Below the pieces are notes generated by a model. It did no database searches. It was not told the DNA's origin and saw only the letters and a list, made by a program, of their open reading frames with translations. The position numbers were made by a program, and so were the translations under genes. Below are positions 1 to 64,000 of a stretch of DNA of 64,000 nucleotides, one piece after another (within the stretch, counting starts at the first letter, position 1; the number at the start of each line of letters is the position of its first letter). Source of the DNA: an uncultured Anaeroplasmataceae bacterium (GTDB lineage Bacteria > Bacillota_I > Bacilli_A > Acholeplasmatales > Anaeroplasmataceae); contig CALVBA010000002.1 in the NCBI GenBank assembly GCA_944325695.1, positions 1 through 64,000 of the forward strand. The letters run 5' to 3'.

Positions 1-1011
1 GTTATTGTTAATGTTATTTTTGTTATTAATCACAATTTTTTGATTTAATGCATATGCTTTTGCTTGCTGAACATAAGAGTTTTTCTTTCTTCTAAAAATT
101 AAGAAATACCCGATGACAACCATGATTGCTAAATAAATGGCAACCGGAATTAACGTATTAATTAAAATACTAGTTTTATTATATAGTTCGTCTTGTCCGT
201 ATGAACGTAGTACTTTACTTCCTTCAGCATCAACTTTAGCTGTATATTCTGCAAAAATTTGGTTAGCTTCTTCAATACGATTAGCATTATCAGTATTTAA
301 TACTTTTTCATTATAACTAGTAGCAAATGTTCCTAGTTCATCATAAAAAGCTTGTTGATCAGATTCTTTAATAGGTTTATAATCAACAATTTCACTTGTT
401 GAAATCACGGAATTACCTTCACTATCTTTAAATGTAATATCCGTAATTGGAGTATTTGCAAAATCGTTAAAAGCTAAATCAACAAATAAATAATCTACAG
501 TATCATACATATATAGCATATCTGTTCTTCCAACTTGTTTCGAATCTTCCAATTCTTTTATAATTGAACCATCATCTGCATAGGGATATAATAAACTTGT
601 TACTTTAGTTCCATTTTCAGATGTCACTTCAAAAGAGGCTTTGTTTGTAGATGACTTATCACCTAATTTAATTTCTTCGTCAAGATTAAATAAGTAAACA
701 GAGAAACCTTTTTCAAATGTTGAAATACTCATTTTTTCTCCATTAACTTCTTTTTCAACACTCTCTACAACACCTGAATAATACACAATCATCAAGGCAT
801 CATCACTTTGATAAACAAGAGCTTCATCTTCATAAACGAATTGCGTAAAAATACGCGCTACTTCATCATATTTTTCATCTTTTATATTTGTAGAAGCAAT
901 ATTTTGGATATTTTTTATTAAATTATTTCCTGTAGCTACGTAATTTGAAATTGAGTAAACAATAACTCCTATAATGACAGTGATATAAATATATATTATT
1001 TTTTTAAACAT
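1..1011 (-). CDS. Uncharacterised membrane-anchored protein (C-terminus cut by window edge)
   Basis: An open frame starts at an ATG (1011) and stays open to the first base of the window, giving 337 codons without a stop, so the 3' end lies outside. Residues 5-24 form an N-terminal membrane anchor. A long, acidic, extracytoplasmic-looking region follows, and a second hydrophobic segment (around residues 285-310) is followed by RRKK and an Asn-rich tail. The topology is two membrane passes with a large external domain. I do not recognise the family. An AAAGGG ribosome binding site lies about 10 nt upstream. Confidence 0.7.
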   Translation of the reverse strand, partial: MFKKIIYIYITVIIGVIVYSISNYVATGNNLIKNIQNIASTNIKDEKYDEVARIFTQFVYEDEALVYQSDDALMIVYYSGVVESVEKEVNGEKMSISTFEKGFSVYLFNLDEEIKLGDKSSTNKASFEVTSENGTKVTSLLYPYADDGSIIKELEDSKQVGRTDMLYMYDTVDYLFVDLAFNDFANTPITDITFKDSEGNSVISTSEIVDYKPIKESDQQAFYDELGTFATSYNEKVLNTDNANRIEEANQIFAEYTAKVDAEGSKVLRSYGQDELYNKTSILINTLIPVAIYLAIMVVIGYFLIFRRKKNSYVQQAKAYALNQKIVINNKNNINNN

Positions 1012-1162
1012 TATACATTTGCCCTTTCTTTATATTATTTTCAAGCATTATAATAATATCGCAAAACCATTTTTTTTTCAACACTAAAAATAAAATCACA
1101 TTATTTCACAAAATAGGTGTCAAATGGCTTAAAATTACTTTTTTATAAAAATATACTATAAT

Positions 1163-1190
1163 AAAAAAATCGATACTTATTATAGTATCG
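1163..1190 (-). terminator. Intrinsic terminator of tRNA-His
   Basis: A perfect 7-bp stem (CGATACT/AGTATCG) with a 6-nt loop is followed, on the minus strand, by a run of seven T. It lies just past the CCA end of tRNA-His. Confidence 0.8.
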
Positions 1191-1206
1191 AGATCGTTTT
1201 ATAGTA

Positions 1207-1284
1207 TGGGGCGCATGACCAGAATCGAACTGGCGAAATAACGGTGCCACAAACCGCCGTGTTAACCACTTCACCACATGCGCC
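1207..1284 (-). tRNA. tRNA-His (GTG)
   Basis: A cloverleaf with anticodon GTG. The acceptor stem is GCGCATG/CATGCGC. The extra 5' G at position -1 that is typical of tRNA-His is encoded and faces a C at position 73, and CCA is encoded. The T-arm GTTCGATTC is intact. Confidence 0.95.
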
Positions 1285-1313
1285 ATATGCTTTTTTCATT
1301 TCAAGCACTATTT

Positions 1314-1341
1314 ATTATACTGATTTTTTATTCTTTGTAAA
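1314..1341 (-). promoter_or_regulatory. Housekeeping promoter of tRNA-His
   Basis: On the minus strand TTTACA and TATAAT are separated by 16 nt, about 30 nt upstream of the tRNA 5' end. This is close to the SigA consensus. Confidence 0.7.
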
Positions 1342-1487
1342 GTCTTTTTTTAAATTTTTTTAAAATTTTTTTAATGATAGTTAAAAAATATCTTTTTTAT
1401 ATTAATTCTATACATTTGATGCAATATTTATTAAAAAAATAACTAATTTCTATCAGTTTTGACCTTTCAATTTATCTAAAATCAAAA

Positions 1488-2054
1488 CTAATACTTATTT
1501 TTATCATACTTAAAAATATTTAACAACTTGGATGAAAATATTTCGCCACTATTCGTTGTTTCACCAATGTAATACCCATGAAACAAATAATTTCGTAATT
1601 TTCTTAAATTTTCATCATTTATTTTATGATTTGAATTTAAATCTTCTTTTAATAATAAAGGAATGGTCCAACGTAAATCATTTACTAATTCTTTTTCTAT
1701 TGTTATATTAAAATATGAAATAATTAATTTAAAATCCTCTAACATCACTTCTTTCACATCTTTTACGCCATAATTAAGAACACAAAATTTTTGGCACAAC
1801 ATTTTATTTCTACTTTCATATTCATCATGAATAATTTGATTTCTTATATCCAATAATACATCTATAATATTCGTAAATTCGAATAAATTATACGAAACAA
1901 GTAATGGATGATCTTTTTTTAAAATATTTAATTTATTTCTTGAAATTGGACAACCTAAAATGACATTATATTTTTGACGTAAATAGCGTTCAAGCAAAAT
2001 TATTTCAATTAAAACTTCTATTTGTTTTTCTTTGCACAGTTTCTTTATAAACAC
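1488..2054 (-). CDS. Small protein with two HEPN-type RNxxxH motifs
   Basis: I place the start at GTG 2054, preceded by AGGATGTG; upstream in-frame codons would run deep into the opposing asparaginase gene. The product is 188 residues, mostly predicted helix. It contains RNQIIH (residues 71-76) and RNYLFH (154-159). Both fit the RNxxxH active-site pattern of HEPN RNases, and the second is followed by GYY, as in many HEPN proteins (RNxxxHGY). No signal peptide or membrane segment is seen. It starts only 34 nt from the divergent ansA start. The exact family is unknown to me. A possible role in RNA cleavage or toxin-antitoxin biology is inference from the motifs alone. Confidence 0.55.
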   Translation of the reverse strand: MFIKKLCKEKQIEVLIEIILLERYLRQKYNVILGCPISRNKLNILKKDHPLLVSYNLFEFTNIIDVLLDIRNQIIHDEYESRNKMLCQKFCVLNYGVKDVKEVMLEDFKLIISYFNITIEKELVNDLRWTIPLLLKEDLNSNHKINDENLRKLRNYLFHGYYIGETTNSGEIFSSKLLNIFKYDKNKY

Positions 2055-2088
2055 AATATCACATCCTAATATAAATTTGAGGTACAAA

Positions 2089-3054
2089 ATGAAAAAAATT
2101 TTAATTCTAGCAACCGGTGGAACAATTTCATCGATAAAAAACGAAAATGGACTAGTTCCAGAAAATAAAAAAGAAATATTAAAATACATCAATCAAGATG
2201 AATTTGACTTTGAATTAACTATTAAAGATATTTTGCTTCTTGATAGTTCAAACATTCAACCTGAAGAGTGGAAACTAATTGCTACAGAAGTTTTTTCACA
2301 TATCGATGAATATGATGCAATCATCATTACCCATGGAACAGATACAATGGCTTACACTAGTTCAATGTTATCATTTATGTTACAAAATCCCAATATTCCA
2401 ATTATATTTACAGGATCACAGCTACCAATTAGCCATCCTTTAACCGATGCCATATCCAATCTTAAAACTGCATTTACAATGGCTTTAAGTAATTTAAATG
2501 GTATTTTTTTAGCCTTCGATCGTAAGATTTATTTAGGATGTCGTGCAGTAAAAGTTAGAACAAGTGGATTTAACGCTTTTGAAAGTATCAATTACGATTG
2601 TATCGCTTATATTGATTCAAAAGGTTTAAACATTAATTATCATCTTTTGCCACAAAAAAACAACTATCTCCCCTCATTAAATATATCAATTAACACCGAT
2701 GTTTTTCTTTTAAAATTAACCCCGACCACTCCTCCAAAAATTATTGATTCTTTAATAAAACTAGGAATAAGAGGGTTAATTATTGAAGCTTTTGGAATAG
2801 GAGGAATTCAACATATTAGACGAGATTTCGTTAAATTTATTGAAGAAGCCATTAATAATAATATAACGGTTGTGATGTGTAGTCAATGTTTATATGAAAA
2901 AGCTGATTTCACTGTTTATGAGGTTGGAATGAAAGTCTTACAAAAAGGAATTATCGAAGCATTAGATATGACAAGTGAAGCATGTGTTACTAAATTGATG
3001 TGGGCATTAGGTCAATCAAATAATCCAAATAAAATTAGAAGCATTTTTTTTTAA
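2089..3054 (+). CDS. ansA: L-asparaginase, type I (cytoplasmic)
   Basis: This enzyme hydrolyses asparagine to aspartate and ammonia. The 321-residue product has both asparaginase signatures: LATGGTISS at residues 7-15, with the nucleophile Thr12, and HGTDT at 82-86, supplying the second Thr-Asp pair. A later CRAVKVRTSGFNAF segment is also typical of the family. There is no signal peptide, as expected for a cytoplasmic type I enzyme. The start is the ATG 5 nt after GAGGT, where the conserved MKKILILATGG begins; in-frame upstream codons belong to the divergent gene's region. The gene is monocistronic and ends at a strong terminator. Confidence 0.95.
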   Translation: MKKILILATGGTISSIKNENGLVPENKKEILKYINQDEFDFELTIKDILLLDSSNIQPEEWKLIATEVFSHIDEYDAIIITHGTDTMAYTSSMLSFMLQNPNIPIIFTGSQLPISHPLTDAISNLKTAFTMALSNLNGIFLAFDRKIYLGCRAVKVRTSGFNAFESINYDCIAYIDSKGLNINYHLLPQKNNYLPSLNISINTDVFLLKLTPTTPPKIIDSLIKLGIRGLIIEAFGIGGIQHIRRDFVKFIEEAINNNITVVMCSQCLYEKADFTVYEVGMKVLQKGIIEALDMTSEACVTKLMWALGQSNNPNKIRSIFF

Positions 3055-3085
3055 AATATTGCTGGTGAAATATCAATTTAATAAA

Positions 3086-3121
3086 AAAAGGACACATAAA
3101 ATGTATTATGGTGTCCTTTTT
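3086..3121. terminator. Bidirectional terminator between ansA and the giant repeat gene
   Basis: A 10-bp stem (AAAAGGACAC/GTGTCCTTTT) with a 15-nt loop is flanked by A-rich and T-rich tracts. It can therefore end both convergent transcripts. Confidence 0.8.
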
Positions 3122-3132
3122 CTTAATTTTTG

Positions 3133-6100
3133 TTAGCTTAGTTGATTAACATAATTCATTACTTTATCTTTTATGATATATGTAATTTGTTGGTTTTCTA
3201 TAAACGCTAAGAAACTACTGCATTTATCATTAGCATTAATCATACCATAACTATCTAATTTTACAATTTCATTTCCAACATAAACAAGCACAATATTAGA
3301 TTCAATCATATCTTCAATAACTGTTTGATCTAATTGCATAATACTTTCAAACTCTAATTTTATTGCGCTTAAGCTATCAATACTCAATGCTTTTACAGCT
3401 TTAGCTAAATTAATAAGTTCGCTACTATCAATAACATCATCATTTAATGTTTCATTTTCAAATAAGTTAGTTACAATTTCTGTAATAATACTATCTTTTA
3501 ATGATAATTTAATTTGATTACTTATTGATAAGTGGATAATTTTAGAGTTATAAATTGAACTATCTTCAATTTTACCTACTTGGAAATTAATCGCTGAAAT
3601 ATTATCAACTACAACTTGACCATTTTCATTAGCAAAAATTCCTTGGAAAGCTTTAATTAGATTTACTTGTTCTTCTTGATCAATATAAGTATTTGTAAAC
3701 TTACTTGGAATAGCAATAAAGCCATTAGTACTTACACCAAGATCTTTAATAAAGCTAGAAGATGTAGCAGTAATAATTAATGAGCTAAATAATCCTGTAT
3801 TATCAATTGGATTATATAACTGTTCTGAATCTAAATTAACTACTTTATTAATACTTAAATCAGCAAAGCTTGCGATATTATTGATTCCTACAACATTTAA
3901 AACATTAAATAAACGTGTTAACTCATCTTTTTTAATTAAGTCATCACTAGTTAAACTAGCATCTTTAACATCTAAAACATCATTTGGAATTTCAAGAATA
4001 TCAACACCTAAGATTTGTTTATTTAATGATAAATATATAATTTCAGATGCTAATACTTTTAGACATGAATCTTGATTAATTAAAACATCAAAAGTGATAT
4101 TAGAAGCATTTAAGCCATTAATATCTATTTGCCCTTCTTGAGTAGGCAATAAACTTTGAATGCTTGCAACAAATCTTATGATTTCATCTTTTTCAATTAA
4201 ATTATTATTGATATATTTAACTGGAACAATAACAAATGGTTGATCAGTATTAGTTAAATTTAAAATCATATCAGAAGCTGTATAAAGAATAATATTAGAA
4301 TCGAAAATTTGCGATGTTTGCGTTTCGTTTAGATTAATAATTTTATTAATATTAACATTTTCAAAGTTTGCCATATTTGTAACTTCTAAAGCTTCTAAAG
4401 CAGTGAATAAATTAAATATCTCATTTGTAGTGATTAATTCCTTATTACCTAGTATATATGATTCAACTGGAATAACGATAACATCAGTTTTTGCAAATGA
4501 AATGATTTGTTTGCTCAATGTTGCATGCAAGATAGCAGATTCAATAATTTCATCAAATCGAGCTCTATCTTGAAATGGCACTAAAGAAATACTATTTGGA
4601 TTTAAATCCTCAATTTTAATTTCTTCGGAAGTATCGCCACGTAATACATTTTGAATGCTTGCAACAAACGTTGTTAATTCACTAACAGTAATTAAATTAT
4701 TTTCCACACAACTATTTGGAACAACAACAAATGTATTATCACCCGCAACATTCATGACCATATTTGATGCTGTACAGTGAACAATTTTAGAGCCTACTAA
4801 TATATTACTAATAACTTCTTTATTCAAATTAATAATTCTGTTAACACTTATGTTATTAAAACTATTAATATCTTCAACACCTAAATATTCTACCGCCTTA
4901 AACATACCGAATAATTCATCTTTAGATATTACTCTTTCAGTGATCAAAATTTCTGAAATTTCATAGGCATCATCAGGGATGTATATTACTTTGTTCGTCT
5001 CAAAATTTAAAACTTGGTTACTTAGTGATAAATAGATAATATTTGAAGCCATTATTTTATTAAATTGCACTTCATTTTGTAATGGTGATAATGAGATATT
5101 GTCTATATTAATTGTGTTAATGTCAATATCACTACCATCACTAGGTTGTAGTAATGTTTGAATACTTACCACAAAATTTGTAAGTTCAGTATCACCAAAT
5201 GTTTCAGTATTATTATAAATACTTGGAATAGCAATAAAATCTTTTAAATTCGCTGTTTCTCTTAAATCACGAATAAGTTGAGTAGCTGTTGATGAAACAA
5301 TTAAAGATTTAAATATTGTATTAATTGCTTGTTCATTTAAATTAATAACTTTATTTGCATCTAAATTATTAAAATCATCTATTTTAACAATTCCTAATGG
5401 TTGAAGAGTCGCAAATAATAGTTTTAATTCATCCTTATAAATTACTTTTTCGATACCTAAATCATTATTATTATCATAAGCAGATTGTGGAATAGTAACA
5501 ATATTTGCACCCTGAATAATAATTTGATTATTTAATGTAGCATAAACTATTTTTGAATCTAGGATTATATCACATTTCTCAGAATCATATAAATTTGCGA
5601 AAGAAAGATTATTTGGATTTATTTCATCAATAATTATTTCGTCATTTTCATTTGTCTTTAATAAAGTTTGAATACTATAGACACATCGTAATAGTTCATC
5701 TTTTGGAATAACATCAAGATAAGTGGCAGGAATAATTAAAATATCTTTTAAATCTTTTTCCGATAAATCAAGAATAAGTTTTGATGATGTTTCCGTTATA
5801 ATTTGCGAACTGAAAATAATTTCATACTGTGTTTTATTTAAATTTAAAATTTTATTAACATCAAATTGTGACAGTTGACCAATATTACTTATTTCTAATT
5901 GAGAAATACCACTAAATAAATAATCAATTTCTTCTTCTTTTAATAATAAGGCTTCACCATCTTTATTTAAAAGATTTTCTGATACAACAATAATTTGTCC
6001 ATTTTTATTATTCAAATCAACTAAAATTTTTGTTAAAGAAGCATGTAAAATTTTAGAATCAAAAATAATTCCACGTTTTATTTCATCATATAGAGGCTCT

Positions 6101-8208
6101 ATGGACAAATTATTTAAATCTCCTTGGATTTGATCAATTGAAATATTATTTTCACTTGTTTTTCCTAACAGTGTTTGTAGTGACATAATCATATTAACAA
6201 TTTCATTTTTTGAAATTAGATTATCGCTTTCAACAACTTCGTAAACAGAAGCTGGAATTGATAAGAAATCTTTAAGACTTTCGTTAGATGATAAAACTGT
6301 AAAAATATCTGATACCGCATAATGTAATACATTTGAGTTTAAAATTGTTTCAAAGCCTTGTTTATTTAAATTGATAATACGATCAATATCTAATTCATTT
6401 AGACTTTTTAAATCATCAGATCCTTTAATTTCTCTTAATCCTTGAATAATCAAATACAATTCTCCATCATGATTTGAATTTCCATTTTCATCAACTGTTG
6501 AAGCCCAATTTATATTTTTAGGTAATTTTAATTTAACTCCTTCAATTTCAATTGTAGTTAAGACTTTATTGATTGTTGAAGAAAATAATTGTGAACTAGC
6601 TACAGCTTCAATTCGTTTATCAGAAAATTCATCAGATAAAAGACCATTAATTACCGCTAGAGGAATATCATCAGCTGTAAAATCAATTGTCGAATAAACT
6701 GCTACAATCGCATCTAAAGTATTGCGCATTTCTAATAACTTAATTGTTCCATCTGGATTAATTTCATACCATTCGATTTTGTTTATCGCATCAACATCAA
6801 TGTATTGTTTGAAATTTTCATTTTCATTAGCCAATGTCACAACAGAATTACTTAAAATATCTGTTACATAGACTGAAGTTGTGGCTTGATTAATAATATT
6901 ATTTACTGCTTCTTCTGTTAAATTTGCAAGTTTTTCAATTATTTCATCTGAAGAGTTAGCTGTAACAAATATAATCGGATTTAATCCATTTTCGCATGAT
7001 ACACGTAAAGTTTCAATAAGGCGTTTTACCTCACAAACAGGGTCAATACGTTCATCAATTAAAAGCTCTGGAGTTAAGAATTTTGCAAAAGTCTTAAGAA
7101 ATTCAGGAGCATTTTCACTATTAATTTGGTTATATAAGATATTTGTAGCGTTAATAAACGCTAAACGCCCCAATTGTGAATTATCTAATAACAAATATAA
7201 GTCTTCATAAAATTTTTCTGAGTAATTTTCAAAATTTAAAAACTGATTAGGATCTGTTAACACTTTTTTTAACAATCCACTATCATTAGCCTCAAGCAAA
7301 ACATTAGATATATTTTGCATTTCTTCTCTAAGTTGAATTTTATATTTTACACCCTTATATTCAACCTCAGATTTAGTCATTAAGTCATACAAATAATATG
7401 AAATTGGAGTACCATTAAATTTGATATTTTTTAGTATTTTTCCAATTCCCACTTCTTCGTAAGTTCGCATGGCATTAATATAATCTGTAACATTTTGATT
7501 ATTGATTAAAATATCATTTGATTGATCTCCATCATTTTTTGTTTCATCATATTCTTCAATAGTTAGCGGTGCTTGACCTACTAAACTAGAATATGTTCCA
7601 CCGATAAAGATAAATAATATAAAAGCACTAATAAAACCTTTAATTGATCCAATAACCATTCCTAATAAATGCTTTTTACGGTATCGAAAATCTTTTTCAT
7701 CTACATCTGGATCATTTGCTGATTCGTAATCGTACTCTTCTTCTAAACGACGTTTTATACGCCATGGACCAAATAATAAATGTCCAATGATTCTAAATAC
7801 AAATGACACGATTAAGCGAATTACAAAATAACTTGTTATAAATAAAGCAAGCGTTAAAATAACTTCAAAAAAAGGAATTATTAAAATTGCTAAATCAGCA
7901 TAGTCATCTAATGCGTTATTAGACAACATCAACGCTTGAAATAACTGTTCTAAAGTAACAATATTAGTGCTAGCATTAATTGTCCCCATATTTTTTAATT
8001 CATTTGCAGTTGATGAAATAAAATCTGGATTACTTAATAAATTTCTAGCACTTATAATAAAAAATGCACATACTGCAAAAGAAAAAATCATTGCAATAAT
8101 ATCAATAAAGGATTTTCTAGCCCCTTTAATGAAGCCCCATAATAACCCCCAAAGAACAATTATTCCAAAAAAAATTGTTGGTATATAAATAATGATATCA
8201 CTGTTCAT
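3133..8208 (-). CDS. Giant CvpA-like membrane protein with about seven 168-residue repeats
   Basis: The product has 1691 residues. The first ~210 hold four hydrophobic segments arranged as in CvpA (colicin V production) family membrane proteins, including an early GLLWGFIKGARKSFID stretch and a charged cytoplasmic-like insert at about 150-180. The remaining ~1480 residues are predicted to lie outside the membrane and consist of degenerate tandem repeats. Each repeat has an anchor like INKIINLN, a segment like SIQTLL, and IPxxY-type strands. The start ATG has a clear AAGGAGTGA site. CvpA proteins are normally under 250 residues, so this length is unusual. The function is unknown; an envelope or surface-scaffold role is only a guess. 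Confidence 0.85.
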   Translation of the reverse strand: MNSDIIIYIPTIFFGIIVLWGLLWGFIKGARKSFIDIIAMIFSFAVCAFFIISARNLLSNPDFISSTANELKNMGTINASTNIVTLEQLFQALMLSNNALDDYADLAILIIPFFEVILTLALFITSYFVIRLIVSFVFRIIGHLLFGPWRIKRRLEEEYDYESANDPDVDEKDFRYRKKHLLGMVIGSIKGFISAFILFIFIGGTYSSLVGQAPLTIEEYDETKNDGDQSNDILINNQNVTDYINAMRTYEEVGIGKILKNIKFNGTPISYYLYDLMTKSEVEYKGVKYKIQLREEMQNISNVLLEANDSGLLKKVLTDPNQFLNFENYSEKFYEDLYLLLDNSQLGRLAFINATNILYNQINSENAPEFLKTFAKFLTPELLIDERIDPVCEVKRLIETLRVSCENGLNPIIFVTANSSDEIIEKLANLTEEAVNNIINQATTSVYVTDILSNSVVTLANENENFKQYIDVDAINKIEWYEINPDGTIKLLEMRNTLDAIVAVYSTIDFTADDIPLAVINGLLSDEFSDKRIEAVASSQLFSSTINKVLTTIEIEGVKLKLPKNINWASTVDENGNSNHDGELYLIIQGLREIKGSDDLKSLNELDIDRIINLNKQGFETILNSNVLHYAVSDIFTVLSSNESLKDFLSIPASVYEVVESDNLISKNEIVNMIMSLQTLLGKTSENNISIDQIQGDLNNLSIEPLYDEIKRGIIFDSKILHASLTKILVDLNNKNGQIIVVSENLLNKDGEALLLKEEEIDYLFSGISQLEISNIGQLSQFDVNKILNLNKTQYEIIFSSQIITETSSKLILDLSEKDLKDILIIPATYLDVIPKDELLRCVYSIQTLLKTNENDEIIIDEINPNNLSFANLYDSEKCDIILDSKIVYATLNNQIIIQGANIVTIPQSAYDNNNDLGIEKVIYKDELKLLFATLQPLGIVKIDDFNNLDANKVINLNEQAINTIFKSLIVSSTATQLIRDLRETANLKDFIAIPSIYNNTETFGDTELTNFVVSIQTLLQPSDGSDIDINTINIDNISLSPLQNEVQFNKIMASNIIYLSLSNQVLNFETNKVIYIPDDAYEISEILITERVISKDELFGMFKAVEYLGVEDINSFNNISVNRIINLNKEVISNILVGSKIVHCTASNMVMNVAGDNTFVVVPNSCVENNLITVSELTTFVASIQNVLRGDTSEEIKIEDLNPNSISLVPFQDRARFDEIIESAILHATLSKQIISFAKTDVIVIPVESYILGNKELITTNEIFNLFTALEALEVTNMANFENVNINKIINLNETQTSQIFDSNIILYTASDMILNLTNTDQPFVIVPVKYINNNLIEKDEIIRFVASIQSLLPTQEGQIDINGLNASNITFDVLINQDSCLKVLASEIIYLSLNKQILGVDILEIPNDVLDVKDASLTSDDLIKKDELTRLFNVLNVVGINNIASFADLSINKVVNLDSEQLYNPIDNTGLFSSLIITATSSSFIKDLGVSTNGFIAIPSKFTNTYIDQEEQVNLIKAFQGIFANENGQVVVDNISAINFQVGKIEDSSIYNSKIIHLSISNQIKLSLKDSIITEIVTNLFENETLNDDVIDSSELINLAKAVKALSIDSLSAIKLEFESIMQLDQTVIEDMIESNIVLVYVGNEIVKLDSYGMINANDKCSSFLAFIENQQITYIIKDKVMNYVNQLS
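3325..6395 (-). repeat. Protein-level tandem repeats of about 505 nt
   Basis: Sequences encoding the anchor [NS][LIV][DNS][VAI][ND][KR][IV][ILV]NL[ND] recur at roughly 6363, 5847, 5337, 4825, 4329 and 3832, and a decayed copy lies at 3325. The spacing is 496-516 nt, about 168 codons. DNA identity between copies is low, so the duplications are old. Confidence 0.75.
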
Positions 8209-8433
8209 TTGAAATCACTCCTTATCTTATTATTACATAATAATTATAACATTTTTTTTATTTGTTGTATATTTTTATACCATTTTTTTCTATTTTTATT
8301 TTCACTTTATTACGTTTTTTTTATTAATTCTTTTTTTTATAGACATATTTTATCGAAATTTTATTATTTTTTTAAAACAAATATAAATTAATGTAGAATT
8401 TGATTTGTTTTTTATAAAATTATATTTTTTATA

Positions 8434-8462
8434 TTGACATTATTTTTTTTATTTGTTAAAAT
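8434..8462 (+). promoter_or_regulatory. Promoter of tRNA-Trp
   Basis: TTGACA and TAAAAT are separated by 17 nt and end 16 nt before the tRNA. Confidence 0.75.
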
Positions 8463-8478
8463 ATACGAGCAATCAACT

Positions 8479-8553
8479 AGGGACATGGTGTCAACGGTAG
8501 CACAACGGTCTCCAAAACCGCTAGTTCGGGTTCGAATCCTGATGTCCCTGCCA
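8479..8553 (+). tRNA. tRNA-Trp (CCA)
   Basis: The anticodon loop CTCCAAA contains CCA. The acceptor AGGGACA pairs with TGTCCCT and CCA is encoded. The CCA anticodon reads TGG only, in line with TGA being a stop here. Confidence 0.95.
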
Positions 8554-8589
8554 GTTATAAAATAATTTTAAAAAAATTAAAATTAATAC

Positions 8590-8618
8590 TTGACTTATTT
8601 CAATAAATAGTGTATTAT
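8590..8618 (+). promoter_or_regulatory. Promoter of the tRNA-Ser/tRNA-Glu pair
   Basis: TTGACT and TATTAT are 17 nt apart, with an upstream TG extended -10. The promoter ends 17 nt before tRNA-Ser. Confidence 0.75.
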
Positions 8619-8635
8619 ATAGGAGCGCACTAATT

Positions 8636-8726
8636 GGAGTAGTACTCAAGAGGCTGAAGAGGTGCCCCTGCTAAGGGTATAGGTCGGGAAACTGGCGCGA
8701 GGGTTCAAATCCCTCCTACTCCGCCA
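8636..8726 (+). tRNA. tRNA-Ser (GCT)
   Basis: A 91-nt class II tRNA with a long variable arm. The anticodon is GCT (in CCCTGCTAAGG), the acceptor is GGAGTAG/CTACTCC, and CCA is encoded. Confidence 0.95.
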
Positions 8727-8741
8727 CTTAAATATTAACAT

Positions 8742-8817
8742 GGCCTGTTGGTGAAACGGTTAACACACATGCCTTTCACGCATGCATTTACGGGTTCGAA
8801 CCCCGTACAGGTCACCA
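8742..8817 (+). tRNA. tRNA-Glu (TTC)
   Basis: The anticodon loop CTTTCAC contains TTC. The acceptor GGCCTGT pairs with ACAGGTC with one G-U pair, and CCA is encoded. It lies 15 nt after tRNA-Ser and is probably co-transcribed with it. Confidence 0.95.
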
Positions 8818-8854
8818 TTAAAAATTAAATAGATTATATCTATTAATATAAATA

Positions 8855-8881
8855 AACACACTTTAAAAAGTGTGTTTTTTT
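8855..8881 (+). terminator. Terminator of the tRNA cluster
   Basis: The stem AACACACTTT/AAAGTGTGTT is followed by a T run. Confidence 0.8.
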
Positions 8882-8940
8882 CTTATAAATATTTCTAATG
8901 TATCATTTAATAATTCAAAAGATCGATTATATCAAGATTT

Positions 8941-9132
8941 TTATTCAATTAAATCATCATATGAACACTCAAAAAATTCTTTAAATTTTTTTAATGTTTT
9001 ATAATCGGGGGCTCTTAATCCTTGTTCATAATTTTTTAGCGTACTTAATGGTATATTTAAAAATTCAGCTAATTGTTTTTGTGTTAATCCTTTTTTCAGT
9101 CTTTGTTCTTTTATTTTTTCTTTCATTAACAT
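8941..9132 (-). CDS. Small XRE-family helix-turn-helix regulator
   Basis: A 63-residue protein that is almost entirely one Cro/C1-type HTH domain: LKKGLTQKQLAEFLNIPLST covers the recognition region, followed by LKNYEQGLRAP. There is no effector domain, so it may act as a dimer. It has a strong AGGAGGT ribosome binding site. It stands alone between the tRNA cluster and tex, next to tRNA genes that could be integration sites, but no integrase or other phage gene is present. The target is unknown. Confidence 0.85.
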   Translation of the reverse strand: MLMKEKIKEQRLKKGLTQKQLAEFLNIPLSTLKNYEQGLRAPDYKTLKKFKEFFECSYDDLIE

Positions 9133-9313
9133 AATAATACCTCCTATATTTTTAATTTTTGCATTAATATTAATAAATTCAAAGTGTAGACCAACACTAG
9201 CGTATAATTTTTCAATTTATATTATAAATTTTAAAATACTCTTTTATTTTTATTAATCATTGATATTTTGTAAAAATTATTATCAATTATTTGGTAATTG
9301 TAATCAAATAAAT

Positions 9314-9341
9314 AAAAAGGAGCTATAAAATAACTCCTTTT
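9314..9341 (-). terminator. Terminator of the tex operon
   Basis: The stem AAAAGGAG/CTCCTTTT has a loop of about 11 nt and a minus-strand T-rich tail. It lies directly after the tex stop codon. Confidence 0.8.
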
Positions 9342-9355
9342 ATCATATGCATTAT

Positions 9356-11548
9356 CTATTCATCTAACATTGTTAAGGATAATTTATTTTTTTCTAGGTC
9401 AACACTTAAAACTTTTACAGTAACTAAATCACCAACATTTAAAACTTCCGATGGATGTTTAATGTGTTTTTTAGATATTTTTGAAATATGAACTAATCCA
9501 GAATACTTAACTCCACAATCGATAAAAGCTCCAAAATCAACAACATTTCTAACAGTACCTTGAAGTTCCATTCCAACTTTTAAATCTTCTAATTTTAAAA
9601 CATCACTTCTTAAAATCGGTGCATCATAATTATCGCGGGGATCACGCATTGGGGCGATAAAGGCATCTAAAATGTCATTTAAAGTGTACTTATCTACTTG
9701 ATAAAGTTTACTCATTAAATCCTTATCAATTAATTTAACTTGTTCTAAAACTTCATTTTTACCTAACATATTAGGATTAATATTATAATGATTTAAAATT
9801 TTATAGGCTATTTCATAACTTTCAGGATGAATTGACGTTTTATCTAATGGTTCTAAACCATCAACAATTCGTAAAAAACCATATGCTTGTTGTAAGGTTT
9901 TTTCTCCCAGACGTGAAACCTTTTTAAGTTCACTACGAGTTTTAAATTTACCTACTTCATCACGGTATTTAATAATGTTTTTACTTGATGTTTTATTTAA
10001 TCCAGCAACATAACTTAATAAAGATACTGAAGCAGTATTAACATTAACTCCAACTTTATTAACCGCCTCACTTACAACGTAATCAAGAGATTCTTCTAAT
10101 TTACTTTGTGTAACATCATGCTGATACTGTCCAACACCAATTGATTTTGGATCAATTTTAACTAACTCACTAAGTGGATCTTGTAAACGACGAGCAATCG
10201 AAATAGCACTGCGTTCTTGAACTTCTAAATCAGGAAATTCGTCTTTAGCTAATTCACTGGCACTATAAACTGATGCGCCAGCTTCACTGACAATAGTGTA
10301 AAATAAATCTTTTTTATCTATTTCTTTTAATACTTCTACGATAAAACTTTCGGTTTCTCTACTTGCTGTTCCGTTACCAATTGCAATTAATTTAACATCA
10401 TATTTATCTACTAAATGTTTAATGGTATCTTTTGATTTTTGATATTGTCTAACATCTACTTCTTTACCTTTTGCAAGTTCATTTGGATAAATAACTCCTT
10501 TTTCTAAAAATTGCCCTGTTTCACTAACTATCGCTAATTTACAACCCGTTCTGAAGGCTGGATCAACACCTAAGATAACTCGACCTTTTAAAGGGGCTTG
10601 CAATAATAGATTTTTCAAATTTAAAGAAAAAATTTCAATCGCTTGATTTTCACCCTTATCTTTTAATTCCGCTCTAACTTCGCGTTCTAATGCTGGATAG
10701 ATTAAACGTTTATGCGCATCTTTAATCGCCTCGATAATATCAGCATTAAATATAGCTTTTCGATTACTTTCTTTAATAACTTTATTAGTTAAATATTCAA
10801 TTTGTCTATCTTTATCAGCTTCAACACTTACACTAATAACACCTTCATTTTCGGCACGATTAATCGCTAAAATACGGTGTGGACGAATTGAACGAATTGG
10901 TTCTTGATAGTCATAATACATTTCATAAACAGCATTATCATCTGATGCATTTTTCTTTTTCTTAGTTACAATAATTCCATATTTTAAAATGTTATCCCGT
11001 AAATTACTACGATAAAAAGCATTGTCACTAATCCATTCACTAATAATATAACGAGCATGCATTAAGGCCTCTTCAGCCGTTTTAACAGTATCTGTAATGT
11101 ATTTTGCTGCAATATCTAAACGATTCCCATGTTGTGGAAAACTCATCATTATTTTAGCTAATGGTTCCAATCCTAATTTGATTGCTTCTGTAGCTTTCGT
11201 TTTTTTCTTTTCTTTAAATGGTCGATATAAATCTTCAACTTCTACTAGTTTATCGCAAGATAAAATTTCTTCTTCAAGTTCTTTGGTAAGCATGCCTTTT
11301 TCGTCAATTAGACGAATAATATCTTCTTTACGTTTTAAAAGAGATTTTTTATATTCGAATTCTTTTTCAATTACTCTAATTTGTTCCTCATCTAAACCAT
11401 TAGTTTGTTCTTTACGATAACGAGCAATAAAAGGTACAGTATTTCCTTCTTCAAGCATTTCTAAAACAGCAATAACTTGTTTTTCAGTTATTCCTAAATT
11501 TTTTGCAATCCCAGAAATCATTTTTAAATTTTTTTCATTTTTTTCCAT
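9356..11548 (-). CDS. tex: Tex family RNA-binding transcription accessory protein
   Basis: A 730-residue protein with the standard Tex order: N-terminal helical region, a YqgF/RNase H-like fold beginning near residue 320 (GRVILGVDPAFRTGCKLA), helix-hairpin-helix segments (LLSYVAGLNKTSSKNIIKYR and following), and a C-terminal S1 RNA-binding domain (GTVRNVVDFGAFIDCG). Tex acts in the cytoplasm on nucleic acid or elongating transcription. I chose ATG 11548, which follows GAGGTG by 6 nt. The GTG three codons upstream is part of that ribosome binding site. It is co-transcribed with the upstream membrane protein. Confidence 0.95.
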   Translation of the reverse strand: MEKNEKNLKMISGIAKNLGITEKQVIAVLEMLEEGNTVPFIARYRKEQTNGLDEEQIRVIEKEFEYKKSLLKRKEDIIRLIDEKGMLTKELEEEILSCDKLVEVEDLYRPFKEKKKTKATEAIKLGLEPLAKIMMSFPQHGNRLDIAAKYITDTVKTAEEALMHARYIISEWISDNAFYRSNLRDNILKYGIIVTKKKKNASDDNAVYEMYYDYQEPIRSIRPHRILAINRAENEGVISVSVEADKDRQIEYLTNKVIKESNRKAIFNADIIEAIKDAHKRLIYPALEREVRAELKDKGENQAIEIFSLNLKNLLLQAPLKGRVILGVDPAFRTGCKLAIVSETGQFLEKGVIYPNELAKGKEVDVRQYQKSKDTIKHLVDKYDVKLIAIGNGTASRETESFIVEVLKEIDKKDLFYTIVSEAGASVYSASELAKDEFPDLEVQERSAISIARRLQDPLSELVKIDPKSIGVGQYQHDVTQSKLEESLDYVVSEAVNKVGVNVNTASVSLLSYVAGLNKTSSKNIIKYRDEVGKFKTRSELKKVSRLGEKTLQQAYGFLRIVDGLEPLDKTSIHPESYEIAYKILNHYNINPNMLGKNEVLEQVKLIDKDLMSKLYQVDKYTLNDILDAFIAPMRDPRDNYDAPILRSDVLKLEDLKVGMELQGTVRNVVDFGAFIDCGVKYSGLVHISKISKKHIKHPSEVLNVGDLVTVKVLSVDLEKNKLSLTMLDE

Positions 11549-11560
11549 TTTTAACACCTC

Positions 11561-12148
11561 TTATTTTAAACGGTTAGCTAAATCATTTATTCGTGATGTT
11601 GTGGCATCTTTAATTGTTTCTAATAAATTATCTTCATATGTAAATAATGTTGGGGTCTTTCCATCATATTCTTTACCTGAAACAGTAACAAATTCTTCTT
11701 TTGTAAGTGAATCTTCACTAATATCGATTACATAGCAATCATATTCAGCGCTATTAGCACAAGCCTTATATAAATTGGTAATCGCTTCATATAACTTAAC
11801 TTTATCTTGTTTTAATGAATTATCATAATCATCTGAGCTGTAAACAATAATATATACTGTATTTTCACTAAATTGAGCTTCGCCATTTTGAATATTTGTT
11901 AAGCGGTTAGATGAAATATAATAACGATCGGCAAAATCACGACCTGAAATACTTCCATCATTAAAGAATAAAAACCACGATAATACACCGAAAGCTATTA
12001 CAACAATAAAACTAATTATAATCGAAATTAATCTAATTTTTTTGATATTTCTGGCTTTTTTAGCATTATTTTGATGGTTTTCTAAAGAACTGTTATCACG
12101 TTTTTCTATCTTATTTATTTTCTTTTCTTTTTCAACATATCGAGCCAT
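11561..12148 (-). CDS. Uncharacterised single-pass membrane protein, thioredoxin-like length
   Basis: A 195-residue protein: a highly charged cytoplasmic N-terminus (about 40 residues, many Lys/Glu), one membrane segment (LISIIISFIVVIAFGVLSWF), then an external domain with strand-helix features (VYIIVYSSDDYD, DCYVIDISED, TPTLFTYEDN). That pattern recalls a thioredoxin-like fold, but no CxxC is present, so the resemblance is only inferred. Start chosen at the ATG after AAAAGGAG. It is the first gene of the tex operon and has its own consensus promoter. Confidence 0.8.
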   Translation of the reverse strand: MARYVEKEKKINKIEKRDNSSLENHQNNAKKARNIKKIRLISIIISFIVVIAFGVLSWFLFFNDGSISGRDFADRYYISSNRLTNIQNGEAQFSENTVYIIVYSSDDYDNSLKQDKVKLYEAITNLYKACANSAEYDCYVIDISEDSLTKEEFVTVSGKEYDGKTPTLFTYEDNLLETIKDATTSRINDLANRLK

Positions 12149-12183
12149 ATTTAATCTCCTTTTCATTTAATTGCATTTATTTC

Positions 12184-12212
12184 ATTATACAAAATTTAAC
12201 TATCATTATCAA
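12184..12212 (-). promoter_or_regulatory. SigA-type promoter of the tex operon
   Basis: On the minus strand TTGATA, a 17-nt spacer, then TATAAT, about 36 nt upstream of the start codon. Confidence 0.75.
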
Positions 12213-12213
12213 G

Positions 12214-12242
12214 TTTATCAAGAATATATTATTAAGTATAAT
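12214..12242 (+). promoter_or_regulatory. Probable promoter of the FAD/Rieske gene
   Basis: TTTATC, a 17-nt spacer and a perfect TATAAT, roughly 40 nt upstream of the coding region. The -35 is weak. Confidence 0.45.
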
Positions 12243-12282
12243 TTTTACATAAATTGTAAACAATAATTTTTGAGGTGTTATT

Positions 12283-13575
12283 ATAGAAACGTTATATCAG
12301 AATTCTTTTCCTAAGTATGAAACTATCACAAATGATTTTCACGCCAAAATATTAATTATTGGAGGAGGTTTAGCTGGAATAATGACAGCATATTATCTAT
12401 CAGAAGCAAACCTAGATGTTACTGTTGTCGAAAAAAATTCAATTTTATCTGGAATTACAAGTAAATTAAATGGTAAAATATGCCTAAATCAAGGTATTTT
12501 CCATGAAACAATTAATAATTATGGTTATAAGATGGCTAAAAATTATTATGATTATACAATTATGGCACAACAAGAATATAAAAGAATTATTAGTGAGCTA
12601 AATATTGACTGTGAATTTAAAAAAGAAGAATCTTATTTATATTCCATAACTGATAATGAATTTATCAAAAACGAAAAAGAAGCCTTAGAGAGTTTAGATA
12701 AAAAAGTATATCAAGATGAAAATTTTCCTTTAAATCTTAATATTAGTAATCATTTAAAAATTAAAGATGATTATACTATTGATATTTTTAAATTTTTATC
12801 AAATCTACCTTTTAAATTTAAAATTTATGAAAATGCATGTGCTACTAAAATTGGTGATGAGGTTGTTATAAATAACATGTATCATCTTACATACGATAAA
12901 CTGATCGTATGTACAAATATGCCTCCTAAAAATAGTAAAATGGTCTATACAAAGACTTACGCAAGTACAGCATATACCAGTCTTTTTAAAGGAAATATAA
13001 CCAATTTATTTCTAGAAGATAAAAAAGAAGGTCTATCTATTAGAAATTTTAAAGGGAATGTAGTTTTATGTGGATTAGATCATGATACTGGATATGTAGA
13101 TGATATCAATAAGTTTAAAACTCTTCATAAACACTATGAAACAATGTTTAAAAAAGAAAAATCACTTCTTAATTTAAGTAATCAAGATGTCATGAGTTTA
13201 GACAAAATGCCGTTAGTTATCGATGATGGCAATGTCATTACAATTACCGCATTTAACAAATGGGGATTAACTAATAGTATTATTTGTGCTAAAGTGACAT
13301 TAGAATTAATAAATGATGAGAAATTCATTAATCCCTTTGCAATAAATCGCTTTAAAATTTCATTTAAGTTAGTACGGCGTAATATTGGACAATTATTAAA
13401 AGGGACATTTAATAGCCCTAAAATAGAATTATTAAGCGAAAATAATAATCGTGCACGATGTCGACATCAAAACGCTCTTTTGAAATATAATACTAACACA
13501 AATCAGTTCGAATGTACCGCTCATGGTAGTACATATTCGAAAGATGGTGAAGTTAAAAATGGTCCTGCAATATAA
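12283..13575 (+). CDS. FAD-dependent oxidoreductase with C-terminal Rieske [2Fe-2S] domain; no canonical start codon
   Basis: The reading frame encodes a DAO-type flavoprotein. The dinucleotide motif ILIIGGGLAG lies about 25-35 codons into the frame, and VVEKNSILSG follows. The C-terminus carries a Rieske cluster motif, CRH and CTAH about 17 residues apart, so the cluster should assemble. Homologues begin with a short leader before the GGG motif, yet between the in-frame stop at 12271 and that motif there is no ATG, GTG or TTG. The first ATG (12382) would delete the FAD motif. A GAGGTG site (12272-12277) points to ATA 12283 (or ATT 12280) as start. The substrate is unknown. Confidence 0.75.
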   Translation: METLYQNSFPKYETITNDFHAKILIIGGGLAGIMTAYYLSEANLDVTVVEKNSILSGITSKLNGKICLNQGIFHETINNYGYKMAKNYYDYTIMAQQEYKRIISELNIDCEFKKEESYLYSITDNEFIKNEKEALESLDKKVYQDENFPLNLNISNHLKIKDDYTIDIFKFLSNLPFKFKIYENACATKIGDEVVINNMYHLTYDKLIVCTNMPPKNSKMVYTKTYASTAYTSLFKGNITNLFLEDKKEGLSIRNFKGNVVLCGLDHDTGYVDDINKFKTLHKHYETMFKKEKSLLNLSNQDVMSLDKMPLVIDDGNVITITAFNKWGLTNSIICAKVTLELINDEKFINPFAINRFKISFKLVRRNIGQLLKGTFNSPKIELLSENNNRARCRHQNALLKYNTNTNQFECTAHGSTYSKDGEVKNGPAI

Positions 13576-13576
13576 A

Positions 13577-13596
13577 AAAGAGGATTCTTCCTCTTT
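13577..13596. terminator. Shared terminator of convergent genes
   Basis: The stem AAAGAGG/CCTCTTT lies between the two stop codons and overlaps the lipoprotein stop codon. Confidence 0.65.
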
Positions 13597-14560
13597 AATC
13601 TAGTAATATATTAGATATTTCAAATACATCTTCTTTAGCTGCATCATTAAAATAAATAACAAACTCCATATCCATATCGTAAAAAGTTAACGAATTGGCA
13701 CTTAATAAGGTAAATGTATAATCATTTAAATATGCATCATCAAAATATTTAGTGACGCATGATACTTCTAAAACTTCAAGTTTTGTTTCAATAATTGTTA
13801 TCATTTTATCGTCTTTTTTATAACGCATTGTGCGCTTATCTTCTGTTTCTTCATCAAATGAAGCTACATATCCTTCTAATTCAAGTGGTTTAAAATCGCG
13901 TTTTAAAAGCTCTCCATCGCCATTACTTGATATACTTTCAGTCATTATTTTGTCTTCATCAAAACTTGTCTTTTCGATTTTCTTATTCACTTTAAAATCA
14001 TTGAATGAAGTTACCGATTTAACAGAATGATCAGAATTATAAACAGTAACTTCTTTAGGCATTTTTGATACTTTTGAAAAAATAATATCTTCATTAATCG
14101 ATGTTTGACCATTAGCGATTTGGCATTTTGTTTTGATAATTATTTTGTCTGTATCATCCACTAATTCAGCATCACCATCATTTTTTACATCGTTAATTAG
14201 TGACTGATATAAATAAGAATGACTAGAATTATTAGGCCAATCACTTTTAAAATTCAATTTTTTATTTAGTGTTGGTGTTAAAATAAATACACCATTTTCG
14301 TTTTTTAATAAAATTTGGCTGTTATTTGATTTATCATTTGTTAGTTTAACTTTATACATATCTGGTGAAAGATAACTTACTTCAAAATCAAAAGTAATAA
14401 CATTACTTCCACGATTTAACTTCATCTTTCCATCAACCTCATATGTATTAATGCTATCTTGATAAGATACAATATCATCTATTGTAACTGCTTTATTTTT
14501 ATTACATCCAGTTAAAAATAAGATTAGTAATAAAAGATTGAAAAATTTTAAAATCTTCAT
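13595..14560 (-). CDS. LolA-like lipoprotein, YdcC/GerS type (sporulation)
   Basis: A 321-residue lipoprotein. The signal peptide ends in the lipobox LTGC (Cys19). The body is a series of beta strands with the look of LolA-like carrier proteins (DGKMKLNRGSNVITFDFEV and following). Bacillus YdcC and clostridial GerS are lipoproteins of this kind involved in spores, and ydcC lies next to acpS in Bacillus, as it does here apart from one small gene between them. Start chosen at the ATG after GCGAGGTGA; an upstream in-frame ATG would bury the signal peptide. I see no convincing sporulation promoter, so the spore role rests on fold and synteny. Confidence 0.75.
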   Translation of the reverse strand: MKILKFFNLLLLILFLTGCNKNKAVTIDDIVSYQDSINTYEVDGKMKLNRGSNVITFDFEVSYLSPDMYKVKLTNDKSNNSQILLKNENGVFILTPTLNKKLNFKSDWPNNSSHSYLYQSLINDVKNDGDAELVDDTDKIIIKTKCQIANGQTSINEDIIFSKVSKMPKEVTVYNSDHSVKSVTSFNDFKVNKKIEKTSFDEDKIMTESISSNGDGELLKRDFKPLELEGYVASFDEETEDKRTMRYKKDDKMITIIETKLEVLEVSCVTKYFDDAYLNDYTFTLLSANSLTFYDMDMEFVIYFNDAAKEDVFEISNILLD

Positions 14561-14653
14561 TAAATCACCTCGCAATAAAAGATATGTATTATCGCTTTTT
14601 TTATGTATGAAATAGTAAAAAAAACGCATAATATTTTTAAAAGGAGGTGTCTT

Positions 14654-14860
14654 ATGAACATTTTTCAAAAAATATGTTTGCTTATAACAATTATAGGAGC
14701 AATCAACTGGGGACTAATCGGTATCTTTGATTTTAACCTTGTAACATATATAACTCAAAACCATACTATGGCCAATTCAATAATTTATTCAGTTATCGGA
14801 TTAGCAGGATTATTAAACATTATGCTTTTAGGACTAAAAATGGATCGTCACGATTTATAA
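14654..14860 (+). CDS. DUF378 small membrane protein (YuzA-like)
   Basis: A 68-residue protein with two membrane helices. The first carries the characteristic GAINWGLIGIFDFN of the DUF378 family and the second is SVIGLAGLLNIMLL. A very strong AAGGAGGTGTCTT precedes the ATG. It is divergent from the YdcC-like lipoprotein gene and overlaps the end of acpS by 13 nt in a convergent arrangement. The family has no established function. Confidence 0.85.
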   Translation: MNIFQKICLLITIIGAINWGLIGIFDFNLVTYITQNHTMANSIIYSVIGLAGLLNIMLLGLKMDRHDL

Positions 14861-15198
14861 ATCATGACATAAGCGACACTGTAATTTTTAGTGTGTGATA
14901 ATGTTATTAAATACTCATAAGATGCCTTTGTTGAACATTTAACATAAGGACTACCATCCTCATGATTTAATATTGAAAAATCTTTATAATTGGCCGTTTT
15001 ATCACCATTTTTAAAAGCTTTAAAAATAGCTTCTTTACATGCAAAACGACTAGCCAAATATTCGATTTTTCGACTACTACAAAGCTTATGATAAACATCT
15101 AACTCTCGATTACTTAAAAGACGTAACGAGAGTTTTTCCATATCCTTTTCTAATAAACTTGCATGTTCTACTAAATCAATACCAATTCCAACTAACAT
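14848..15198 (-). CDS. acpS: Holo-[acyl-carrier-protein] synthase
   Basis: Transfers 4'-phosphopantetheine from CoA to apo-ACP in the cytoplasm, activating ACP for fatty acid synthesis. At 116 residues it is the normal length. It has the AcpS motifs VGIGIDLVE (metal-binding Asp) near the N-terminus and ASRFACKEAIFKAF in the middle, with LSHTKNYSVAYV near the end. Its ATG overlaps the whiA stop (TAATG), so it is the last gene of the hprK-whiA operon. Confidence 0.95.
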   Translation of the reverse strand: MLVGIGIDLVEHASLLEKDMEKLSLRLLSNRELDVYHKLCSSRKIEYLASRFACKEAIFKAFKNGDKTANYKDFSILNHEDGSPYVKCSTKASYEYLITLSHTKNYSVAYVMIYKS

Positions 15199-16142
15199 TA
15201 TAAGCTCCTATTTTTTATATTTTGTAATTCTAATGCAATTTCTTTTATTTTTCTAAACCGATGATTTAATCCCGATTTAGAAATATCTTCTTGGTAACGA
15301 TCTTTTAAAATCGCAATTAATTCATTTAATGAAGCTTCAGGATTTTCTTTACGAACTTTCATAATTAATAAAATTTTACCATCAAGTTTTTCTAAAGGAT
15401 AATTATATTCAATATATTGAATGTATTTTAACTGTTCTTTTGCCGCTTCAGCGGTTTTAGTTTGATTGGCTATTTCACAGTTAATAACACGATTAATTGA
15501 ATTATTAAAATCACGTTTTATACGTACATCTTCAAACTTAAAAGCTTCTTGTTGCGCTCCAATAATTCGTAATAAATCAACAATATTTTCGGCATCTTTT
15601 AAATAAACCATTGAATGATTACGTCTTTTAGTTATTTTTGCGTTTAAATCAAACTTGTTTATCATTCGAATTAAAAAAACACTTTCGTTATCATTATTTA
15701 CTCCGAATTCTAAATGATATGAACCTGTTTGTGGATTATTCACTGAACCACAACACAAAAAAGCTCCTCTAATATAATTAGCTGCTTTTTGGGGGTTATT
15801 TAAAATATCCTGTTTTTCCTTTTCACGATCACTAAACGTTTGCATATCATACATAATTTGTGAAACATTTGATAAAACATTTACACTATATAAAAATTTT
15901 CGATTTAATTTATGATCATGTTTTTGAATTAATTCCACATCAGAATTGTAATATTTTTTGACTAACTTTAAAAAACGACGTGCAATGTACGCAGTAGCAC
16001 TTTGGAAAGAAATGTAATTTCCATTGCTTGATAAATGTATACTACTAGAAATATGCATCATCGCTTTCAACTCATAAATACTATATTCTTGATCAATTTC
16101 TAAAGCACATATTTCATGTTTAACGTCAGCTGCATAAGACAT
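15198..16142 (-). CDS. whiA: WhiA (DUF199) DNA-binding protein
   Basis: A 314-residue protein with an N-terminal LAGLIDADG-like domain (LDR...GAFLCCGSVNNP, LEFGVNNDNESVF) and a C-terminal helix-turn-helix ending in ISKSGLNHRFRKI. WhiA affects cell division and chromosome handling in Bacillus and is needed for sporulation in Streptomyces. Start chosen at ATG 16142 (MSYAADVKHEI), which matches the usual N-terminus; the in-frame upstream ATG belongs to the end of yvcK. It lies 4 nt after the yvcK TGA stop. Confidence 0.95.
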   Translation of the reverse strand: MSYAADVKHEICALEIDQEYSIYELKAMMHISSSIHLSSNGNYISFQSATAYIARRFLKLVKKYYNSDVELIQKHDHKLNRKFLYSVNVLSNVSQIMYDMQTFSDREKEKQDILNNPQKAANYIRGAFLCCGSVNNPQTGSYHLEFGVNNDNESVFLIRMINKFDLNAKITKRRNHSMVYLKDAENIVDLLRIIGAQQEAFKFEDVRIKRDFNNSINRVINCEIANQTKTAEAAKEQLKYIQYIEYNYPLEKLDGKILLIMKVRKENPEASLNELIAILKDRYQEDISKSGLNHRFRKIKEIALELQNIKNRSL

Positions 16143-16146
16143 CTTT

Positions 16147-17079
16147 TCACCACTTTTCAAATAATATTTTTTTTAATATCAATCTTCTTTTACTTATTGA
16201 ATGATATACACTTTTATTATTAATAAATAATAAATCGCTAAATACAGTGATTTTTTTGTTTTCTTCATCTAAAAAATCACCTAATAATTTTTTACCCATT
16301 TTGTGGTATTTTGTTATTAAATCCGCACTTATTATCGCATTATTAGCTATAATTAGATCTAAATTATCTGCACCAACATATTTTTTAAGCAGATTAATGT
16401 GATCATTTAAATTAAGATTATATGTTTCATGTGGTTCACTAAAAATATTAGCTAAATAAATTTTTTTAGCTTTTGTATTTTTAAGTGCATTAATAACTTC
16501 AATATTTGTTAAATTACATATTAATGATGAGTAAAAACTTCCAGGACAATAAATAACAAAATCAGCTTCTAAAATCGCCGTTAAAGTACGTGGATTAATC
16601 TTTTTATCACTGACTTTAATATAATTTATTCCATTATGCATGTGAGCCATTGCCTTAGATTCACCAAAACCAATTTGTGAATCATGATAAAAATATCGTA
16701 ATACCAATGGATAATATGACAATGGTATTATCTCACCTTGACATTTAAAAACTTGCATTAAATAATTAAATGCTTTCGTTAAATCATCACAATCATTAAT
16801 AACTGAAGCAATTAAAAAATTACCTAATGGATGATTATTCATTAAAGGAAATCGATAGTTAAATACATCTAAAATATTTTTATCAATCGTTGATAATGCG
16901 CTTAAGACCATTCGTATATCTCCAGGTGGTAAGATATTAAATTTCTCACGTAAAATTCCGCTTGAGCCACCATCATCAGAAACACCAACGATTGCTTTAA
17001 TTGAGACATTAAGTTTTTTTAACGCCTTAATTGTCGATGACATCCCATGTCCACCACCTATTAAACACACATTAAGCAT
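16147..17079 (-). CDS. yvcK: YvcK/GlmR family protein
   Basis: A 310-residue cytoplasmic protein with the Rossmann-like start NVCLIGGGHGMSSTIKALK and the family motif GVSDDGGSSG, followed by PPGDIRM. In Bacillus, GlmR (YvcK) binds UDP-GlcNAc and steers carbon toward peptidoglycan precursors. The ATG at 17079 follows AGGTGATC; the gene start overlaps the end of the RapZ-domain gene by 8 nt. The rapZ-yvcK-whiA order is conserved in Firmicutes. Confidence 0.93.
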   Translation of the reverse strand: MLNVCLIGGGHGMSSTIKALKKLNVSIKAIVGVSDDGGSSGILREKFNILPPGDIRMVLSALSTIDKNILDVFNYRFPLMNNHPLGNFLIASVINDCDDLTKAFNYLMQVFKCQGEIIPLSYYPLVLRYFYHDSQIGFGESKAMAHMHNGINYIKVSDKKINPRTLTAILEADFVIYCPGSFYSSLICNLTNIEVINALKNTKAKKIYLANIFSEPHETYNLNLNDHINLLKKYVGADNLDLIIANNAIISADLITKYHKMGKKLLGDFLDEENKKITVFSDLLFINNKSVYHSISKRRLILKKILFEKW

Positions 17080-17434
17080 AACGATCACCTAACTCCAAAT
17101 GATGGACGACAATATTTAAATTAATATAAGTTTTTTTTAAGTATTCGGCTACAAAAACACTGCGATGATATCCTCCAGTGCAATGAATTCCAACATTAAT
17201 AATTTCTTTATTTATGTTAAAAAGATAAAAATCTAAGAAACTTTTAAGGTGGAACAAATAGCGACTTGTTTTACTGTCATTCAAAATATAGTTAGCTACA
17301 TCACTATCTTTTCCATTTAAACTTCTTAGATTCAAATCATAATACGGATTAACGAGAATCCTAGCATCTAAATCGATGTCTAGTAAATAGGCTTTTTTAT
17401 ATTTTAAGCCATACGTATAAATATTAATTAGCAC
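17072..17434 (-). CDS. Stand-alone RapZ C-terminal domain (P-loop kinase domain missing)
   Basis: A 120-residue protein that aligns by eye with only the C-terminal domain of RapZ/YvcJ: the start NIYTYGLKYKK, then ARILVNPYY, LRSLNGKD, and the signature GIHCTGGYHRSV. Full RapZ proteins are about 290 residues and begin with a P-loop GxSGxGKS domain. No such sequence precedes this gene, which follows the lgt fusion gene by 45 nt. The start is GTG after AAGGAAGTG. In E. coli this domain binds the small RNA GlmZ, and a role in sensing or RNA binding is possible. The location upstream of yvcK is the normal rapZ position, so this is a trimmed rapZ and not a random fragment. Confidence 0.88.
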   Translation of the reverse strand: MLINIYTYGLKYKKAYLLDIDLDARILVNPYYDLNLRSLNGKDSDVANYILNDSKTSRYLFHLKSFLDFYLFNINKEIINVGIHCTGGYHRSVFVAEYLKKTYINLNIVVHHLELGDRYA

Positions 17435-17479
17435 GGTTTATATCACTTCCTTTTTAAGGATATGACATACTAATTTAAA

Positions 17480-18955
17480 CTATACATTTAAAATATCTAA
17501 AATTTCATCCATCTGATTAATAACATAATCGGGATTAGCACTTAAAATTTCATCTTGATTAAATTTATGATTAATAGCAATTGAGATTACCTTTGCTTCT
17601 TTTGAAGCTCTAACATCTAATTTTGTGTCACCAACATAACATGCTTTCGCATCATTAAAATAGTTAACAGCTTTTATAATTCCATCGCCATCTGGTTTTG
17701 GTTTAGCATTTTCGCTTGTTATAATAACATCAAAATATTCATCTAATCCAGCAAACTTCAAAGCCATTTTAACTTGATTTAAAACATTATTGGTTACAAT
17801 AGCGATATTATAATGATTCCTTTTTAGAATCTTAATTGTACGTTTTACCGTTGGATATGTCATTACAAATTCATCAAAGATTTTCTTTTTATAACTGTGA
17901 TATTCTAAAACTAATTGTTCTACTTCACTTTCACTTTTAGCATATTTTCTAAATGTCTGTTTTAATGATGGTCCAACAAATGAATATAATAATTCTTCTG
18001 TTAACTCAACATCTTTAAAGTGTTTTTCAAAAATATGACGAAAACTTTTTTTAATAACTTCAAATGTATTAACCAAAGTTCCATCTAAATCAAAAATAAC
18101 AGTTTTAATTTTTTCTTTTTCAACATTTTCAATAATTTCGTAATAATATGGTTGGGCTTTTAATTTGATACGTTTAAATATTAAATAGCCAATTCCAATT
18201 AATGCAAAAATTAATGAATTTAAAATATTTACTTTAATATTACCTAACATCAATGAATCAGTTCTAAAAGGTTCAACTAAGAAAGCGCGACCGATTCCAT
18301 ACCAAATTAAATAAAAACCGACCAAATCTCCAGATTTAACAAATTTTTTACGACGAATGATTAAAATAAAAGTTAAACCGATAATATTCCATAACATCTC
18401 ATAAAAGAATGTGGGATGATGATATTCCCCGCCAATATACATTTGTTCAATCATCCAGTTAGGAAAATGTAGCACATTTTCTAAAAACTCCCTTGATACT
18501 GCTGAACCATAAGCTTCTCGGTTAATAAAATTACCAATTCTACCAAAAATTTGACCAATTAAAAATCCTGGTGCAACAAAATCAACAACTTTAAAAATAG
18601 AAATATTCCGTTTTTTACAGAAAAAATACATAAAGATAATAGCTGTGATGATTCCACCATGAATGGCTAATCCACCACTACGAATATTAATTATTTCATA
18701 AAGCGAGCTAAAAGAATTGGGATTTTCTAGCTTGTAGAAAAAAACATAATACAATCTAGCACCAATAATTGATAAAGGAACACAATATAAAACACCGTCT
18801 AAAACAGTACTTTTTTTAATTCCTAATTTTTTTGCTTCTCTTACTCCAGTAATATATGCAACTAGAATGCCAATTAAAATAAAAATTGCATACCATTGAA
18901 TAGAAATACCGCCTATTTCAATAAAAGTTGGATCAATTATAAATAAATTATTCAT
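17480..18955 (-). CDS. lgt: Fusion of prolipoprotein diacylglyceryl transferase (Lgt) and a HAD phosphatase (PpaX-like)
   Basis: One continuous 491-residue frame. Residues 1-265 are Lgt, with seven membrane segments, HGG at about 99-101 and the signature GRIGNFINREAYG (138-150); Lgt attaches diacylglycerol to lipobox Cys. From about 283 a cytoplasmic HAD phosphatase follows: VIFDLDGTLVNT (Asp289/291), IVTNN, and CYVGDTKLDV near the end. In Bacillus the order hprK-lgt-ppaX gives separate genes, with PpaX a pyrophosphatase clearing the product of HPr-P dephosphorylation. The fusion joins those two neighbours. The start overlaps the hprK stop by 8 nt. Confidence 0.93.
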   Translation of the reverse strand: MNNLFIIDPTFIEIGGISIQWYAIFILIGILVAYITGVREAKKLGIKKSTVLDGVLYCVPLSIIGARLYYVFFYKLENPNSFSSLYEIINIRSGGLAIHGGIITAIIFMYFFCKKRNISIFKVVDFVAPGFLIGQIFGRIGNFINREAYGSAVSREFLENVLHFPNWMIEQMYIGGEYHHPTFFYEMLWNIIGLTFILIIRRKKFVKSGDLVGFYLIWYGIGRAFLVEPFRTDSLMLGNIKVNILNSLIFALIGIGYLIFKRIKLKAQPYYYEIIENVEKEKIKTVIFDLDGTLVNTFEVIKKSFRHIFEKHFKDVELTEELLYSFVGPSLKQTFRKYAKSESEVEQLVLEYHSYKKKIFDEFVMTYPTVKRTIKILKRNHYNIAIVTNNVLNQVKMALKFAGLDEYFDVIITSENAKPKPDGDGIIKAVNYFNDAKACYVGDTKLDVRASKEAKVISIAINHKFNQDEILSANPDYVINQMDEILDILNV

Positions 18956-19883
18956 CTTCCTCTACTCCATTACCTTTCGCTAATTCGTTTACAGCTTTTG
19001 TAAATTCCATAGCTCCAAAATATCCTAAATTCTTAAGCTTTTCATTTAAAGCTGCACTTTCTACAAGTAATGATACATTTCGTCCTGGAAGAACGGGAAT
19101 GATAATTTTCGTAATTTCGGTATCGAAAAATTTTACTTTTTGGGTTTCAAGTCCTAAACGATCGTAGTATTTATTTGAATCCCATTTTTCTAACTCAACA
19201 ACTAATCTAATTCTTTTATTCTCTCTAAAAGCACCAGCTCCAAACATTTGTACAACATCGACAATCCCAATTCCACGGATTTCCATAAAACGACTTAAAA
19301 TTTTAGGAGCTTGTCCGACTAAAAAACCTACATCTTTTTGAAAAATATCGACACGGTCATCACTAACTAATTGATGCCCTCGTTTTATTAATTCTAAAGC
19401 TGTTTCACTTTTCCCAATCCCACTTTTACCAGTAATTAACGTTCCTGTTCCACCAATATCCAGTAAAACTCCGTGAACACTGATTCGTTCAGCTAAACGT
19501 TCTTGTAAATATCCATATAACTTAGAGCTAAGTGGTGTTGTTCGTAAATCACTTTTAAAAACTGGAATATTACGCTTGTTTCCCAAAGTAATAAAAATTT
19601 CTGGAACAACTACATTTTTAGAAAAGACAAAAGCGGGTGGATCTTGATCAAATAAATATGTAACACGTTCTTTGATTTCTTCTTCATTGCGTGTTGATAA
19701 GAAAGTAGCTTCTTTCGATCCAATTAATTGAATTCGACGTGGTTCGTGATAATCATAGAATCCAGCAAACTCCATTCCTGGACGATTTAACATATCTTCA
19801 GTAACAAAGCGATCTAATCCTGATTCACCTGCAACAACTTCAAAATTCATCGCTTCACATACTTTTTTAAGTTTAATGCGCAT
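18948..19883 (-). CDS. hprK: HPr kinase/phosphorylase
   Basis: Phosphorylates HPr on Ser46, the key step in CcpA-dependent carbon catabolite repression. The 311-residue protein has the P-loop GKSGIGKS (152-159), VSDDR, and the signature EIRGIGIVDV. Start chosen at ATG 19883 (MRIKLKKVCEA), 6 nt after GAGGTG; the upstream GTG is part of that site. It leads an operon with the lgt fusion, the RapZ-domain gene, yvcK, whiA and acpS. Its presence supports the cre-like sites seen in the pectin island. Confidence 0.96.
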   Translation of the reverse strand: MRIKLKKVCEAMNFEVVAGESGLDRFVTEDMLNRPGMEFAGFYDYHEPRRIQLIGSKEATFLSTRNEEEIKERVTYLFDQDPPAFVFSKNVVVPEIFITLGNKRNIPVFKSDLRTTPLSSKLYGYLQERLAERISVHGVLLDIGGTGTLITGKSGIGKSETALELIKRGHQLVSDDRVDIFQKDVGFLVGQAPKILSRFMEIRGIGIVDVVQMFGAGAFRENKRIRLVVELEKWDSNKYYDRLGLETQKVKFFDTEITKIIIPVLPGRNVSLLVESAALNEKLKNLGYFGAMEFTKAVNELAKGNGVEEDE

Positions 19884-19910
19884 CGTTAACACCTCATTTT
19901 CGTTTTTTAT

Positions 19911-19919
19911 ATTATATCA
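19911..19919 (-). promoter_or_regulatory. Extended -10 promoter of the hprK operon
   Basis: TGATATAAT (TG plus TATAAT) lies about 30 nt before the hprK start. No good -35 is seen. The same ATGATATAAT string occurs before the YigZ-like gene and prmC. Confidence 0.5.
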
Positions 19920-20216
19920 TACTTCTGAAATTTTTTGCGATTTTATTGTGACATCTATTTCATCACCAAAAGTTTTCCCAATTTGTTTTCTAATATTCTT
20001 ATTCACGCCTATAATATAACAAATATTTCCATATTTATCTTTAACACCCATATTTACAATACTGCCACGGTAATATACGCCATTAAAAGTAGCATCAACT
20101 TTTAAACGACCAACATTAAACTCTTTTTTTAAATCAAATGGAAAAATCACATAAGCACCATCAATTTTATCCACTTTATGTAAAATGGCTTTAAATCGGT
20201 ATATTTTGTCATTCAT
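19917..20216 (-). CDS. DUF1905 domain protein
   Basis: A 99-residue beta-rich protein with the DUF1905 pattern: YRFKAILHKVDKIDGAYVIFPFD, a GRLKVDATFNGVYYRGSI segment and NIRKQIGKTFGDEIDVTI at the end. No function has been established for the family. Start chosen at the ATG after GAAGGTGATAAAA. It follows rlmH by 14 nt and probably shares its transcript. Confidence 0.85.
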   Translation of the reverse strand: MNDKIYRFKAILHKVDKIDGAYVIFPFDLKKEFNVGRLKVDATFNGVYYRGSIVNMGVKDKYGNICYIIGVNKNIRKQIGKTFGDEIDVTIKSQKISEV

Positions 20217-20230
20217 TTTTATCACCTTCT

Positions 20231-20710
20231 CTATTTGTGATACGTTTCATTATTATTAATCTTAAATGAACGATAAATCTGTTCTAATAAAATAAACTTA
20301 GCCAATTGATGTGGAAAAGTCATTTTAGATAAACATAAACGATAATTAGCAATCGAAATAACTTTATCCGATAAGCCTAACGAACCACCAATAATAAAAG
20401 TTATTTTTGATGAAAAATAATTTTGTATTTCTAAAAATTTTTCAGCTAATTCTTCACTTGTTACTAACTTACCTTTTAAATCTAAAGCAATCACATAACT
20501 TCGCTCAGGAATAGCTTTTAAAATCCGTTTTTCTTCTACTTCTTTAATTTTAAAAATTTCCGATGGACCAGCATCATCTTTAATCGGTTCATCTTTTAAT
20601 TCAATAAAATGCAATTCCACAAACTTTGATAATCTCTTAGCATATTCTTTAATGCCTTCTTGTAAATATTTTTCTTTTATTTTTCCTACACTTATAATAT
20701 TAATTTGCAT
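20231..20710 (-). CDS. rlmH: 23S rRNA (pseudouridine1915-N3)-methyltransferase
   Basis: A 159-residue SPOUT methyltransferase that modifies pseudouridine 1915 in helix 69 of 23S rRNA. It shows the N-terminal INIISVGKIKEKYL, the SAM-binding knot segment FIIGGSLGLSD, and the C-terminal LSKMTFPHQLAKFILLEQIYR signature. Start chosen at MQINIIS, right after GAGGTATAAG. The short gap after walJ suggests one transcript, matching the neighbourhood in Bacillus. Confidence 0.96.
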   Translation of the reverse strand: MQINIISVGKIKEKYLQEGIKEYAKRLSKFVELHFIELKDEPIKDDAGPSEIFKIKEVEEKRILKAIPERSYVIALDLKGKLVTSEELAEKFLEIQNYFSSKITFIIGGSLGLSDKVISIANYRLCLSKMTFPHQLAKFILLEQIYRSFKINNNETYHK

Positions 20711-20711
20711 C

Positions 20712-21500
20712 TTATACCTCAATTACTTTTGTTATTTCATTTTGCTTAGCAAAAATAAATTCAAAATCATACATTTTAAAAGAAAATGACTCCAATACTT
20801 CTTGATAAGTTTTAGAAACCAATTCTAAACAATTACACTCTTCGCTTATATGAGCATGAACAATTGTTTTAGTTTTTCTTCCTAAAACATAAGCTAAACA
20901 AATAGCTGAATCAACATTAGATAAATGACCTTTATCGCTTAAAATACGTCTTTTTAAATCATATGGTCTATTAGACATCATTAACACTTCAGGATCATGA
21001 TTAGATTCTAAAATATAACAATCAGCATTAGAAATGCTACTGTAATCTTTTGAATGAATATATCCAGTATCTGTTATATAGACTAGCTTTTTTTCTTTTT
21101 CTTTAATTACAAACCCCAATGGTTCACTTGCATCGTGAAATGTCTCAATACACTTAATTTCCAAGTCATTAAACGTAACAATATCATCCTTTTTAACTGG
21201 ATAAAAAAGTTCATAATCCTTTAAATCTGGAAACTTTCGATAAATTTTATCCATTGTTTTAGAAGTCGTGTAAATACTAGGTTTAACTTTAGATAAAAAT
21301 GTTCCTAATCCTGAAATATGATCAGTGTGTTCATGTGTAATTAATAAAATATCAATTTCTTCTGTTTTTTCGCCAATTTGTTTTAACCTGGAATCAAGTT
21401 GTCGACACGAAATTCCAAGATCAATTAAAATGTTATGCGAAGCTGTCTTAATAAAACAAGCATTTCCTTTTGATCCACTTGCTAAAACGCATACTTTCAT
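20712..21500 (-). CDS. walJ: WalJ (YycJ) metallo-beta-lactamase-fold hydrolase
   Basis: A 262-residue protein with the MBL-fold metal motif THEHTDH near residue 55, preceded by ILIDLGIS, and later HDASEPLGFVI and ESNHDPEVL. In Bacillus the gene belongs to the walRK locus and influences cell wall homeostasis and DNA replication coordination; here no walRK is in view. Start ATG follows AAGGTGATTTA. It is the first gene of the walJ-rlmH-DUF1905 run. Confidence 0.92.
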   Translation of the reverse strand: MKVCVLASGSKGNACFIKTASHNILIDLGISCRQLDSRLKQIGEKTEEIDILLITHEHTDHISGLGTFLSKVKPSIYTTSKTMDKIYRKFPDLKDYELFYPVKKDDIVTFNDLEIKCIETFHDASEPLGFVIKEKEKKLVYITDTGYIHSKDYSSISNADCYILESNHDPEVLMMSNRPYDLKRRILSDKGHLSNVDSAICLAYVLGRKTKTIVHAHISEECNCLELVSKTYQEVLESFSFKMYDFEFIFAKQNEITKVIEV

Positions 21501-21555
21501 TTAAATCACCTTCTTACATTTTAACATATCAAAATATCTTTTACTAGCTTATAAC

Positions 21556-21588
21556 AAAAAAACTGACTAAATAGATCTATCTAGTCAG
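21556..21588 (-). terminator. Terminator of the YjcZ-like gene
   Basis: The stem CTGACTA/TAGTCAG with an inner ATAGATCTAT palindrome is followed by seven T on the minus strand. Confidence 0.8.
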
Positions 21589-21603
21589 AATTCTTATTTT
21601 TAT

Positions 21604-21729
21604 TTAAGCTGCCCACGCAGCTCCAATAATAATTAATAAAATAAACAACACAAGAATTAAAGCATATCCATACCCTTGATTGTTATCACAATTTGTTGCA
21701 TTATTTGTACAAACGTTATTACATGCCAT
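21604..21729 (-). CDS. YjcZ-family sporulation miniprotein
   Basis: A 41-residue protein: a short Cys/Asn-rich head (four Cys in the first 14 residues including CNNVC) and then GYGYALILVLFILLIIIGAAWAA. The tail is the tiny membrane segment that defines YjcZ/YhfN-type sporulation proteins (GYG...FALIVVLFILLIIVGA pattern). A GAAAGGAG ribosome binding site precedes the ATG. The gene has its own sporulation-type promoter and terminator. In Bacillus such miniproteins are made in the mother cell during late sporulation. The gene is easily missed because it is so short. Confidence 0.85.
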   Translation of the reverse strand: MACNNVCTNNATNCDNNQGYGYALILVLFILLIIIGAAWAA

Positions 21730-21755
21730 CTCATATCAACTCCTTTCACCATTAA

Positions 21756-21782
21756 TAAAATATGTAAAAATCAAAATTTTGT
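21756..21782 (-). promoter_or_regulatory. SigK-like promoter of the YjcZ-like gene
   Basis: The minus strand has AC, exactly 16 nt, then CATATTTTA, matching the Bacillus SigK pattern AC-N16-CATANNNTA in full. The expected transcript would start about 20 nt before the ATG. Confidence 0.6.
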
Positions 21783-21849
21783 CTTAACTTTCGCCCAAAT
21801 AAAGTCTTTTTTTCTTTATAATATTAGAAAAGCCTTTTCAAATATTATA

Positions 21850-21899
21850 TTGCATTTGTTCCCTAAAAATGGTATCATAAATAGTGATATGGTTATAAT
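21850..21899 (+). promoter_or_regulatory. Candidate promoters of the PrsA-like lipoprotein pair
   Basis: Two overlapping options: TTGCAT-N17-TATCAT (21850-21878), and an isolated TATAAT at 21894 without a good -35. Either would serve the downstream lipoprotein. Confidence 0.4.
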
Positions 21900-21928
21900 A
21901 AATTATGAGAAAATAAGGAGATTTGCTA

Positions 21929-24900
21929 ATGACAAGAAATACTGTTAAAAAAGGTCTTTTGCATAAGGCTGTAGCAGCAACTTTGTTATGCTTTAGTGTA
22001 CTAAGTGTAACAGGTTGTAGTGTCGATAAAAATCAGATATCGGCTCTACATGAAAGTGTTTATGCCAAAACAAAAGATGGAAAATATCAAGTTACTAACG
22101 TTGAGTTATATAAAGAACTTCGTTATAGCGGTTATGACTATTTAACTAGAAAAATTGATGAAGCTGTTTTAAGCGATGAAATCAGTTTAGTTAAAAAAAT
22201 CTATAACAACGAAAGTGATGCCACACATGGATACTATACTAGCAAAGAAAAAGTTCAAAACGATTTAGATAAAACGATTTTAAATGCTATTTATGGTACT
22301 TCTGAAGAAGACGAAATCAAGGGGTTAACTGACAAATCAAAAAATCAAAGTATTCAACAATTTATTGTTAATACACAAAACAACTATAACATCAAAATAA
22401 CTGAAGATGAAATTAAAACTAATGATTTTAAAAAATTATATGATATCTATTTTGTTGAAGTAGCTAAAAAGGCTTTAGCCTATAATGAATTATTATCTGA
22501 TATTGACGAAGCTAAAACAAAAGCTGATAAAGATGAGCTTTATTCAACTGATAAATATGATGCCTATTTTACAAATAGTTCAATTGAATCATTCTATGAA
22601 GAAAACTTTATCAATCAAAAAGATGTTCAAGGACTTCTAATTCGTTTTTATAATCAAGAAGAAGCTGATGCTACGTTCAAAGCATTTGGATTAAAATCAT
22701 ATAATGATCAATTATGGTATTTAGCTAATGCAACTAATTCTAAAGAAGAAGCTAATCAAAATCCAAATTTAACATACATTGAAGATTGGTATGAAAAAAC
22801 TACGATTGATTTAAATGATAAAAATACTATTGCAGTTTCTTTAGGAGCAACTGATGCAAATGAAACATCAACTGAGAAAGTTCAAGAATTATCAAAAGAT
22901 GCAAAAGCTAAAACATTAGCTATTTACATCGAAATGTATAACTATGTCTACAAAAACTACCGTACTCCAATTGTATATGAAAATCGTAATATCACATCTA
23001 GTGATAATACTTTAGATATTGTTGGAAAAATCTTAGATAATAACAACCTTGATTATGATCAAATGGTAAATGCTTTATTATCTTCTGAACAATACAGTGA
23101 TGAATTAACAAAATCACGTGATGATATTGATGCATATTCAACAACACTTACATCATATGTTTACAATACGTTAAAAACTGAAGCACCAAAAAATACATCA
23201 AAAGAAAATAACTTTGATTATTCTTATCAACAATTTTCTACTAAAGCTACTTCATATGGTTCTTCTTATTTCATGTATTTTAAATTAGGATATGAAGAAG
23301 ATGAAGAATTATATTCTAAAAATGATGATGGTACTTTAAATAAACCAAATTCTGATAATGAAGATTATAAATATAATGAATCTGTTTATAATCAAGTAAT
23401 TGAAGATATGATTGATGATAAATTAACGTCGTCTTTTATTGAAACAAAAATGGATGAAGCAATTGAAAATGTTAAAGTCTCAATTTATGATACTGTTTTA
23501 AATGCTCAACATAAATTACAAGATGAAAATTATCATTCAACTAAAAAATCTAGCAAAACTGATGTTTTCAAATTAGAATATGAACAAACTAGTGTCGTAG
23601 TAACAATTGATGAATATTATGAATACTTAGAAAACCGTCATGGTTCACAAGTTGCAGTTGAACTTTTAGCTGAAAAAGCAATTAAAGACACACCATATTA
23701 CGAAGCTGCTAAAAAGAATGTCGATGTCTATAAAGATAACTTACAATCAATTTTAGGTAACTTCGCTAACAACTCTTTATCTTCATACGGTTTCCCTGCT
23801 TCAATGGGTAAAACTAACTTCATGTTATTATACTTCCGCTCTACTGATGTTAATGAGATTGTAGATCGTGCCTTTGTAACTGAAGAAGCTTTATCAAATT
23901 ATCGAAGTGATATGAACGTTAAATTAATTAATGAATTTACAAATTATTCTGAAAAATTATTTGACGAATTTTATTCTTCAAGCATGAAACAAGTTGTAGT
24001 ATTCTATGATGGTGATGATAACGCCAAAGCTGATGATTATTCAAATCTATCACAAGACCAACAACAAAAACTAGAAGATTTAATGAAAAAATTACTACAA
24101 GAAATTCAAAATGAATTAAAAGTAACGGCTGGTAGTCATGCTACAGCTTTAACAAATATTGTCAATGAATATAATTCAACAGCTCGTCGAACAGTAAATG
24201 ATTATGCTTTTGCCCCTGAAAATAAATGGAGCGAATATAAGAGCTATGGTTTATATATCGAATTACGCGATTTAGAAGTTAATAATGACTCTGATCAAAA
24301 AGAAGAAATTTTAAATCAAGTTGAAAAAGTTTATAATTCTATTGATGATCAATATCGTTTATATGGAACATTCCCAACAGAATACCTTGATGAAACTATT
24401 TTAGAAATTGATGTTAAAAACATTATTTCTTCTAAAGAAGTAAATGCAAAAGAATTCAGTTTCTTATTATTTACTGGTGGTACTGATACTTCTTCTTCTA
24501 AATTTGATCAAGAAGATGATGAAGATTCAGCTATTACAATAAATGGGGAAAAACAAAATGCTTATTCACGTGTACCAATTTTATATAAAGATAAAGAAGG
24601 TAACAAATATGTTACTTACTTAAATGCTTATTCAAATGATGACTATATTACAGTAAATCAAGCCCAAATTTATTTATACCAAACACTAGAATTAGGAAAT
24701 GTTGTGGGACTACCAGAAAGTGTTTTAACTGCTATGGAAGCTTATTTCACACCAATCCTTGAAAGATACTCAGACAGCAATAACGTTGTAAATTTATATG
24801 ACTTCTTATTAGGTGGAACTGATACTACTTATGCTTTAACATTCGTTAAACAAGAAGATCAAGAACAATATGAAACATATCTAACTAATACACGTAAAGT

Positions 24901-24982
24901 ATTAGATAATTTTAACCAAGAAACTAATTACATCTACAACAACTGGTGGAATATGTTATCAAATAATAAAGGAGACAAGTAA
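21929..24982 (+). CDS. Giant lipoprotein 1, PrsA/SurA-like
   Basis: A 1017-residue lipoprotein. The signal peptide ends with lipobox VTGC (Cys30). Just after it comes QVTNVELYKELRYSGYDYLTRKIDEAVL, resembling the start of PrsA/SurA-type foldases. The rest is rich in Asp, Glu, Asn and Lys with many predicted helices. I see no intact parvulin (peptidyl-prolyl isomerase) motif, so catalytic activity is doubtful. PrsA proteins are about 290 residues, so this is more than three times the usual size. It is followed after 5 nt by a paralogue. Likely outside the membrane, perhaps as a chaperone or holdase. Confidence 0.8.
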   Translation: MTRNTVKKGLLHKAVAATLLCFSVLSVTGCSVDKNQISALHESVYAKTKDGKYQVTNVELYKELRYSGYDYLTRKIDEAVLSDEISLVKKIYNNESDATHGYYTSKEKVQNDLDKTILNAIYGTSEEDEIKGLTDKSKNQSIQQFIVNTQNNYNIKITEDEIKTNDFKKLYDIYFVEVAKKALAYNELLSDIDEAKTKADKDELYSTDKYDAYFTNSSIESFYEENFINQKDVQGLLIRFYNQEEADATFKAFGLKSYNDQLWYLANATNSKEEANQNPNLTYIEDWYEKTTIDLNDKNTIAVSLGATDANETSTEKVQELSKDAKAKTLAIYIEMYNYVYKNYRTPIVYENRNITSSDNTLDIVGKILDNNNLDYDQMVNALLSSEQYSDELTKSRDDIDAYSTTLTSYVYNTLKTEAPKNTSKENNFDYSYQQFSTKATSYGSSYFMYFKLGYEEDEELYSKNDDGTLNKPNSDNEDYKYNESVYNQVIEDMIDDKLTSSFIETKMDEAIENVKVSIYDTVLNAQHKLQDENYHSTKKSSKTDVFKLEYEQTSVVVTIDEYYEYLENRHGSQVAVELLAEKAIKDTPYYEAAKKNVDVYKDNLQSILGNFANNSLSSYGFPASMGKTNFMLLYFRSTDVNEIVDRAFVTEEALSNYRSDMNVKLINEFTNYSEKLFDEFYSSSMKQVVVFYDGDDNAKADDYSNLSQDQQQKLEDLMKKLLQEIQNELKVTAGSHATALTNIVNEYNSTARRTVNDYAFAPENKWSEYKSYGLYIELRDLEVNNDSDQKEEILNQVEKVYNSIDDQYRLYGTFPTEYLDETILEIDVKNIISSKEVNAKEFSFLLFTGGTDTSSSKFDQEDDEDSAITINGEKQNAYSRVPILYKDKEGNKYVTYLNAYSNDDYITVNQAQIYLYQTLELGNVVGLPESVLTAMEAYFTPILERYSDSNNVVNLYDFLLGGTDTTYALTFVKQEDQEQYETYLTNTRKVLDNFNQETNYIYNNWWNMLSNNKGDK

Positions 24983-24987
24983 TAATT

Positions 24988-27900
24988 ATGAATAAAACTA
25001 TTACAAAACGTCTATTTGCTTCTTTAGCCACTATGGGAGTTATTCTTGCTGTAGGGGGATGTAAGAAACAAGAAGATCCAACTAAAACTTTACAAGTTCA
25101 AGATGGAAATCAAGTATATGTTAAAGCCGGAAACGGAAATAATGAAATTACTAAACAAGAGTTATATCAAGAGTTACGTTTCAATGCATTTAATTATGTA
25201 AATGAAGAAATTGCTAAACAAGTTTTAGATAACGAAACAATTACTAAAAAGAAATACTATTCTGAAGTTATCTCATATAAAAATGACAGTGATATTGAAG
25301 CAATCAAAAAGAGTATTTTAAGTGCAATATACGGGACAAATGATCTTGATACTATTAATGATTACGATATAACTACTAAGGTTACATACGAAGTAAAATA
25401 TATCGATAACCTACAAGCAAATTATGGAATTACTATTACTATCAAGGAAGCTCAAGATATATTAAACTTAACAACGGAAGATATGAAGAATGCTGCGGCT
25501 TCTTCATACATCCGTAAGATTATGAATATTTACGCTCTTGATCGTGCTAAATTCAATTATGCTTTAGATTTAGTAAAAGAATATAACAACGAAGATTTTA
25601 TCAACAATTATGATGAAGATGATGAGAATAACGCATACTTCAAAGATACTTCTGTTTTAATTTCAACTGTATTTACTAAAATAGACTATGAAAGTACTGA
25701 AACAAGTGATTATTCTGATTTGAAATCATATTACGAAAGTAAAAAAACAACTTTCTATAACGATGAAGAGGAACTAAGAAAATTGATTACATCTGAAGAT
25801 GAAATTAAAACAAATGACATCTATAACACATATATTATGTCGTTTGATACTTTAGATGAAGCTAATGATGCAATTAATCAAGCTTTAAATAAAAATAAAA
25901 TTGAAAGTGCTGCTGAAGTTAAAACAATCTACGAAAACTATTATCAATATTCAGCTAATCTTGATGATTACAATAAAGTTGAATATACTAAAACTGAATT
26001 AGAATCTATTAACACTAATGTTGCAACTTTAGTTGAAGCATTCGCTGAAAACCTAAAAAAATCAGAAGAAAATAAATTGAATTATACAATTGAACCTCGT
26101 AATTATGATGGAAAATACTATATTATCATGTTAGAATCAAAACAAGATGCAACTGAATTACCAACTTGGGATGAATTCTTAAACTCTCTTCGTGGTGAGG
26201 TTACTGAAGAATCGATTTTAACGCAAACTGAAGCCAAACAAGTATATGATTATATCGTACCATTAATTTATGAAGGAAAAGTTAGTGAAACAGTTAAATC
26301 AGCAGCTTTATCACAAGCTACAAAATTATCAATTGACGCAAACAGTTCTTTCATCGCTATTAATGAACGTGCATTATCAATCCAATATAGTGTTTATAAT
26401 GATGATTATCAAATACCTAAAACTTTAGAAGATACTAGTGTTTTCATGACAATTAATAATACTAAATATTCATTAGAACAAGTATATAACTCATTAGAAG
26501 AAATCTATGGTATCACTACTGCACAGGATTTATTAATTAATAAAGTTTTATTAAATGATTCAAGTCTTGATTCATATATTACAGATGCTCGTATGGAGTC
26601 ATATGTAACTGAACTTGAAGATAATATCAAAGCTTTCAAGAAAGATGAATTATCTTCGCAAGGATATCCAAAATCAATCGGTTTAGATAACTATAAACTT
26701 TTAGAATATCATGTCGATGGAGATTTCTCAAATGATGCAATCTTAAAAAATCACTATGAAGTAGAATTAAGAAAACAATATTTATTAGAAAGTTATTTAT
26801 TACCAAAATCACTAATTGATAAAGGACATAATGATATCGATGATTACGATGATGTTGAAAATGAAGAAATTGTTAACTTCTTAGTGGAAAAAGATTTTTT
26901 AACAACACAAAATGATTTTAAAACATTAACAATGCTTGCAAATAAAAATCATAAAGATTATTATAGTGCAACGATTTCACATATCTTATTAAGTATCGAT
27001 TATGATAACGATGGTCAACCTGATGATCCTAACGATTATATTAAAGCTTTAAAAGATGCTAATCAAACTGAAACATTAAATAAATTTAATAACCGTATTC
27101 AAAGTATTATGAATTACGTTTATGATGAAATTAAAGCATCAAAATATACAAAACTTGATACAGTATTAAATGATATTGTTAAAAACTATAATAAAAATGG
27201 AGCATTAATTAGCAACGCTTCTAAAAATTGGGGAGATATCAAAAGTGGAGCTGATGATAATACAAATATTAACTTCAGAATCTCTATTAAAACAGAATCA
27301 CTTGGTGAAATCTCAAGTTCTAACGGTTCTAATTATGTTTCTTCATTCACTAATGCTGTAAAACGTTTGTATAAACAAATTACTTCACAACCAGGATTTG
27401 ATTTTGATGCTGATAACTTTGAAGATGCTTTCTTAATGAAAGACGAAAATAATGTAGACGCTGTTAAATCAACATTTGGATATCACTTCTTAATGGCTAC
27501 TGATGTTGCTGAACAAGAATCTTTAATTAATCGCGTTACTGATGATATTGATTACGAAGAATACGCAGAAGATTATACTGGAAATCCTGATAATATTTTA
27601 TATTACTTTGATTCTGAATATAACCTTGTTCCACTAAAAGTAGGAACAGACGGTGATACTGCAATCAATACTGTTATTGGTAGTTCATATTCATTTGAAA
27701 GATCATTCTTAGAATCTCTATCAGATGACGAAAAAGCTGTTTATGGCTTAACTGGTTTAACTACAAACCAAGCTTTAAATGCTTCATATATCACTATTTC
27801 ACAAGCAATTATTTATTATTATCAAACATCATCTTCTGACGGTGTATATTCATTAAGTGGTGCAGTGGAATCAGCATGTTCTACATTCTTAACGACTTAC

Positions 27901-28152
27901 TTTGATACTTATTCATCAACTACATTTAGTACATATATGCTTGCATATCGTTATTCTCAACCACAATTTACTGGTGAAAAGCAACAAAATAGAGCTAGTT
28001 TATTAAAACAATATACTGAAAACAATGTGGAAAACTATGCAACATATTTACCTAAAGTTTTAGAAGATTTAGGATATAATGATGAAGCTAATGAATTAAA
28101 AGATAGTACTTTTGAATTCTATCAAACTTGGTGGACAACATTTAAATTTTAA
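24988..28152 (+). CDS. Giant lipoprotein 2, PrsA-like with degenerate parvulin domain
   Basis: A 1054-residue paralogue of the preceding gene. The lipobox is VGGC (Cys25), followed by NEITKQELYQELRFNAFNY, which mirrors the same region of lipoprotein 1. Near residue 660 ATISHILLSIDY and near 830 STFGYHFLMATDV resemble the first and last strands of a parvulin domain (SHIL... FGYHxx), with a long insert between. It ends in a Trp-rich tail like its neighbour (QTWWTTFKF against NNWWNML). The two form an operon ending at a strong hairpin. Role inferred: folding of secreted or lipid-anchored proteins. Confidence 0.8.
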   Translation: MNKTITKRLFASLATMGVILAVGGCKKQEDPTKTLQVQDGNQVYVKAGNGNNEITKQELYQELRFNAFNYVNEEIAKQVLDNETITKKKYYSEVISYKNDSDIEAIKKSILSAIYGTNDLDTINDYDITTKVTYEVKYIDNLQANYGITITIKEAQDILNLTTEDMKNAAASSYIRKIMNIYALDRAKFNYALDLVKEYNNEDFINNYDEDDENNAYFKDTSVLISTVFTKIDYESTETSDYSDLKSYYESKKTTFYNDEEELRKLITSEDEIKTNDIYNTYIMSFDTLDEANDAINQALNKNKIESAAEVKTIYENYYQYSANLDDYNKVEYTKTELESINTNVATLVEAFAENLKKSEENKLNYTIEPRNYDGKYYIIMLESKQDATELPTWDEFLNSLRGEVTEESILTQTEAKQVYDYIVPLIYEGKVSETVKSAALSQATKLSIDANSSFIAINERALSIQYSVYNDDYQIPKTLEDTSVFMTINNTKYSLEQVYNSLEEIYGITTAQDLLINKVLLNDSSLDSYITDARMESYVTELEDNIKAFKKDELSSQGYPKSIGLDNYKLLEYHVDGDFSNDAILKNHYEVELRKQYLLESYLLPKSLIDKGHNDIDDYDDVENEEIVNFLVEKDFLTTQNDFKTLTMLANKNHKDYYSATISHILLSIDYDNDGQPDDPNDYIKALKDANQTETLNKFNNRIQSIMNYVYDEIKASKYTKLDTVLNDIVKNYNKNGALISNASKNWGDIKSGADDNTNINFRISIKTESLGEISSSNGSNYVSSFTNAVKRLYKQITSQPGFDFDADNFEDAFLMKDENNVDAVKSTFGYHFLMATDVAEQESLINRVTDDIDYEEYAEDYTGNPDNILYYFDSEYNLVPLKVGTDGDTAINTVIGSSYSFERSFLESLSDDEKAVYGLTGLTTNQALNASYITISQAIIYYYQTSSSDGVYSLSGAVESACSTFLTTYFDTYSSTTFSTYMLAYRYSQPQFTGEKQQNRASLLKQYTENNVENYATYLPKVLEDLGYNDEANELKDSTFEFYQTWWTTFKF

Positions 28153-28154
28153 TT

Positions 28155-28186
28155 AAAAAAAGCATGACTAAAAATCATGCTTTTTT
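28155..28186 (+). terminator. Terminator of the PrsA-like pair
   Basis: The 11-bp stem AAAAAGCATGA/TCATGCTTTTT is followed by T residues. Confidence 0.85.
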
Positions 28187-28203
28187 ATATTTAACAATAG
28201 AAA

Positions 28204-28220
28204 ATCCTAGAATAAATCTA
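28204..28220 (-). terminator. Weak terminator of the cca-pulA-yhaM operon
   Basis: The stem CCTAGA/TCTAGG overlaps the yhaM stop. The T tract after it is short and broken. Confidence 0.45.
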
Positions 28221-29144
28221 GGATAATCCATGTTTATAAAATTTACTTCGATCTAATACTCCAATTCCCTCAGTAAAATTCCCGATTTCAGTACGGTCTA
28301 ATGTTTCTGATAAAACACGCATCTTAGAATCAATCGAATCTAAATACCATAAAATAACTGCTTCAGCTGTATATGGTTTTTTACATGCTCCATATATTGG
28401 TTGACCATGATGTGAAATAACTAAATGTTTTAGCAATAAAACCTCTTCTTTATTCTGTAAACCATGCTTACAAGCAATACGGTCAATATTAATTGCTCCC
28501 ATCACTAAATGACCTAACAGTTGTCCTTCTAAAGAGTATTCTGTCGCCTCAGCTTCAGTAAATTCATCTACTTTTGATAAATCATGTAAGATAATCCCTG
28601 CATATAATAAGTCCTTACTAATTCCAGGATAAATTTTTAAAAATTGATCAGCCAAATCAATCATTGATGAAGTATGATAAGCTAAGCCACCAATATAATT
28701 GTGATGAAAACGAATTGCCGCTGGATATATTAAAAATTTCCCTTCATTAGCTTTATATAAATCTTTTACAATCGTTTTAATAACATCATTTTCAATAGAC
28801 ATTATAACACTTCTAATTTTCTCTTTAATATCATTAATCGATACTGGAGCATAATCATAAAATGATTTATAAACACCTTCTACCTCTAAAGTGTTGTCCA
28901 AACATTCTAAAATCGGTTTAAAATCAATAATACGTAACTGCATTCGTGTTTGATTTTCAACAGCTTTAAAATGGAATTTATATACTTTTTGCACAATTAT
29001 TTTTTCTACATGTTCACTTTTAATCTTTAAATTCCCGACTGTTTGGTCTTGGAATGTTACAGTTATGTTACATAAATTATCACTAGAGTTAATTCCTGTA
29101 ACTAAACCATATAAAATATATTCTTTATTATTTTCAAAATTCAT
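28218..29144 (-). CDS. yhaM: 3'-5' exoribonuclease YhaM
   Basis: A 308-residue protein. The N-terminal ~110 residues form an OB-like nucleic acid-binding region and the rest is an HD domain: FHHNYIGGLAYHT, GIILHDLSKVDEF (HD pair) and LVISHHGQP. YhaM trims RNA (and DNA) 3' ends in Gram-positive bacteria. It follows pulA by 1 nt, so it belongs to the cca-pulA-yhaM transcript. Confidence 0.92.
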   Translation of the reverse strand: MNFENNKEYILYGLVTGINSSDNLCNITVTFQDQTVGNLKIKSEHVEKIIVQKVYKFHFKAVENQTRMQLRIIDFKPILECLDNTLEVEGVYKSFYDYAPVSINDIKEKIRSVIMSIENDVIKTIVKDLYKANEGKFLIYPAAIRFHHNYIGGLAYHTSSMIDLADQFLKIYPGISKDLLYAGIILHDLSKVDEFTEAEATEYSLEGQLLGHLVMGAINIDRIACKHGLQNKEEVLLLKHLVISHHGQPIYGACKKPYTAEAVILWYLDSIDSKMRVLSETLDRTEIGNFTEGIGVLDRSKFYKHGLS

Positions 29145-29145
29145 T

Positions 29146-31077
29146 TTATACCTCTTCTACTGCAATATAAATTCCTGGTTTAGTCATTTTTAAAATTTTG
29201 CGATGTGTAACTTCATGATCACAATCAAAAATAACTTCCATTTTTTCATTATATATCTCAAGAATGTAATTGTTTTTTACATACATTCTCATTTTACCAT
29301 ATTTTCCGGTAAATTTAAAGCAGAATGAGTTTTTAGAAGTCATTGCACCTGTAATATCTTCTGCCTTTAAAAAACCAAAAACACCATCTTTTCTAATTTC
29401 TACAATATCTTTAAAAAAAGTCACCAAATCACTATTTTTTTGCGCAAGTTGATAATCAATTCCATTAATATAATCACATGAGTTAAACGAATTATGAACC
29501 CCTAATTTGGTTCTTAAAAATTCACTTCCCATATGAATGAATGGAATTCCTTTACTAAATAGCACAATCATTAAAAATAGCTTAACATAATCTCTAATCC
29601 AATTAATATTATTATGCGCATAACGTAAATAATCATAAATGGTTAATCCATCATGACAATCGACATAATTTATACTTTTATGTGGATTTTTAAATAAATT
29701 AGGTGATCCCAAAAATATATTGATAATTTGATAATTAATCTTTGAAAATGGCAAATTCTTAACATAATCACGAAAAAAATCATTGAAAAATCCCACATTT
29801 GGCATTTTATATTCATTATACATATGACTTTGAATATCATTATTTAAATGATGATTCATTTTCCAACCCTCGCCATATACTAAAATATCTAGAGGTAAAT
29901 TATTGCGAATTACATTAATTGTTTCAATATCTAACAACCCCATCAAATCAAATCTTAATCCGGACAAATTGAATCGCTTTGTTAAATATAAAACTGAGTC
30001 AAGAATTAACTTACGAACCATAATTTTTTCGCTAGCAATATCATTACCACATCCACTATCACTAGTAAAATAACTTCGTTCTTTTCGAAAATAATATCCT
30101 GGGTTTGTTATCTCTAGGCAACTTGACAACACATCATACATATGATTGTAAACTACATCTAATGTAACCATAAGCTTTTTTTTATGTGCTAAATCTACAA
30201 CTTTTCTAAAATCGTTTATCGCTTGGTAAGGCGTTAATTCGTTACTATAGTAATTAGTAATACTAAAAAAAGATAACGGATTATATCCCCAATTATATAT
30301 TTTTTTATCAACTTCATCAATTCCAGCAAATGAATTTAAAGGCATAATTTGAATATGCGTTATACCAATGTTTTTGATGTAGTCAAATCCAATGTTTTCA
30401 ACATCTTCTAAAATAGCTTTAAATAAACCCTTATCTTCAAGCATTGTCTGACTTGTTAAATCCCGAATATTGGCCTCATAAATAATCGTTTTATCTAAAT
30501 CAGTGACTTGTGGTCTTTCGTATATAAATTGATATAATTTATTTTCATCTATTATATAATTATCTAATCCAATCAAAACATCACCATATGGATCATTAGT
30601 TTTTTCAAAAAAATCAAGATAACGAACATAATAGTAATATTTCTTTCCTTCTAAATTACCATAAATAGTTGTATGCCATACTCCATTTTGATATTGTAAT
30701 TGATACTTAATTTCCTCAACAACAACATAAACCTCTTTTAAAGCTGGAGCCCACAATTTAAAATCCGTATGATCGTGATGATAAAAATATCCCATTTTTT
30801 CTTCTGTTTGAAATCGGATATCATACTCTTTTGTATCGACAATGTTTCCTAAAACAATTTGGTAGTTTTGATTATTTATCATTAAATTGTAATCTAAATG
30901 AACATCTATATCATCTTTAGTTCTTATTTGATATATTTTTGATGAAACATCTTTAACAATTAAATCAAAAGAGATATCTAAATTATTCAATTGAAAGATA
31001 ATATCATTCTTAGTTAAATTTTTATTATCTGTATAAAATAATATGTCTTTAAATGAATCTAAATATGCTTTATTCAT
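29146..31077 (-). CDS. pulA: Type I pullulanase / glycogen debranching enzyme (GH13)
   Basis: Hydrolyses alpha-1,6 branch points in pullulan, glycogen or limit dextrins. The 643-residue protein has the type I hallmark YNWGYNP, then GH13 regions DVVYNHMYD, GLRFDLMGLLD (nucleophile Asp), YGEGW (acid/base Glu) and YVDCHDGLT. A CBM48-like N-terminal domain with FKLWAPALKEVYVVV precedes them. There is no signal peptide, so it acts inside the cell, probably on stored glycogen. Start chosen at MNKAYLDSF, which overlaps the cca stop by 8 nt. Confidence 0.94.
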   Translation of the reverse strand: MNKAYLDSFKDILFYTDNKNLTKNDIIFQLNNLDISFDLIVKDVSSKIYQIRTKDDIDVHLDYNLMINNQNYQIVLGNIVDTKEYDIRFQTEEKMGYFYHHDHTDFKLWAPALKEVYVVVEEIKYQLQYQNGVWHTTIYGNLEGKKYYYYVRYLDFFEKTNDPYGDVLIGLDNYIIDENKLYQFIYERPQVTDLDKTIIYEANIRDLTSQTMLEDKGLFKAILEDVENIGFDYIKNIGITHIQIMPLNSFAGIDEVDKKIYNWGYNPLSFFSITNYYSNELTPYQAINDFRKVVDLAHKKKLMVTLDVVYNHMYDVLSSCLEITNPGYYFRKERSYFTSDSGCGNDIASEKIMVRKLILDSVLYLTKRFNLSGLRFDLMGLLDIETINVIRNNLPLDILVYGEGWKMNHHLNNDIQSHMYNEYKMPNVGFFNDFFRDYVKNLPFSKINYQIINIFLGSPNLFKNPHKSINYVDCHDGLTIYDYLRYAHNNINWIRDYVKLFLMIVLFSKGIPFIHMGSEFLRTKLGVHNSFNSCDYINGIDYQLAQKNSDLVTFFKDIVEIRKDGVFGFLKAEDITGAMTSKNSFCFKFTGKYGKMRMYVKNNYILEIYNEKMEVIFDCDHEVTHRKILKMTKPGIYIAVEEV

Positions 31078-32185
31078 AATCTTCCTCATTAATATACTTA
31101 CTTATCACATCTGAATTGTTTAAAATTTTATAATTATTGATTAAATTTGCAAGTTTTTTAAGATATGTCTTACGTTTTTTAGGCTCGATTTTTTCTAAAT
31201 TTTGTTTAGAAATAGCAATATCTTTCAATCTTTTTATTTCAAGATTATCATATTGATCTAATAGATATGTTTTATCTATTTTCATAATGTCTTTAAAAAA
31301 AAGTAAAATAATTTTGATTATCTCAATGTCTTCATCAATAAAATCATGAACATTTATATTTTCGATAGTAAATAAATTCATCTTATTTAATATTTTTTTA
31401 TTTTCTTTTGAAATATTAAGTGGAATTGTTAGTTTTAAATGATTAGCTAATAAAAAAAAGTTAATTTCACTTTTAATTTTTATATTATTTTTTAATAAAT
31501 AATTTATTACTTGATTATAAAAGTAACCATCCAATAATTGTGATTCTTTAATATATTTAAATCCTCGGTTATTATTTGTATGAATAATCTTCACTATTTC
31601 CTTATGAATTCTATCAATTGATAAAAAATGAATTAGATGACGGTTTTTTAAAATAGCCTCAAACGTATTATTATCAATTGAAAAATCAAGTTTAGAAGCA
31701 AAATAACAAGCTCTTAACATTCGCAGCGCATCATCCTGAAAACTTTTATAAGGATCAATAATTGTTTGAATAATTTGATTTTTTAAATCCTTTTTACCAT
31801 TAAAAAAATCATGAACAATTAATTTCTTATCACAAAACATCGCATTTATTGTAAAATCACGTCTTAATAAATCTTCTTTTAATGACATGGCAAGTTCTGT
31901 TTTCGGATGGCGATGATCACTATAAGAAATGTCTTTTCGATATGACGTTATCTCAAAAATATATCCCTCTTCCATAATTTTAATATTTAAATATCTAGAA
32001 TTATCTTCAATAACATTAAAAAATGGTATTAATAACACAATATCACAACTTACTGCGATATCAATATCTGTAAAAACTTTTTTCCCCAAAAAGAGATCTC
32101 TTGGCATTCCGCCAACAAAATATGCTTCATAACCTAAATTATTTATTTTATTTAAAATACTTATTCCGACATCTATTAGTTTCAT
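31070..32185 (-). CDS. cca: CCA tRNA nucleotidyltransferase
   Basis: Adds or repairs the 3' CCA of tRNAs. Class II features: YFVGGMPRDLFLG, then TDIDIAV (metal-binding Asp pair), RRDFTINAMFC and DDALRMLRACYFASKLDF. At 371 residues it is slightly short in the C-terminal body. The four tRNAs in this window already encode CCA, so repair may be its main task here. Two ATGs abut; the second has better spacing to AGGTGA. Confidence 0.93.
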   Translation of the reverse strand: MKLIDVGISILNKINNLGYEAYFVGGMPRDLFLGKKVFTDIDIAVSCDIVLLIPFFNVIEDNSRYLNIKIMEEGYIFEITSYRKDISYSDHRHPKTELAMSLKEDLLRRDFTINAMFCDKKLIVHDFFNGKKDLKNQIIQTIIDPYKSFQDDALRMLRACYFASKLDFSIDNNTFEAILKNRHLIHFLSIDRIHKEIVKIIHTNNNRGFKYIKESQLLDGYFYNQVINYLLKNNIKIKSEINFFLLANHLKLTIPLNISKENKKILNKMNLFTIENINVHDFIDEDIEIIKIILLFFKDIMKIDKTYLLDQYDNLEIKRLKDIAISKQNLEKIEPKKRKTYLKKLANLINNYKILNNSDVISKYINEEDYE

Positions 32186-32238
32186 CATATCACCTAGTTA
32201 AATTATATCATAATTTTTCTTTTTAATTAGTATTGATA

Positions 32239-32247
32239 TGATATAAT
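32239..32247 (+). promoter_or_regulatory. Extended -10 promoter of the YigZ-like gene
   Basis: TGATATAAT lies 16 nt upstream of the chosen ATG, giving a very short leader. No good -35 is visible. Confidence 0.5.
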
Positions 32248-32263
32248 ATTAATGGTGATTTTA

Positions 32264-32878
32264 ATGATTTACTTAAAAGAAGATAAAATACGTGAAGAAG
32301 TGATTTCTAAATCGACATTTATAACATATCTATTTAAAGTCGAAACGGTTGATGATGTTAATAGTATTCTTGCTATGATACGTAAAAAACACTATGATGC
32401 AACGCATAATTGTTATGCCTATATTCTCGGTGATAATGCCAATCAAATGAAATGTAGTGATGATGGTGAACCAGCTAAAACTGCCGGTGCGCCAATGTTA
32501 GAAATTTTAAAAAAATATGAAGTTACTAATATTTTAGCAATTGTAACACGATATTTTGGAGGAATTAAATTGGGAGCTGGCGGTCTTATTAGAGCTTATA
32601 GTGGAGGAGTTAATGATGCCTTAAAAGAGGCTAAATTCTTAAAAAAAGAAATTTTAAATACTTATAAAGTCGCTTTATCCTACAAAGATTACAACAATCT
32701 TTTACCTATTTTAAATAATTATTACATTTCTTTTAGTGAGTTTTTAGATAATGTTAATCTAACAATTCTAGTCAATTGCGATCAATCTGAATCATTTATT
32801 ACTGACATAACAAATAAAACCAGTGGTAATGCCAAAATTATTTCTTTAGGATTAGATTATAAGTTTATTGATGTTTAA
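32264..32878 (+). CDS. YigZ/IMPACT family protein (YvyE-like)
   Basis: A 204-residue protein with the UPF0029 N-terminal signature: KHYDATHNCYAYILG, SDDGEPAKTAGAPML, ILAIVTRYFGGIKLGAGGLIRAY. The C-terminal ~70 residues form the EF-G-like second domain. The bacterial family's biochemical role is unsettled; the eukaryotic homologue IMPACT regulates a translation kinase. Start chosen at MIYLKEDKIR after GGTGATTTTA. Its end overlaps spoIIID by 14 nt, tail to tail. Confidence 0.9.
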   Translation: MIYLKEDKIREEVISKSTFITYLFKVETVDDVNSILAMIRKKHYDATHNCYAYILGDNANQMKCSDDGEPAKTAGAPMLEILKKYEVTNILAIVTRYFGGIKLGAGGLIRAYSGGVNDALKEAKFLKKEILNTYKVALSYKDYNNLLPILNNYYISFSEFLDNVNLTILVNCDQSESFITDITNKTSGNAKIISLGLDYKFIDV

Positions 32879-33110
32879 TATATTTTTGTTTAGTGATATA
32901 TCCGCCTCGTAAATGGCGGATTTTTTTATTATACGCTAGTAATTCTAAAACTTTATTATAAAGTTCAATATCAACCTTAGGTAGTATCGTGTGGATATCT
33001 TTGTGTATTTTAGATTTAGAAATACCAGTAATTGATGCAACTTCCCGTATTGTTTTATAATCTTTTAACAATTCTAAAGCAATATCTTTTATATAATTTT
33101 CACCACGCAT
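32865..33110 (-). CDS. spoIIID: Stage III sporulation transcriptional regulator SpoIIID
   Basis: An 81-residue DNA-binding protein that controls mother-cell genes of the SigE regulon and the switch to SigK. It matches SpoIIID along its length: TIREVASITGISKSKIHKDI is the helix-turn-helix, and NKKIRHLRGGYITKQKYIKH is the hallmark C-terminal stretch. Start ATG follows TGAGGTG. It lies directly downstream of spoIIQ, as in other spore formers, with its own SigE-like promoter. Confidence 0.95.
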   Translation of the reverse strand: MRGENYIKDIALELLKDYKTIREVASITGISKSKIHKDIHTILPKVDIELYNKVLELLAYNKKIRHLRGGYITKQKYIKHQ

Positions 33111-33126
33111 AAATACACCTCAAAAA

Positions 33127-33155
33127 ATTATATGAAAAAAGACTATTAAATAGTC
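33127..33155 (-). promoter_or_regulatory. SigE-like promoter of spoIIID, built into the spoIIQ terminator
   Basis: GACTATT, a 14-nt spacer and CATATAAT resemble SigE elements (GMATATT and CATACANT, one mismatch each). The -35 falls in the spoIIQ terminator stem. The implied transcript starts about 10 nt before the spoIIID ATG. Confidence 0.55.
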
Positions 33156-33156
33156 T
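33135..33156 (-). terminator. Terminator of spoIIQ
   Basis: The stem AGACTA/TAGTCT with six T after it on the minus strand overlaps the spoIIQ stop codon. Confidence 0.75.
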
Positions 33157-33802
33157 ATTTTTCTTCTGTATTTAAATCATTAATTTTTTGACCAATGACT
33201 TTGCGTGGATCAATTGTATTACCATTTAATACTGTTTTTAAATGAATGTGATTTTTAGCATCAACATCGATAACAGATGTTCCTGAAGTTCCTATAATTC
33301 CATTAGTTTTAACAGAATCACCAACTTTAACATTTACCTCAGATAAAGAGCGATAATGACTTACTAATCCATTATCATGTTTAATCACAATTTCCATTCC
33401 ATAACCTGGGTATTCTTCTACCGATTCAACAACACCTTCATAGATTGCAAGACATGCAAAGTTAACATTTTCTTCCGTTGAGTAGCTAATTCCCATTGAT
33501 TTAATCATTTCATTGTCGGATATGATTACTGATTGTTCTTTTTCATCTTCACTTGTTCCATAAAAATATCTTGTGATAACAAAATCACCTTTTAATGGTA
33601 ATTTGATTTCACTATCTAATTTATCTGTTGAAATCGGATTACTTGTAGATGGAGTATCATCGGGCGGACCATCAACACCTGCATCTGGACCACCTAAATT
33701 TAAAGTGATTAAAATAATACTTGAGAGGATTAAAGCACATAATCCTGCAAAAACGAGAATTTCTTTTCGATTTTTTAAAAAAGCCTGATATTTATCTTTC
33801 AA
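33155..33802 (-). CDS. spoIIQ: SpoIIQ, forespore M23 peptidase-like protein (degenerate site)
   Basis: A 215-residue protein with one membrane helix (EILVFAGLCALILSSIILITL) and an external LytM/M23 domain. The late HIHLKTV motif keeps the H-x-H pair, but the position of the usual first zinc ligands (HxxxD) reads MGISYST, without His or Asp. Bacillus SpoIIQ also lacks the first ligand and is a structural partner of mother-cell SpoIIIAH, holding the engulfing membranes together. The start is TTG after GAGGTGAAAAT. It is immediately upstream of spoIIID. A murA/spoIID pair, common upstream in Bacillus, is absent here. Confidence 0.92.
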   Translation of the reverse strand: MKDKYQAFLKNRKEILVFAGLCALILSSIILITLNLGGPDAGVDGPPDDTPSTSNPISTDKLDSEIKLPLKGDFVITRYFYGTSEDEKEQSVIISDNEMIKSMGISYSTEENVNFACLAIYEGVVESVEEYPGYGMEIVIKHDNGLVSHYRSLSEVNVKVGDSVKTNGIIGTSGTSVIDVDAKNHIHLKTVLNGNTIDPRKVIGQKINDLNTEEK

Positions 33803-33808
33803 ATTTTC

Positions 33809-33829
33809 ACCTCAAATATATTATGAGGT
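33809..33829 (-). promoter_or_regulatory. Hairpin hiding the spoIIQ ribosome binding site
   Basis: ACCTCA and TGAGGT can form a 6-bp stem with a 9-nt loop; the 3' arm is the ribosome binding site GAGGTG. It overlaps the -10 of the SigF-like promoter, so only RNA started upstream would contain both arms. Confidence 0.5.
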
Positions 33830-33848
33830 TATATTATTAATAATATAC
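33820..33848 (-). promoter_or_regulatory. SigF-like promoter of spoIIQ
   Basis: GTATA, 15 nt, then CCTCATAAT. The -35 matches the SigF GYATA; the -10 differs from GGNNANANT in the two leading G. The spoIIR promoter has the same GTATA and CATAAT pair. Confidence 0.5.
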
Positions 33849-33857
33849 TAAAGTTTT

Positions 33858-34052
33858 TTAAAAAAGTGTCATTAATTTTATGACCAAAGACGCTAATAAA
33901 TCGCTTAAAATTAAAATTATAAAAATATAAGCCAATCTTATTTCAAGGATTCTCCCTTTTTTGAAATAAGATTCAATATTCAAAGCTCTCATGATTCGAT
34001 AATTTAAATAACAAAAAAATAAAAGTAAAACTAAATACAATATATTTTCCAT
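33858..34052 (-). CDS. DUF1146 small membrane protein (YwzB-like)
   Basis: A 64-residue protein with two membrane helices separated by RALNIESYFKKGRILEIR, the DUF1146 pattern. In Bacillus ywzB sits just downstream of the atp operon, as here with one gene in between. No function is known. An AAGGAG site precedes the ATG. Confidence 0.85.
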   Translation of the reverse strand: MENILYLVLLLFFCYLNYRIMRALNIESYFKKGRILEIRLAYIFIILILSDLLASLVIKLMTLF

Positions 34053-34110
34053 TAAAATGCTCCTTTATAGTATAAGAAGTATATTCCTAGCGAATATACT
34101 TCTTATCATT

Positions 34111-35475
34111 TTATTTAATAATACTTACACTTCCACCTAAATAAATAATCATTTTCATCGCTTCTTTTGAAAAATCATCAGCTTCAATATTTAAAGTTTT
34201 ATCTAAAATTCCTGATGCTAAAACTTTATAACGAGTTGCATTCTTTGGCAATAGACGTTTTTCTTTTAAAGCTTCTAAATCAATAAAATCATCATTTGCA
34301 AATTCTTTCGATAAAACAGCTAAATTAATTACATGAAGTTTTCCACTTCCATGTTTTTTACTACTTTTTTGGATTTTACGTTCTATTAAGCTATCACTTA
34401 TTTGATTATTAGCTTCTTCTAGTGAAACAGAAATGTCACTATCATCATCTTCATCATCTAAAAAAGAATTATATGTCGAAATATCATAATCATCTTCAAC
34501 TTCTTGTTCAACATAATATTCAATAATACTACGTTCAGCAATTAAATCTTCAAAACTTTTTTTGCACAAATAAGAATCATAGTCTGTTTTTACAACTTTA
34601 TCTGCATCCAGTACCGTCATATCGTTTTCCTGCATTAATATGTTAATTAAACGTTTAGCATAACTAACACTGCGATTTGATAAAACTCTTTGAAGGGTTG
34701 GTAATTGTTCACCAATTTTCTTATCACTTACATCAATAACATAGAACTTTTCTTCTATTTCTTGAGGATTCAAAGCATAATAAATATAAAGACGTTTACC
34801 TCTAACGCACATACGTATTAATGTCTTACGTCCAATAGAAAAACGTTCACCTTTAAAACTTAGACGTGATTTAACACCTTTATATGATAAAATCTCATCT
34901 TTTATTTCCTTATAAATAGGAATTAAATGTTCTTTTAATAATAATTGAGCAACAAAAGATCTACGATAACGAACAAAACGAACTTTTCTTTTTTCCCCAT
35001 CTTTACTCTCTAATTCAAAAGCCATTACTTTATTTGGTTCGATAGACTCTGTTTTAAAATCTTCTGTACTACGTACTTCATTAGTTTCATTTTCAGCTTC
35101 TTTTTCTTCATCAACCATTGCAATTTCAACATCATTATCTTTTTTTGCATTAACATCGTCAATAAATACTTGTTCAGTAACAACATCTAAATTAGCTTCT
35201 TTATCATTATTAACATTAGTATATGCTTCTATTTCTTCTGAAATATCTAATGATTCATTTTGATTTTTTTCTACCTGATCATTAGAATCAGATTCATTAG
35301 AAATAATATCCTTTACTTCATCAAAATTACGATTCTTTGCAATACTTTTTTTCTTTGGTTTAATAAAATATAAAATTGTTAAAAAACATAAAACTACTAG
35401 AACCACAATCAAAAAAATCAATATTTTTGGGTCTAATTGTGGCATATTTTGCATAATAAAATGTGCTTTTATCAT
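34111..35475 (-). CDS. Membrane-anchored protein with a C-terminal ribosomal L15-like domain
   Basis: A 454-residue protein. One membrane helix (KILIFLIVVLVVLCFLTILYF) is followed by a basic patch, a long acidic linker (about 55-155), a middle domain with a basic RRSFVAQLLLK segment, and a final ~80 residues that look like the C-terminal half of ribosomal protein L15: LHVINLAVLSKEF, FIDLEALKEKRLLPKNATRYKVLA, then FSKEAMKMIIYLGGSVSII (typically SKSAKEKIEAAGG in L15). The acidic linker would separate this domain from the membrane. It is not the ribosomal L15 itself, given length and anchor. Start ATG has only a weak nearby site. Function unknown; ribosome or RNA docking at the membrane is speculation. 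Confidence 0.82.
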   Translation of the reverse strand: MIKAHFIMQNMPQLDPKILIFLIVVLVVLCFLTILYFIKPKKKSIAKNRNFDEVKDIISNESDSNDQVEKNQNESLDISEEIEAYTNVNNDKEANLDVVTEQVFIDDVNAKKDNDVEIAMVDEEKEAENETNEVRSTEDFKTESIEPNKVMAFELESKDGEKRKVRFVRYRRSFVAQLLLKEHLIPIYKEIKDEILSYKGVKSRLSFKGERFSIGRKTLIRMCVRGKRLYIYYALNPQEIEEKFYVIDVSDKKIGEQLPTLQRVLSNRSVSYAKRLINILMQENDMTVLDADKVVKTDYDSYLCKKSFEDLIAERSIIEYYVEQEVEDDYDISTYNSFLDDEDDDSDISVSLEEANNQISDSLIERKIQKSSKKHGSGKLHVINLAVLSKEFANDDFIDLEALKEKRLLPKNATRYKVLASGILDKTLNIEADDFSKEAMKMIIYLGGSVSIIK

Positions 35476-35485
35476 CTTTAATTTT

Positions 35486-35555
35486 GATTAAATAATCGTT
35501 TTTTACGATTTTATAATTATTTAATCTCCCCTTACATCAAATTTTAAATCGTAAA
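35486..35555 (-). promoter_or_regulatory. Leader with two mutually exclusive hairpins upstream of the L15-like gene
   Basis: Structure B: GATTAAATAAT (35526-35516) pairs with ATTATTTAATC (35496-35486), 11 perfect bp. Structure A: TTTACGATTT (35555-35546) pairs with AAATCGTAAA (35511-35502), 10 perfect bp, which crosses B. A strong purine site AAGGGGAG (35533-35526) lies just 5' of the B stem. If B forms, it brings that site within about 10 nt of the ATG, which otherwise has a poor ribosome binding site. Confidence 0.4.
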
Positions 35556-35565
35556 CTATATTTTT

Positions 35566-35594
35566 ATTATATGACATTTACATAGTAATTTCAA
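35566..35594 (-). promoter_or_regulatory. SigA-type promoter of the L15-like gene
   Basis: TTGAAA, 17 nt, TATAAT on the minus strand. The predicted leader is about 85 nt. Confidence 0.7.
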
Positions 35595-35610
35595 GTATTT
35601 ATAATAGTAA

Positions 35611-35659
35611 ATAAAAAACCTATAAACAGATTACTAATTAATAATCTCATTCATAGGTT
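35611..35659 (-). terminator. Terminator of the atp operon
   Basis: AACCTAT/ATAGGTT outer stem and AGATTA/TAATCT inner stem, followed by TTTTTT on the minus strand, right after the atpC stop. Confidence 0.8.
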
Positions 35660-35668
35660 AATTAAATC

Positions 35669-36058
35669 TTATAAATGACCTGCTTTGGCCTTTTTTAACT
35701 CATTATATAACATATTTTCATTCTTAGTATATAAAACTTCTTTGGTACGGTTAGCGTTTAAACGCTCTTCACGAATTAGCTTAAGTTGTTGTAGAGCACT
35801 TTCTTTGCTACGACCAACATGACATTCTTGCGATAGAATAACAGCTTTATTTGTATGAAATTCTAAAAGAGCATTTGTAACAGCTATATATAAATTAGTA
35901 TCATTACAAATAATTTTGATATATCCTTCGTTAATAACACTAATCGTAGGAATGTGATTATTTAAAATAGCAAATTCACCATCTTCTTTATTAACTACAA
36001 AATAATCAATAACTTCTTGATAGATAACTCCTTGATGAGTTGAAAAAATTATTTCCAT
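35669..36058 (-). CDS. atpC: ATP synthase F1 epsilon subunit
   Basis: A 129-residue subunit of the central stalk that also limits ATP hydrolysis. The N-terminal beta domain has GEFAILNNHIPTISVI (usually GExGILPGHAPL), and the C-terminal helical hairpin begins ALQQLKLIREERLN. It is the last gene of the operon, 3 nt after atpD. Confidence 0.94.
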   Translation of the reverse strand: MEIIFSTHQGVIYQEVIDYFVVNKEDGEFAILNNHIPTISVINEGYIKIICNDTNLYIAVTNALLEFHTNKAVILSQECHVGRSKESALQQLKLIREERLNANRTKEVLYTKNENMLYNELKKAKAGHL

Positions 36059-36061
36059 AAA

Positions 36062-37492
<1,431 letters not shown>

Positions 37493-38359
37493 CTATTTAA
37501 CCACATTTGAACCGCCAATAATATCAATCAACTCTTTAGTTATTTGTTCTTGACGTGCTCTATTGTATAAAATTTGAAAACGTTCAATTACTTCGCTTGC
37601 ATTATCAGTAGCTTGCTTCATAGCTTGCATACGTGATGAATGTTCACATGTTTTTGAATCTAAAATTGTTCCATAGACAACATTTTGCAAATACATTGGA
37701 ATAATTTTATGGATTAGATCTCGACTATTTCCTTCAATAATATATGAAATATGATCTTTTGTGCTTGCTACATCGTCTAGTGGTACTAATTTTTGAATAA
37801 TTAAACTTTGTGAAATAGAATTAATATAATGATTATAAATAATATTAATTTCACTAATCTCATTTTTTAAATATAAATCTATTAACTGTAAAGTTGTATC
37901 CATTAATTCATTAAATACAACTTCATCACGATTTAATATATTCGCATCTTCAATGGTATTATATCCTTTACGTTCAATGTAACTAATTCCAACTTTACCA
38001 ATTGAAACAACAATAATATCATCTTTATTAATTTTATTTTCTTCAAGGTGGTTTTCAAAATTTTTGAAGACATTGGAGTTAAAAGAACCAGCTAAACCTT
38101 TATCACTTGTGATTAATAAAAAACATTTTTTACTTTTTTCTTTATTTCCTTGGAAGTAAACAGATTGTTTAGCTCCTTCAACATTATTAATAACAACACC
38201 GACTAAATCATTAAATAATTTGATGTAATCCTGATATTTATTATTATTTTTTTCTGAACGACGAACCTTACTATTAGACACCATATACATCGCTTTAGTA
38301 ATCTGACTTGTCTTTTTTGTTGATTCAATTCTTCTTTTAACATCTTTTAAATTGGCCAT
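37493..38359 (-). CDS. atpG: ATP synthase F1 gamma subunit
   Basis: A 288-residue rotor shaft subunit. It has the N-terminal coiled-coil start LKDVKRRIESTKKTSQITKAM and the C-terminal RARQEQITKELIDIIGGSN, both conserved in gamma. The position between atpA and atpD is standard. Confidence 0.96.
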   Translation of the reverse strand: MANLKDVKRRIESTKKTSQITKAMYMVSNSKVRRSEKNNNKYQDYIKLFNDLVGVVINNVEGAKQSVYFQGNKEKSKKCFLLITSDKGLAGSFNSNVFKNFENHLEENKINKDDIIVVSIGKVGISYIERKGYNTIEDANILNRDEVVFNELMDTTLQLIDLYLKNEISEINIIYNHYINSISQSLIIQKLVPLDDVASTKDHISYIIEGNSRDLIHKIIPMYLQNVVYGTILDSKTCEHSSRMQAMKQATDNASEVIERFQILYNRARQEQITKELIDIIGGSNVVK

Positions 38360-38376
38360 TTATTCCACCACCTAAA

Positions 38377-40404
<2,028 letters not shown>

Positions 40405-40415
<11 letters not shown>

Positions 40416-40986
40416 ATTTATCGCCCTCATTATCAATCATTTCATTGACTAAATCAAGATACTTTTCTTCATTAACTTCATGTTTAATGATTTTTTCAGC
40501 AGCTTTAAAGGCTATATCGACAATTGCTTGTTTAATCTCTTTATTTTTCTTTTGAATCTCATACTCAATTTCTGAATCAACAGTCTGTAAGCGTCTTTTT
40601 GCTTCATCTTTAGCTTCATTTATAATTTCTTCTCGACGTATTTGTCCATTTTTTTCTGCTTCTTCAAGCATCGTACGAATTTTACTACGAGCTTCCTTAT
40701 AAATACTATCAGCTTCTTCTTTTAACGATTTAGCTTTAGCGTTTGCTTCCTTTGCACTGTTTAATTCATCATCAATTATTTCTTTTCGTTTTTCTAATAA
40801 TTCCGTAATTGGTTTCCATAGAAACATTCTTACAAAGATAAATAAAATTAATGTAGCAATTAATTGAATTGTAAAGCTTTTAAGAGTTGCGGAGATATCC
40901 TCAACACCTAAAGGACCTAGACATTTCTCTACGAATTTCGTTACTTCGCTAAGAATCTCAGCCATGTTTACAAAAACTAAATTCAT
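40405..40986 (-). CDS. atpF: ATP synthase F0 b subunit
   Basis: A 193-residue peripheral-stalk subunit. A membrane helix (IQLIATLILFIFVRMFLWKP) is followed by a long charged coiled coil (residues ~55-160). Start ATG follows AAGGAGG. The b subunit dimer links F0 to delta and alpha. Confidence 0.95.
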
Positions 40987-41013
40987 AGTAAACCTCCTTA
41001 ATTGTTACTTTTT

Positions 41014-41298
41014 TTATTTACTTAATAAAATTAATGCAATAATAAATCCGTATAAACCTGTTGTTTCTGTTACAGCTTGTCCAATTAACATTGTAATTTG
41101 AATTTTACCGCTTGCTTCTGGTTGACGTCCTACAGCTTCAGCTGCTTTAGCAGCCGCCATTCCTTGCCCAATACCAGCTCCAATACCAGTAACAACCGCA
41201 ATACCAGCTCCTAAATAAGCCATTCCTCTAGCGAAATCAGCGTTATAAACAGCTACTTCACAAATTAAATTTAATAATGATACAAAATTTACAAACAT
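41014..41298 (-). CDS. atpE: ATP synthase F0 c subunit with Na+-type ligands
   Basis: A 94-residue two-helix hairpin that forms the rotor ring. The polar loop RQPEA is intact. Helix 1 has [15 protein letters not shown], placing a Gln in the ion site, and helix 2 has [12 protein letters not shown], where the ion-binding Glu is followed by Thr-Thr and a Tyr five residues on. Na+-coupled c rings (Ilyobacter, Acetobacterium) share Gln plus ES/ETTGxY, while H+ rings usually lack them. Start chosen at MFVNFVSL; the in-frame upstream residues are all charged. Confidence 0.95.
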
Positions 41299-41320
41299 AT
41301 TCTTTTTTTTCCTTTCTTTT

Positions 41321-41995
41321 TTAATAAATTTTTTCAGTTTCATCAACTTTCATTGATGTAAATATAACCGTTAATAGCACAAACACAAGTGTTTGAATTA
41401 ATCCAAAGGCTATATCAAAAATTAAGTTAAATGCAGGTAAAACTAAAATCGAAGCCCAATCTAAAAAGCCTGTTAAAATTAACGATAATACTCCTCCACT
41501 TAAAATACTACCGAATAAACGTAATGTCATCGAAATTGGTAATGAAATCTCTGATACGATATTAATCGGTAAGAATAATGGAAATGGATCTAAAAATCCT
41601 TTCAAATATCCTTTTAGTGAAAGCGACCTAATACCTGTAATTTGAATCATCATAAAGGTAATAAAGGCTAATGCCGCATTAATCGAAATGTAGTTTGTTG
41701 GAGGGGTAATTCCCCAAATAGCTGCTGAATTAGCAAAAAATAAAAATAATGCTAATGTTAAAATATATGGAGCATAAGATTTCCATCTTTTTCCAATATT
41801 TTTTTTAACAAAATCATTTATAGTCTCAACAATCATTATAAATGGCACAAGCCATAATGGTGTTTTGTCTACGGGATTTATTTTTTTAATTTTTTGACCA
41901 ACAATAACACACACTAAACATAAAACAAAGACGATTGCAATTGAGGATTTGATTTGTTCGGGTTGCTTATTAAAAAAATCAACTATTTGATTCAT
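41321..41995 (-). CDS. atpB: ATP synthase F0 a subunit
   Basis: A 224-residue membrane subunit that forms the ion half-channels against the c ring. The essential Arg lies in [14 protein letters not shown] in the penultimate helix region, and PLPFIM-like segments ([14 protein letters not shown]) are present. Start ATG overlaps the TGA stop of atpI (ATGA). Confidence 0.95.
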
Positions 41996-42363
41996 TCCAT
42001 CTTCCCCTTTCTTACAATCATTACTATTATTAGACACAATTTAAGTGTTAATAACCCTAAAAAACACGGAATAACTTCTAATGTATCCAAAACAAAAGCA
42101 ATAACTAAAATTAAAACTTGAAAAAATAAGCGAAACGCATAACCGTAATAACTAGTTCTACGAGGTTTGTTGTCTTCATTTTTAATTATTTTATATGATT
42201 GCTTTACTTGTAAGTTAAACATCATTAACGAAGTTATTGCGCCTAAGACATAACTAAATGGCCATATAGTATCTTTTGTAATAGTCCACATCAGTAATGC
42301 TATAACTAATGTTACAAGCCATACTATGGGTACTAAAATACTAGCTAGTCTTCTTATTTCCAT
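41992..42363 (-). CDS. atpI: ATP synthase-associated subunit I (AtpI-like)
   Basis: A 123-residue protein with four hydrophobic segments, including a short polar loop RRTSYYGYAFRLFF typical of ATP synthase I proteins. AtpI helps c-ring assembly or Mg2+/Na+ supply in some bacteria. Start chosen at the ATG after GGGTGATG. It overlaps both neighbours by a few nt. Confidence 0.75.
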   Translation of the reverse strand: MEIRRLASILVPIVWLVTLVIALLMWTITKDTIWPFSYVLGAITSLMMFNLQVKQSYKIIKNEDNKPRRTSYYGYAFRLFFQVLILVIAFVLDTLEVIPCFLGLLTLKLCLIIVMIVRKGKME

Positions 42364-42553
42364 AATCATCACCCATCTTTAAAATGTACATAATAAAAAT
42401 AATGATTCCTAAAATAGCACCTAAAGCGGATATAATTCCAATCCAAACGCCTGATAGATTCATCCATTTAGCAATTAAAAAACCTAAAAGAGTTAGGACA
42501 ATAATATTCATAATTCCTTGCGAAACTATGACATACATTTTTGCCATTTTCAT
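42341..42553 (-). CDS. atpZ: AtpZ-like small subunit of the atp operon
   Basis: A 70-residue protein with two membrane helices and a cytosolic tail GDDYGNKK, the pattern of the AtpZ/AtpI (F0F1-ATPase subunit 1) family. Its ATG overlaps the upp stop (TAATG) and its end overlaps the atpI start. It is the first atp gene. Confidence 0.7.
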   Translation of the reverse strand: MKMAKMYVIVSQGIMNIIVLTLLGFLIAKWMNLSGVWIGIISALGAILGIIIFIMYILKMGDDYGNKKTS

Positions 42554-43179
42554 TATTTAGTTCCAAATAAGCGATCGCCGCAATCACCTAATCCGGGTTC
42601 AATATAACCATGTTCGTTTAATACGGCATCTTTACAAGCTAAATAAATATCGACATCCGGATGATCACTTTGTAATTTTTTAATACCCTCATCAACACCT
42701 ACTAATCCGATAAAGCGAATATCTTTAGCACCACGTTTTTTTAAAACAGTAATTGCCGCTGATGCTGATCCACCTGTTGCCAACATTGGATCAACAACTA
42801 AAATTAATGCCTCATCTAAATTAGTTGGAAGTTTAGCAAAATATTCTTTTGGTTCTAATGTTTCTTCATCGCGGTAAATTCCGATATGCCCAACTTTTGA
42901 TGTTGGAATTAAGTTTAAAATTCCTTCCACCATTCCAAGACCAGCTCGTAAAATTGGCACAATAATTACTTGCTTTGATAATTCTTTTCCAACATGCATA
43001 CACATTGGCGTTTCAACATTAACATCTTGCAATGGAAAGTCTCTAGATATTTCAAATGCCATTAATCCACCAATCTCACTTACTGTCTCACGAAACTCTT
43101 TCGTATTTGTCGTTTTTTTACGAATATGAGTTACTTTGTGGGCAATAAGTGGGTGATCTAAAATAACTACTTTACTCAT
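42553..43179 (-). CDS. upp: Uracil phosphoribosyltransferase
   Basis: Converts uracil and PRPP to UMP (pyrimidine salvage). At 208 residues it is normal length. It has [13 protein letters not shown], the PRPP-binding [12 protein letters not shown] and the C-terminal [13 protein letters not shown] uracil-binding flap. Start overlaps the TGA stop of rpiB. The upp-atp linkage is common in Firmicutes. Confidence 0.98.
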
Positions 43180-43619
43180 TTTTTCACCTCATAATGCGTA
43201 ATTTTGTCAATTCTTCTTTGGTGTCTTCCACCTTCAAATGCTGTATTTAGCCATACATTTGCAATTTCTAATGCTAAATTATGATCAATAATTTTAGCAC
43301 CTAAAGCCAAAACATTTGAATCATTGTGCTGACGTGTTAATCGAGCACTTTCTAAATCACTTACCAATGCACAACGAATATTTTTGACTTTATTAGCAGC
43401 AATAGAAATTCCAATTCCTGTTGAACAAACAACTATTCCTCGGCTTTCTTGGTCATCTCTAACTTTTTCAGCTACAGCAAAACCAAAATCAGGATAATCT
43501 ACACTTTCTAAGCTATGACATCCTAAATCCTCAACAATATAATTATTGTCAATTAAAAATTTTTTTAACTTTTCTTTTAATTCAAATCCACCATGATCTG
43601 ATCCAATATATATTTTCAT
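43176..43619 (-). CDS. rpiB: Ribose-5-phosphate isomerase B
   Basis: Interconverts ribose-5-P and ribulose-5-P in the pentose phosphate pathway. The 147-residue protein has the RpiB motifs [35 protein letters not shown] (active-site Cys) and [13 protein letters not shown]. It is the first gene of the rpiB-upp-atp operon. Confidence 0.95.
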
Positions 43620-43634
43620 GTAATCACCTCTTCC

Positions 43635-43643
43635 ATTATAACA
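43635..43643 (-). promoter_or_regulatory. Extended -10 promoter of the rpiB-upp-atp operon
   Basis: TGTTATAAT lies about 16 nt before the rpiB ATG. No good -35 is visible, and the leader would be unusually short. Confidence 0.4.
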
Positions 43644-43691
43644 CTTTTTGAAACTTTGGAGCTTTTTTTTTGAATAAAAGCGTTTTTTTAA

Positions 43692-43723
43692 TAAAAAAGA
43701 AAATGGTAGTATTTACTACCATT
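43692..43723 (-). terminator. Terminator of the 9 kb pectin transporter operon
   Basis: A 9-bp stem AATGGTAGT/ACTACCATT with a 4-nt loop and a T-rich minus-strand tail. It overlaps the GH28 stop codon. Confidence 0.85.
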
Positions 43724-45266
43724 AGTTCTTTTGATATGAATCTACATTAATTAATTCAACTTCATTATCAACGTATCCATTAAACTTAATGTTTGATAAA
43801 GATACGTTTTTAACGTAATTAAAAATTAATCCTTTAGACTTCATTGGGTCTAAGAAGCTCATCATAGCTGGAACTCCGGCTTCAGGAGTTTCTGACATGT
43901 TAAACGTAACATTTTCAATATTAATAGATTCAATCGGCATTTCAGGTAAACCATAAAATGCTCCACATGCTACATTAACATTTTCACAGACAATATCTTT
44001 AAAATTAAATTTACCAAGATATGGAGTACGGTCATCAACTTCTAATTTTTCTTTACTATAAACATATTCAGTTTTACCATCAGGATCACAGAAGTAGAAC
44101 ATATTAATAACAAGTGGAGTTAAAACATTATCCATTAAGATATTTTCAAATGTTATTCCATCAATAATGGCATCTTTTCCACGACCACGACGTGTTTTAA
44201 TGCGTAATCCACGGTCAGTTTGTAAGAAAATACATTGACTTACATTAATGTTTTTAATTCCACCACTCATTTCACTTCCTAAAACAACAGCCCCATGTCC
44301 AAATTTCATAATGCAGTTGCGAATATTAAAGTTCTCTGAAGGTTTTTTATGTTTTCTACCCATATAAATTTTTCCAGACTTAATGGCAATACAATCATCA
44401 CCTACTGAAAATTCAACACCTAAAATGTCAACACCATTACATGATTCTGGGTCACACCCATCTGTATTAGGTGAATCTTTAGGAGAAATTAATTTCATAT
44501 CAATGAAACGAATATCTTTAGAGAAATATGGGTGTAGATTCCATGATGGTGTATTAGTTACAGTTACACCTTGGAAAGTAATATTTTCACAGTTGTTTAA
44601 AAATACTCCACGAGGTCGCCATGCACCACGCATAATTCGTGGATTTACCCACCAATCAGCATTTTGAGCATTACCATCGATAATCCCTTTTCCAATAATT
44701 TTAACATTTTTAACATTAATTCCTGTAATAATTGATGCAAAACAATCTAATGGGTTTCCTTCCCACGTTCCAAGATTATATTCATCAGATTCATCAGTTA
44801 AAAAAGTTACACCTGGTAAAATTGGATAGTTGTTTCGATCTGTATCACCAACTAGACGAGCATTTTCGTCTAATTCAATTGTTATATCATTTTTTAAGAA
44901 AAGAGGGCCTGTATAGTAATCTCCTTTTGGGATGAAAACACGTCCATCTTTAGGACATGCATTAATACATGCTTGAATGAAGTTAGTGTCATTATGAATA
45001 CCATCACCAACTGCACCAAATTTTTTGACGTTTAATGTTACAAATTCATAATCTGTAGTAAATTTATAAACATATGTTCCCACTTTAACTTCATAAACTT
45101 TATTTGGTTCCAAGTTATATATTGAGAAAATATTTTTTTTATAATCTTTTAATACTAATTCGTTATTTACATAAACATCAAAAGATTCTTTTGCATAATA
45201 AACGTCTTTATTTTCTAATTCAAAAGTGGCACTACGAGCACTTTTTAGAATTAAGTTGAATTTCAT
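43722..45266 (-). CDS. GH28 polygalacturonase-family glycoside hydrolase (intracellular)
   Basis: A 514-residue protein: an N-terminal ~75-residue fibronectin-like segment, then a right-handed beta-helix starting NVKKFGAVGDGIHNDTNF. The GH28 catalytic motifs NTDG, GDDC, GHG and RIKTR are all present. These enzymes cleave polygalacturonan or rhamnogalacturonan backbones. No signal peptide, so it probably acts on imported oligosaccharides. It is the last gene of the operon, 4 nt after a membrane protein gene, with an AAGGAGAA site. Confidence 0.93.
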   Translation of the reverse strand: MKFNLILKSARSATFELENKDVYYAKESFDVYVNNELVLKDYKKNIFSIYNLEPNKVYEVKVGTYVYKFTTDYEFVTLNVKKFGAVGDGIHNDTNFIQACINACPKDGRVFIPKGDYYTGPLFLKNDITIELDENARLVGDTDRNNYPILPGVTFLTDESDEYNLGTWEGNPLDCFASIITGINVKNVKIIGKGIIDGNAQNADWWVNPRIMRGAWRPRGVFLNNCENITFQGVTVTNTPSWNLHPYFSKDIRFIDMKLISPKDSPNTDGCDPESCNGVDILGVEFSVGDDCIAIKSGKIYMGRKHKKPSENFNIRNCIMKFGHGAVVLGSEMSGGIKNINVSQCIFLQTDRGLRIKTRRGRGKDAIIDGITFENILMDNVLTPLVINMFYFCDPDGKTEYVYSKEKLEVDDRTPYLGKFNFKDIVCENVNVACGAFYGLPEMPIESINIENVTFNMSETPEAGVPAMMSFLDPMKSKGLIFNYVKNVSLSNIKFNGYVDNEVELINVDSYQKN

Positions 45267-45270
45267 AATT

Positions 45271-45858
45271 TTATTCTCCTTTAGCCATCTTTTTCTTTTC
45301 TATTAATTTAATAATTCCGTATTTACTAAAGATAAAAACGTAGTCAATAACGCAATAAATCAACCCAAACGTAAAAGGACAAGTACCCTTATATGGTTCT
45401 AATCCACCTAATAAAGTAAATGGTAAAGCGATAAGGTTTGTTATTGTAATATTACTCCTTACTAAAATAGAATTAATCGGAATAAGGATAGCCATAATTA
45501 TTATTCCATACAATAAATTTAAAAACAAACTTGAAAGCTTTGTTTTTTTGACAAATATATATTTTCTAATATCTTCGTTATCTTTCAAGAATGCTTTAGC
45601 CGCATTATTAATAATAAACTCTTGAATTAACCCTAAAATTAAACCAGTAATGATAATAATTAATATCATTACTTCAATTGAACCAGCATCAGGACCGGTA
45701 CCAATTAAATTTGCTTCAATTGCATTAAATAAGTAATAATATATAGCCCCTATTAGGAAAAATTTCAAAAAACCTACCTTAACATAGGTAGGAATTTTGG
45801 CAAATTTATCGATTCCATAAGGAGTTAAATCGTTATTTTTTTTAAGATTTTTTTTCAT
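45271..45858 (-). CDS. Unknown membrane protein in the pectin transporter operon (195 aa)
   Basis: A 195-residue protein with about four membrane segments (including GFLKFFLIGAIYYYLFNAI and LLYGIIIMAILIPINSIL) and charged ends. It starts in a TAATG overlap with the gene before it, so it is translated with it. I recognise no family. Together with three similar-sized neighbours it forms a set of small membrane proteins around the ATPase gene. Confidence 0.8.
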   Translation of the reverse strand: MKKNLKKNNDLTPYGIDKFAKIPTYVKVGFLKFFLIGAIYYYLFNAIEANLIGTGPDAGSIEVMILIIIITGLILGLIQEFIINNAAKAFLKDNEDIRKYIFVKKTKLSSLFLNLLYGIIIMAILIPINSILVRSNITITNLIALPFTLLGGLEPYKGTCPFTFGLIYCVIDYVFIFSKYGIIKLIEKKKMAKGE

Positions 45859-46358
45859 TAATCTCTTTCCTTAACATAGTTTTTATCGATAATAAAGAAT
45901 CCAGCGATTGAGCTTCCGATAAATAATACACAGTTTAAAATTAATAAGAATACGTATAAGTATTGAGCTGAAATACTTCTTACTCCTTCTTGTCCAAAAT
46001 GTTGGAACATTCCTGTCATTGTTACAATTGATAAAATAACAGCAATTAACGCTAAAAATGTTGCGATAAGCCATTTTGATTTTGCACGAGCAGAACTAAA
46101 TCCTAAACCACTAATAGCAGTGGCAACTGATGATAAAAACATTCCGAAAGTAGCGATTCCAACCCATTCTAATCCTACACCAACTTTAGAAGCTGCTTCT
46201 GCAACACTTCCCATGAAGATACAGATTAGTAAAGCTGGTAACGCGAAACAAACACCAATTAATTTATACCATGTTCTTGGTTCTTCAATGGCACGAATGA
46301 ATGTTAACTTAATTTCTTGAAATTTTCTTGCGAAAAAGTTTGATGATTTGCCGTTCAT
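45858..46358 (-). CDS. Unknown four-helix membrane protein in the pectin operon (166 aa)
   Basis: A 166-residue protein with four clear membrane helices and a positively charged N-terminus with FARKFQEIK. It starts in a TAATG overlap with the stop of the ATPase gene, which implies close coupling to the transporter. No recognised domain. Confidence 0.8.
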   Translation of the reverse strand: MNGKSSNFFARKFQEIKLTFIRAIEEPRTWYKLIGVCFALPALLICIFMGSVAEAASKVGVGLEWVGIATFGMFLSSVATAISGLGFSSARAKSKWLIATFLALIAVILSIVTMTGMFQHFGQEGVRSISAQYLYVFLLILNCVLFIGSSIAGFFIIDKNYVKERD

Positions 46359-47467
46359 TATTTATCGCTCCCATCTTTAATACGATTTGTTGTTTCTTTA
46401 TCAAAGAATAATAATTTTGCTGGATCAAAAGCTGCTTTAGCAGTTTTAGTTTTAATTGTTTGATCAAAAGGACGTTTAATGATTACTCTGTGTCCTTCAA
46501 ATTCACCATAAACTAATGTATGTGAACCTAATAATTCACTATAATCTACATCAAATGTGAAACTTGATTTTTCATATTCAGCTAAATGAGCATCATCTAC
46601 ATATACATATTCAGGACGAGATGCCATGATAACTGTTTTTCCATTATATCCGTATTGATCTAATAATTTAATGTTGTCTTCTCCAACATAAATCTTTGAA
46701 TTTCCTGTAACAAAGTATCCTTCTTCATAAACACCTTCATAAAGGTTCATCGGTGGAGTACCAATGAAAGTTGCAACGAAAATATTATCTGGATAATCGA
46801 AAATATCTTTAGGTGTAGCAACTTGTTGAATATATCCATCTTTCATTACAACAATTCTATCAGCTAATGTTAGAGCTTCAATTTGGTCGTGTGTTACGTA
46901 AATGAAAGTTGTTCCTAATTTAGAATGTAAAGTAGATAACTCTTTACGCATTACACCACGTAATTTAGCATCTAAGTTTGATAGTGGTTCGTCAAGTAAG
47001 AATACTTTTGGATTACGTACGATTGCACGACCTAAAGCAACACGTTGACGTTGACCTCCAGATAATTGTTTAGGTTTTCTATTTAAATAAGGAACTAATC
47101 CTAAAATTTTAGCTGCTTCCATAACGCGTTCATGGATAATTTCAGCTTTTTCTTTTCTTAATACTAAGCTAAATGCCATATTGTGGTATACAGTCATATG
47201 AGCATATAAAGCATAGTTTTGGAAAACCATGGCAATATCACGATCTTTTGGAGAAAGTGTACTACATTCTTTTCCATCAATGTATAATTCTCCTGAAGAA
47301 ATTTCTTCAAGTCCTGCAACCATACGTAAAGTTGTTGATTTACCACAACCAGAAGGTCCTGCAAAGACGATAAATTCTCCATGCTTAATATCTAAATTGA
47401 AGTCAAAAACCGCTTGTACTCCATTTGGATATATTTTATTTATGTTTTTTAAAATAACATCTGCCAT
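46358..47467 (-). CDS. msmX: Carbohydrate ABC transporter ATPase, MsmX/UgpC type
   Basis: A 369-residue CUT1 ATPase that powers sugar import. Walker A is GPSGCGKSTT, the signature LSGGQRQR, Walker B VFLLDEPLSNLDAKLR, then the H-loop THDQ. A C-terminal OB-like regulatory domain (TGNSKIYVGE and on) is present. In Bacillus MsmX energises several importers, including pectin oligosaccharide ones. Here it sits inside the transporter operon. Confidence 0.95.
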   Translation of the reverse strand: MADVILKNINKIYPNGVQAVFDFNLDIKHGEFIVFAGPSGCGKSTTLRMVAGLEEISSGELYIDGKECSTLSPKDRDIAMVFQNYALYAHMTVYHNMAFSLVLRKEKAEIIHERVMEAAKILGLVPYLNRKPKQLSGGQRQRVALGRAIVRNPKVFLLDEPLSNLDAKLRGVMRKELSTLHSKLGTTFIYVTHDQIEALTLADRIVVMKDGYIQQVATPKDIFDYPDNIFVATFIGTPPMNLYEGVYEEGYFVTGNSKIYVGEDNIKLLDQYGYNGKTVIMASRPEYVYVDDAHLAEYEKSSFTFDVDYSELLGSHTLVYGEFEGHRVIIKRPFDQTIKTKTAKAAFDPAKLLFFDKETTNRIKDGSDK

Positions 47468-47480
47468 TTATTTATACCTC

Positions 47481-47993
47481 CTAGCGAGTAACATTCGTTT
47501 TTTGTAAGAATTTTTCAAGTTTAACTGATTTGATATATCCTACGATTCCCGCTGCTAAGAAAGATGCAGCTGAAATACCTAATAAGACGAATAAAATAAT
47601 TCCTCTTTGGCGTCCGTATTCAGCAATTGTCATATTTTTTGGCATCCAAGGTAAAGTAGTAGAAATAATATCTGTACCTAAGAAAACTTGAAGTGGTACA
47701 TAAAATAATCTAGCTACACAAATTACACCAAAGGCAATTAATACAAGAGAAAATTTCTTGCTATAGCTTTTTACTTTTTCAACAGCAAGGAACCCAATTA
47801 ATAAAATTAAAATGTTTCCTAAGATTTTAACCATTACAATACTTGTTGCAGCAATTGTATTTAATGCGATAAATAGAAATGCTACGTCAAATACAATGGC
47901 TAATAAACCTAAATTATAACTTAATTTATTAGGTTGATAACGCATCATTTCACAATAAAAATCATCACTATAATGTTGTTTATCTCGTTTCAT
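47481..47993 (-). CDS. Unknown four-helix membrane protein in the pectin operon (170 aa)
   Basis: A 170-residue protein: a cytosolic N-terminus with DDFYCEMMRYQPNKLSYNLG, then four membrane helices and a short charged tail. The N-terminal segment before the first helix is distinctive and could bind a partner. It directly precedes the ATPase gene. Confidence 0.8.
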   Translation of the reverse strand: MKRDKQHYSDDFYCEMMRYQPNKLSYNLGLLAIVFDVAFLFIALNTIAATSIVMVKILGNILILLIGFLAVEKVKSYSKKFSLVLIAFGVICVARLFYVPLQVFLGTDIISTTLPWMPKNMTIAEYGRQRGIILFVLLGISAASFLAAGIVGYIKSVKLEKFLQKTNVTR

Positions 47994-47995
47994 TT

Positions 47996-48526
47996 CTATT
48001 CACCTGCCACTTCTTGAATTTTATTTTGGTTTTTAATAGCTAAAATAGAAACTACTAAGTATGCAATTGACATGATAATTCCAACTACACAAACTAGGTA
48101 GTTAATTCCGATAAATTGATCTGTAACAGTTCCTCTTAATAATTCTAATTTAGTAAAGTTAATTAAATCCCAATTTGCTTTAATTCTTGGAATGAAAAGT
48201 ACCATTGCTAGTATATTTAATACAATTACAATTGAAGGTACAGCAATAGAACTTACTTTGTTGCTAATGTAAAATACTTTACGATAATTATTTCCTAAAA
48301 AGAAACAAATTCCAACTAAAACAATTGTAACAACAGCAACTGCAAATAAATAGTTATTGATTGTTTGAATAACTTCAAAAAATGCATTATTATTTGATCC
48401 AATTGATGATCTATACGTATCTTTGAATGGTGTTGCGAACCATAATGCATGGATAAATGCAACTACTCCGACTAATAAATAAGCAATTAGTGCAGGTTTT
48501 TGTAGTTTCAGATATTTATTTTTCAT
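47996..48526 (-). CDS. Unknown four-helix membrane protein in the pectin operon (176 aa)
   Basis: A 176-residue protein with four membrane helices, an external loop after the first (WFATPFKDTYRSSIGSNNNAF) and a short cytosolic tail. A strong AAAGGAGG site follows a long intercistronic hairpin. It is adjacent to the next similar gene, 2 nt away. No known family. Confidence 0.8.
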   Translation of the reverse strand: MKNKYLKLQKPALIAYLLVGVVAFIHALWFATPFKDTYRSSIGSNNNAFFEVIQTINNYLFAVAVVTIVLVGICFFLGNNYRKVFYISNKVSSIAVPSIVIVLNILAMVLFIPRIKANWDLINFTKLELLRGTVTDQFIGINYLVCVVGIIMSIAYLVVSILAIKNQNKIQEVAGE

Positions 48527-48542
48527 ATATCCTCCTTTAAAT

Positions 48543-48588
48543 TGATAGACAGAAAGAGACTTTTAAAAATCTCTTTCTTGCTCTATCA
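48543..48588 (-). repeat. Long intercistronic hairpin after binding lipoprotein 1
   Basis: The outer stem TGATAGA/TCTATCA and inner AGAAAGAGA/TCTCTTTCT form a 46-nt hairpin between two genes of one operon, with no T tract. Such structures often protect the upstream mRNA end or lower downstream expression. Confidence 0.6.
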
Positions 48589-48593
48589 GATTT

Positions 48594-50678
48594 TTATAAT
48601 TCTCCGTTATATCCCATGCGGTAATATTTAACGAAAACATCATAGAATTTTTGTGATTGTGAATTTAATTCTTCTTTTGTCTTAACATCGTTATTTCCAA
48701 ATCCTTTTGTTACAGCATTAATAAATACTGCTTTAGATGTATCATAGAAGTCCATATATGTTTTACAATCTTTATTAATAATATTTGTAAATTCTGATGG
48801 AATTGAAATAATAGATGGAGCTAATTTATAGAATCCAGTACCTTTGTTGCTAGCCCATTTGAATGTTCCAGCTAAGTAAGCATTATTTAAATTATCGATA
48901 CCTTTTTGTCCAGATGTTGATAATACTTGGTATTCTAATGCCATTGGACGAATATGTCCTACTGGTAATCCACATCCAACATAATCACGCATCCAGTTAG
49001 ACCAGTTACCTGCTTCTTTGATAGCATTTAATGAATAATCACTTAAACGGTAGTGTTCTTCACCTTTATAGATGAATTTTTCTCCACGCCATTCTTCTGG
49101 TCCATAGTTAATTAATAAGTTTCCTTCTTCACTATAGAAGTAATCCATTACAGTTAAAGCACGAACTAATAATTCTGGATCGCTTTCAACACCTTTTGGA
49201 ATACACCAACCGTCAGATTTTAATGAACGAATTGATTCAGAGAATTGGAACATGAATGTTGAATCATCACCATCATTCCAGTTAACCATTGGTGGTAATA
49301 CTGCAGTATATTCTTTAGTTTTTGAAGTTGATACAGTTGATTGGTCGAAAACTGTACTTGATTGGTTGTAGTCATATCCAATGAAGTGAGTACCAGCATT
49401 AACTCCTTGTTGACGCCATTTTGATGAACCGTCATCAACGTTTTTAACGATTAATCCTTCATTATATAATTGATTTAATAAATCTAAAGCATCATTGATG
49501 TTTGAACCAATAACATTTCCATTTTCATCAAATTTATCTCCACGAGCATCTTGAAGATTTCCATTTGCATCGAAGTAGATATATCCTAAACGAGATTCTA
49601 ATCCACGGAATCCCCAAATTTGAGCAAAACGTAATATGTCTGGTAAACGGTTTGATTTACCTTCACGAGATGCCATAATAACCATTTCTTCTGGTTTAAC
49701 ATTAGCTAAAGATTGGCTATTAGCACGGATAACACGCATTAATGCGATTAATTCATTAGCGTCATATGAAGCATCTACTCCAATGAATACATCTGAATAA
49801 TTTGTATATCCACAACCAGCATAAACTGTTTCAATATATGAAACAAATTGATCTGCTAATTCTTTACCTGTTGCCCCTTCAGGTCTTGAAAGTAATGCAT
49901 TTTGCGCATCAATAATATTTTGTCCATTGTTAAATGCGCTATATTTTTTAGTGATTTTTGTAGCAGTTGGCTCACCATTAACAATTCTTGCGATGTTCAT
50001 TTCTACATCTTTAGCTGTATCTTGAGCTTGCCATGCATTGTAATGTACTGTAATATCAGATTTTGCTGCATCATTTGCAACTTTATCGTCTAATACTTTT
50101 TTAACGAAATCGTTGTTCATTAAGAACATTCTTTCTAATTCGTTTTCTCCATCGAAATAAGGAGTTGTATAGATTCCACCATTTGAACCTCTTAACATTT
50201 GTTCATAAGCTGGATTTTCTTCTAACCATTTTTTAAAGTTAGGCATATAGTCTAAATATTGTGATAAATCAACTAAATTACCTGCTTCACCAGTTTCATA
50301 GATTTTTGAAACTGAACTGTTAATTAAAGCAATTTGTGTACCGTTAGCTTTGAAATCGCGTTGTTTAGCAGCTTCAAATTTTTCAGCAGCACTTTGTGAT
50401 CCAGTTTCAGTAACATCATTAATAGTGATATTTAAATCTTCTTCTAATTGTTGATAAACTGGTAATAAATCACCTTTTACATATGTTTTTCCATCTGGTC
50501 CTGTAAAAGAGTTTTGTGTACTTGTCATAGTTTGGTTTTTATAACATAGCGAAATAGCCATTGTTACGTTTTTAGATGGATCGTTTGGTTGTAATGATCC
50601 AGTATTGTCTTTTTCACATCCTGCTAAAGACACTGCAGCAAGTCCTAATGCCGCAGCTGAAAGAATTTTCTTTTTCAT
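48594..50678 (-). CDS. Sugar-binding lipoprotein 1 of the pectin ABC transporter
   Basis: A 694-residue extracellular solute-binding protein. Lipobox LAGC (Cys21). Binding-protein features include YMPNFKKWLEENPAY, FRGLESRLGYIYFDANGNLQDARGD, and GWCIPKGVESDPELLVRAL near the end. Sequence is close (over half identical by eye) to the protein at 53262-55352. Proteins of this size are longer than most CUT1 binding proteins (about 450), close to the large LplA/YtcQ kind. It follows the two permease genes in the operon, and is probably the substrate receptor for rhamnogalacturonan or galacturonan oligosaccharides (inferred from neighbours). Confidence 0.9.
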   Translation of the reverse strand: MKKKILSAAALGLAAVSLAGCEKDNTGSLQPNDPSKNVTMAISLCYKNQTMTSTQNSFTGPDGKTYVKGDLLPVYQQLEEDLNITINDVTETGSQSAAEKFEAAKQRDFKANGTQIALINSSVSKIYETGEAGNLVDLSQYLDYMPNFKKWLEENPAYEQMLRGSNGGIYTTPYFDGENELERMFLMNNDFVKKVLDDKVANDAAKSDITVHYNAWQAQDTAKDVEMNIARIVNGEPTATKITKKYSAFNNGQNIIDAQNALLSRPEGATGKELADQFVSYIETVYAGCGYTNYSDVFIGVDASYDANELIALMRVIRANSQSLANVKPEEMVIMASREGKSNRLPDILRFAQIWGFRGLESRLGYIYFDANGNLQDARGDKFDENGNVIGSNINDALDLLNQLYNEGLIVKNVDDGSSKWRQQGVNAGTHFIGYDYNQSSTVFDQSTVSTSKTKEYTAVLPPMVNWNDGDDSTFMFQFSESIRSLKSDGWCIPKGVESDPELLVRALTVMDYFYSEEGNLLINYGPEEWRGEKFIYKGEEHYRLSDYSLNAIKEAGNWSNWMRDYVGCGLPVGHIRPMALEYQVLSTSGQKGIDNLNNAYLAGTFKWASNKGTGFYKLAPSIISIPSEFTNIINKDCKTYMDFYDTSKAVFINAVTKGFGNNDVKTKEELNSQSQKFYDVFVKYYRMGYNGEL

Positions 50679-50763
50679 TTTTTAATTCTCCATTCATTTT
50701 TTTAATAAATAATTTTTTCTTTGATAATGTTTTCTTTAAATCATTTGATATATTGATGAAAAA

Positions 50764-51624
50764 CTATTCTTTAACTCCACCAACGTTAACTCCCTTAGAG
50801 AAGAATCTTGATAAATAAGGGTAAACGCATAGGATAGGAATAATTGAACATACAATTAAAGCATACATATAACCTGATTCAGTATATCCTACTGCAACAG
50901 GGTTAAAGTCTTCTCCGAAACGGATTGGAACGTTTTTAATATAAACCATTAATGGCTTATCCATATCACTTTTTAATAGCCAGTTTGCCCAGAAATATCC
51001 ATTCCAACGGCTGATTGCATAGAATAATGTAACTGTTGCAATTGAAGCAGTTGACATTGGCATATAAACTTTTGTTAATACTTGGAATTCGTTAGCTCCG
51101 TCAATAATAGCTGCTTCTTCAATTTCTGAAGGAACACCACTAAAAGCATTACGTAATAAGATAATGTTAAATACGTTTAGCCCTAAACCGAAGATAATTC
51201 CCCATCTACTATCAATTCCTAAATCAATGTAGTTTAAATATTCAGGTACTAATCCTGCTTTGAACCACATTGTTAAAACTAATAAGAAGTTGAAAGTTCT
51301 ACGATATAATAATTTTGTTTTTGATAAAGCATATGCTCCTGTAATTGAGATGAACATTGATACAATTGTTCCGAAGAATGTATAGAAAATTGTATTACAA
51401 TATGCAATCCAGAATGAGCTTTCTTTAAGAGCTACTTTATACACCATAAAATTATTGAAATTTTTCGGTAATAATACAACTGATCCATTTGACATTGCCG
51501 TTACGTCAGATAATGAATATGATAAGATATAAATTAAAGGATACAATGTTGCAAGGGCGAATAAGGTAACAATTATATATGAAATTAATCTAAATACTAC
51601 TTCTGATACGTCTAATCTCTTCAT
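50764..51624 (-). CDS. CUT1 ABC transporter permease, LplC/YtcP type
   Basis: A 286-residue inner membrane protein with six helices. The ATPase-coupling EAA loop is EEAAIIDGANEFQVLTKVYM. Its partner is the preceding permease. The first residues are cytosolic (MKRLDVSEVVFRL). A GGGAGG site lies upstream. Family members such as YtcP and YesQ import pectin-derived oligosaccharides in Bacillus. Confidence 0.93.
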   Translation of the reverse strand: MKRLDVSEVVFRLISYIIVTLFALATLYPLIYILSYSLSDVTAMSNGSVVLLPKNFNNFMVYKVALKESSFWIAYCNTIFYTFFGTIVSMFISITGAYALSKTKLLYRRTFNFLLVLTMWFKAGLVPEYLNYIDLGIDSRWGIIFGLGLNVFNIILLRNAFSGVPSEIEEAAIIDGANEFQVLTKVYMPMSTASIATVTLFYAISRWNGYFWANWLLKSDMDKPLMVYIKNVPIRFGEDFNPVAVGYTESGYMYALIVCSIIPILCVYPYLSRFFSKGVNVGGVKE

Positions 51625-51644
51625 ACTTTACTTTTTCCTCCCTC

Positions 51645-52646
51645 TTAGAATAATGATGTATCTGAAACTTGTCTACTAATAAAGTTAGATCCTAATACTA
51701 AAATCATAGCAATAATAGAGTTAAATAAGTCGGCAGATACTAACATGTTATCTGCAGGTGGAGTTTGAGTTGTTTTTAAGTTATAAATCCACGCTGATAA
51801 GATGTTTGAAGTTGCATATGATTCTTGTGAACCATTTTGTAATAAGATAACTTTTTCGTATCCAACATTTAAGATTTCCCCGATACGTAAAATTAACATG
51901 ATTGTTAATGTTGAAGCGATACCAGGTAATGTAACATATCTAATTTGTTGAATTTTGTTTGCTCCATCGATTTTTGCAGCTTCATAACTAGTAGGTGAAA
52001 TACTCATGATTGCAGCAAAGTAAACGATTGAACCATAACCAGTTCCTTCCCAAATTCCTGAGATTTGGAAAATAGCTCTAAAGTATGTTGGGTCGTATAG
52101 AATACCTTTACCATACGTAGTTGTTACACCAAGACTTTCTAATACTTTGTGTAAAACCCCTGGCCCTAATACCGCACTACCAGCAGATAGCATATAAATA
52201 ATGATTGTTGATACTACTACTGATGATAAGAACTTAGGTAAATATGTAATAATTTGTGTAATGTTACGGTATGCAGCATTTTTAATTTCACTGAAGAATA
52301 ATGCTAGTAAAATAGGCATTGGGAATGCAAAACATAATCCATACATACTTAAAACGAACGTATTTCTAAAGGCTGCCCAGAATTCACTAATCCAATCTGG
52401 ACTGAATAATAACATAAATCCTTCAATACCACGCCATGAATACGTAGCTGCACCAGCATCTTGTGATTGGAAAGCTAATAATACTCCCCACATTGCTTTG
52501 TAGCGGAATAGAAATAAGAATACTAGTAGTGGAACTAATAATAAATATAAGCGCCAATCTTTAAGGAATTGCTTACCTTGACGACTCCACTTCGTACGCT
52601 CTAATTCTTCTACGACGTCTTCGTGTATAACTAAATCTTTTGTCAT
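51645..52646 (-). CDS. CUT1 ABC transporter permease, LplB/YteP type
   Basis: A 333-residue permease with a cytosolic head, about six membrane helices and the EAA loop YEAAKIDGANKIQQIRYVTL. It is the first gene of the operon. Its long leader carries a promoter and many hairpins. LplB/YteP are the closest known types; the precise sugar is inferred from the neighbouring enzymes. Confidence 0.93.
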   Translation of the reverse strand: MTKDLVIHEDVVEELERTKWSRQGKQFLKDWRLYLLLVPLLVFLFLFRYKAMWGVLLAFQSQDAGAATYSWRGIEGFMLLFSPDWISEFWAAFRNTFVLSMYGLCFAFPMPILLALFFSEIKNAAYRNITQIITYLPKFLSSVVVSTIIIYMLSAGSAVLGPGVLHKVLESLGVTTTYGKGILYDPTYFRAIFQISGIWEGTGYGSIVYFAAIMSISPTSYEAAKIDGANKIQQIRYVTLPGIASTLTIMLILRIGEILNVGYEKVILLQNGSQESYATSNILSAWIYNLKTTQTPPADNMLVSADLFNSIIAMILVLGSNFISRQVSDTSLF

Positions 52647-52684
52647 ACATTAATACCTCTCTCTCTAATGACTTATTTTTTAAA

Positions 52685-52958
52685 AGGAACTAGTCCTAAA
52701 TCAGCAATCCAGATACCTGGATTAAAATTAGGAATTTTGATCAATAAGATTTTAATCACAATTCCTAATTAGGCCGATTAGATATTATCGACCTTATACT
52801 TGTAAAGAGTTTAGCTATTCAGGGCATAAGTAAACTCTAATTACAACTTTTGAAAACCCTTACAATAAAATAAAAAATGAAATTATTTGCTTTCATACAA
52901 AGCAAATAACACATCCAACCCAAATGGATTTTCTGGTGATATTTATCGTAAATATCCA
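52685..52958 (-). promoter_or_regulatory. Structured leader RNA of the pectin transporter operon
   Basis: Between the promoter and the permease start (a 614-nt stretch without genes) the minus strand can form, in order: a nested hairpin (AATGGA/TCCATT around TATTTA/TAAATA, 52923-52963); a terminator-like hairpin (separate entry); then five adjacent hairpins at 52806-52838 (8 bp), 52771-52794 (8 bp with one G-U), 52726-52770 (11 bp), 52706-52723 (7 bp, 4-nt loop) and 52685-52697 (short). The G-U pair exists only in minus-strand RNA, in line with this being the transcribed strand. I match it to no known riboswitch. Confidence 0.55.
52862..52909 (-). terminator. Attenuator-like hairpin inside the leader
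   Basis: An 11-bp perfect stem TTATTTGCTTT/AAAGCAAATAA with a 5-nt loop is followed by a T-rich tail on the minus strand. It lies about 50 nt after the predicted transcript start and well before the first gene, as expected for attenuation. Confidence 0.6.
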
Positions 52959-52964
52959 TTCGAT

Positions 52965-52993
52965 ATTATAACATAACAAATGTATGTTGTAAA
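52965..52993 (-). promoter_or_regulatory. SigA-type promoter of the pectin transporter operon
   Basis: TTTACA, 17 nt, TATAAT on the minus strand, about 320 nt before the first start codon. A weak cre-like sequence TGAAAACGCTACAT lies upstream at 53022-53035. Confidence 0.75.
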
Positions 52994-53167
52994 CGAATAA
53001 ATAATATTTTTTCACTTTTTCATGTAGCGTTTTCACTTATCTTTCAAGACTTATAGTACGCAAAAACACATTTTTCTTTTTTTGTTTGTAAGAGATAGCA
53101 GGAATGAATTTGATTTTTTTGGTATATTTTTCTAATCTTTACAAACACTATTAAAAAGATATTTCAA

Positions 53168-53226
53168 TAAAAAAAGAAAACCAGCTTTTATAAGATACGC
53201 TGATGTCATCTTAAAAAGCCAGTTTT
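53168..53226 (-). terminator. Terminator of binding lipoprotein 2
   Basis: A long stem (AAAAC-GCTTTT-TAAGAT with ATCTTA-AAAAGC-GTTTT) with one 2x2 internal loop and a T-rich tail isolates this gene from the operon that follows. Confidence 0.85.
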
Positions 53227-53261
53227 ACAATTTTCATCATATTAATTTTTAAATCTAATGA

Positions 53262-55352
53262 TTATGCTAATTCACCTTTATAACCTTTACGGTAATATTG
53301 TACATAGTAATCATAGAATTTTTGTGCTTGTGAATTTAATTCTTCTTTTGTTTTAACACCGTCAGCACCAAATCCTTTTGTTACAGCAGAAATGAATACC
53401 GCTTTAGATGTGTCATAGAAGTCCATGTATGTTTTACAATTTGTTGTAATTTGATCAGTAAATTCTGCTGGGATAGAAATGATAGCTGGAGCTAATTTTT
53501 TAAATCCTTCTTCACCAGAGTTAGAAGCCCATACAAATGTTCCTGCTAAGTAAGCATTATTTAGATTTTCAATACCTTTTTTACCAGATTCTGAAAGAAT
53601 TTGATATTCTAATGCCATTGGTCGAATATGTCCAACTGGTAATGTAGCCCCTACATATTTACGCATCCAGTTAGTCCAGTTACCTTCTGCAGCGATACCA
53701 TCTAATGAGTATTGACTTAATTTAACATATTCTTGACCTTTATATGTGATTGTTCCATCGCGCCAAGCTTCAGGTCCGAAATTGATTAAGTTGTTTCCTT
53801 CTTCGCTATAGAAGTAATCCATAATTGTTAAAGAACGATATAACGCATCTTTGTCATTTTCAACTGCTTTTGGAATACACCATCCATCAGATTTCATTGA
53901 ACGAGTTGATTCAGAGAATTGATACATGAATGTTGAATCATCACCATCATTCCAGTTAACCATTGGTGGTAATACTGCAGTAAATGATTCAGTTTTAGAT
54001 TTATCTCCTAAAGTTGTTTTATCATATACTGTACTTGATTGGTTGTAGTCATATCCTACGAAATATCTACCTTCTGTAACACCAATTTGACGCCATTTTG
54101 ATGAACCATCATCAACATTTTCAACGATTAACCCTTCATTATATAGTTGGTTTAATAAATCTAAAGCATCATTAATACTTGATCCAACAACTTTTCCGTT
54201 TGAATCATATTTATCTCCACGCGCATCTTGAAGCTCACCATTAGCATCAAAGTATAAATATCCTTGACGAGATTCTAATCCACGGAATCCCCAAATTTGA
54301 GCAAAACGTAATATGTCTGGTAAACGATTTGTTTTACCTTCACGAGACGCCATTACAATCATATTTTCTGGAGTAACACCAGCTAATTCTTGACTGTTAG
54401 CACGAACAACACGCATTAAGGCAATTAATTCATTAGCATCATATGAAGCATCTACTCCAATGAATACATCTGATTTGCTTGTATATCCACAACCATCATA
54501 TACAGCATTAATATATTGTCTAAATTGATTAGCCAATTCAGCACCTGTTGCTTTACCTGCGCTAATTAATTCATTTTGTGCAGTAATGATATTTTTACCA
54601 TTTTCGAATGCACTATATTTTTTAGTAATCGATACAGCTGTTGGTTTACCATCAACTAATCTTGCAACTTTCATTTCTACATCTTTTGCAGTATCTTCTG
54701 GTTTCCATGCAGTATATTTAGCATCTTTTGCTTTATTAGTTGTACTTCCTGTAAATGTTTCTGCATCCAATATTTTTTTAACGAAATCATTGTTCATTAA
54801 GTACATTTTTTCAATTTCTTCTTCCCCATCAAAATATGGAGTTGTATAAATTTGTCCATTTGCATTTTTTAACATTTTTTCATATGCTGGGTTTTCTTCT
54901 AACCATGCTTTAAAGTTAGGCATATGATCTAAATATTGAGCTAAGTCTACTAAGTTTCCAGCTTCCCCAGCTTCATAAATCTTAGTAACACTACTATTAA
55001 TTAAATGAATTTGGTTTCCGTTTGACATAAAATTACGGCTTAAAGCAGCTTCGAATTTTTCTGCAGCAGATTTATCCCCTGATTCAGTAACGTCAACAAG
55101 ATCAATATTCATATCACTTTCTAATTGTTGGAAAACTGGTAATAATTCACCTTTTACATAAGTTTTTCCATCTGGTCCTTTAAATGAATCTTGATTGTTT
55201 GTTGGTGTTAAATTTTTGTAGCAAAGTGACATATTGATTTTTACATTTCTGCTTAAATCATCAGAAGTAGGTTGATCATTATTTTTATCGCAACCTGTTA
55301 ATGCTACCGCTGCTATCCCTAAAACAGCAGCTGAAAGAATTTTCTTTTTCAT
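53262..55352 (-). CDS. Sugar-binding lipoprotein 2 (paralogue of lipoprotein 1)
   Basis: A 696-residue solute-binding lipoprotein with lipobox LTGC (Cys21). It parallels lipoprotein 1 almost segment by segment, for example FRGLESRQGYLYFDANGELQ and VGHIRPMALEYQ. It stands alone, with its own promoter, cre-like site and terminator, upstream of the transporter operon and without permeases of its own. It probably delivers a second or overlapping oligosaccharide to the same permease pair. Confidence 0.9.
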   Translation of the reverse strand: MKKKILSAAVLGIAAVALTGCDKNNDQPTSDDLSRNVKINMSLCYKNLTPTNNQDSFKGPDGKTYVKGELLPVFQQLESDMNIDLVDVTESGDKSAAEKFEAALSRNFMSNGNQIHLINSSVTKIYEAGEAGNLVDLAQYLDHMPNFKAWLEENPAYEKMLKNANGQIYTTPYFDGEEEIEKMYLMNNDFVKKILDAETFTGSTTNKAKDAKYTAWKPEDTAKDVEMKVARLVDGKPTAVSITKKYSAFENGKNIITAQNELISAGKATGAELANQFRQYINAVYDGCGYTSKSDVFIGVDASYDANELIALMRVVRANSQELAGVTPENMIVMASREGKTNRLPDILRFAQIWGFRGLESRQGYLYFDANGELQDARGDKYDSNGKVVGSSINDALDLLNQLYNEGLIVENVDDGSSKWRQIGVTEGRYFVGYDYNQSSTVYDKTTLGDKSKTESFTAVLPPMVNWNDGDDSTFMYQFSESTRSMKSDGWCIPKAVENDKDALYRSLTIMDYFYSEEGNNLINFGPEAWRDGTITYKGQEYVKLSQYSLDGIAAEGNWTNWMRKYVGATLPVGHIRPMALEYQILSESGKKGIENLNNAYLAGTFVWASNSGEEGFKKLAPAIISIPAEFTDQITTNCKTYMDFYDTSKAVFISAVTKGFGADGVKTKEELNSQAQKFYDYYVQYYRKGYKGELA

Positions 55353-55436
55353 ACTAATATCTCCTTTTTTTCTTTTTTACTATCTATAAAATTTTAAAAC
55401 TATCATTTTTACCTTATGAAAATCCTTTCAAATAAT

Positions 55437-55464
55437 ATTATAAACGCTTTCATTTTTCGGTAAA
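55437..55464 (-). promoter_or_regulatory. Promoter of binding lipoprotein 2 with overlapping cre-like site
   Basis: TTTACC, 16 nt, TATAAT. A cre-like TGAAAGCGTTTATA (55439-55452, one mismatch to TGWAANCGNTNWCA) overlaps the -10, so CcpA binding should repress. The rest of the gap 55353-55676 holds one long hairpin (55623-55665) and nothing coding. Confidence 0.6.
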
Positions 55465-55622
55465 AAAATATTTAATAGTTATAAAAATATAGAACCTAAC
55501 TTTGTTTGAAGATTAATCATCTTCATTTTACTTTTGCTATATCTAATAAAATCTAAAATCAGAATACTTATTTAAATAATGCCGCAATACCGCTTTTAAG
55601 CAAATACAGAAGCTTTTTAAAT

Positions 55623-55665
55623 TATGACTCTAAATATGAACATCCACTTTATTCATATTTAGAAT
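55623..55665 (-). terminator. Long hairpin after the SGNH/membrane protein pair
   Basis: ATGATTCTAAATATGAA pairs with TTCATATTTAGAGTCAT, 17 bp with one G-U only on the minus strand. The T tail is poor, so it may be a weak terminator or an mRNA-end stabiliser. Confidence 0.45.
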
Positions 55666-55676
55666 CATCACATTTT

Positions 55677-56240
55677 TTAAAGATTCATCCCCGGATCTTC
55701 ATTCTGACTTTGTTTAATTAACTCATCTTTAACATCATATAACATCCCTGATAAAGCAAATTTGATAAAGATAAAATTAAATAGCATACCTAACATATTG
55801 GGAATGATAATTCCACCTAATGTAGTAAAGAAATTACCACCTAAAAATATTTCTGATATACTTCTAGTTACAACCATGGTCATTTGGGCAACAAATACAA
55901 TCGCCAAAGGATTAATTCCCTTGTATTTATTTTCATAATCTCTTCGATAACTTAAGACAATCAATCCAGCTGTAATTAAACCAAATGTTCCACATATAAC
56001 TCTAATTAAATTATCTAAACCAAATCCATCAACAACCCAAGGAACAAACATCATGATTGGTAAAACAATAAATCCAATTTTACGCCATCTTGTAACAGCA
56101 ATTACTAAAATAGCGATTGTTACAAACTGAATACAACCATTTTCGACATTTCCAAAAACAAAATCCAAGATAGCCTCTGCTACAATTCCTAAGATAATAA
56201 GTAGTGATAAATCAATAATTCGATATTTATTTAAACTCAC
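55677..56240 (-). CDS. Unknown membrane protein coupled to the acetylesterase gene
   Basis: A 187-residue protein with five to six membrane helices and a charged C-terminal tail. The overall look (short, very hydrophobic, IIDLSLLIILGIVAEAILDF at the start) resembles the substrate-binding S components of ECF transporters, but I cannot confirm that. The GTG start overlaps the acetylesterase stop (TAGTG). Confidence 0.75.
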   Translation of the reverse strand: MSLNKYRIIDLSLLIILGIVAEAILDFVFGNVENGCIQFVTIAILVIAVTRWRKIGFIVLPIMMFVPWVVDGFGLDNLIRVICGTFGLITAGLIVLSYRRDYENKYKGINPLAIVFVAQMTMVVTRSISEIFLGGNFFTTLGGIIIPNMLGMLFNFIFIKFALSGMLYDVKDELIKQSQNEDPGMNL

Positions 56241-56971
56241 TATTTAATACCTCCAAAGTTTAATTCATCATTTGTAATAGAATTATCTTCAGATTCATCC
56301 AAGTTGATGAAATACTTTTTTAGATTATCGATTTTGCTTGCTTCCTCATAGAATAATTTAGCAATTAACACAGCTCCTTCAAATCGTAAGTGCGAATTAT
56401 CTTCTTTTCCATCTGGATAATTAGAATAAATTCCTTTTGGAAAATTCATGAATAATTTAATCGATTCTTCTTCACCAATAGTATCTAGAGCTTCCATGCT
56501 TCTAGCATTTAAATCAACACAATTAATGTTTTCATTTGTTGCTAACATCTTCATCGCTTTCGGATAATCACCGTGAGTATCCTCAAGTTTTCCTGATACA
56601 AACTTTCTTCTAGCAACTGAAGTCACTAAAACTACTTGAGCTTTTTTTTCTTCACATTTTCGAACCATGTAAATCAAATTATCTAAATAATCTTTAAATG
56701 GATCTGTATAACGTGTTGGATCTTGCTTTTTCTCATCATTATGACCAAATGAAATAATCACTAAGTCATCTTCTGAAATATATTCAAGTGCTTCATCAAA
56801 TCTTTTTTCTTCTAAAAAACTTTTAGTACTTCTTCCATTCTTAGCAAAGTTTTTTATTTGGTAATTCTTTTTTACAAAAAGATTTAATGCTTGAACCCAA
56901 CCCGTCTGAGGATAAGTACGATAGTCATTAAACTGCATTATAGAATCCCCAAGTGTTATTATTTTATTCAT
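56240..56971 (-). CDS. SGNH-family acetylesterase, rhamnogalacturonan acetylesterase type (CE12)
   Basis: A 243-residue hydrolase with SGNH blocks: GDSIMQF (nucleophile Ser), FAKNGRST, the GHND block and DNSHLRFEGA (His at the end). These are close to RhgT/YesT, which remove acetyl groups from rhamnogalacturonan. No signal peptide, so it acts on imported fragments. First gene of a two-gene operon with a consensus promoter. Confidence 0.9.
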   Translation of the reverse strand: MNKIITLGDSIMQFNDYRTYPQTGWVQALNLFVKKNYQIKNFAKNGRSTKSFLEEKRFDEALEYISEDDLVIISFGHNDEKKQDPTRYTDPFKDYLDNLIYMVRKCEEKKAQVVLVTSVARRKFVSGKLEDTHGDYPKAMKMLATNENINCVDLNARSMEALDTIGEEESIKLFMNFPKGIYSNYPDGKEDNSHLRFEGAVLIAKLFYEEASKIDNLKKYFINLDESEDNSITNDELNFGGIK

Positions 56972-57010
56972 TTAAATTACCTCTTGTTGCATTCTTTTGA
57001 CTTCACTATT

Positions 57011-57039
57011 ATTCTACCACCCAGGTATTTAATAGTCAA
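57011..57039 (-). promoter_or_regulatory. SigA-type promoter of the acetylesterase operon
   Basis: TTGACT, 17 nt, TAGAAT on the minus strand, about 40 nt before the ATG. Confidence 0.75.
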
Positions 57040-57057
57040 GATTAAATTTGTACTTTT

Positions 57058-57071
57058 TGAAAACTCTTTCA
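57058..57071. promoter_or_regulatory. Cre-like site between divergent pectin genes
   Basis: TGAAAACTCTTTCA is nearly palindromic and differs from TGWAANCGNTNWCA at one central base. It lies between the acetylesterase and pectinesterase promoters and could serve both. Confidence 0.5.
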
Positions 57072-57122
57072 TAGCATCTTCACAAATCTATAGTTATTTT
57101 ATATCTTTTTTTATTTTTAATG

Positions 57123-57131
57123 TGGTATAAT
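57123..57131 (+). promoter_or_regulatory. Extended -10 promoter of the pectinesterase gene
   Basis: TGGTATAAT, with no good -35, about 55 nt before the ATG. Confidence 0.55.
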
Positions 57132-57185
57132 ATATTATATATTAATAAAAGGCTTTATTAAGCTATTTTTTTGACGGAGGGAATT

Positions 57186-58082
57186 ATGATTTTAAAAATT
57201 ACTGAAAAAAATAGTATTACTGATGCATTAAAAAAACTAAATCAAGGCGATACTTTATTCCTTGAAAATGGAATATACAAAGAAAAAATCAAAATCACTA
57301 AGAAAGGGATTACAATCATTGGTGAAAGTCAAGAAAAAACAATTATTGAAAATGATGATTATTCATTAAAAGTTCATAATGACGGATATGAATATAATAC
57401 ATTTAGAACTTATACTGTTATGGTTAATGCTGATGATGTGACGTTTAAAAATTTAACAATCAAAAATAGTTGTAATAATTCTAATCGCTGTGGGCAAGCT
57501 GTGGCACTTCATGTATTAGGTGATAATTTTTTATTAGAAAATTGTACATTATTTGGTTATCAAGATACTTTATTTGCTGGACCTTTACCAGAGGATTTAA
57601 TCAAACGTTATGAAAACTTTTTGCCAAAAGATGAATTAAATAGTCGTGAAACATATCAAATCTATCGTAATTCAACAATTTTTGGAGATGTCGATTTTAT
57701 TTTTGGAGGCGGAAATTGTTACTTCGACAACTGTATTATCAATTGTTTAGATACCGGATATATTGCAGCTCCTTCACATAGTAAGGATGCTAAATTTGGT
57801 TTTATTTTTAACAATTGTACTATCAATAGTTTGAAAGAAAACATCGAAATAAAATTAGCTCGACCATGGCGTGAATATGGGAAAACAGTTTTTCTTAATA
57901 CAAATATGCCTAAAGAAGTTATTCCGCAAGGATGGTCGATTTGGAGTGGAACAAATCGCCATGAAAAATGTTATTTTGCTGAATATAAATCAAATTGTGA
58001 TACATCAATGCGTCTTTCATGGGGGCATATCTTAAATGATACGGAAGCCTCTTTTTATAAAATAGAAAACTTTATTAAATAA
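57186..58082 (+). CDS. Pectin methylesterase (CE8), intracellular
   Basis: Removes methyl esters from galacturonan, freeing carboxylates for hydrolases. The 298-residue beta-helix protein has CE8 motifs GQAVALHV, FGYQDTLFAG (QD), FGDVDFIFGGG (catalytic Asp) and LARPWREYGKTVF. No signal peptide. Start chosen at MILKITEKN after GACGGAGGG. Transcribed alone, divergent from the acetylesterase operon. Confidence 0.94.
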   Translation: MILKITEKNSITDALKKLNQGDTLFLENGIYKEKIKITKKGITIIGESQEKTIIENDDYSLKVHNDGYEYNTFRTYTVMVNADDVTFKNLTIKNSCNNSNRCGQAVALHVLGDNFLLENCTLFGYQDTLFAGPLPEDLIKRYENFLPKDELNSRETYQIYRNSTIFGDVDFIFGGGNCYFDNCIINCLDTGYIAAPSHSKDAKFGFIFNNCTINSLKENIEIKLARPWREYGKTVFLNTNMPKEVIPQGWSIWSGTNRHEKCYFAEYKSNCDTSMRLSWGHILNDTEASFYKIENFIK

Positions 58083-58108
58083 ACAGGTATGTATATACTT
58101 GTTTTTTT
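58083..58108 (+). terminator. Terminator of the pectinesterase gene
   Basis: The stem ACAGGTAT/ATACTTGT (one G-U) with a 4-nt loop is followed by seven T. Confidence 0.75.
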
Positions 58109-58133
58109 ATTCACTTAAAGTATATGAATAAAT

Positions 58134-58168
58134 TAAAAAAAGTTGCTTACTTACAAGTAGGCAACTTT
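58134..58168 (-). terminator. Terminator of the GH105 gene
   Basis: The stem AAAGTTGC/GCAACTTT encloses a smaller inner stem and is followed by a T run on the minus strand. Confidence 0.8.
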
Positions 58169-58174
58169 ATTATT

Positions 58175-59317
58175 TTATTTAATTTTTAAAATCTCTGTAT
58201 AAGCCATAATAAGTGGTCCAACACCTTTAGCTTCATTTTCAACAACAGGCTCAGAAATGTAATACTCATAAGTACCGTCGCGACGTAAATTATTTTCAGG
58301 TCCTAATCCAGCCACTAAACAAATTCCACCTAAATTTAATTCACCTTGTTCATTTGTTGTTAAATATTTATCAACAATACCATTAAAAATATCTAATCCA
58401 ATTTTTTGATATCTTTCTGGTAACATTCCTAAACGAACACCTTTTAATATTGCATAAGATACCATCGCTGATCCACTTGTTTCTAAATAATTTCCTTCTC
58501 TTTGTCCTTGATCAACAACTTGATAGAACATTTTTGTTTCTGGATCTTGATATTGCAACAATCCATCAACCGCTTCTTTTAATAATTCTTTGAAGAAATT
58601 AAATTCATCATACATTTGTTTATCCATATAATCAGCACAATCAGCAACACTTACAATGAACCAACCAATAGCACGTAACCAGAAGTTTTTAGATAAACCT
58701 GTTTTTTTATCCGCCCAGAACATTTCTTTACTGCTATCATAACCATGATAATATAATTTTTTACTTTCATCAAACATTAATTTACGGACATTTTTAAATT
58801 GGTTAAGAATATCATTATAATTCTTCATTCCATTGTATTTTGTCTCGTATAACATATAGAAAGGTTGCCCCATATATAATCCATCTAACCAAATTTGATT
58901 TGGATAAATCTTTTTGTGCCAGAAATTTCCTTCTTTAGTACGAGGATGTGTTTTCAATTGAGAATAAATTAATTCAATCGCTTTACGATATTTTTCTTTT
59001 TGTGTCATTTCATAAAGTGGGAATAAAATTGTTCCTTCTTTAACATCATCAATATTATACTTTTCAACACTAAATCCTAATACTGATCCATCTTCACTAA
59101 CATAATAATCAATGAATTTTTCAACGAAATCAAAATATTTTTGTTCTTTTGTTTCTTTATAAATTTCTAATAACGAATTTGTCATACATCCATCAATGTA
59201 ATTCCAATGTGGCTTTTTGTTTTTATCAAGCAATAATTCGATATTCCAAATTGGTTTATCAGGTGTAGACTCTGTAATCAATCTTTCAATATAAGCATCA
59301 ATAAGTTTATTTTGCAT
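58175..59317 (-). CDS. GH105 unsaturated rhamnogalacturonyl hydrolase (YteR/YesR type)
   Basis: Removes the unsaturated uronic acid left at the end of pectin oligosaccharides by lyases. The 380-residue (alpha/alpha)6-barrel protein has the GH105 active-site stretch QIWLDGLYMGQPF with its catalytic Asp, FWLRAIGWFIVS and LETSGSAMVSYAI. No signal peptide. Start chosen at MQNKLIDAYIERL, 8 nt after GGAGGG; the in-frame ATG upstream lies before this site. The substrate implies that lyases act outside or elsewhere in the genome. Confidence 0.93.
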   Translation of the reverse strand: MQNKLIDAYIERLITESTPDKPIWNIELLLDKNKKPHWNYIDGCMTNSLLEIYKETKEQKYFDFVEKFIDYYVSEDGSVLGFSVEKYNIDDVKEGTILFPLYEMTQKEKYRKAIELIYSQLKTHPRTKEGNFWHKKIYPNQIWLDGLYMGQPFYMLYETKYNGMKNYNDILNQFKNVRKLMFDESKKLYYHGYDSSKEMFWADKKTGLSKNFWLRAIGWFIVSVADCADYMDKQMYDEFNFFKELLKEAVDGLLQYQDPETKMFYQVVDQGQREGNYLETSGSAMVSYAILKGVRLGMLPERYQKIGLDIFNGIVDKYLTTNEQGELNLGGICLVAGLGPENNLRRDGTYEYYISEPVVENEAKGVGPLIMAYTEILKIK

Positions 59318-59497
59318 CTCTAATACCCTCCTAAAATTCATTATACCTCATTTTTATGCCCATTACAAGGAAATATGTCGCAATTCAATGACCTATTTTA
59401 TACAATTCAGTCAATGATAATTAATTAAAATTTATAAAATATATTCTTTTATAAAATAATTAAATTATTATATTAATTTTTTAACATTTTGCTTTTA

Positions 59498-59526
59498 ATT
59501 ATAGTAACTTTATTGAATAGTGTCAA
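59498..59526 (-). promoter_or_regulatory. Perfect consensus promoter of the GH105 gene
   Basis: TTGACA, 17 nt, TATAAT on the minus strand. The leader is about 175 nt and contains a direct repeat of TCATTGA (59411-59417 and 59385-59391), a possible operator, so control beyond basal activity is likely. Confidence 0.8.
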
Positions 59527-59557
59527 TTATTTTGAACAACTTTTAAAATATCTAATT

Positions 59558-59583
59558 TAAAAAAACTACTTATTTACAAGTAG
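59558..59583 (-). terminator. Terminator of the spoIIR-GNAT pair
   Basis: The stem CTACTT/AAGTAG with a 6-nt loop is followed by a T run on the minus strand, directly after the GNAT stop. Confidence 0.75.
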
Positions 59584-59584
59584 C

Positions 59585-60013
59585 TTAAATCGATAAATCT
59601 TTAATTAATAAATTAGCATCCTTAAACTCTGATTCTAAAAAACTAACCTCTTCAATATACACATCTTTTAAGTCCTCTTTATAAAAATCAAACGATATAA
59701 ATAAATTTTCTAAATCTTTATTATTTACAATACTAAATAAGTGTGTAAGACCATTATTTCGGGCTTTTTTAGAAAGTTCATCGATCAATTCTTTAACAAT
59801 TAATTCGTCTGTATCTTTTTTAAAAACAAAATATCTAATTAAACCATAACTAATAAAAACTTCATAACTAATAATCCCGATAATATCGTCATCTTTAACC
59901 ATTAGACCATTCTTCAATATATTTTCGTCTAATTCCTCAACACTTTTAACCTTTAATAAAAAATTCTTTACAAAATCTAAATTATTTGCATCAATGTTTT
60001 GTATTTCAAGCAT
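59585..60013 (-). CDS. GNAT-like acetyltransferase (YwlB-like position)
   Basis: A 142-residue protein with a GNAT-like order of strands and helices: GIISYEVFISYGLIRYFVF, then ELIDELSKKARNNGLTHLFSIV, then a loop before FISFDFYKEDL. The usual acetyl-CoA-binding RGxGxG is not clear, so activity is uncertain. It overlaps spoIIR by 8 nt. In Bacillus the GNAT gene ywlB occupies a similar place between spoIIR and tsaC-like ywlC. Confidence 0.7.
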   Translation of the reverse strand: MLEIQNIDANNLDFVKNFLLKVKSVEELDENILKNGLMVKDDDIIGIISYEVFISYGLIRYFVFKKDTDELIVKELIDELSKKARNNGLTHLFSIVNNKDLENLFISFDFYKEDLKDVYIEEVSFLESEFKDANLLIKDLSI

Positions 60014-60473
60014 TAAAATTCTCCTTTATAAATTCATATATGTAGGATTTAAAAATAACATCATTGGTTTCGTCAAAATATGGATAAATAATAGAAAAAA
60101 AGTTTGTACCCATCCCTGTTTCAATTTCCACTAATAATGTTAATCCTTCATACGTTTTAACTTCTTTATTAGTATATTCTTTATAATTAATAATATGATT
60201 TTTGAATTCGATTTTAATTGTTTTTTTAAACTTAGCTAAATTATTTTCTAATATTTCTAAATTATTTTCTATATTAAAAACAAAAACTTCAAAATCAGTA
60301 TCTTCTTGTATCTGAATAAAATTTAAAACTTCATCTTTAACTCTTTCTTTTATTTTTTGATCCAAATAACTATCTGAATTAGCCACTACTCTAACGGCAA
60401 ACATATTATTATTAGTTCTTTTTAAACATATTAAAGCAATTATTAAAAGAAGCATATATCCCCATTTTCTCAT
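60006..60473 (-). CDS. spoIIR: Stage II sporulation protein R, SpoIIR
   Basis: A 155-residue secreted or anchored protein: an N-terminal hydrophobic segment (YMLLLIIALICL), then the SpoIIR hallmark VRVVANSDSYLDQKIKERVKDEV and a late segment EGLTLLVEIETGMGTNFFSIIYP. In Bacillus it is made in the forespore under SigF and signals SpoIIGA to activate SigE in the mother cell. It is shorter than the Bacillus protein (about 220). Its upstream region has a SigF-like promoter placed in a hairpin. Confidence 0.85.
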   Translation of the reverse strand: MRKWGYMLLLIIALICLKRTNNNMFAVRVVANSDSYLDQKIKERVKDEVLNFIQIQEDTDFEVFVFNIENNLEILENNLAKFKKTIKIEFKNHIINYKEYTNKEVKTYEGLTLLVEIETGMGTNFFSIIYPYFDETNDVIFKSYIYEFIKENFNA

Positions 60474-60480
60474 ACAAAAA

Positions 60481-60509
60481 CCCCCTTAAATCTATTATGT
60501 CTAAGGGGG
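60481..60509 (-). promoter_or_regulatory. Hairpin hiding the spoIIR ribosome binding site / terminator
   Basis: CCCCCTTA (60509-60502) pairs with TAAGGGGG (60488-60481), 8 perfect bp including five G-C, followed by TTTTTG. The 3' arm is the spoIIR ribosome binding site, 7 nt before the ATG. RNA that reads through from tsaC would be terminated or left untranslated. Confidence 0.65.
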
Positions 60510-60521
60510 ATATTTTTATAC
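60494..60521 (-). promoter_or_regulatory. SigF-like promoter of spoIIR in the hairpin loop
   Basis: GTATA, 14 nt, then AGACATAAT, one mismatch from the SigF pattern GYATA-N14-16-GGNNANANT. The -10 falls in the loop, and the start would be near 60487. Transcripts from it would lack the 5' arm of the hairpin and keep the ribosome binding site free. Confidence 0.55.
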
Positions 60522-61072
60522 TATAAGATTTTGTTTATTTCTTCTAAAGTGATCATACCTTCACGAAGTATATGTAAATTATCACTTGTTGCATCAATAA
60601 CTGTCGAAGCTACATCACTAAAATTATCATCATCGCTTATTATATAATCAGCATCTTTAAAAGTATCTTTAATCTCATCTAAGTTATTTAGTGGCGGAAA
60701 ACCTGAAATATTGACACTAGATGTTGCTAAAGGTCCATTTTCCTTGATAATACTAATCGCTAATGGATTAGCAGGAATTCGCACACCAATGGTGTGAGCT
60801 ATCTTGTTGTAAGGATGATTCTTTTTAACTGGTAAAATTAAAGTCAATCCTCCTGGAAAAAAATTTTTCATTATTTTAATAGTTTTATCATTCAATATTG
60901 CAACTTCTGCAATTTCTAATATAGAAGAAAATAAAACTGACATTTGTTTGTTTTTAGGACGTTTTTTTAGATCATAGACTTTCTCATATCCTTTTAAATC
61001 TAAATACTTGCATCCAATTCCATAAACCGTATCGGTATTAAAAATAACTACTTCTCCATCTTTTAATTGCAT
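60521..61072 (-). CDS. tsaC: Threonylcarbamoyl-AMP synthase (TsaC/YrdC domain)
   Basis: Makes the threonylcarbamoyl-AMP used for the t6A37 modification of tRNAs decoding ANN codons. The 183-residue protein has FNTDTVYGIGC, DLKKRPKNKQMSVL (KRxxxKP-like) and PLATSSVNISGFPP. It lacks the extra C-terminal Sua5 domain. It follows prmC by 3 nt. Confidence 0.92.
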   Translation of the reverse strand: MQLKDGEVVIFNTDTVYGIGCKYLDLKGYEKVYDLKKRPKNKQMSVLFSSILEIAEVAILNDKTIKIMKNFFPGGLTLILPVKKNHPYNKIAHTIGVRIPANPLAISIIKENGPLATSSVNISGFPPLNNLDEIKDTFKDADYIISDDDNFSDVASTVIDATSDNLHILREGMITLEEINKIL

Positions 61073-61075
61073 TTT

Positions 61076-61921
61076 TTATCCCTCGATTTTCACAATTGTC
61101 ATTCGATCTTTTCCTTGCATATCTTTTAAAACTTCTACCGAACTTGTCGGAAAATATGTTTTAACTAATGATATCATTTCATCTTTTTTATTATAAGCAT
61201 GTTCAAAACAAATCATTGCCTTAGGATTTAAAATTTCTTTACATCCACTTAAAATTTCACGATAAAATTTTAATCCATCTTCCCCTCCAAATAATGCGAC
61301 ATGCGGTTCATTATCCTTAACTAATGACTCCACATCTTCATCATCAGGAATATATGGAGGATTAGATACAATAATATCAAACTTCATATTTTTTAATGGT
61401 TTTAACATATCTCCACATAAAATATTAACTTTAGCTCCTAAGTTATTAGCATTCTCAAAAGCTACATTTAAAGCATCTTGAGAAATATCAGTTATCGTTA
61501 CATTCATATTAGGCTCTTCTAATGCCAAAGTAATACCTAAACATCCACTTCCAGTACCGATATCTACTAAATTAACTTTTTGACCATTAAAAAATTCATC
61601 ATAATTTAATAAAACATTTTCAACTAATTCTTCTGTTTCAAAGCGTGGAATTAAAACATTTTCATTAACTTTGAATTGGTATCCATAAAAAGTTTCGTAC
61701 CCCATAATATATTGAACTGGTATATTCAATTCTAAATATTGATGACATAGTTCTTTAAATGAATTTAATATATCATCATTTATTTCTTCATCCATTGAGG
61801 CATAAAGCAATGCATTTTCCATTTTTGAAGCGTGCATTAAAAGTAAAATTATCGCGCTTTCTTCTTTTTCACAATTAATAGCTTTTTTTTGCATTTCCGC
61901 TAATATTTCTCTATATTTCAT
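61076..61921 (-). CDS. prmC: Peptide chain release factor N5-glutamine methyltransferase
   Basis: Methylates the Gln of the GGQ motif in release factors. The 281-residue protein has an N-terminal helical domain, the SAM-binding VDIGTGSGCLGITLA, and the NPPYIP catalytic motif. It lies next to prfA, its substrate gene, as in most bacteria. Confidence 0.96.
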   Translation of the reverse strand: MKYREILAEMQKKAINCEKEESAIILLLMHASKMENALLYASMDEEINDDILNSFKELCHQYLELNIPVQYIMGYETFYGYQFKVNENVLIPRFETEELVENVLLNYDEFFNGQKVNLVDIGTGSGCLGITLALEEPNMNVTITDISQDALNVAFENANNLGAKVNILCGDMLKPLKNMKFDIIVSNPPYIPDDEDVESLVKDNEPHVALFGGEDGLKFYREILSGCKEILNPKAMICFEHAYNKKDEMISLVKTYFPTSSVEVLKDMQGKDRMTIVKIEG

Positions 61922-61971
61922 CTTTATCTCCTATTTTCTTAAATTGACTTTCATTTATCGAAACTACTCAT

Positions 61972-61980
61972 ATTATATCA
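61972..61980 (-). promoter_or_regulatory. Extended -10 promoter of prmC-tsaC
   Basis: TGATATAAT about 50 nt before the prmC ATG. The -35 is poor. Confidence 0.45.
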
Positions 61981-62032
61981 TATTTTAGCTATTTTCTTCT
62001 TAAACATCATCAATAATATATTTTGAACATTT

Positions 62033-62061
62033 AAAAAAAAGAGACTTATTTATTAGTCTCT
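62033..62061 (-). terminator. Terminator of prfA
   Basis: The stem AGAGACT/AGTCTCT with an 8-nt loop, followed by eight T on the minus strand, overlaps the prfA stop. Confidence 0.85.
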
Positions 62062-63116
62062 CCCGCTAATTTGCGTTTTTCTTGCTCATTTAATAAAGCA
62101 TCTAATACTAAATCTAATTTACCATCAATAATCGCATCTAAACGTTGAATTGAAAAATTAATACGATGGTCTGTTACACGGTTTTGTGGATAATTGTATG
62201 TTCTAATTTTTTCACTTCGATCTCCACTACCAATTAAAGCTTTTCTTTGAGCACCTTCTTTTTGCTCTTGTTCTTGAACCATTCGATCATATAAACGAGT
62301 TTTTAGTAATGCAATCGCTGAAGCTTTATTTTCATGTTGTGATTTACCTTGTTGACATGCAACAGCAACCCCTGTTGGAATATGTGTTACACGTACCGCT
62401 GATTTAGTAGTATTAACTGATTGTCCACCTGGACCACTTGAGCAGAATGTATCAAATTTTAAATCAGCTGGATTTAATTCAAACTCAATTTCTGATGCTT
62501 CAGGCATTACTAATACTGTTGCAGTAGAAGTTTGAATTCTTCCGTTAGCTTCAGTTGTTGGAATACGTTGTACACGGTGTGCCCCAGATTCATATTTTAA
62601 AAATGAATAAACCATTTCTCCACTAACCATAAATTCAATTTGAGAGTATCCACCAGCTTCGCTTGGTGTTGAATCTAAAATTTGTGTTTTCCATCCTTTT
62701 GATTCACAGTATTTAAAATACATTCTAAATAAATCACCAGCAAAAATGTTAGCTTCATCCCCACCAGCTGCCCCACGTATTTCGATTACAACGTTTTTGT
62801 CATCATTAGGATCTTTTGGAAGTAACATAATTTTTAATTGTTCTTCGATTTCTTGTGGACGATGTTTTAATTCATCATACTCTAATTCGGCTAAAGAAGC
62901 TAATTCCTTATCATCTTCTTTTCTAAGAATATCTAATTCCTTTAATTGTTCTTTGATATTTTTATATTCACGATATACATTAACAATTTTTTCTAGTTGT
63001 CGTTGTTCTTTTGATAACTCAGTCAGTTTTTTAATATCGCTACATACCGCTGGATCTGATAAAAGCGCATTGATTTCTTCATATCTATTTTCAATTACAT
63101 CTAATCTATCAAACAT
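62046..63116 (-). CDS. prfA: Peptide chain release factor 1
   Basis: Ends translation at UAA and UAG. The 356-residue protein has the universal GGQ motif in SSGPGGQSVNTTKSAVRVTHIPTG, the central RIPTTEANGRIQTS region and the N-terminal coiled coil. Start ATG follows AAGGAGAG. Upstream lies dnaB with its own terminator. Confidence 0.98.
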   Translation of the reverse strand: MFDRLDVIENRYEEINALLSDPAVCSDIKKLTELSKEQRQLEKIVNVYREYKNIKEQLKELDILRKEDDKELASLAELEYDELKHRPQEIEEQLKIMLLPKDPNDDKNVVIEIRGAAGGDEANIFAGDLFRMYFKYCESKGWKTQILDSTPSEAGGYSQIEFMVSGEMVYSFLKYESGAHRVQRIPTTEANGRIQTSTATVLVMPEASEIEFELNPADLKFDTFCSSGPGGQSVNTTKSAVRVTHIPTGVAVACQQGKSQHENKASAIALLKTRLYDRMVQEQEQKEGAQRKALIGSGDRSEKIRTYNYPQNRVTDHRINFSIQRLDAIIDGKLDLVLDALLNEQEKRKLAGETNK

Positions 63117-63191
63117 TTTTTCACTCTCCTTATAACATTATTATTTTACAATATTCTAAATGATACATCAAGAAAAATATATATTATCACC

Positions 63192-63216
63192 AAAAAAAGA
63201 GGATAAAACCTCTTTT
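63192..63216 (-). terminator. Terminator of dnaB
   Basis: The stem AAAAGAGG/CCTCTTTT followed by seven T on the minus strand overlaps the dnaB stop. Confidence 0.8.
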
Positions 63217-64000
63217 AATGTTCTTGTAAATAATCTTCTGCTTTAATTTTAAAACGTGCAAATGATCCTTCAAATAAATAATGCAATGTTCCCGTTGATC
63301 CTGATCTATTTTTGGCAATAATTAATTCAGCTTCTCCTGGATGAGATGATTTGTCTTTATTATAATATTCATCACGATATAAAAACATTACAATATCGGC
63401 ATCTTGCTCAATTGAACCCGATTCTCTTAAGTCAGCCATAATGGGTTTTTTATCTTCCCTTTTTTCCACATCACGACTTAATTGTGATAATGCGATAACA
63501 GGAATTTTTAATTCTCTGGCTAACTGTTTTAAACCACGAGAAATATTGGAAACTTCTTCTTGCCGGTTGCCATTACGTCCTTCACCTTTGATTAATTGTA
63601 AATAATCTATCACCACTAAATCTAGACCTTCATCTTGATATAATTTACGACATTTAGCACGAATATCATTAACCGTTACTGATGCAGAATCATCAAAATA
63701 AATTTTTAAATTCATCAATGCTTGTGATGCTGCTTCAAATTTCCGCCATTCTTGCGAAGTCATATCTCCTTTTTTAATTTTATCTTGTTCAATATTAGCC
63801 TCGCTAGAAAGCATACGACTTACTAATTGTTCTGCACCCATTTCTAAAGAAAATACCGCCACAACAGCTTTATCTCCTTTAATACCGCGATTTTTACTAG
63901 CTACTTGGGTAGCTAAATTCATTGCAAAAGCTGATTTTCCCATCGCAGGACGAGCTGCTAAAATTAATAAACTCTCTGGTTGAAGTCCTAAAGTATGATT
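63215..64000 (-). CDS. dnaB: Replicative DNA helicase, C-terminal part (start outside window)
   Basis: The frame is open through the window edge, so only the C-terminal 261 residues are seen; the N-terminal primase-binding domain is missing because it lies outside. The RecA-like core has ILAARPAMGKSAFA (Walker A), LVVIDYLQLI (Walker B), PVIALSQLSRDVEKR and LRESGSIEQDADIVMFLYRDEYY. It unwinds DNA at the replication fork. The internal ATG at 63943 is not the start. Confidence 0.96.
   Translation of the reverse strand, partial: NHTLGLQPESLLILAARPAMGKSAFAMNLATQVASKNRGIKGDKAVVAVFSLEMGAEQLVSRMLSSEANIEQDKIKKGDMTSQEWRKFEAASQALMNLKIYFDDSASVTVNDIRAKCRKLYQDEGLDLVVIDYLQLIKGEGRNGNRQEEVSNISRGLKQLARELKIPVIALSQLSRDVEKREDKKPIMADLRESGSIEQDADIVMFLYRDEYYNKDKSSHPGEAELIIAKNRSGSTGTLHYLFEGSFARFKIKAEDYLQEH

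Follow-up and report, generated by a model that had tools for sequence, protein, structure and literature searches.

Cell-type-specific activation of sigE depends on confining SpoIIR synthesis to the forespore, and many Bacilli carry spoIIR right behind a housekeeping gene, prmC or tsaC. This raises the question of how leakage of spoIIR expression from its neighbors could be prevented. The locus considered here lies in a window of 64,000 nucleotides, the whole stretch of DNA analysed, from an uncultured Anaeroplasmataceae bacterium. On the minus strand of the window, prmC (release factor methyltransferase, 61076-61921; TIGR03534, E 2e-78) stands upstream of tsaC (L-threonylcarbamoyladenylate synthase, 60521-61072; TIGR00057, E 2e-49), which is followed on the same strand by spoIIR (60473-60006, 155 aa, ATG at 60473-60471). 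SpoIIR is identified by PF09551 (47.2 bits, cut-off 25; E 4e-12), while the stricter NCBI equivalog model TIGR02837 matches at E 2e-10, below its equivalog cut-off. The gene upstream of spoIIR is tsaC in 18/18 loci of the window's family.

Between tsaC and spoIIR (60521-60473, minus strand), a forespore-type promoter, GTATA-N14-AGACATAAT, is interleaved with a hairpin, CCCCCTTA-N13-TAAGGGGG, and followed by TTTTTGT-ATG of spoIIR. In full, the string upstream of spoIIR reads TAG-TATA-AAAATAT-CCCCCTTA-GACATAATAGATT-TAAGGGGG-TTTTTGT-ATG. The tsaC stop codon ends at 60521, which is also the first base of the -35 element GTATA (60521-60517). The promoter spacer, AAAATATCCCCCTT, contains the 5' arm of the hairpin (60509-60502), and the -10 element AGACATAAT (60502-60494), whose promoter columns are conserved in relatives, sits in the 13-nt loop (60501-60489) except for the first base, shared with the end of the 5' arm. 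The 3' arm (60488-60481) holds the spoIIR Shine-Dalgarno sequence, and a T5 tract (60480-60476) directly behind the stem makes it terminator-like. The stem has 8 bp, five of them G-C, and no Rfam family reaches its gathering score for 60400-60620. An earlier note on this DNA had described the 8-bp hairpin, its 3' arm as the spoIIR ribosome binding site and the GTATA-N14 promoter, all of which are exact in sequence and coordinates; its placement of the -10 in the loop holds but for the one base shared with the 5' arm.

The reading favored here, with a probability of roughly three in four, is that this element is a lock against read-through, combining a block of translation with probable attenuation where a U-tract follows, that would keep SpoIIR silent outside the forespore. 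In RNA reading through from prmC-tsaC, CCCCCUUA would fold onto UAAGGGGG and bury the spoIIR Shine-Dalgarno, and with the U-tract behind it the hairpin probably acts as a terminator or attenuator as well. The forespore-type promoter is placed inside the hairpin element, with the 5' arm in the -35/-10 spacer and the -10 in the loop; its transcript, predicted to start at about 60489-60486, would begin past the 5' arm, the hairpin could then not form, and spoIIR would be translated. SpoIIR triggers sigE activation, and restricting it to the forespore is the presumed purpose of the lock; that read-through occurs, and that it is blocked in the cell at translation or transcription, we infer. The earlier note had proposed a double lock of this kind, and the computed evidence supports the idea through sequence and layout, recurrence in relatives, a covarying stem, the position of the 5' arm in the promoter spacer, exchange with separate terminators, and presence at spoIIR and sigG together with absence at gpr.

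Taken alone, the window stem is only suggestive, because it is unremarkable against shuffled sequences although it ranks high in its genome. A 71-nt fold gave a z of -0.98 against shuffles, having been folded on the plus strand rather than the spoIIR strand. On the spoIIR strand the Shine-Dalgarno is buried equally deep in 22/100 shuffles, since the G-run finds a partner in the C-run even after shuffling; for the same reason, single-locus shuffles were dropped as proof of the hairpin. A scan of 81 pieces that together cover about 96% of the genome (1.286 Mb, small overlaps counted in) placed the window hairpin third by stem score among 985 Shine-Dalgarno-bearing gene starts, and first among the subset in which GNATA precedes the 5' arm. 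The shuffle values are what one would expect from a functionless chance complement between a G-rich Shine-Dalgarno and a C-rich stretch, an explanation already disfavored by the rank in the genome and made very improbable by recurrence, covariation and context in 184 loci. The genome's strongest Shine-Dalgarno stem (13 bp) belongs to a transposase-like helix-turn-helix ORF (contig G000:C18, L308:1152-1409, minus strand). Insertion sequences are known to be protected against outside transcription, to which this stem may be likened.

The comparison across relatives is decisive and, judged on the sequences, takes the pattern far beyond chance. SpoIIR is present in 18/55 genomes of the window's family (f1; further f-numbers are anonymous family labels) and, at E 0.001, in 100/395 genomes of the class, some of these matches being weak or split; a phylum-level search gave the same class again. 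The window SpoIIR protein as query found no match in the contigs of named genomes, whereas an alignment of other families did find SpoIIR in named Bacillales. Across these loci the layout is shared despite unrelated arm sequences, as in ATACCCCCT..AGGGGGTAT (L012), CTCCCAAG..CTTGGGAG (L018), TTCACCTACTTTTC..GAAAGGTAGGTGAA (L042), AAAATCACCTTTTC..GAAAAGGTGATTTT (L049) and ACCACCAAT..ATTGGTGGT (L098), and among named genomes in GCGCCGTCC..GGACGGTGC of Geobacillus (L173) and TCCCGCCCTT..AAGGGCGGGA of Tuberibacillus (L179). Geobacillus, Anoxybacillus and the B. subtilis group have this layout or some variant. By eye, the close relatives B. mojavensis (L181) and B. tequilensis (L185) seem to have differing 5' arms (CGTTCC with GGAACG; CTCTCC with GGAGAG) facing the same downstream stretch.

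Accessibility was expressed as the cost of opening the Shine-Dalgarno in read-through RNA, set against 100 dinucleotide shuffles of the upstream part. The Shine-Dalgarno is buried at the 5% level (at most 5/100 shuffles as good) in 98/184 spoIIR loci, where about 10 are expected, and at most 1/100 shuffles is as good in 76/184. The control gene starts of the same loci gave 23/170 at a 4% level (Mann-Whitney p 1e-15 against spoIIR). By group, the 5% threshold is reached in 14/18 loci of f1, 6/7 of f12, 10/11 of f19 and 10/12 of f9, and less often in f14 (14/45), f15 (2/8) and named isolates (29/63). Removing the upstream part lowers the median opening cost in f1 from 13.5 to 2.9 kcal/mol. The thresholds and the grouping of loci were settled in the course of the analysis, which made some twenty statistical comparisons on overlapping data, and the locus statistics ignore kinship of the sequences. 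Exceptions exist: 16 f14 loci with a short gap keep the promoter and have neither terminator nor hairpin, and L014, within the window's family, is without the lock. The earlier note had held that loss of the stem in close relatives while the promoter stays would tell against it; such loss is seen in L014 and in many f14 loci; some of the latter possess a separate terminator, and in others nothing visibly replaces the stem.

The two arms change together, as the earlier note's suggested search for compensatory changes would have it. The MAFFT family alignments A3 and A5 had the arms out of register, and therefore the pairing of each locus's own spacer region with its own Shine-Dalgarno was compared with its pairing to those of relatives; the f9/f19 alignment (A4) was usable. 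Own pairs are more stable than swapped ones in f1 (-17.2 vs -12.8 kcal/mol), f9+f19 (-10.2 vs -7.4), f14 (-8.1 vs -5.3) and Bacillales (-13.5 vs -10.5), with 0/5000 permutations as good in each; the effect is weaker in f12 (222/5000) and f15 (8/5000). With reversed arms the effect disappears in f9+f19 and f14 but persists, reduced, in f1 and Bacillales, where composition therefore explains part of the pairing. The f9/f19 alignment contains 12 two-sided changes (0/500 shuffles) and stem pairs that include the types A-U, U-A, C-G and G-U, and sliding the register lowers the score in every case; since the sequences are related, these and the other changes are not independent events. Covariation also bears on whether the inverted repeat is instead a DNA operator for a repressor, given that a perfect dyad over a promoter is operator-like too. 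However, the arms differ between genera and change together, where an operator would keep its sequence, one-sided changes from G-C to G-U and from A-U to G-U occur, and the 3' arm always covers the Shine-Dalgarno. This least probable of the alternatives was rejected on arm turnover and the G-U pairs.

The read-through lock further calls for a promoter whose transcript leaves the 5' arm behind. The sigF promoter consensus is GywTA-N15-GgnrAnAnTw, and the -35/-10 of spoIIR fits it both in the family loci and in Bacillales. GNATA occurs in the right region in 18/18 loci of f1 (2.8 expected), 23/23 of f9+f19 (4.4 expected), 41/45 of f14 (6.4 expected) and 6/7 of f12, while Bacillales have GTTTA-N15-GNCCANACTG in 41/63 (3.4 expected). 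In 86/88 hairpin loci the -35 precedes the 5' arm, which at its inner end often extends into the start of the -10. With the 5' arm in the promoter spacer, promoter-derived RNA should therefore lack most or all of it.

The sigma factor that reads this promoter is presumably the single sigF/sigG-type sigma of the genome. No sigF was found in this genome, which is 97% complete; the one sigma of this type (G000:C5:36922-37674, L249) occupies the sigG position behind spoIIGA and sigE, and a search with the sigF model gave the same single sigma in five other family members. For this reason the promoter is classed as forespore-type and not as sigF-dependent. The "SigF-like" label of the earlier note is thus borne out as to the motif, but not as to the factor. 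At G000:C5:65847-66251 (L339), the genome has spoIIAA-spoIIAB followed by a spoVAC-like gene, with no sigF between; SpoIIAB may control a sigG-type factor that does the work of sigF too.

Folding with and without the 5' arm, a check proposed in the earlier note, gave the predicted difference at the window locus: opening the Shine-Dalgarno costs 7.4-7.5 kcal/mol in read-through RNA and 3.1-3.4 kcal/mol in RNA starting at 60488-60487, where a weak fold persists. Since the shortened RNA can still pair part of the Shine-Dalgarno, the hairpin might be thought to damp spoIIR translation within the transcript of its own promoter, for which a small hairpin at the sigG ribosome binding site is an experimental precedent (PMC5942855). 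This is very unlikely: the 5' arm, which is conserved, falls within the promoter spacer, so that transcripts from the spoIIR promoter would not contain it.

A stronger competitor is that the hairpin is mainly the intrinsic terminator of prmC-tsaC, which overlaps the spoIIR promoter and ribosome binding site owing to the short gap, with the hiding of the Shine-Dalgarno as a by-product. TTTTT precedes the start codon in 14/18 loci of f1 and 13/23 of f9+f19, compared with 30/752 other genes of the window genome. Furthermore, hairpin and separate terminators are mutually exclusive in the class: 0/13 loci with a separate upstream terminator-like hairpin reach the 5% threshold vs 59/92 without (p 7e-6), and within f14 the counts are 0/9 and 14/36 (p 0.04). 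In some loci, such as L003 and L004, a separate terminator is accompanied by a pairing stem that is still present, below the threshold, and in the contigs of named genomes (Bacillales) the trend is weaker and not significant (7/22 vs 32/57, p 0.08). On the other hand, TTTTT precedes the spoIIR start in 0/7 loci of f12 and 3/63 of Bacillales, yet the stem still covers the Shine-Dalgarno there. Moreover, although the window has the stem and the T5, its 13-nt loop is long for a terminator and a terminator scan made no call. Termination as the main function is therefore unlikely, if less so than the other alternatives. The U-tract pattern makes attenuation likely in f1 and f9+f19 and not general, so that the termination claimed by the earlier note has support where a U-tract follows (14/18 family loci) and none in Bacillales (3/63). 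The common element across the groups is the hiding of the Shine-Dalgarno.

The read-through lock also agrees with genomic context. The hairpin accompanies gaps to the upstream gene of at most 70 nt (65/94 vs 30/83), the upstream gene being tsaC in all f1, f7, f9 and f19 loci and prmC in 33/45 f14 loci and in 46/75 named-genome loci with an upstream ORF. At sigG, behind spoIIGA-sigE, the threshold is reached in 18/23 loci; at gpr, another forespore gene, it is reached in 4/26, with a median of 2.7 kcal/mol and some gpr starts uncertain. Most family sigG loci (L235-L248) show AGTCTTCC..GGAAGATT around CATATTA, and the window genome's own sigG (L249) has no clear stem.

Similar arrangements were noticed at other genes of the window genome. 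In the window itself, an M23-peptidase gene (33155-33802, minus strand; PF01551 only) that seems to resemble spoIIQ carries GTATA, and its Shine-Dalgarno is covered by a 6-bp stem, ACCTCA..TGAGGT, whose loop contains CATAATA, although no ORF on the same strand ends closer than 308 nt upstream. The spoIIR layout is found again, as a second strong case, at spoIIIAH (PF12685; G000:C10, L364:6907-7383, minus strand), with a 9-bp stem over the Shine-Dalgarno, a T-tract and GTATA upstream. In B. subtilis, spoIIIAH is a mother-cell gene.

Taken together, the hairpin offers a concrete answer to how spoIIR leakage could be prevented, and it would explain why the forespore -35 overlaps the end of the upstream gene with no terminator between them. 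A broader proposition, for which we see about as much for as against, is that promoter-in-hairpin insulation is an old and general safeguard of the forespore switch genes sigG and spoIIR across Bacilli, in which the sequence turns over while promoter spacer, hairpin hiding the ribosome binding site and, often, terminator continue to overlap three ways or give way to a separate terminator. The danger averted, on that proposition, is that SpoIIR made by read-through would activate sigE in an inappropriate cell or at an inappropriate moment. The layout may also serve as a signature for finding other genes that are harmful when mistimed.

In the literature searched, which left most subscription papers out of reach, no report of such a hairpin at spoIIR was found, and the sole paper joining spoIIR, hairpin, ribosome binding site and forespore concerns sigG (PMC5942855). 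In B. subtilis, according to the passages of that paper citing Masuda 1988, a hairpin in spoIIG read-through RNA is proposed to block translation of sigG (spoIIIG); RNA that starts at the sigG promoter cannot form it. The spoIIR locus is alike in that a forespore gene stands behind another operon with a ribosome-binding-site hairpin that would form only in read-through RNA, and in that the forespore promoter has the 5' arm within its spacer, as seen here at sigG loci L220-L224. It differs in that sigG lies behind spoIIGA-sigE, with sporulation-specific upstream RNA, whereas spoIIR follows the housekeeping genes prmC/tsaC; moreover, no U-tract was seen at Bacillales sigG, unlike at the window spoIIR. 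The small hairpin at the sigG ribosome binding site (Mearls 2018, PMC5942855) likewise hides the ribosome binding site of a forespore gene, but it lies in the own-promoter transcript, where it damps translation 2-4-fold, while the spoIIR element should be absent from the corresponding transcript. Intrinsic terminators share with the spoIIR element of the window's family the G-C-rich stem and T-tract, but the spoIIR stem additionally holds the Shine-Dalgarno and the promoter, has a long loop, and is without the T-tract in f12 and most Bacillales. The same logic is described for I-TevI, segB, soc, e and other genes of phage T4, where early or middle read-through RNA hides the ribosome binding site and RNA from the late promoter is made without the 5' part (PMC2988022); there the control is temporal and not cell-type specific, and no homology is involved. 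The spoIIR hairpin would belong with these RBS-hiding read-through hairpins, given that its stem pairs the ribosome binding site, its 5' arm lies upstream of the predicted start and its arms are conserved as pairs. The principle has already been proposed for sigG and described for T4, and what is added here is spoIIR as its probable bearer, for which no prior description was found, in a setting where the upstream RNA comes from housekeeping genes.
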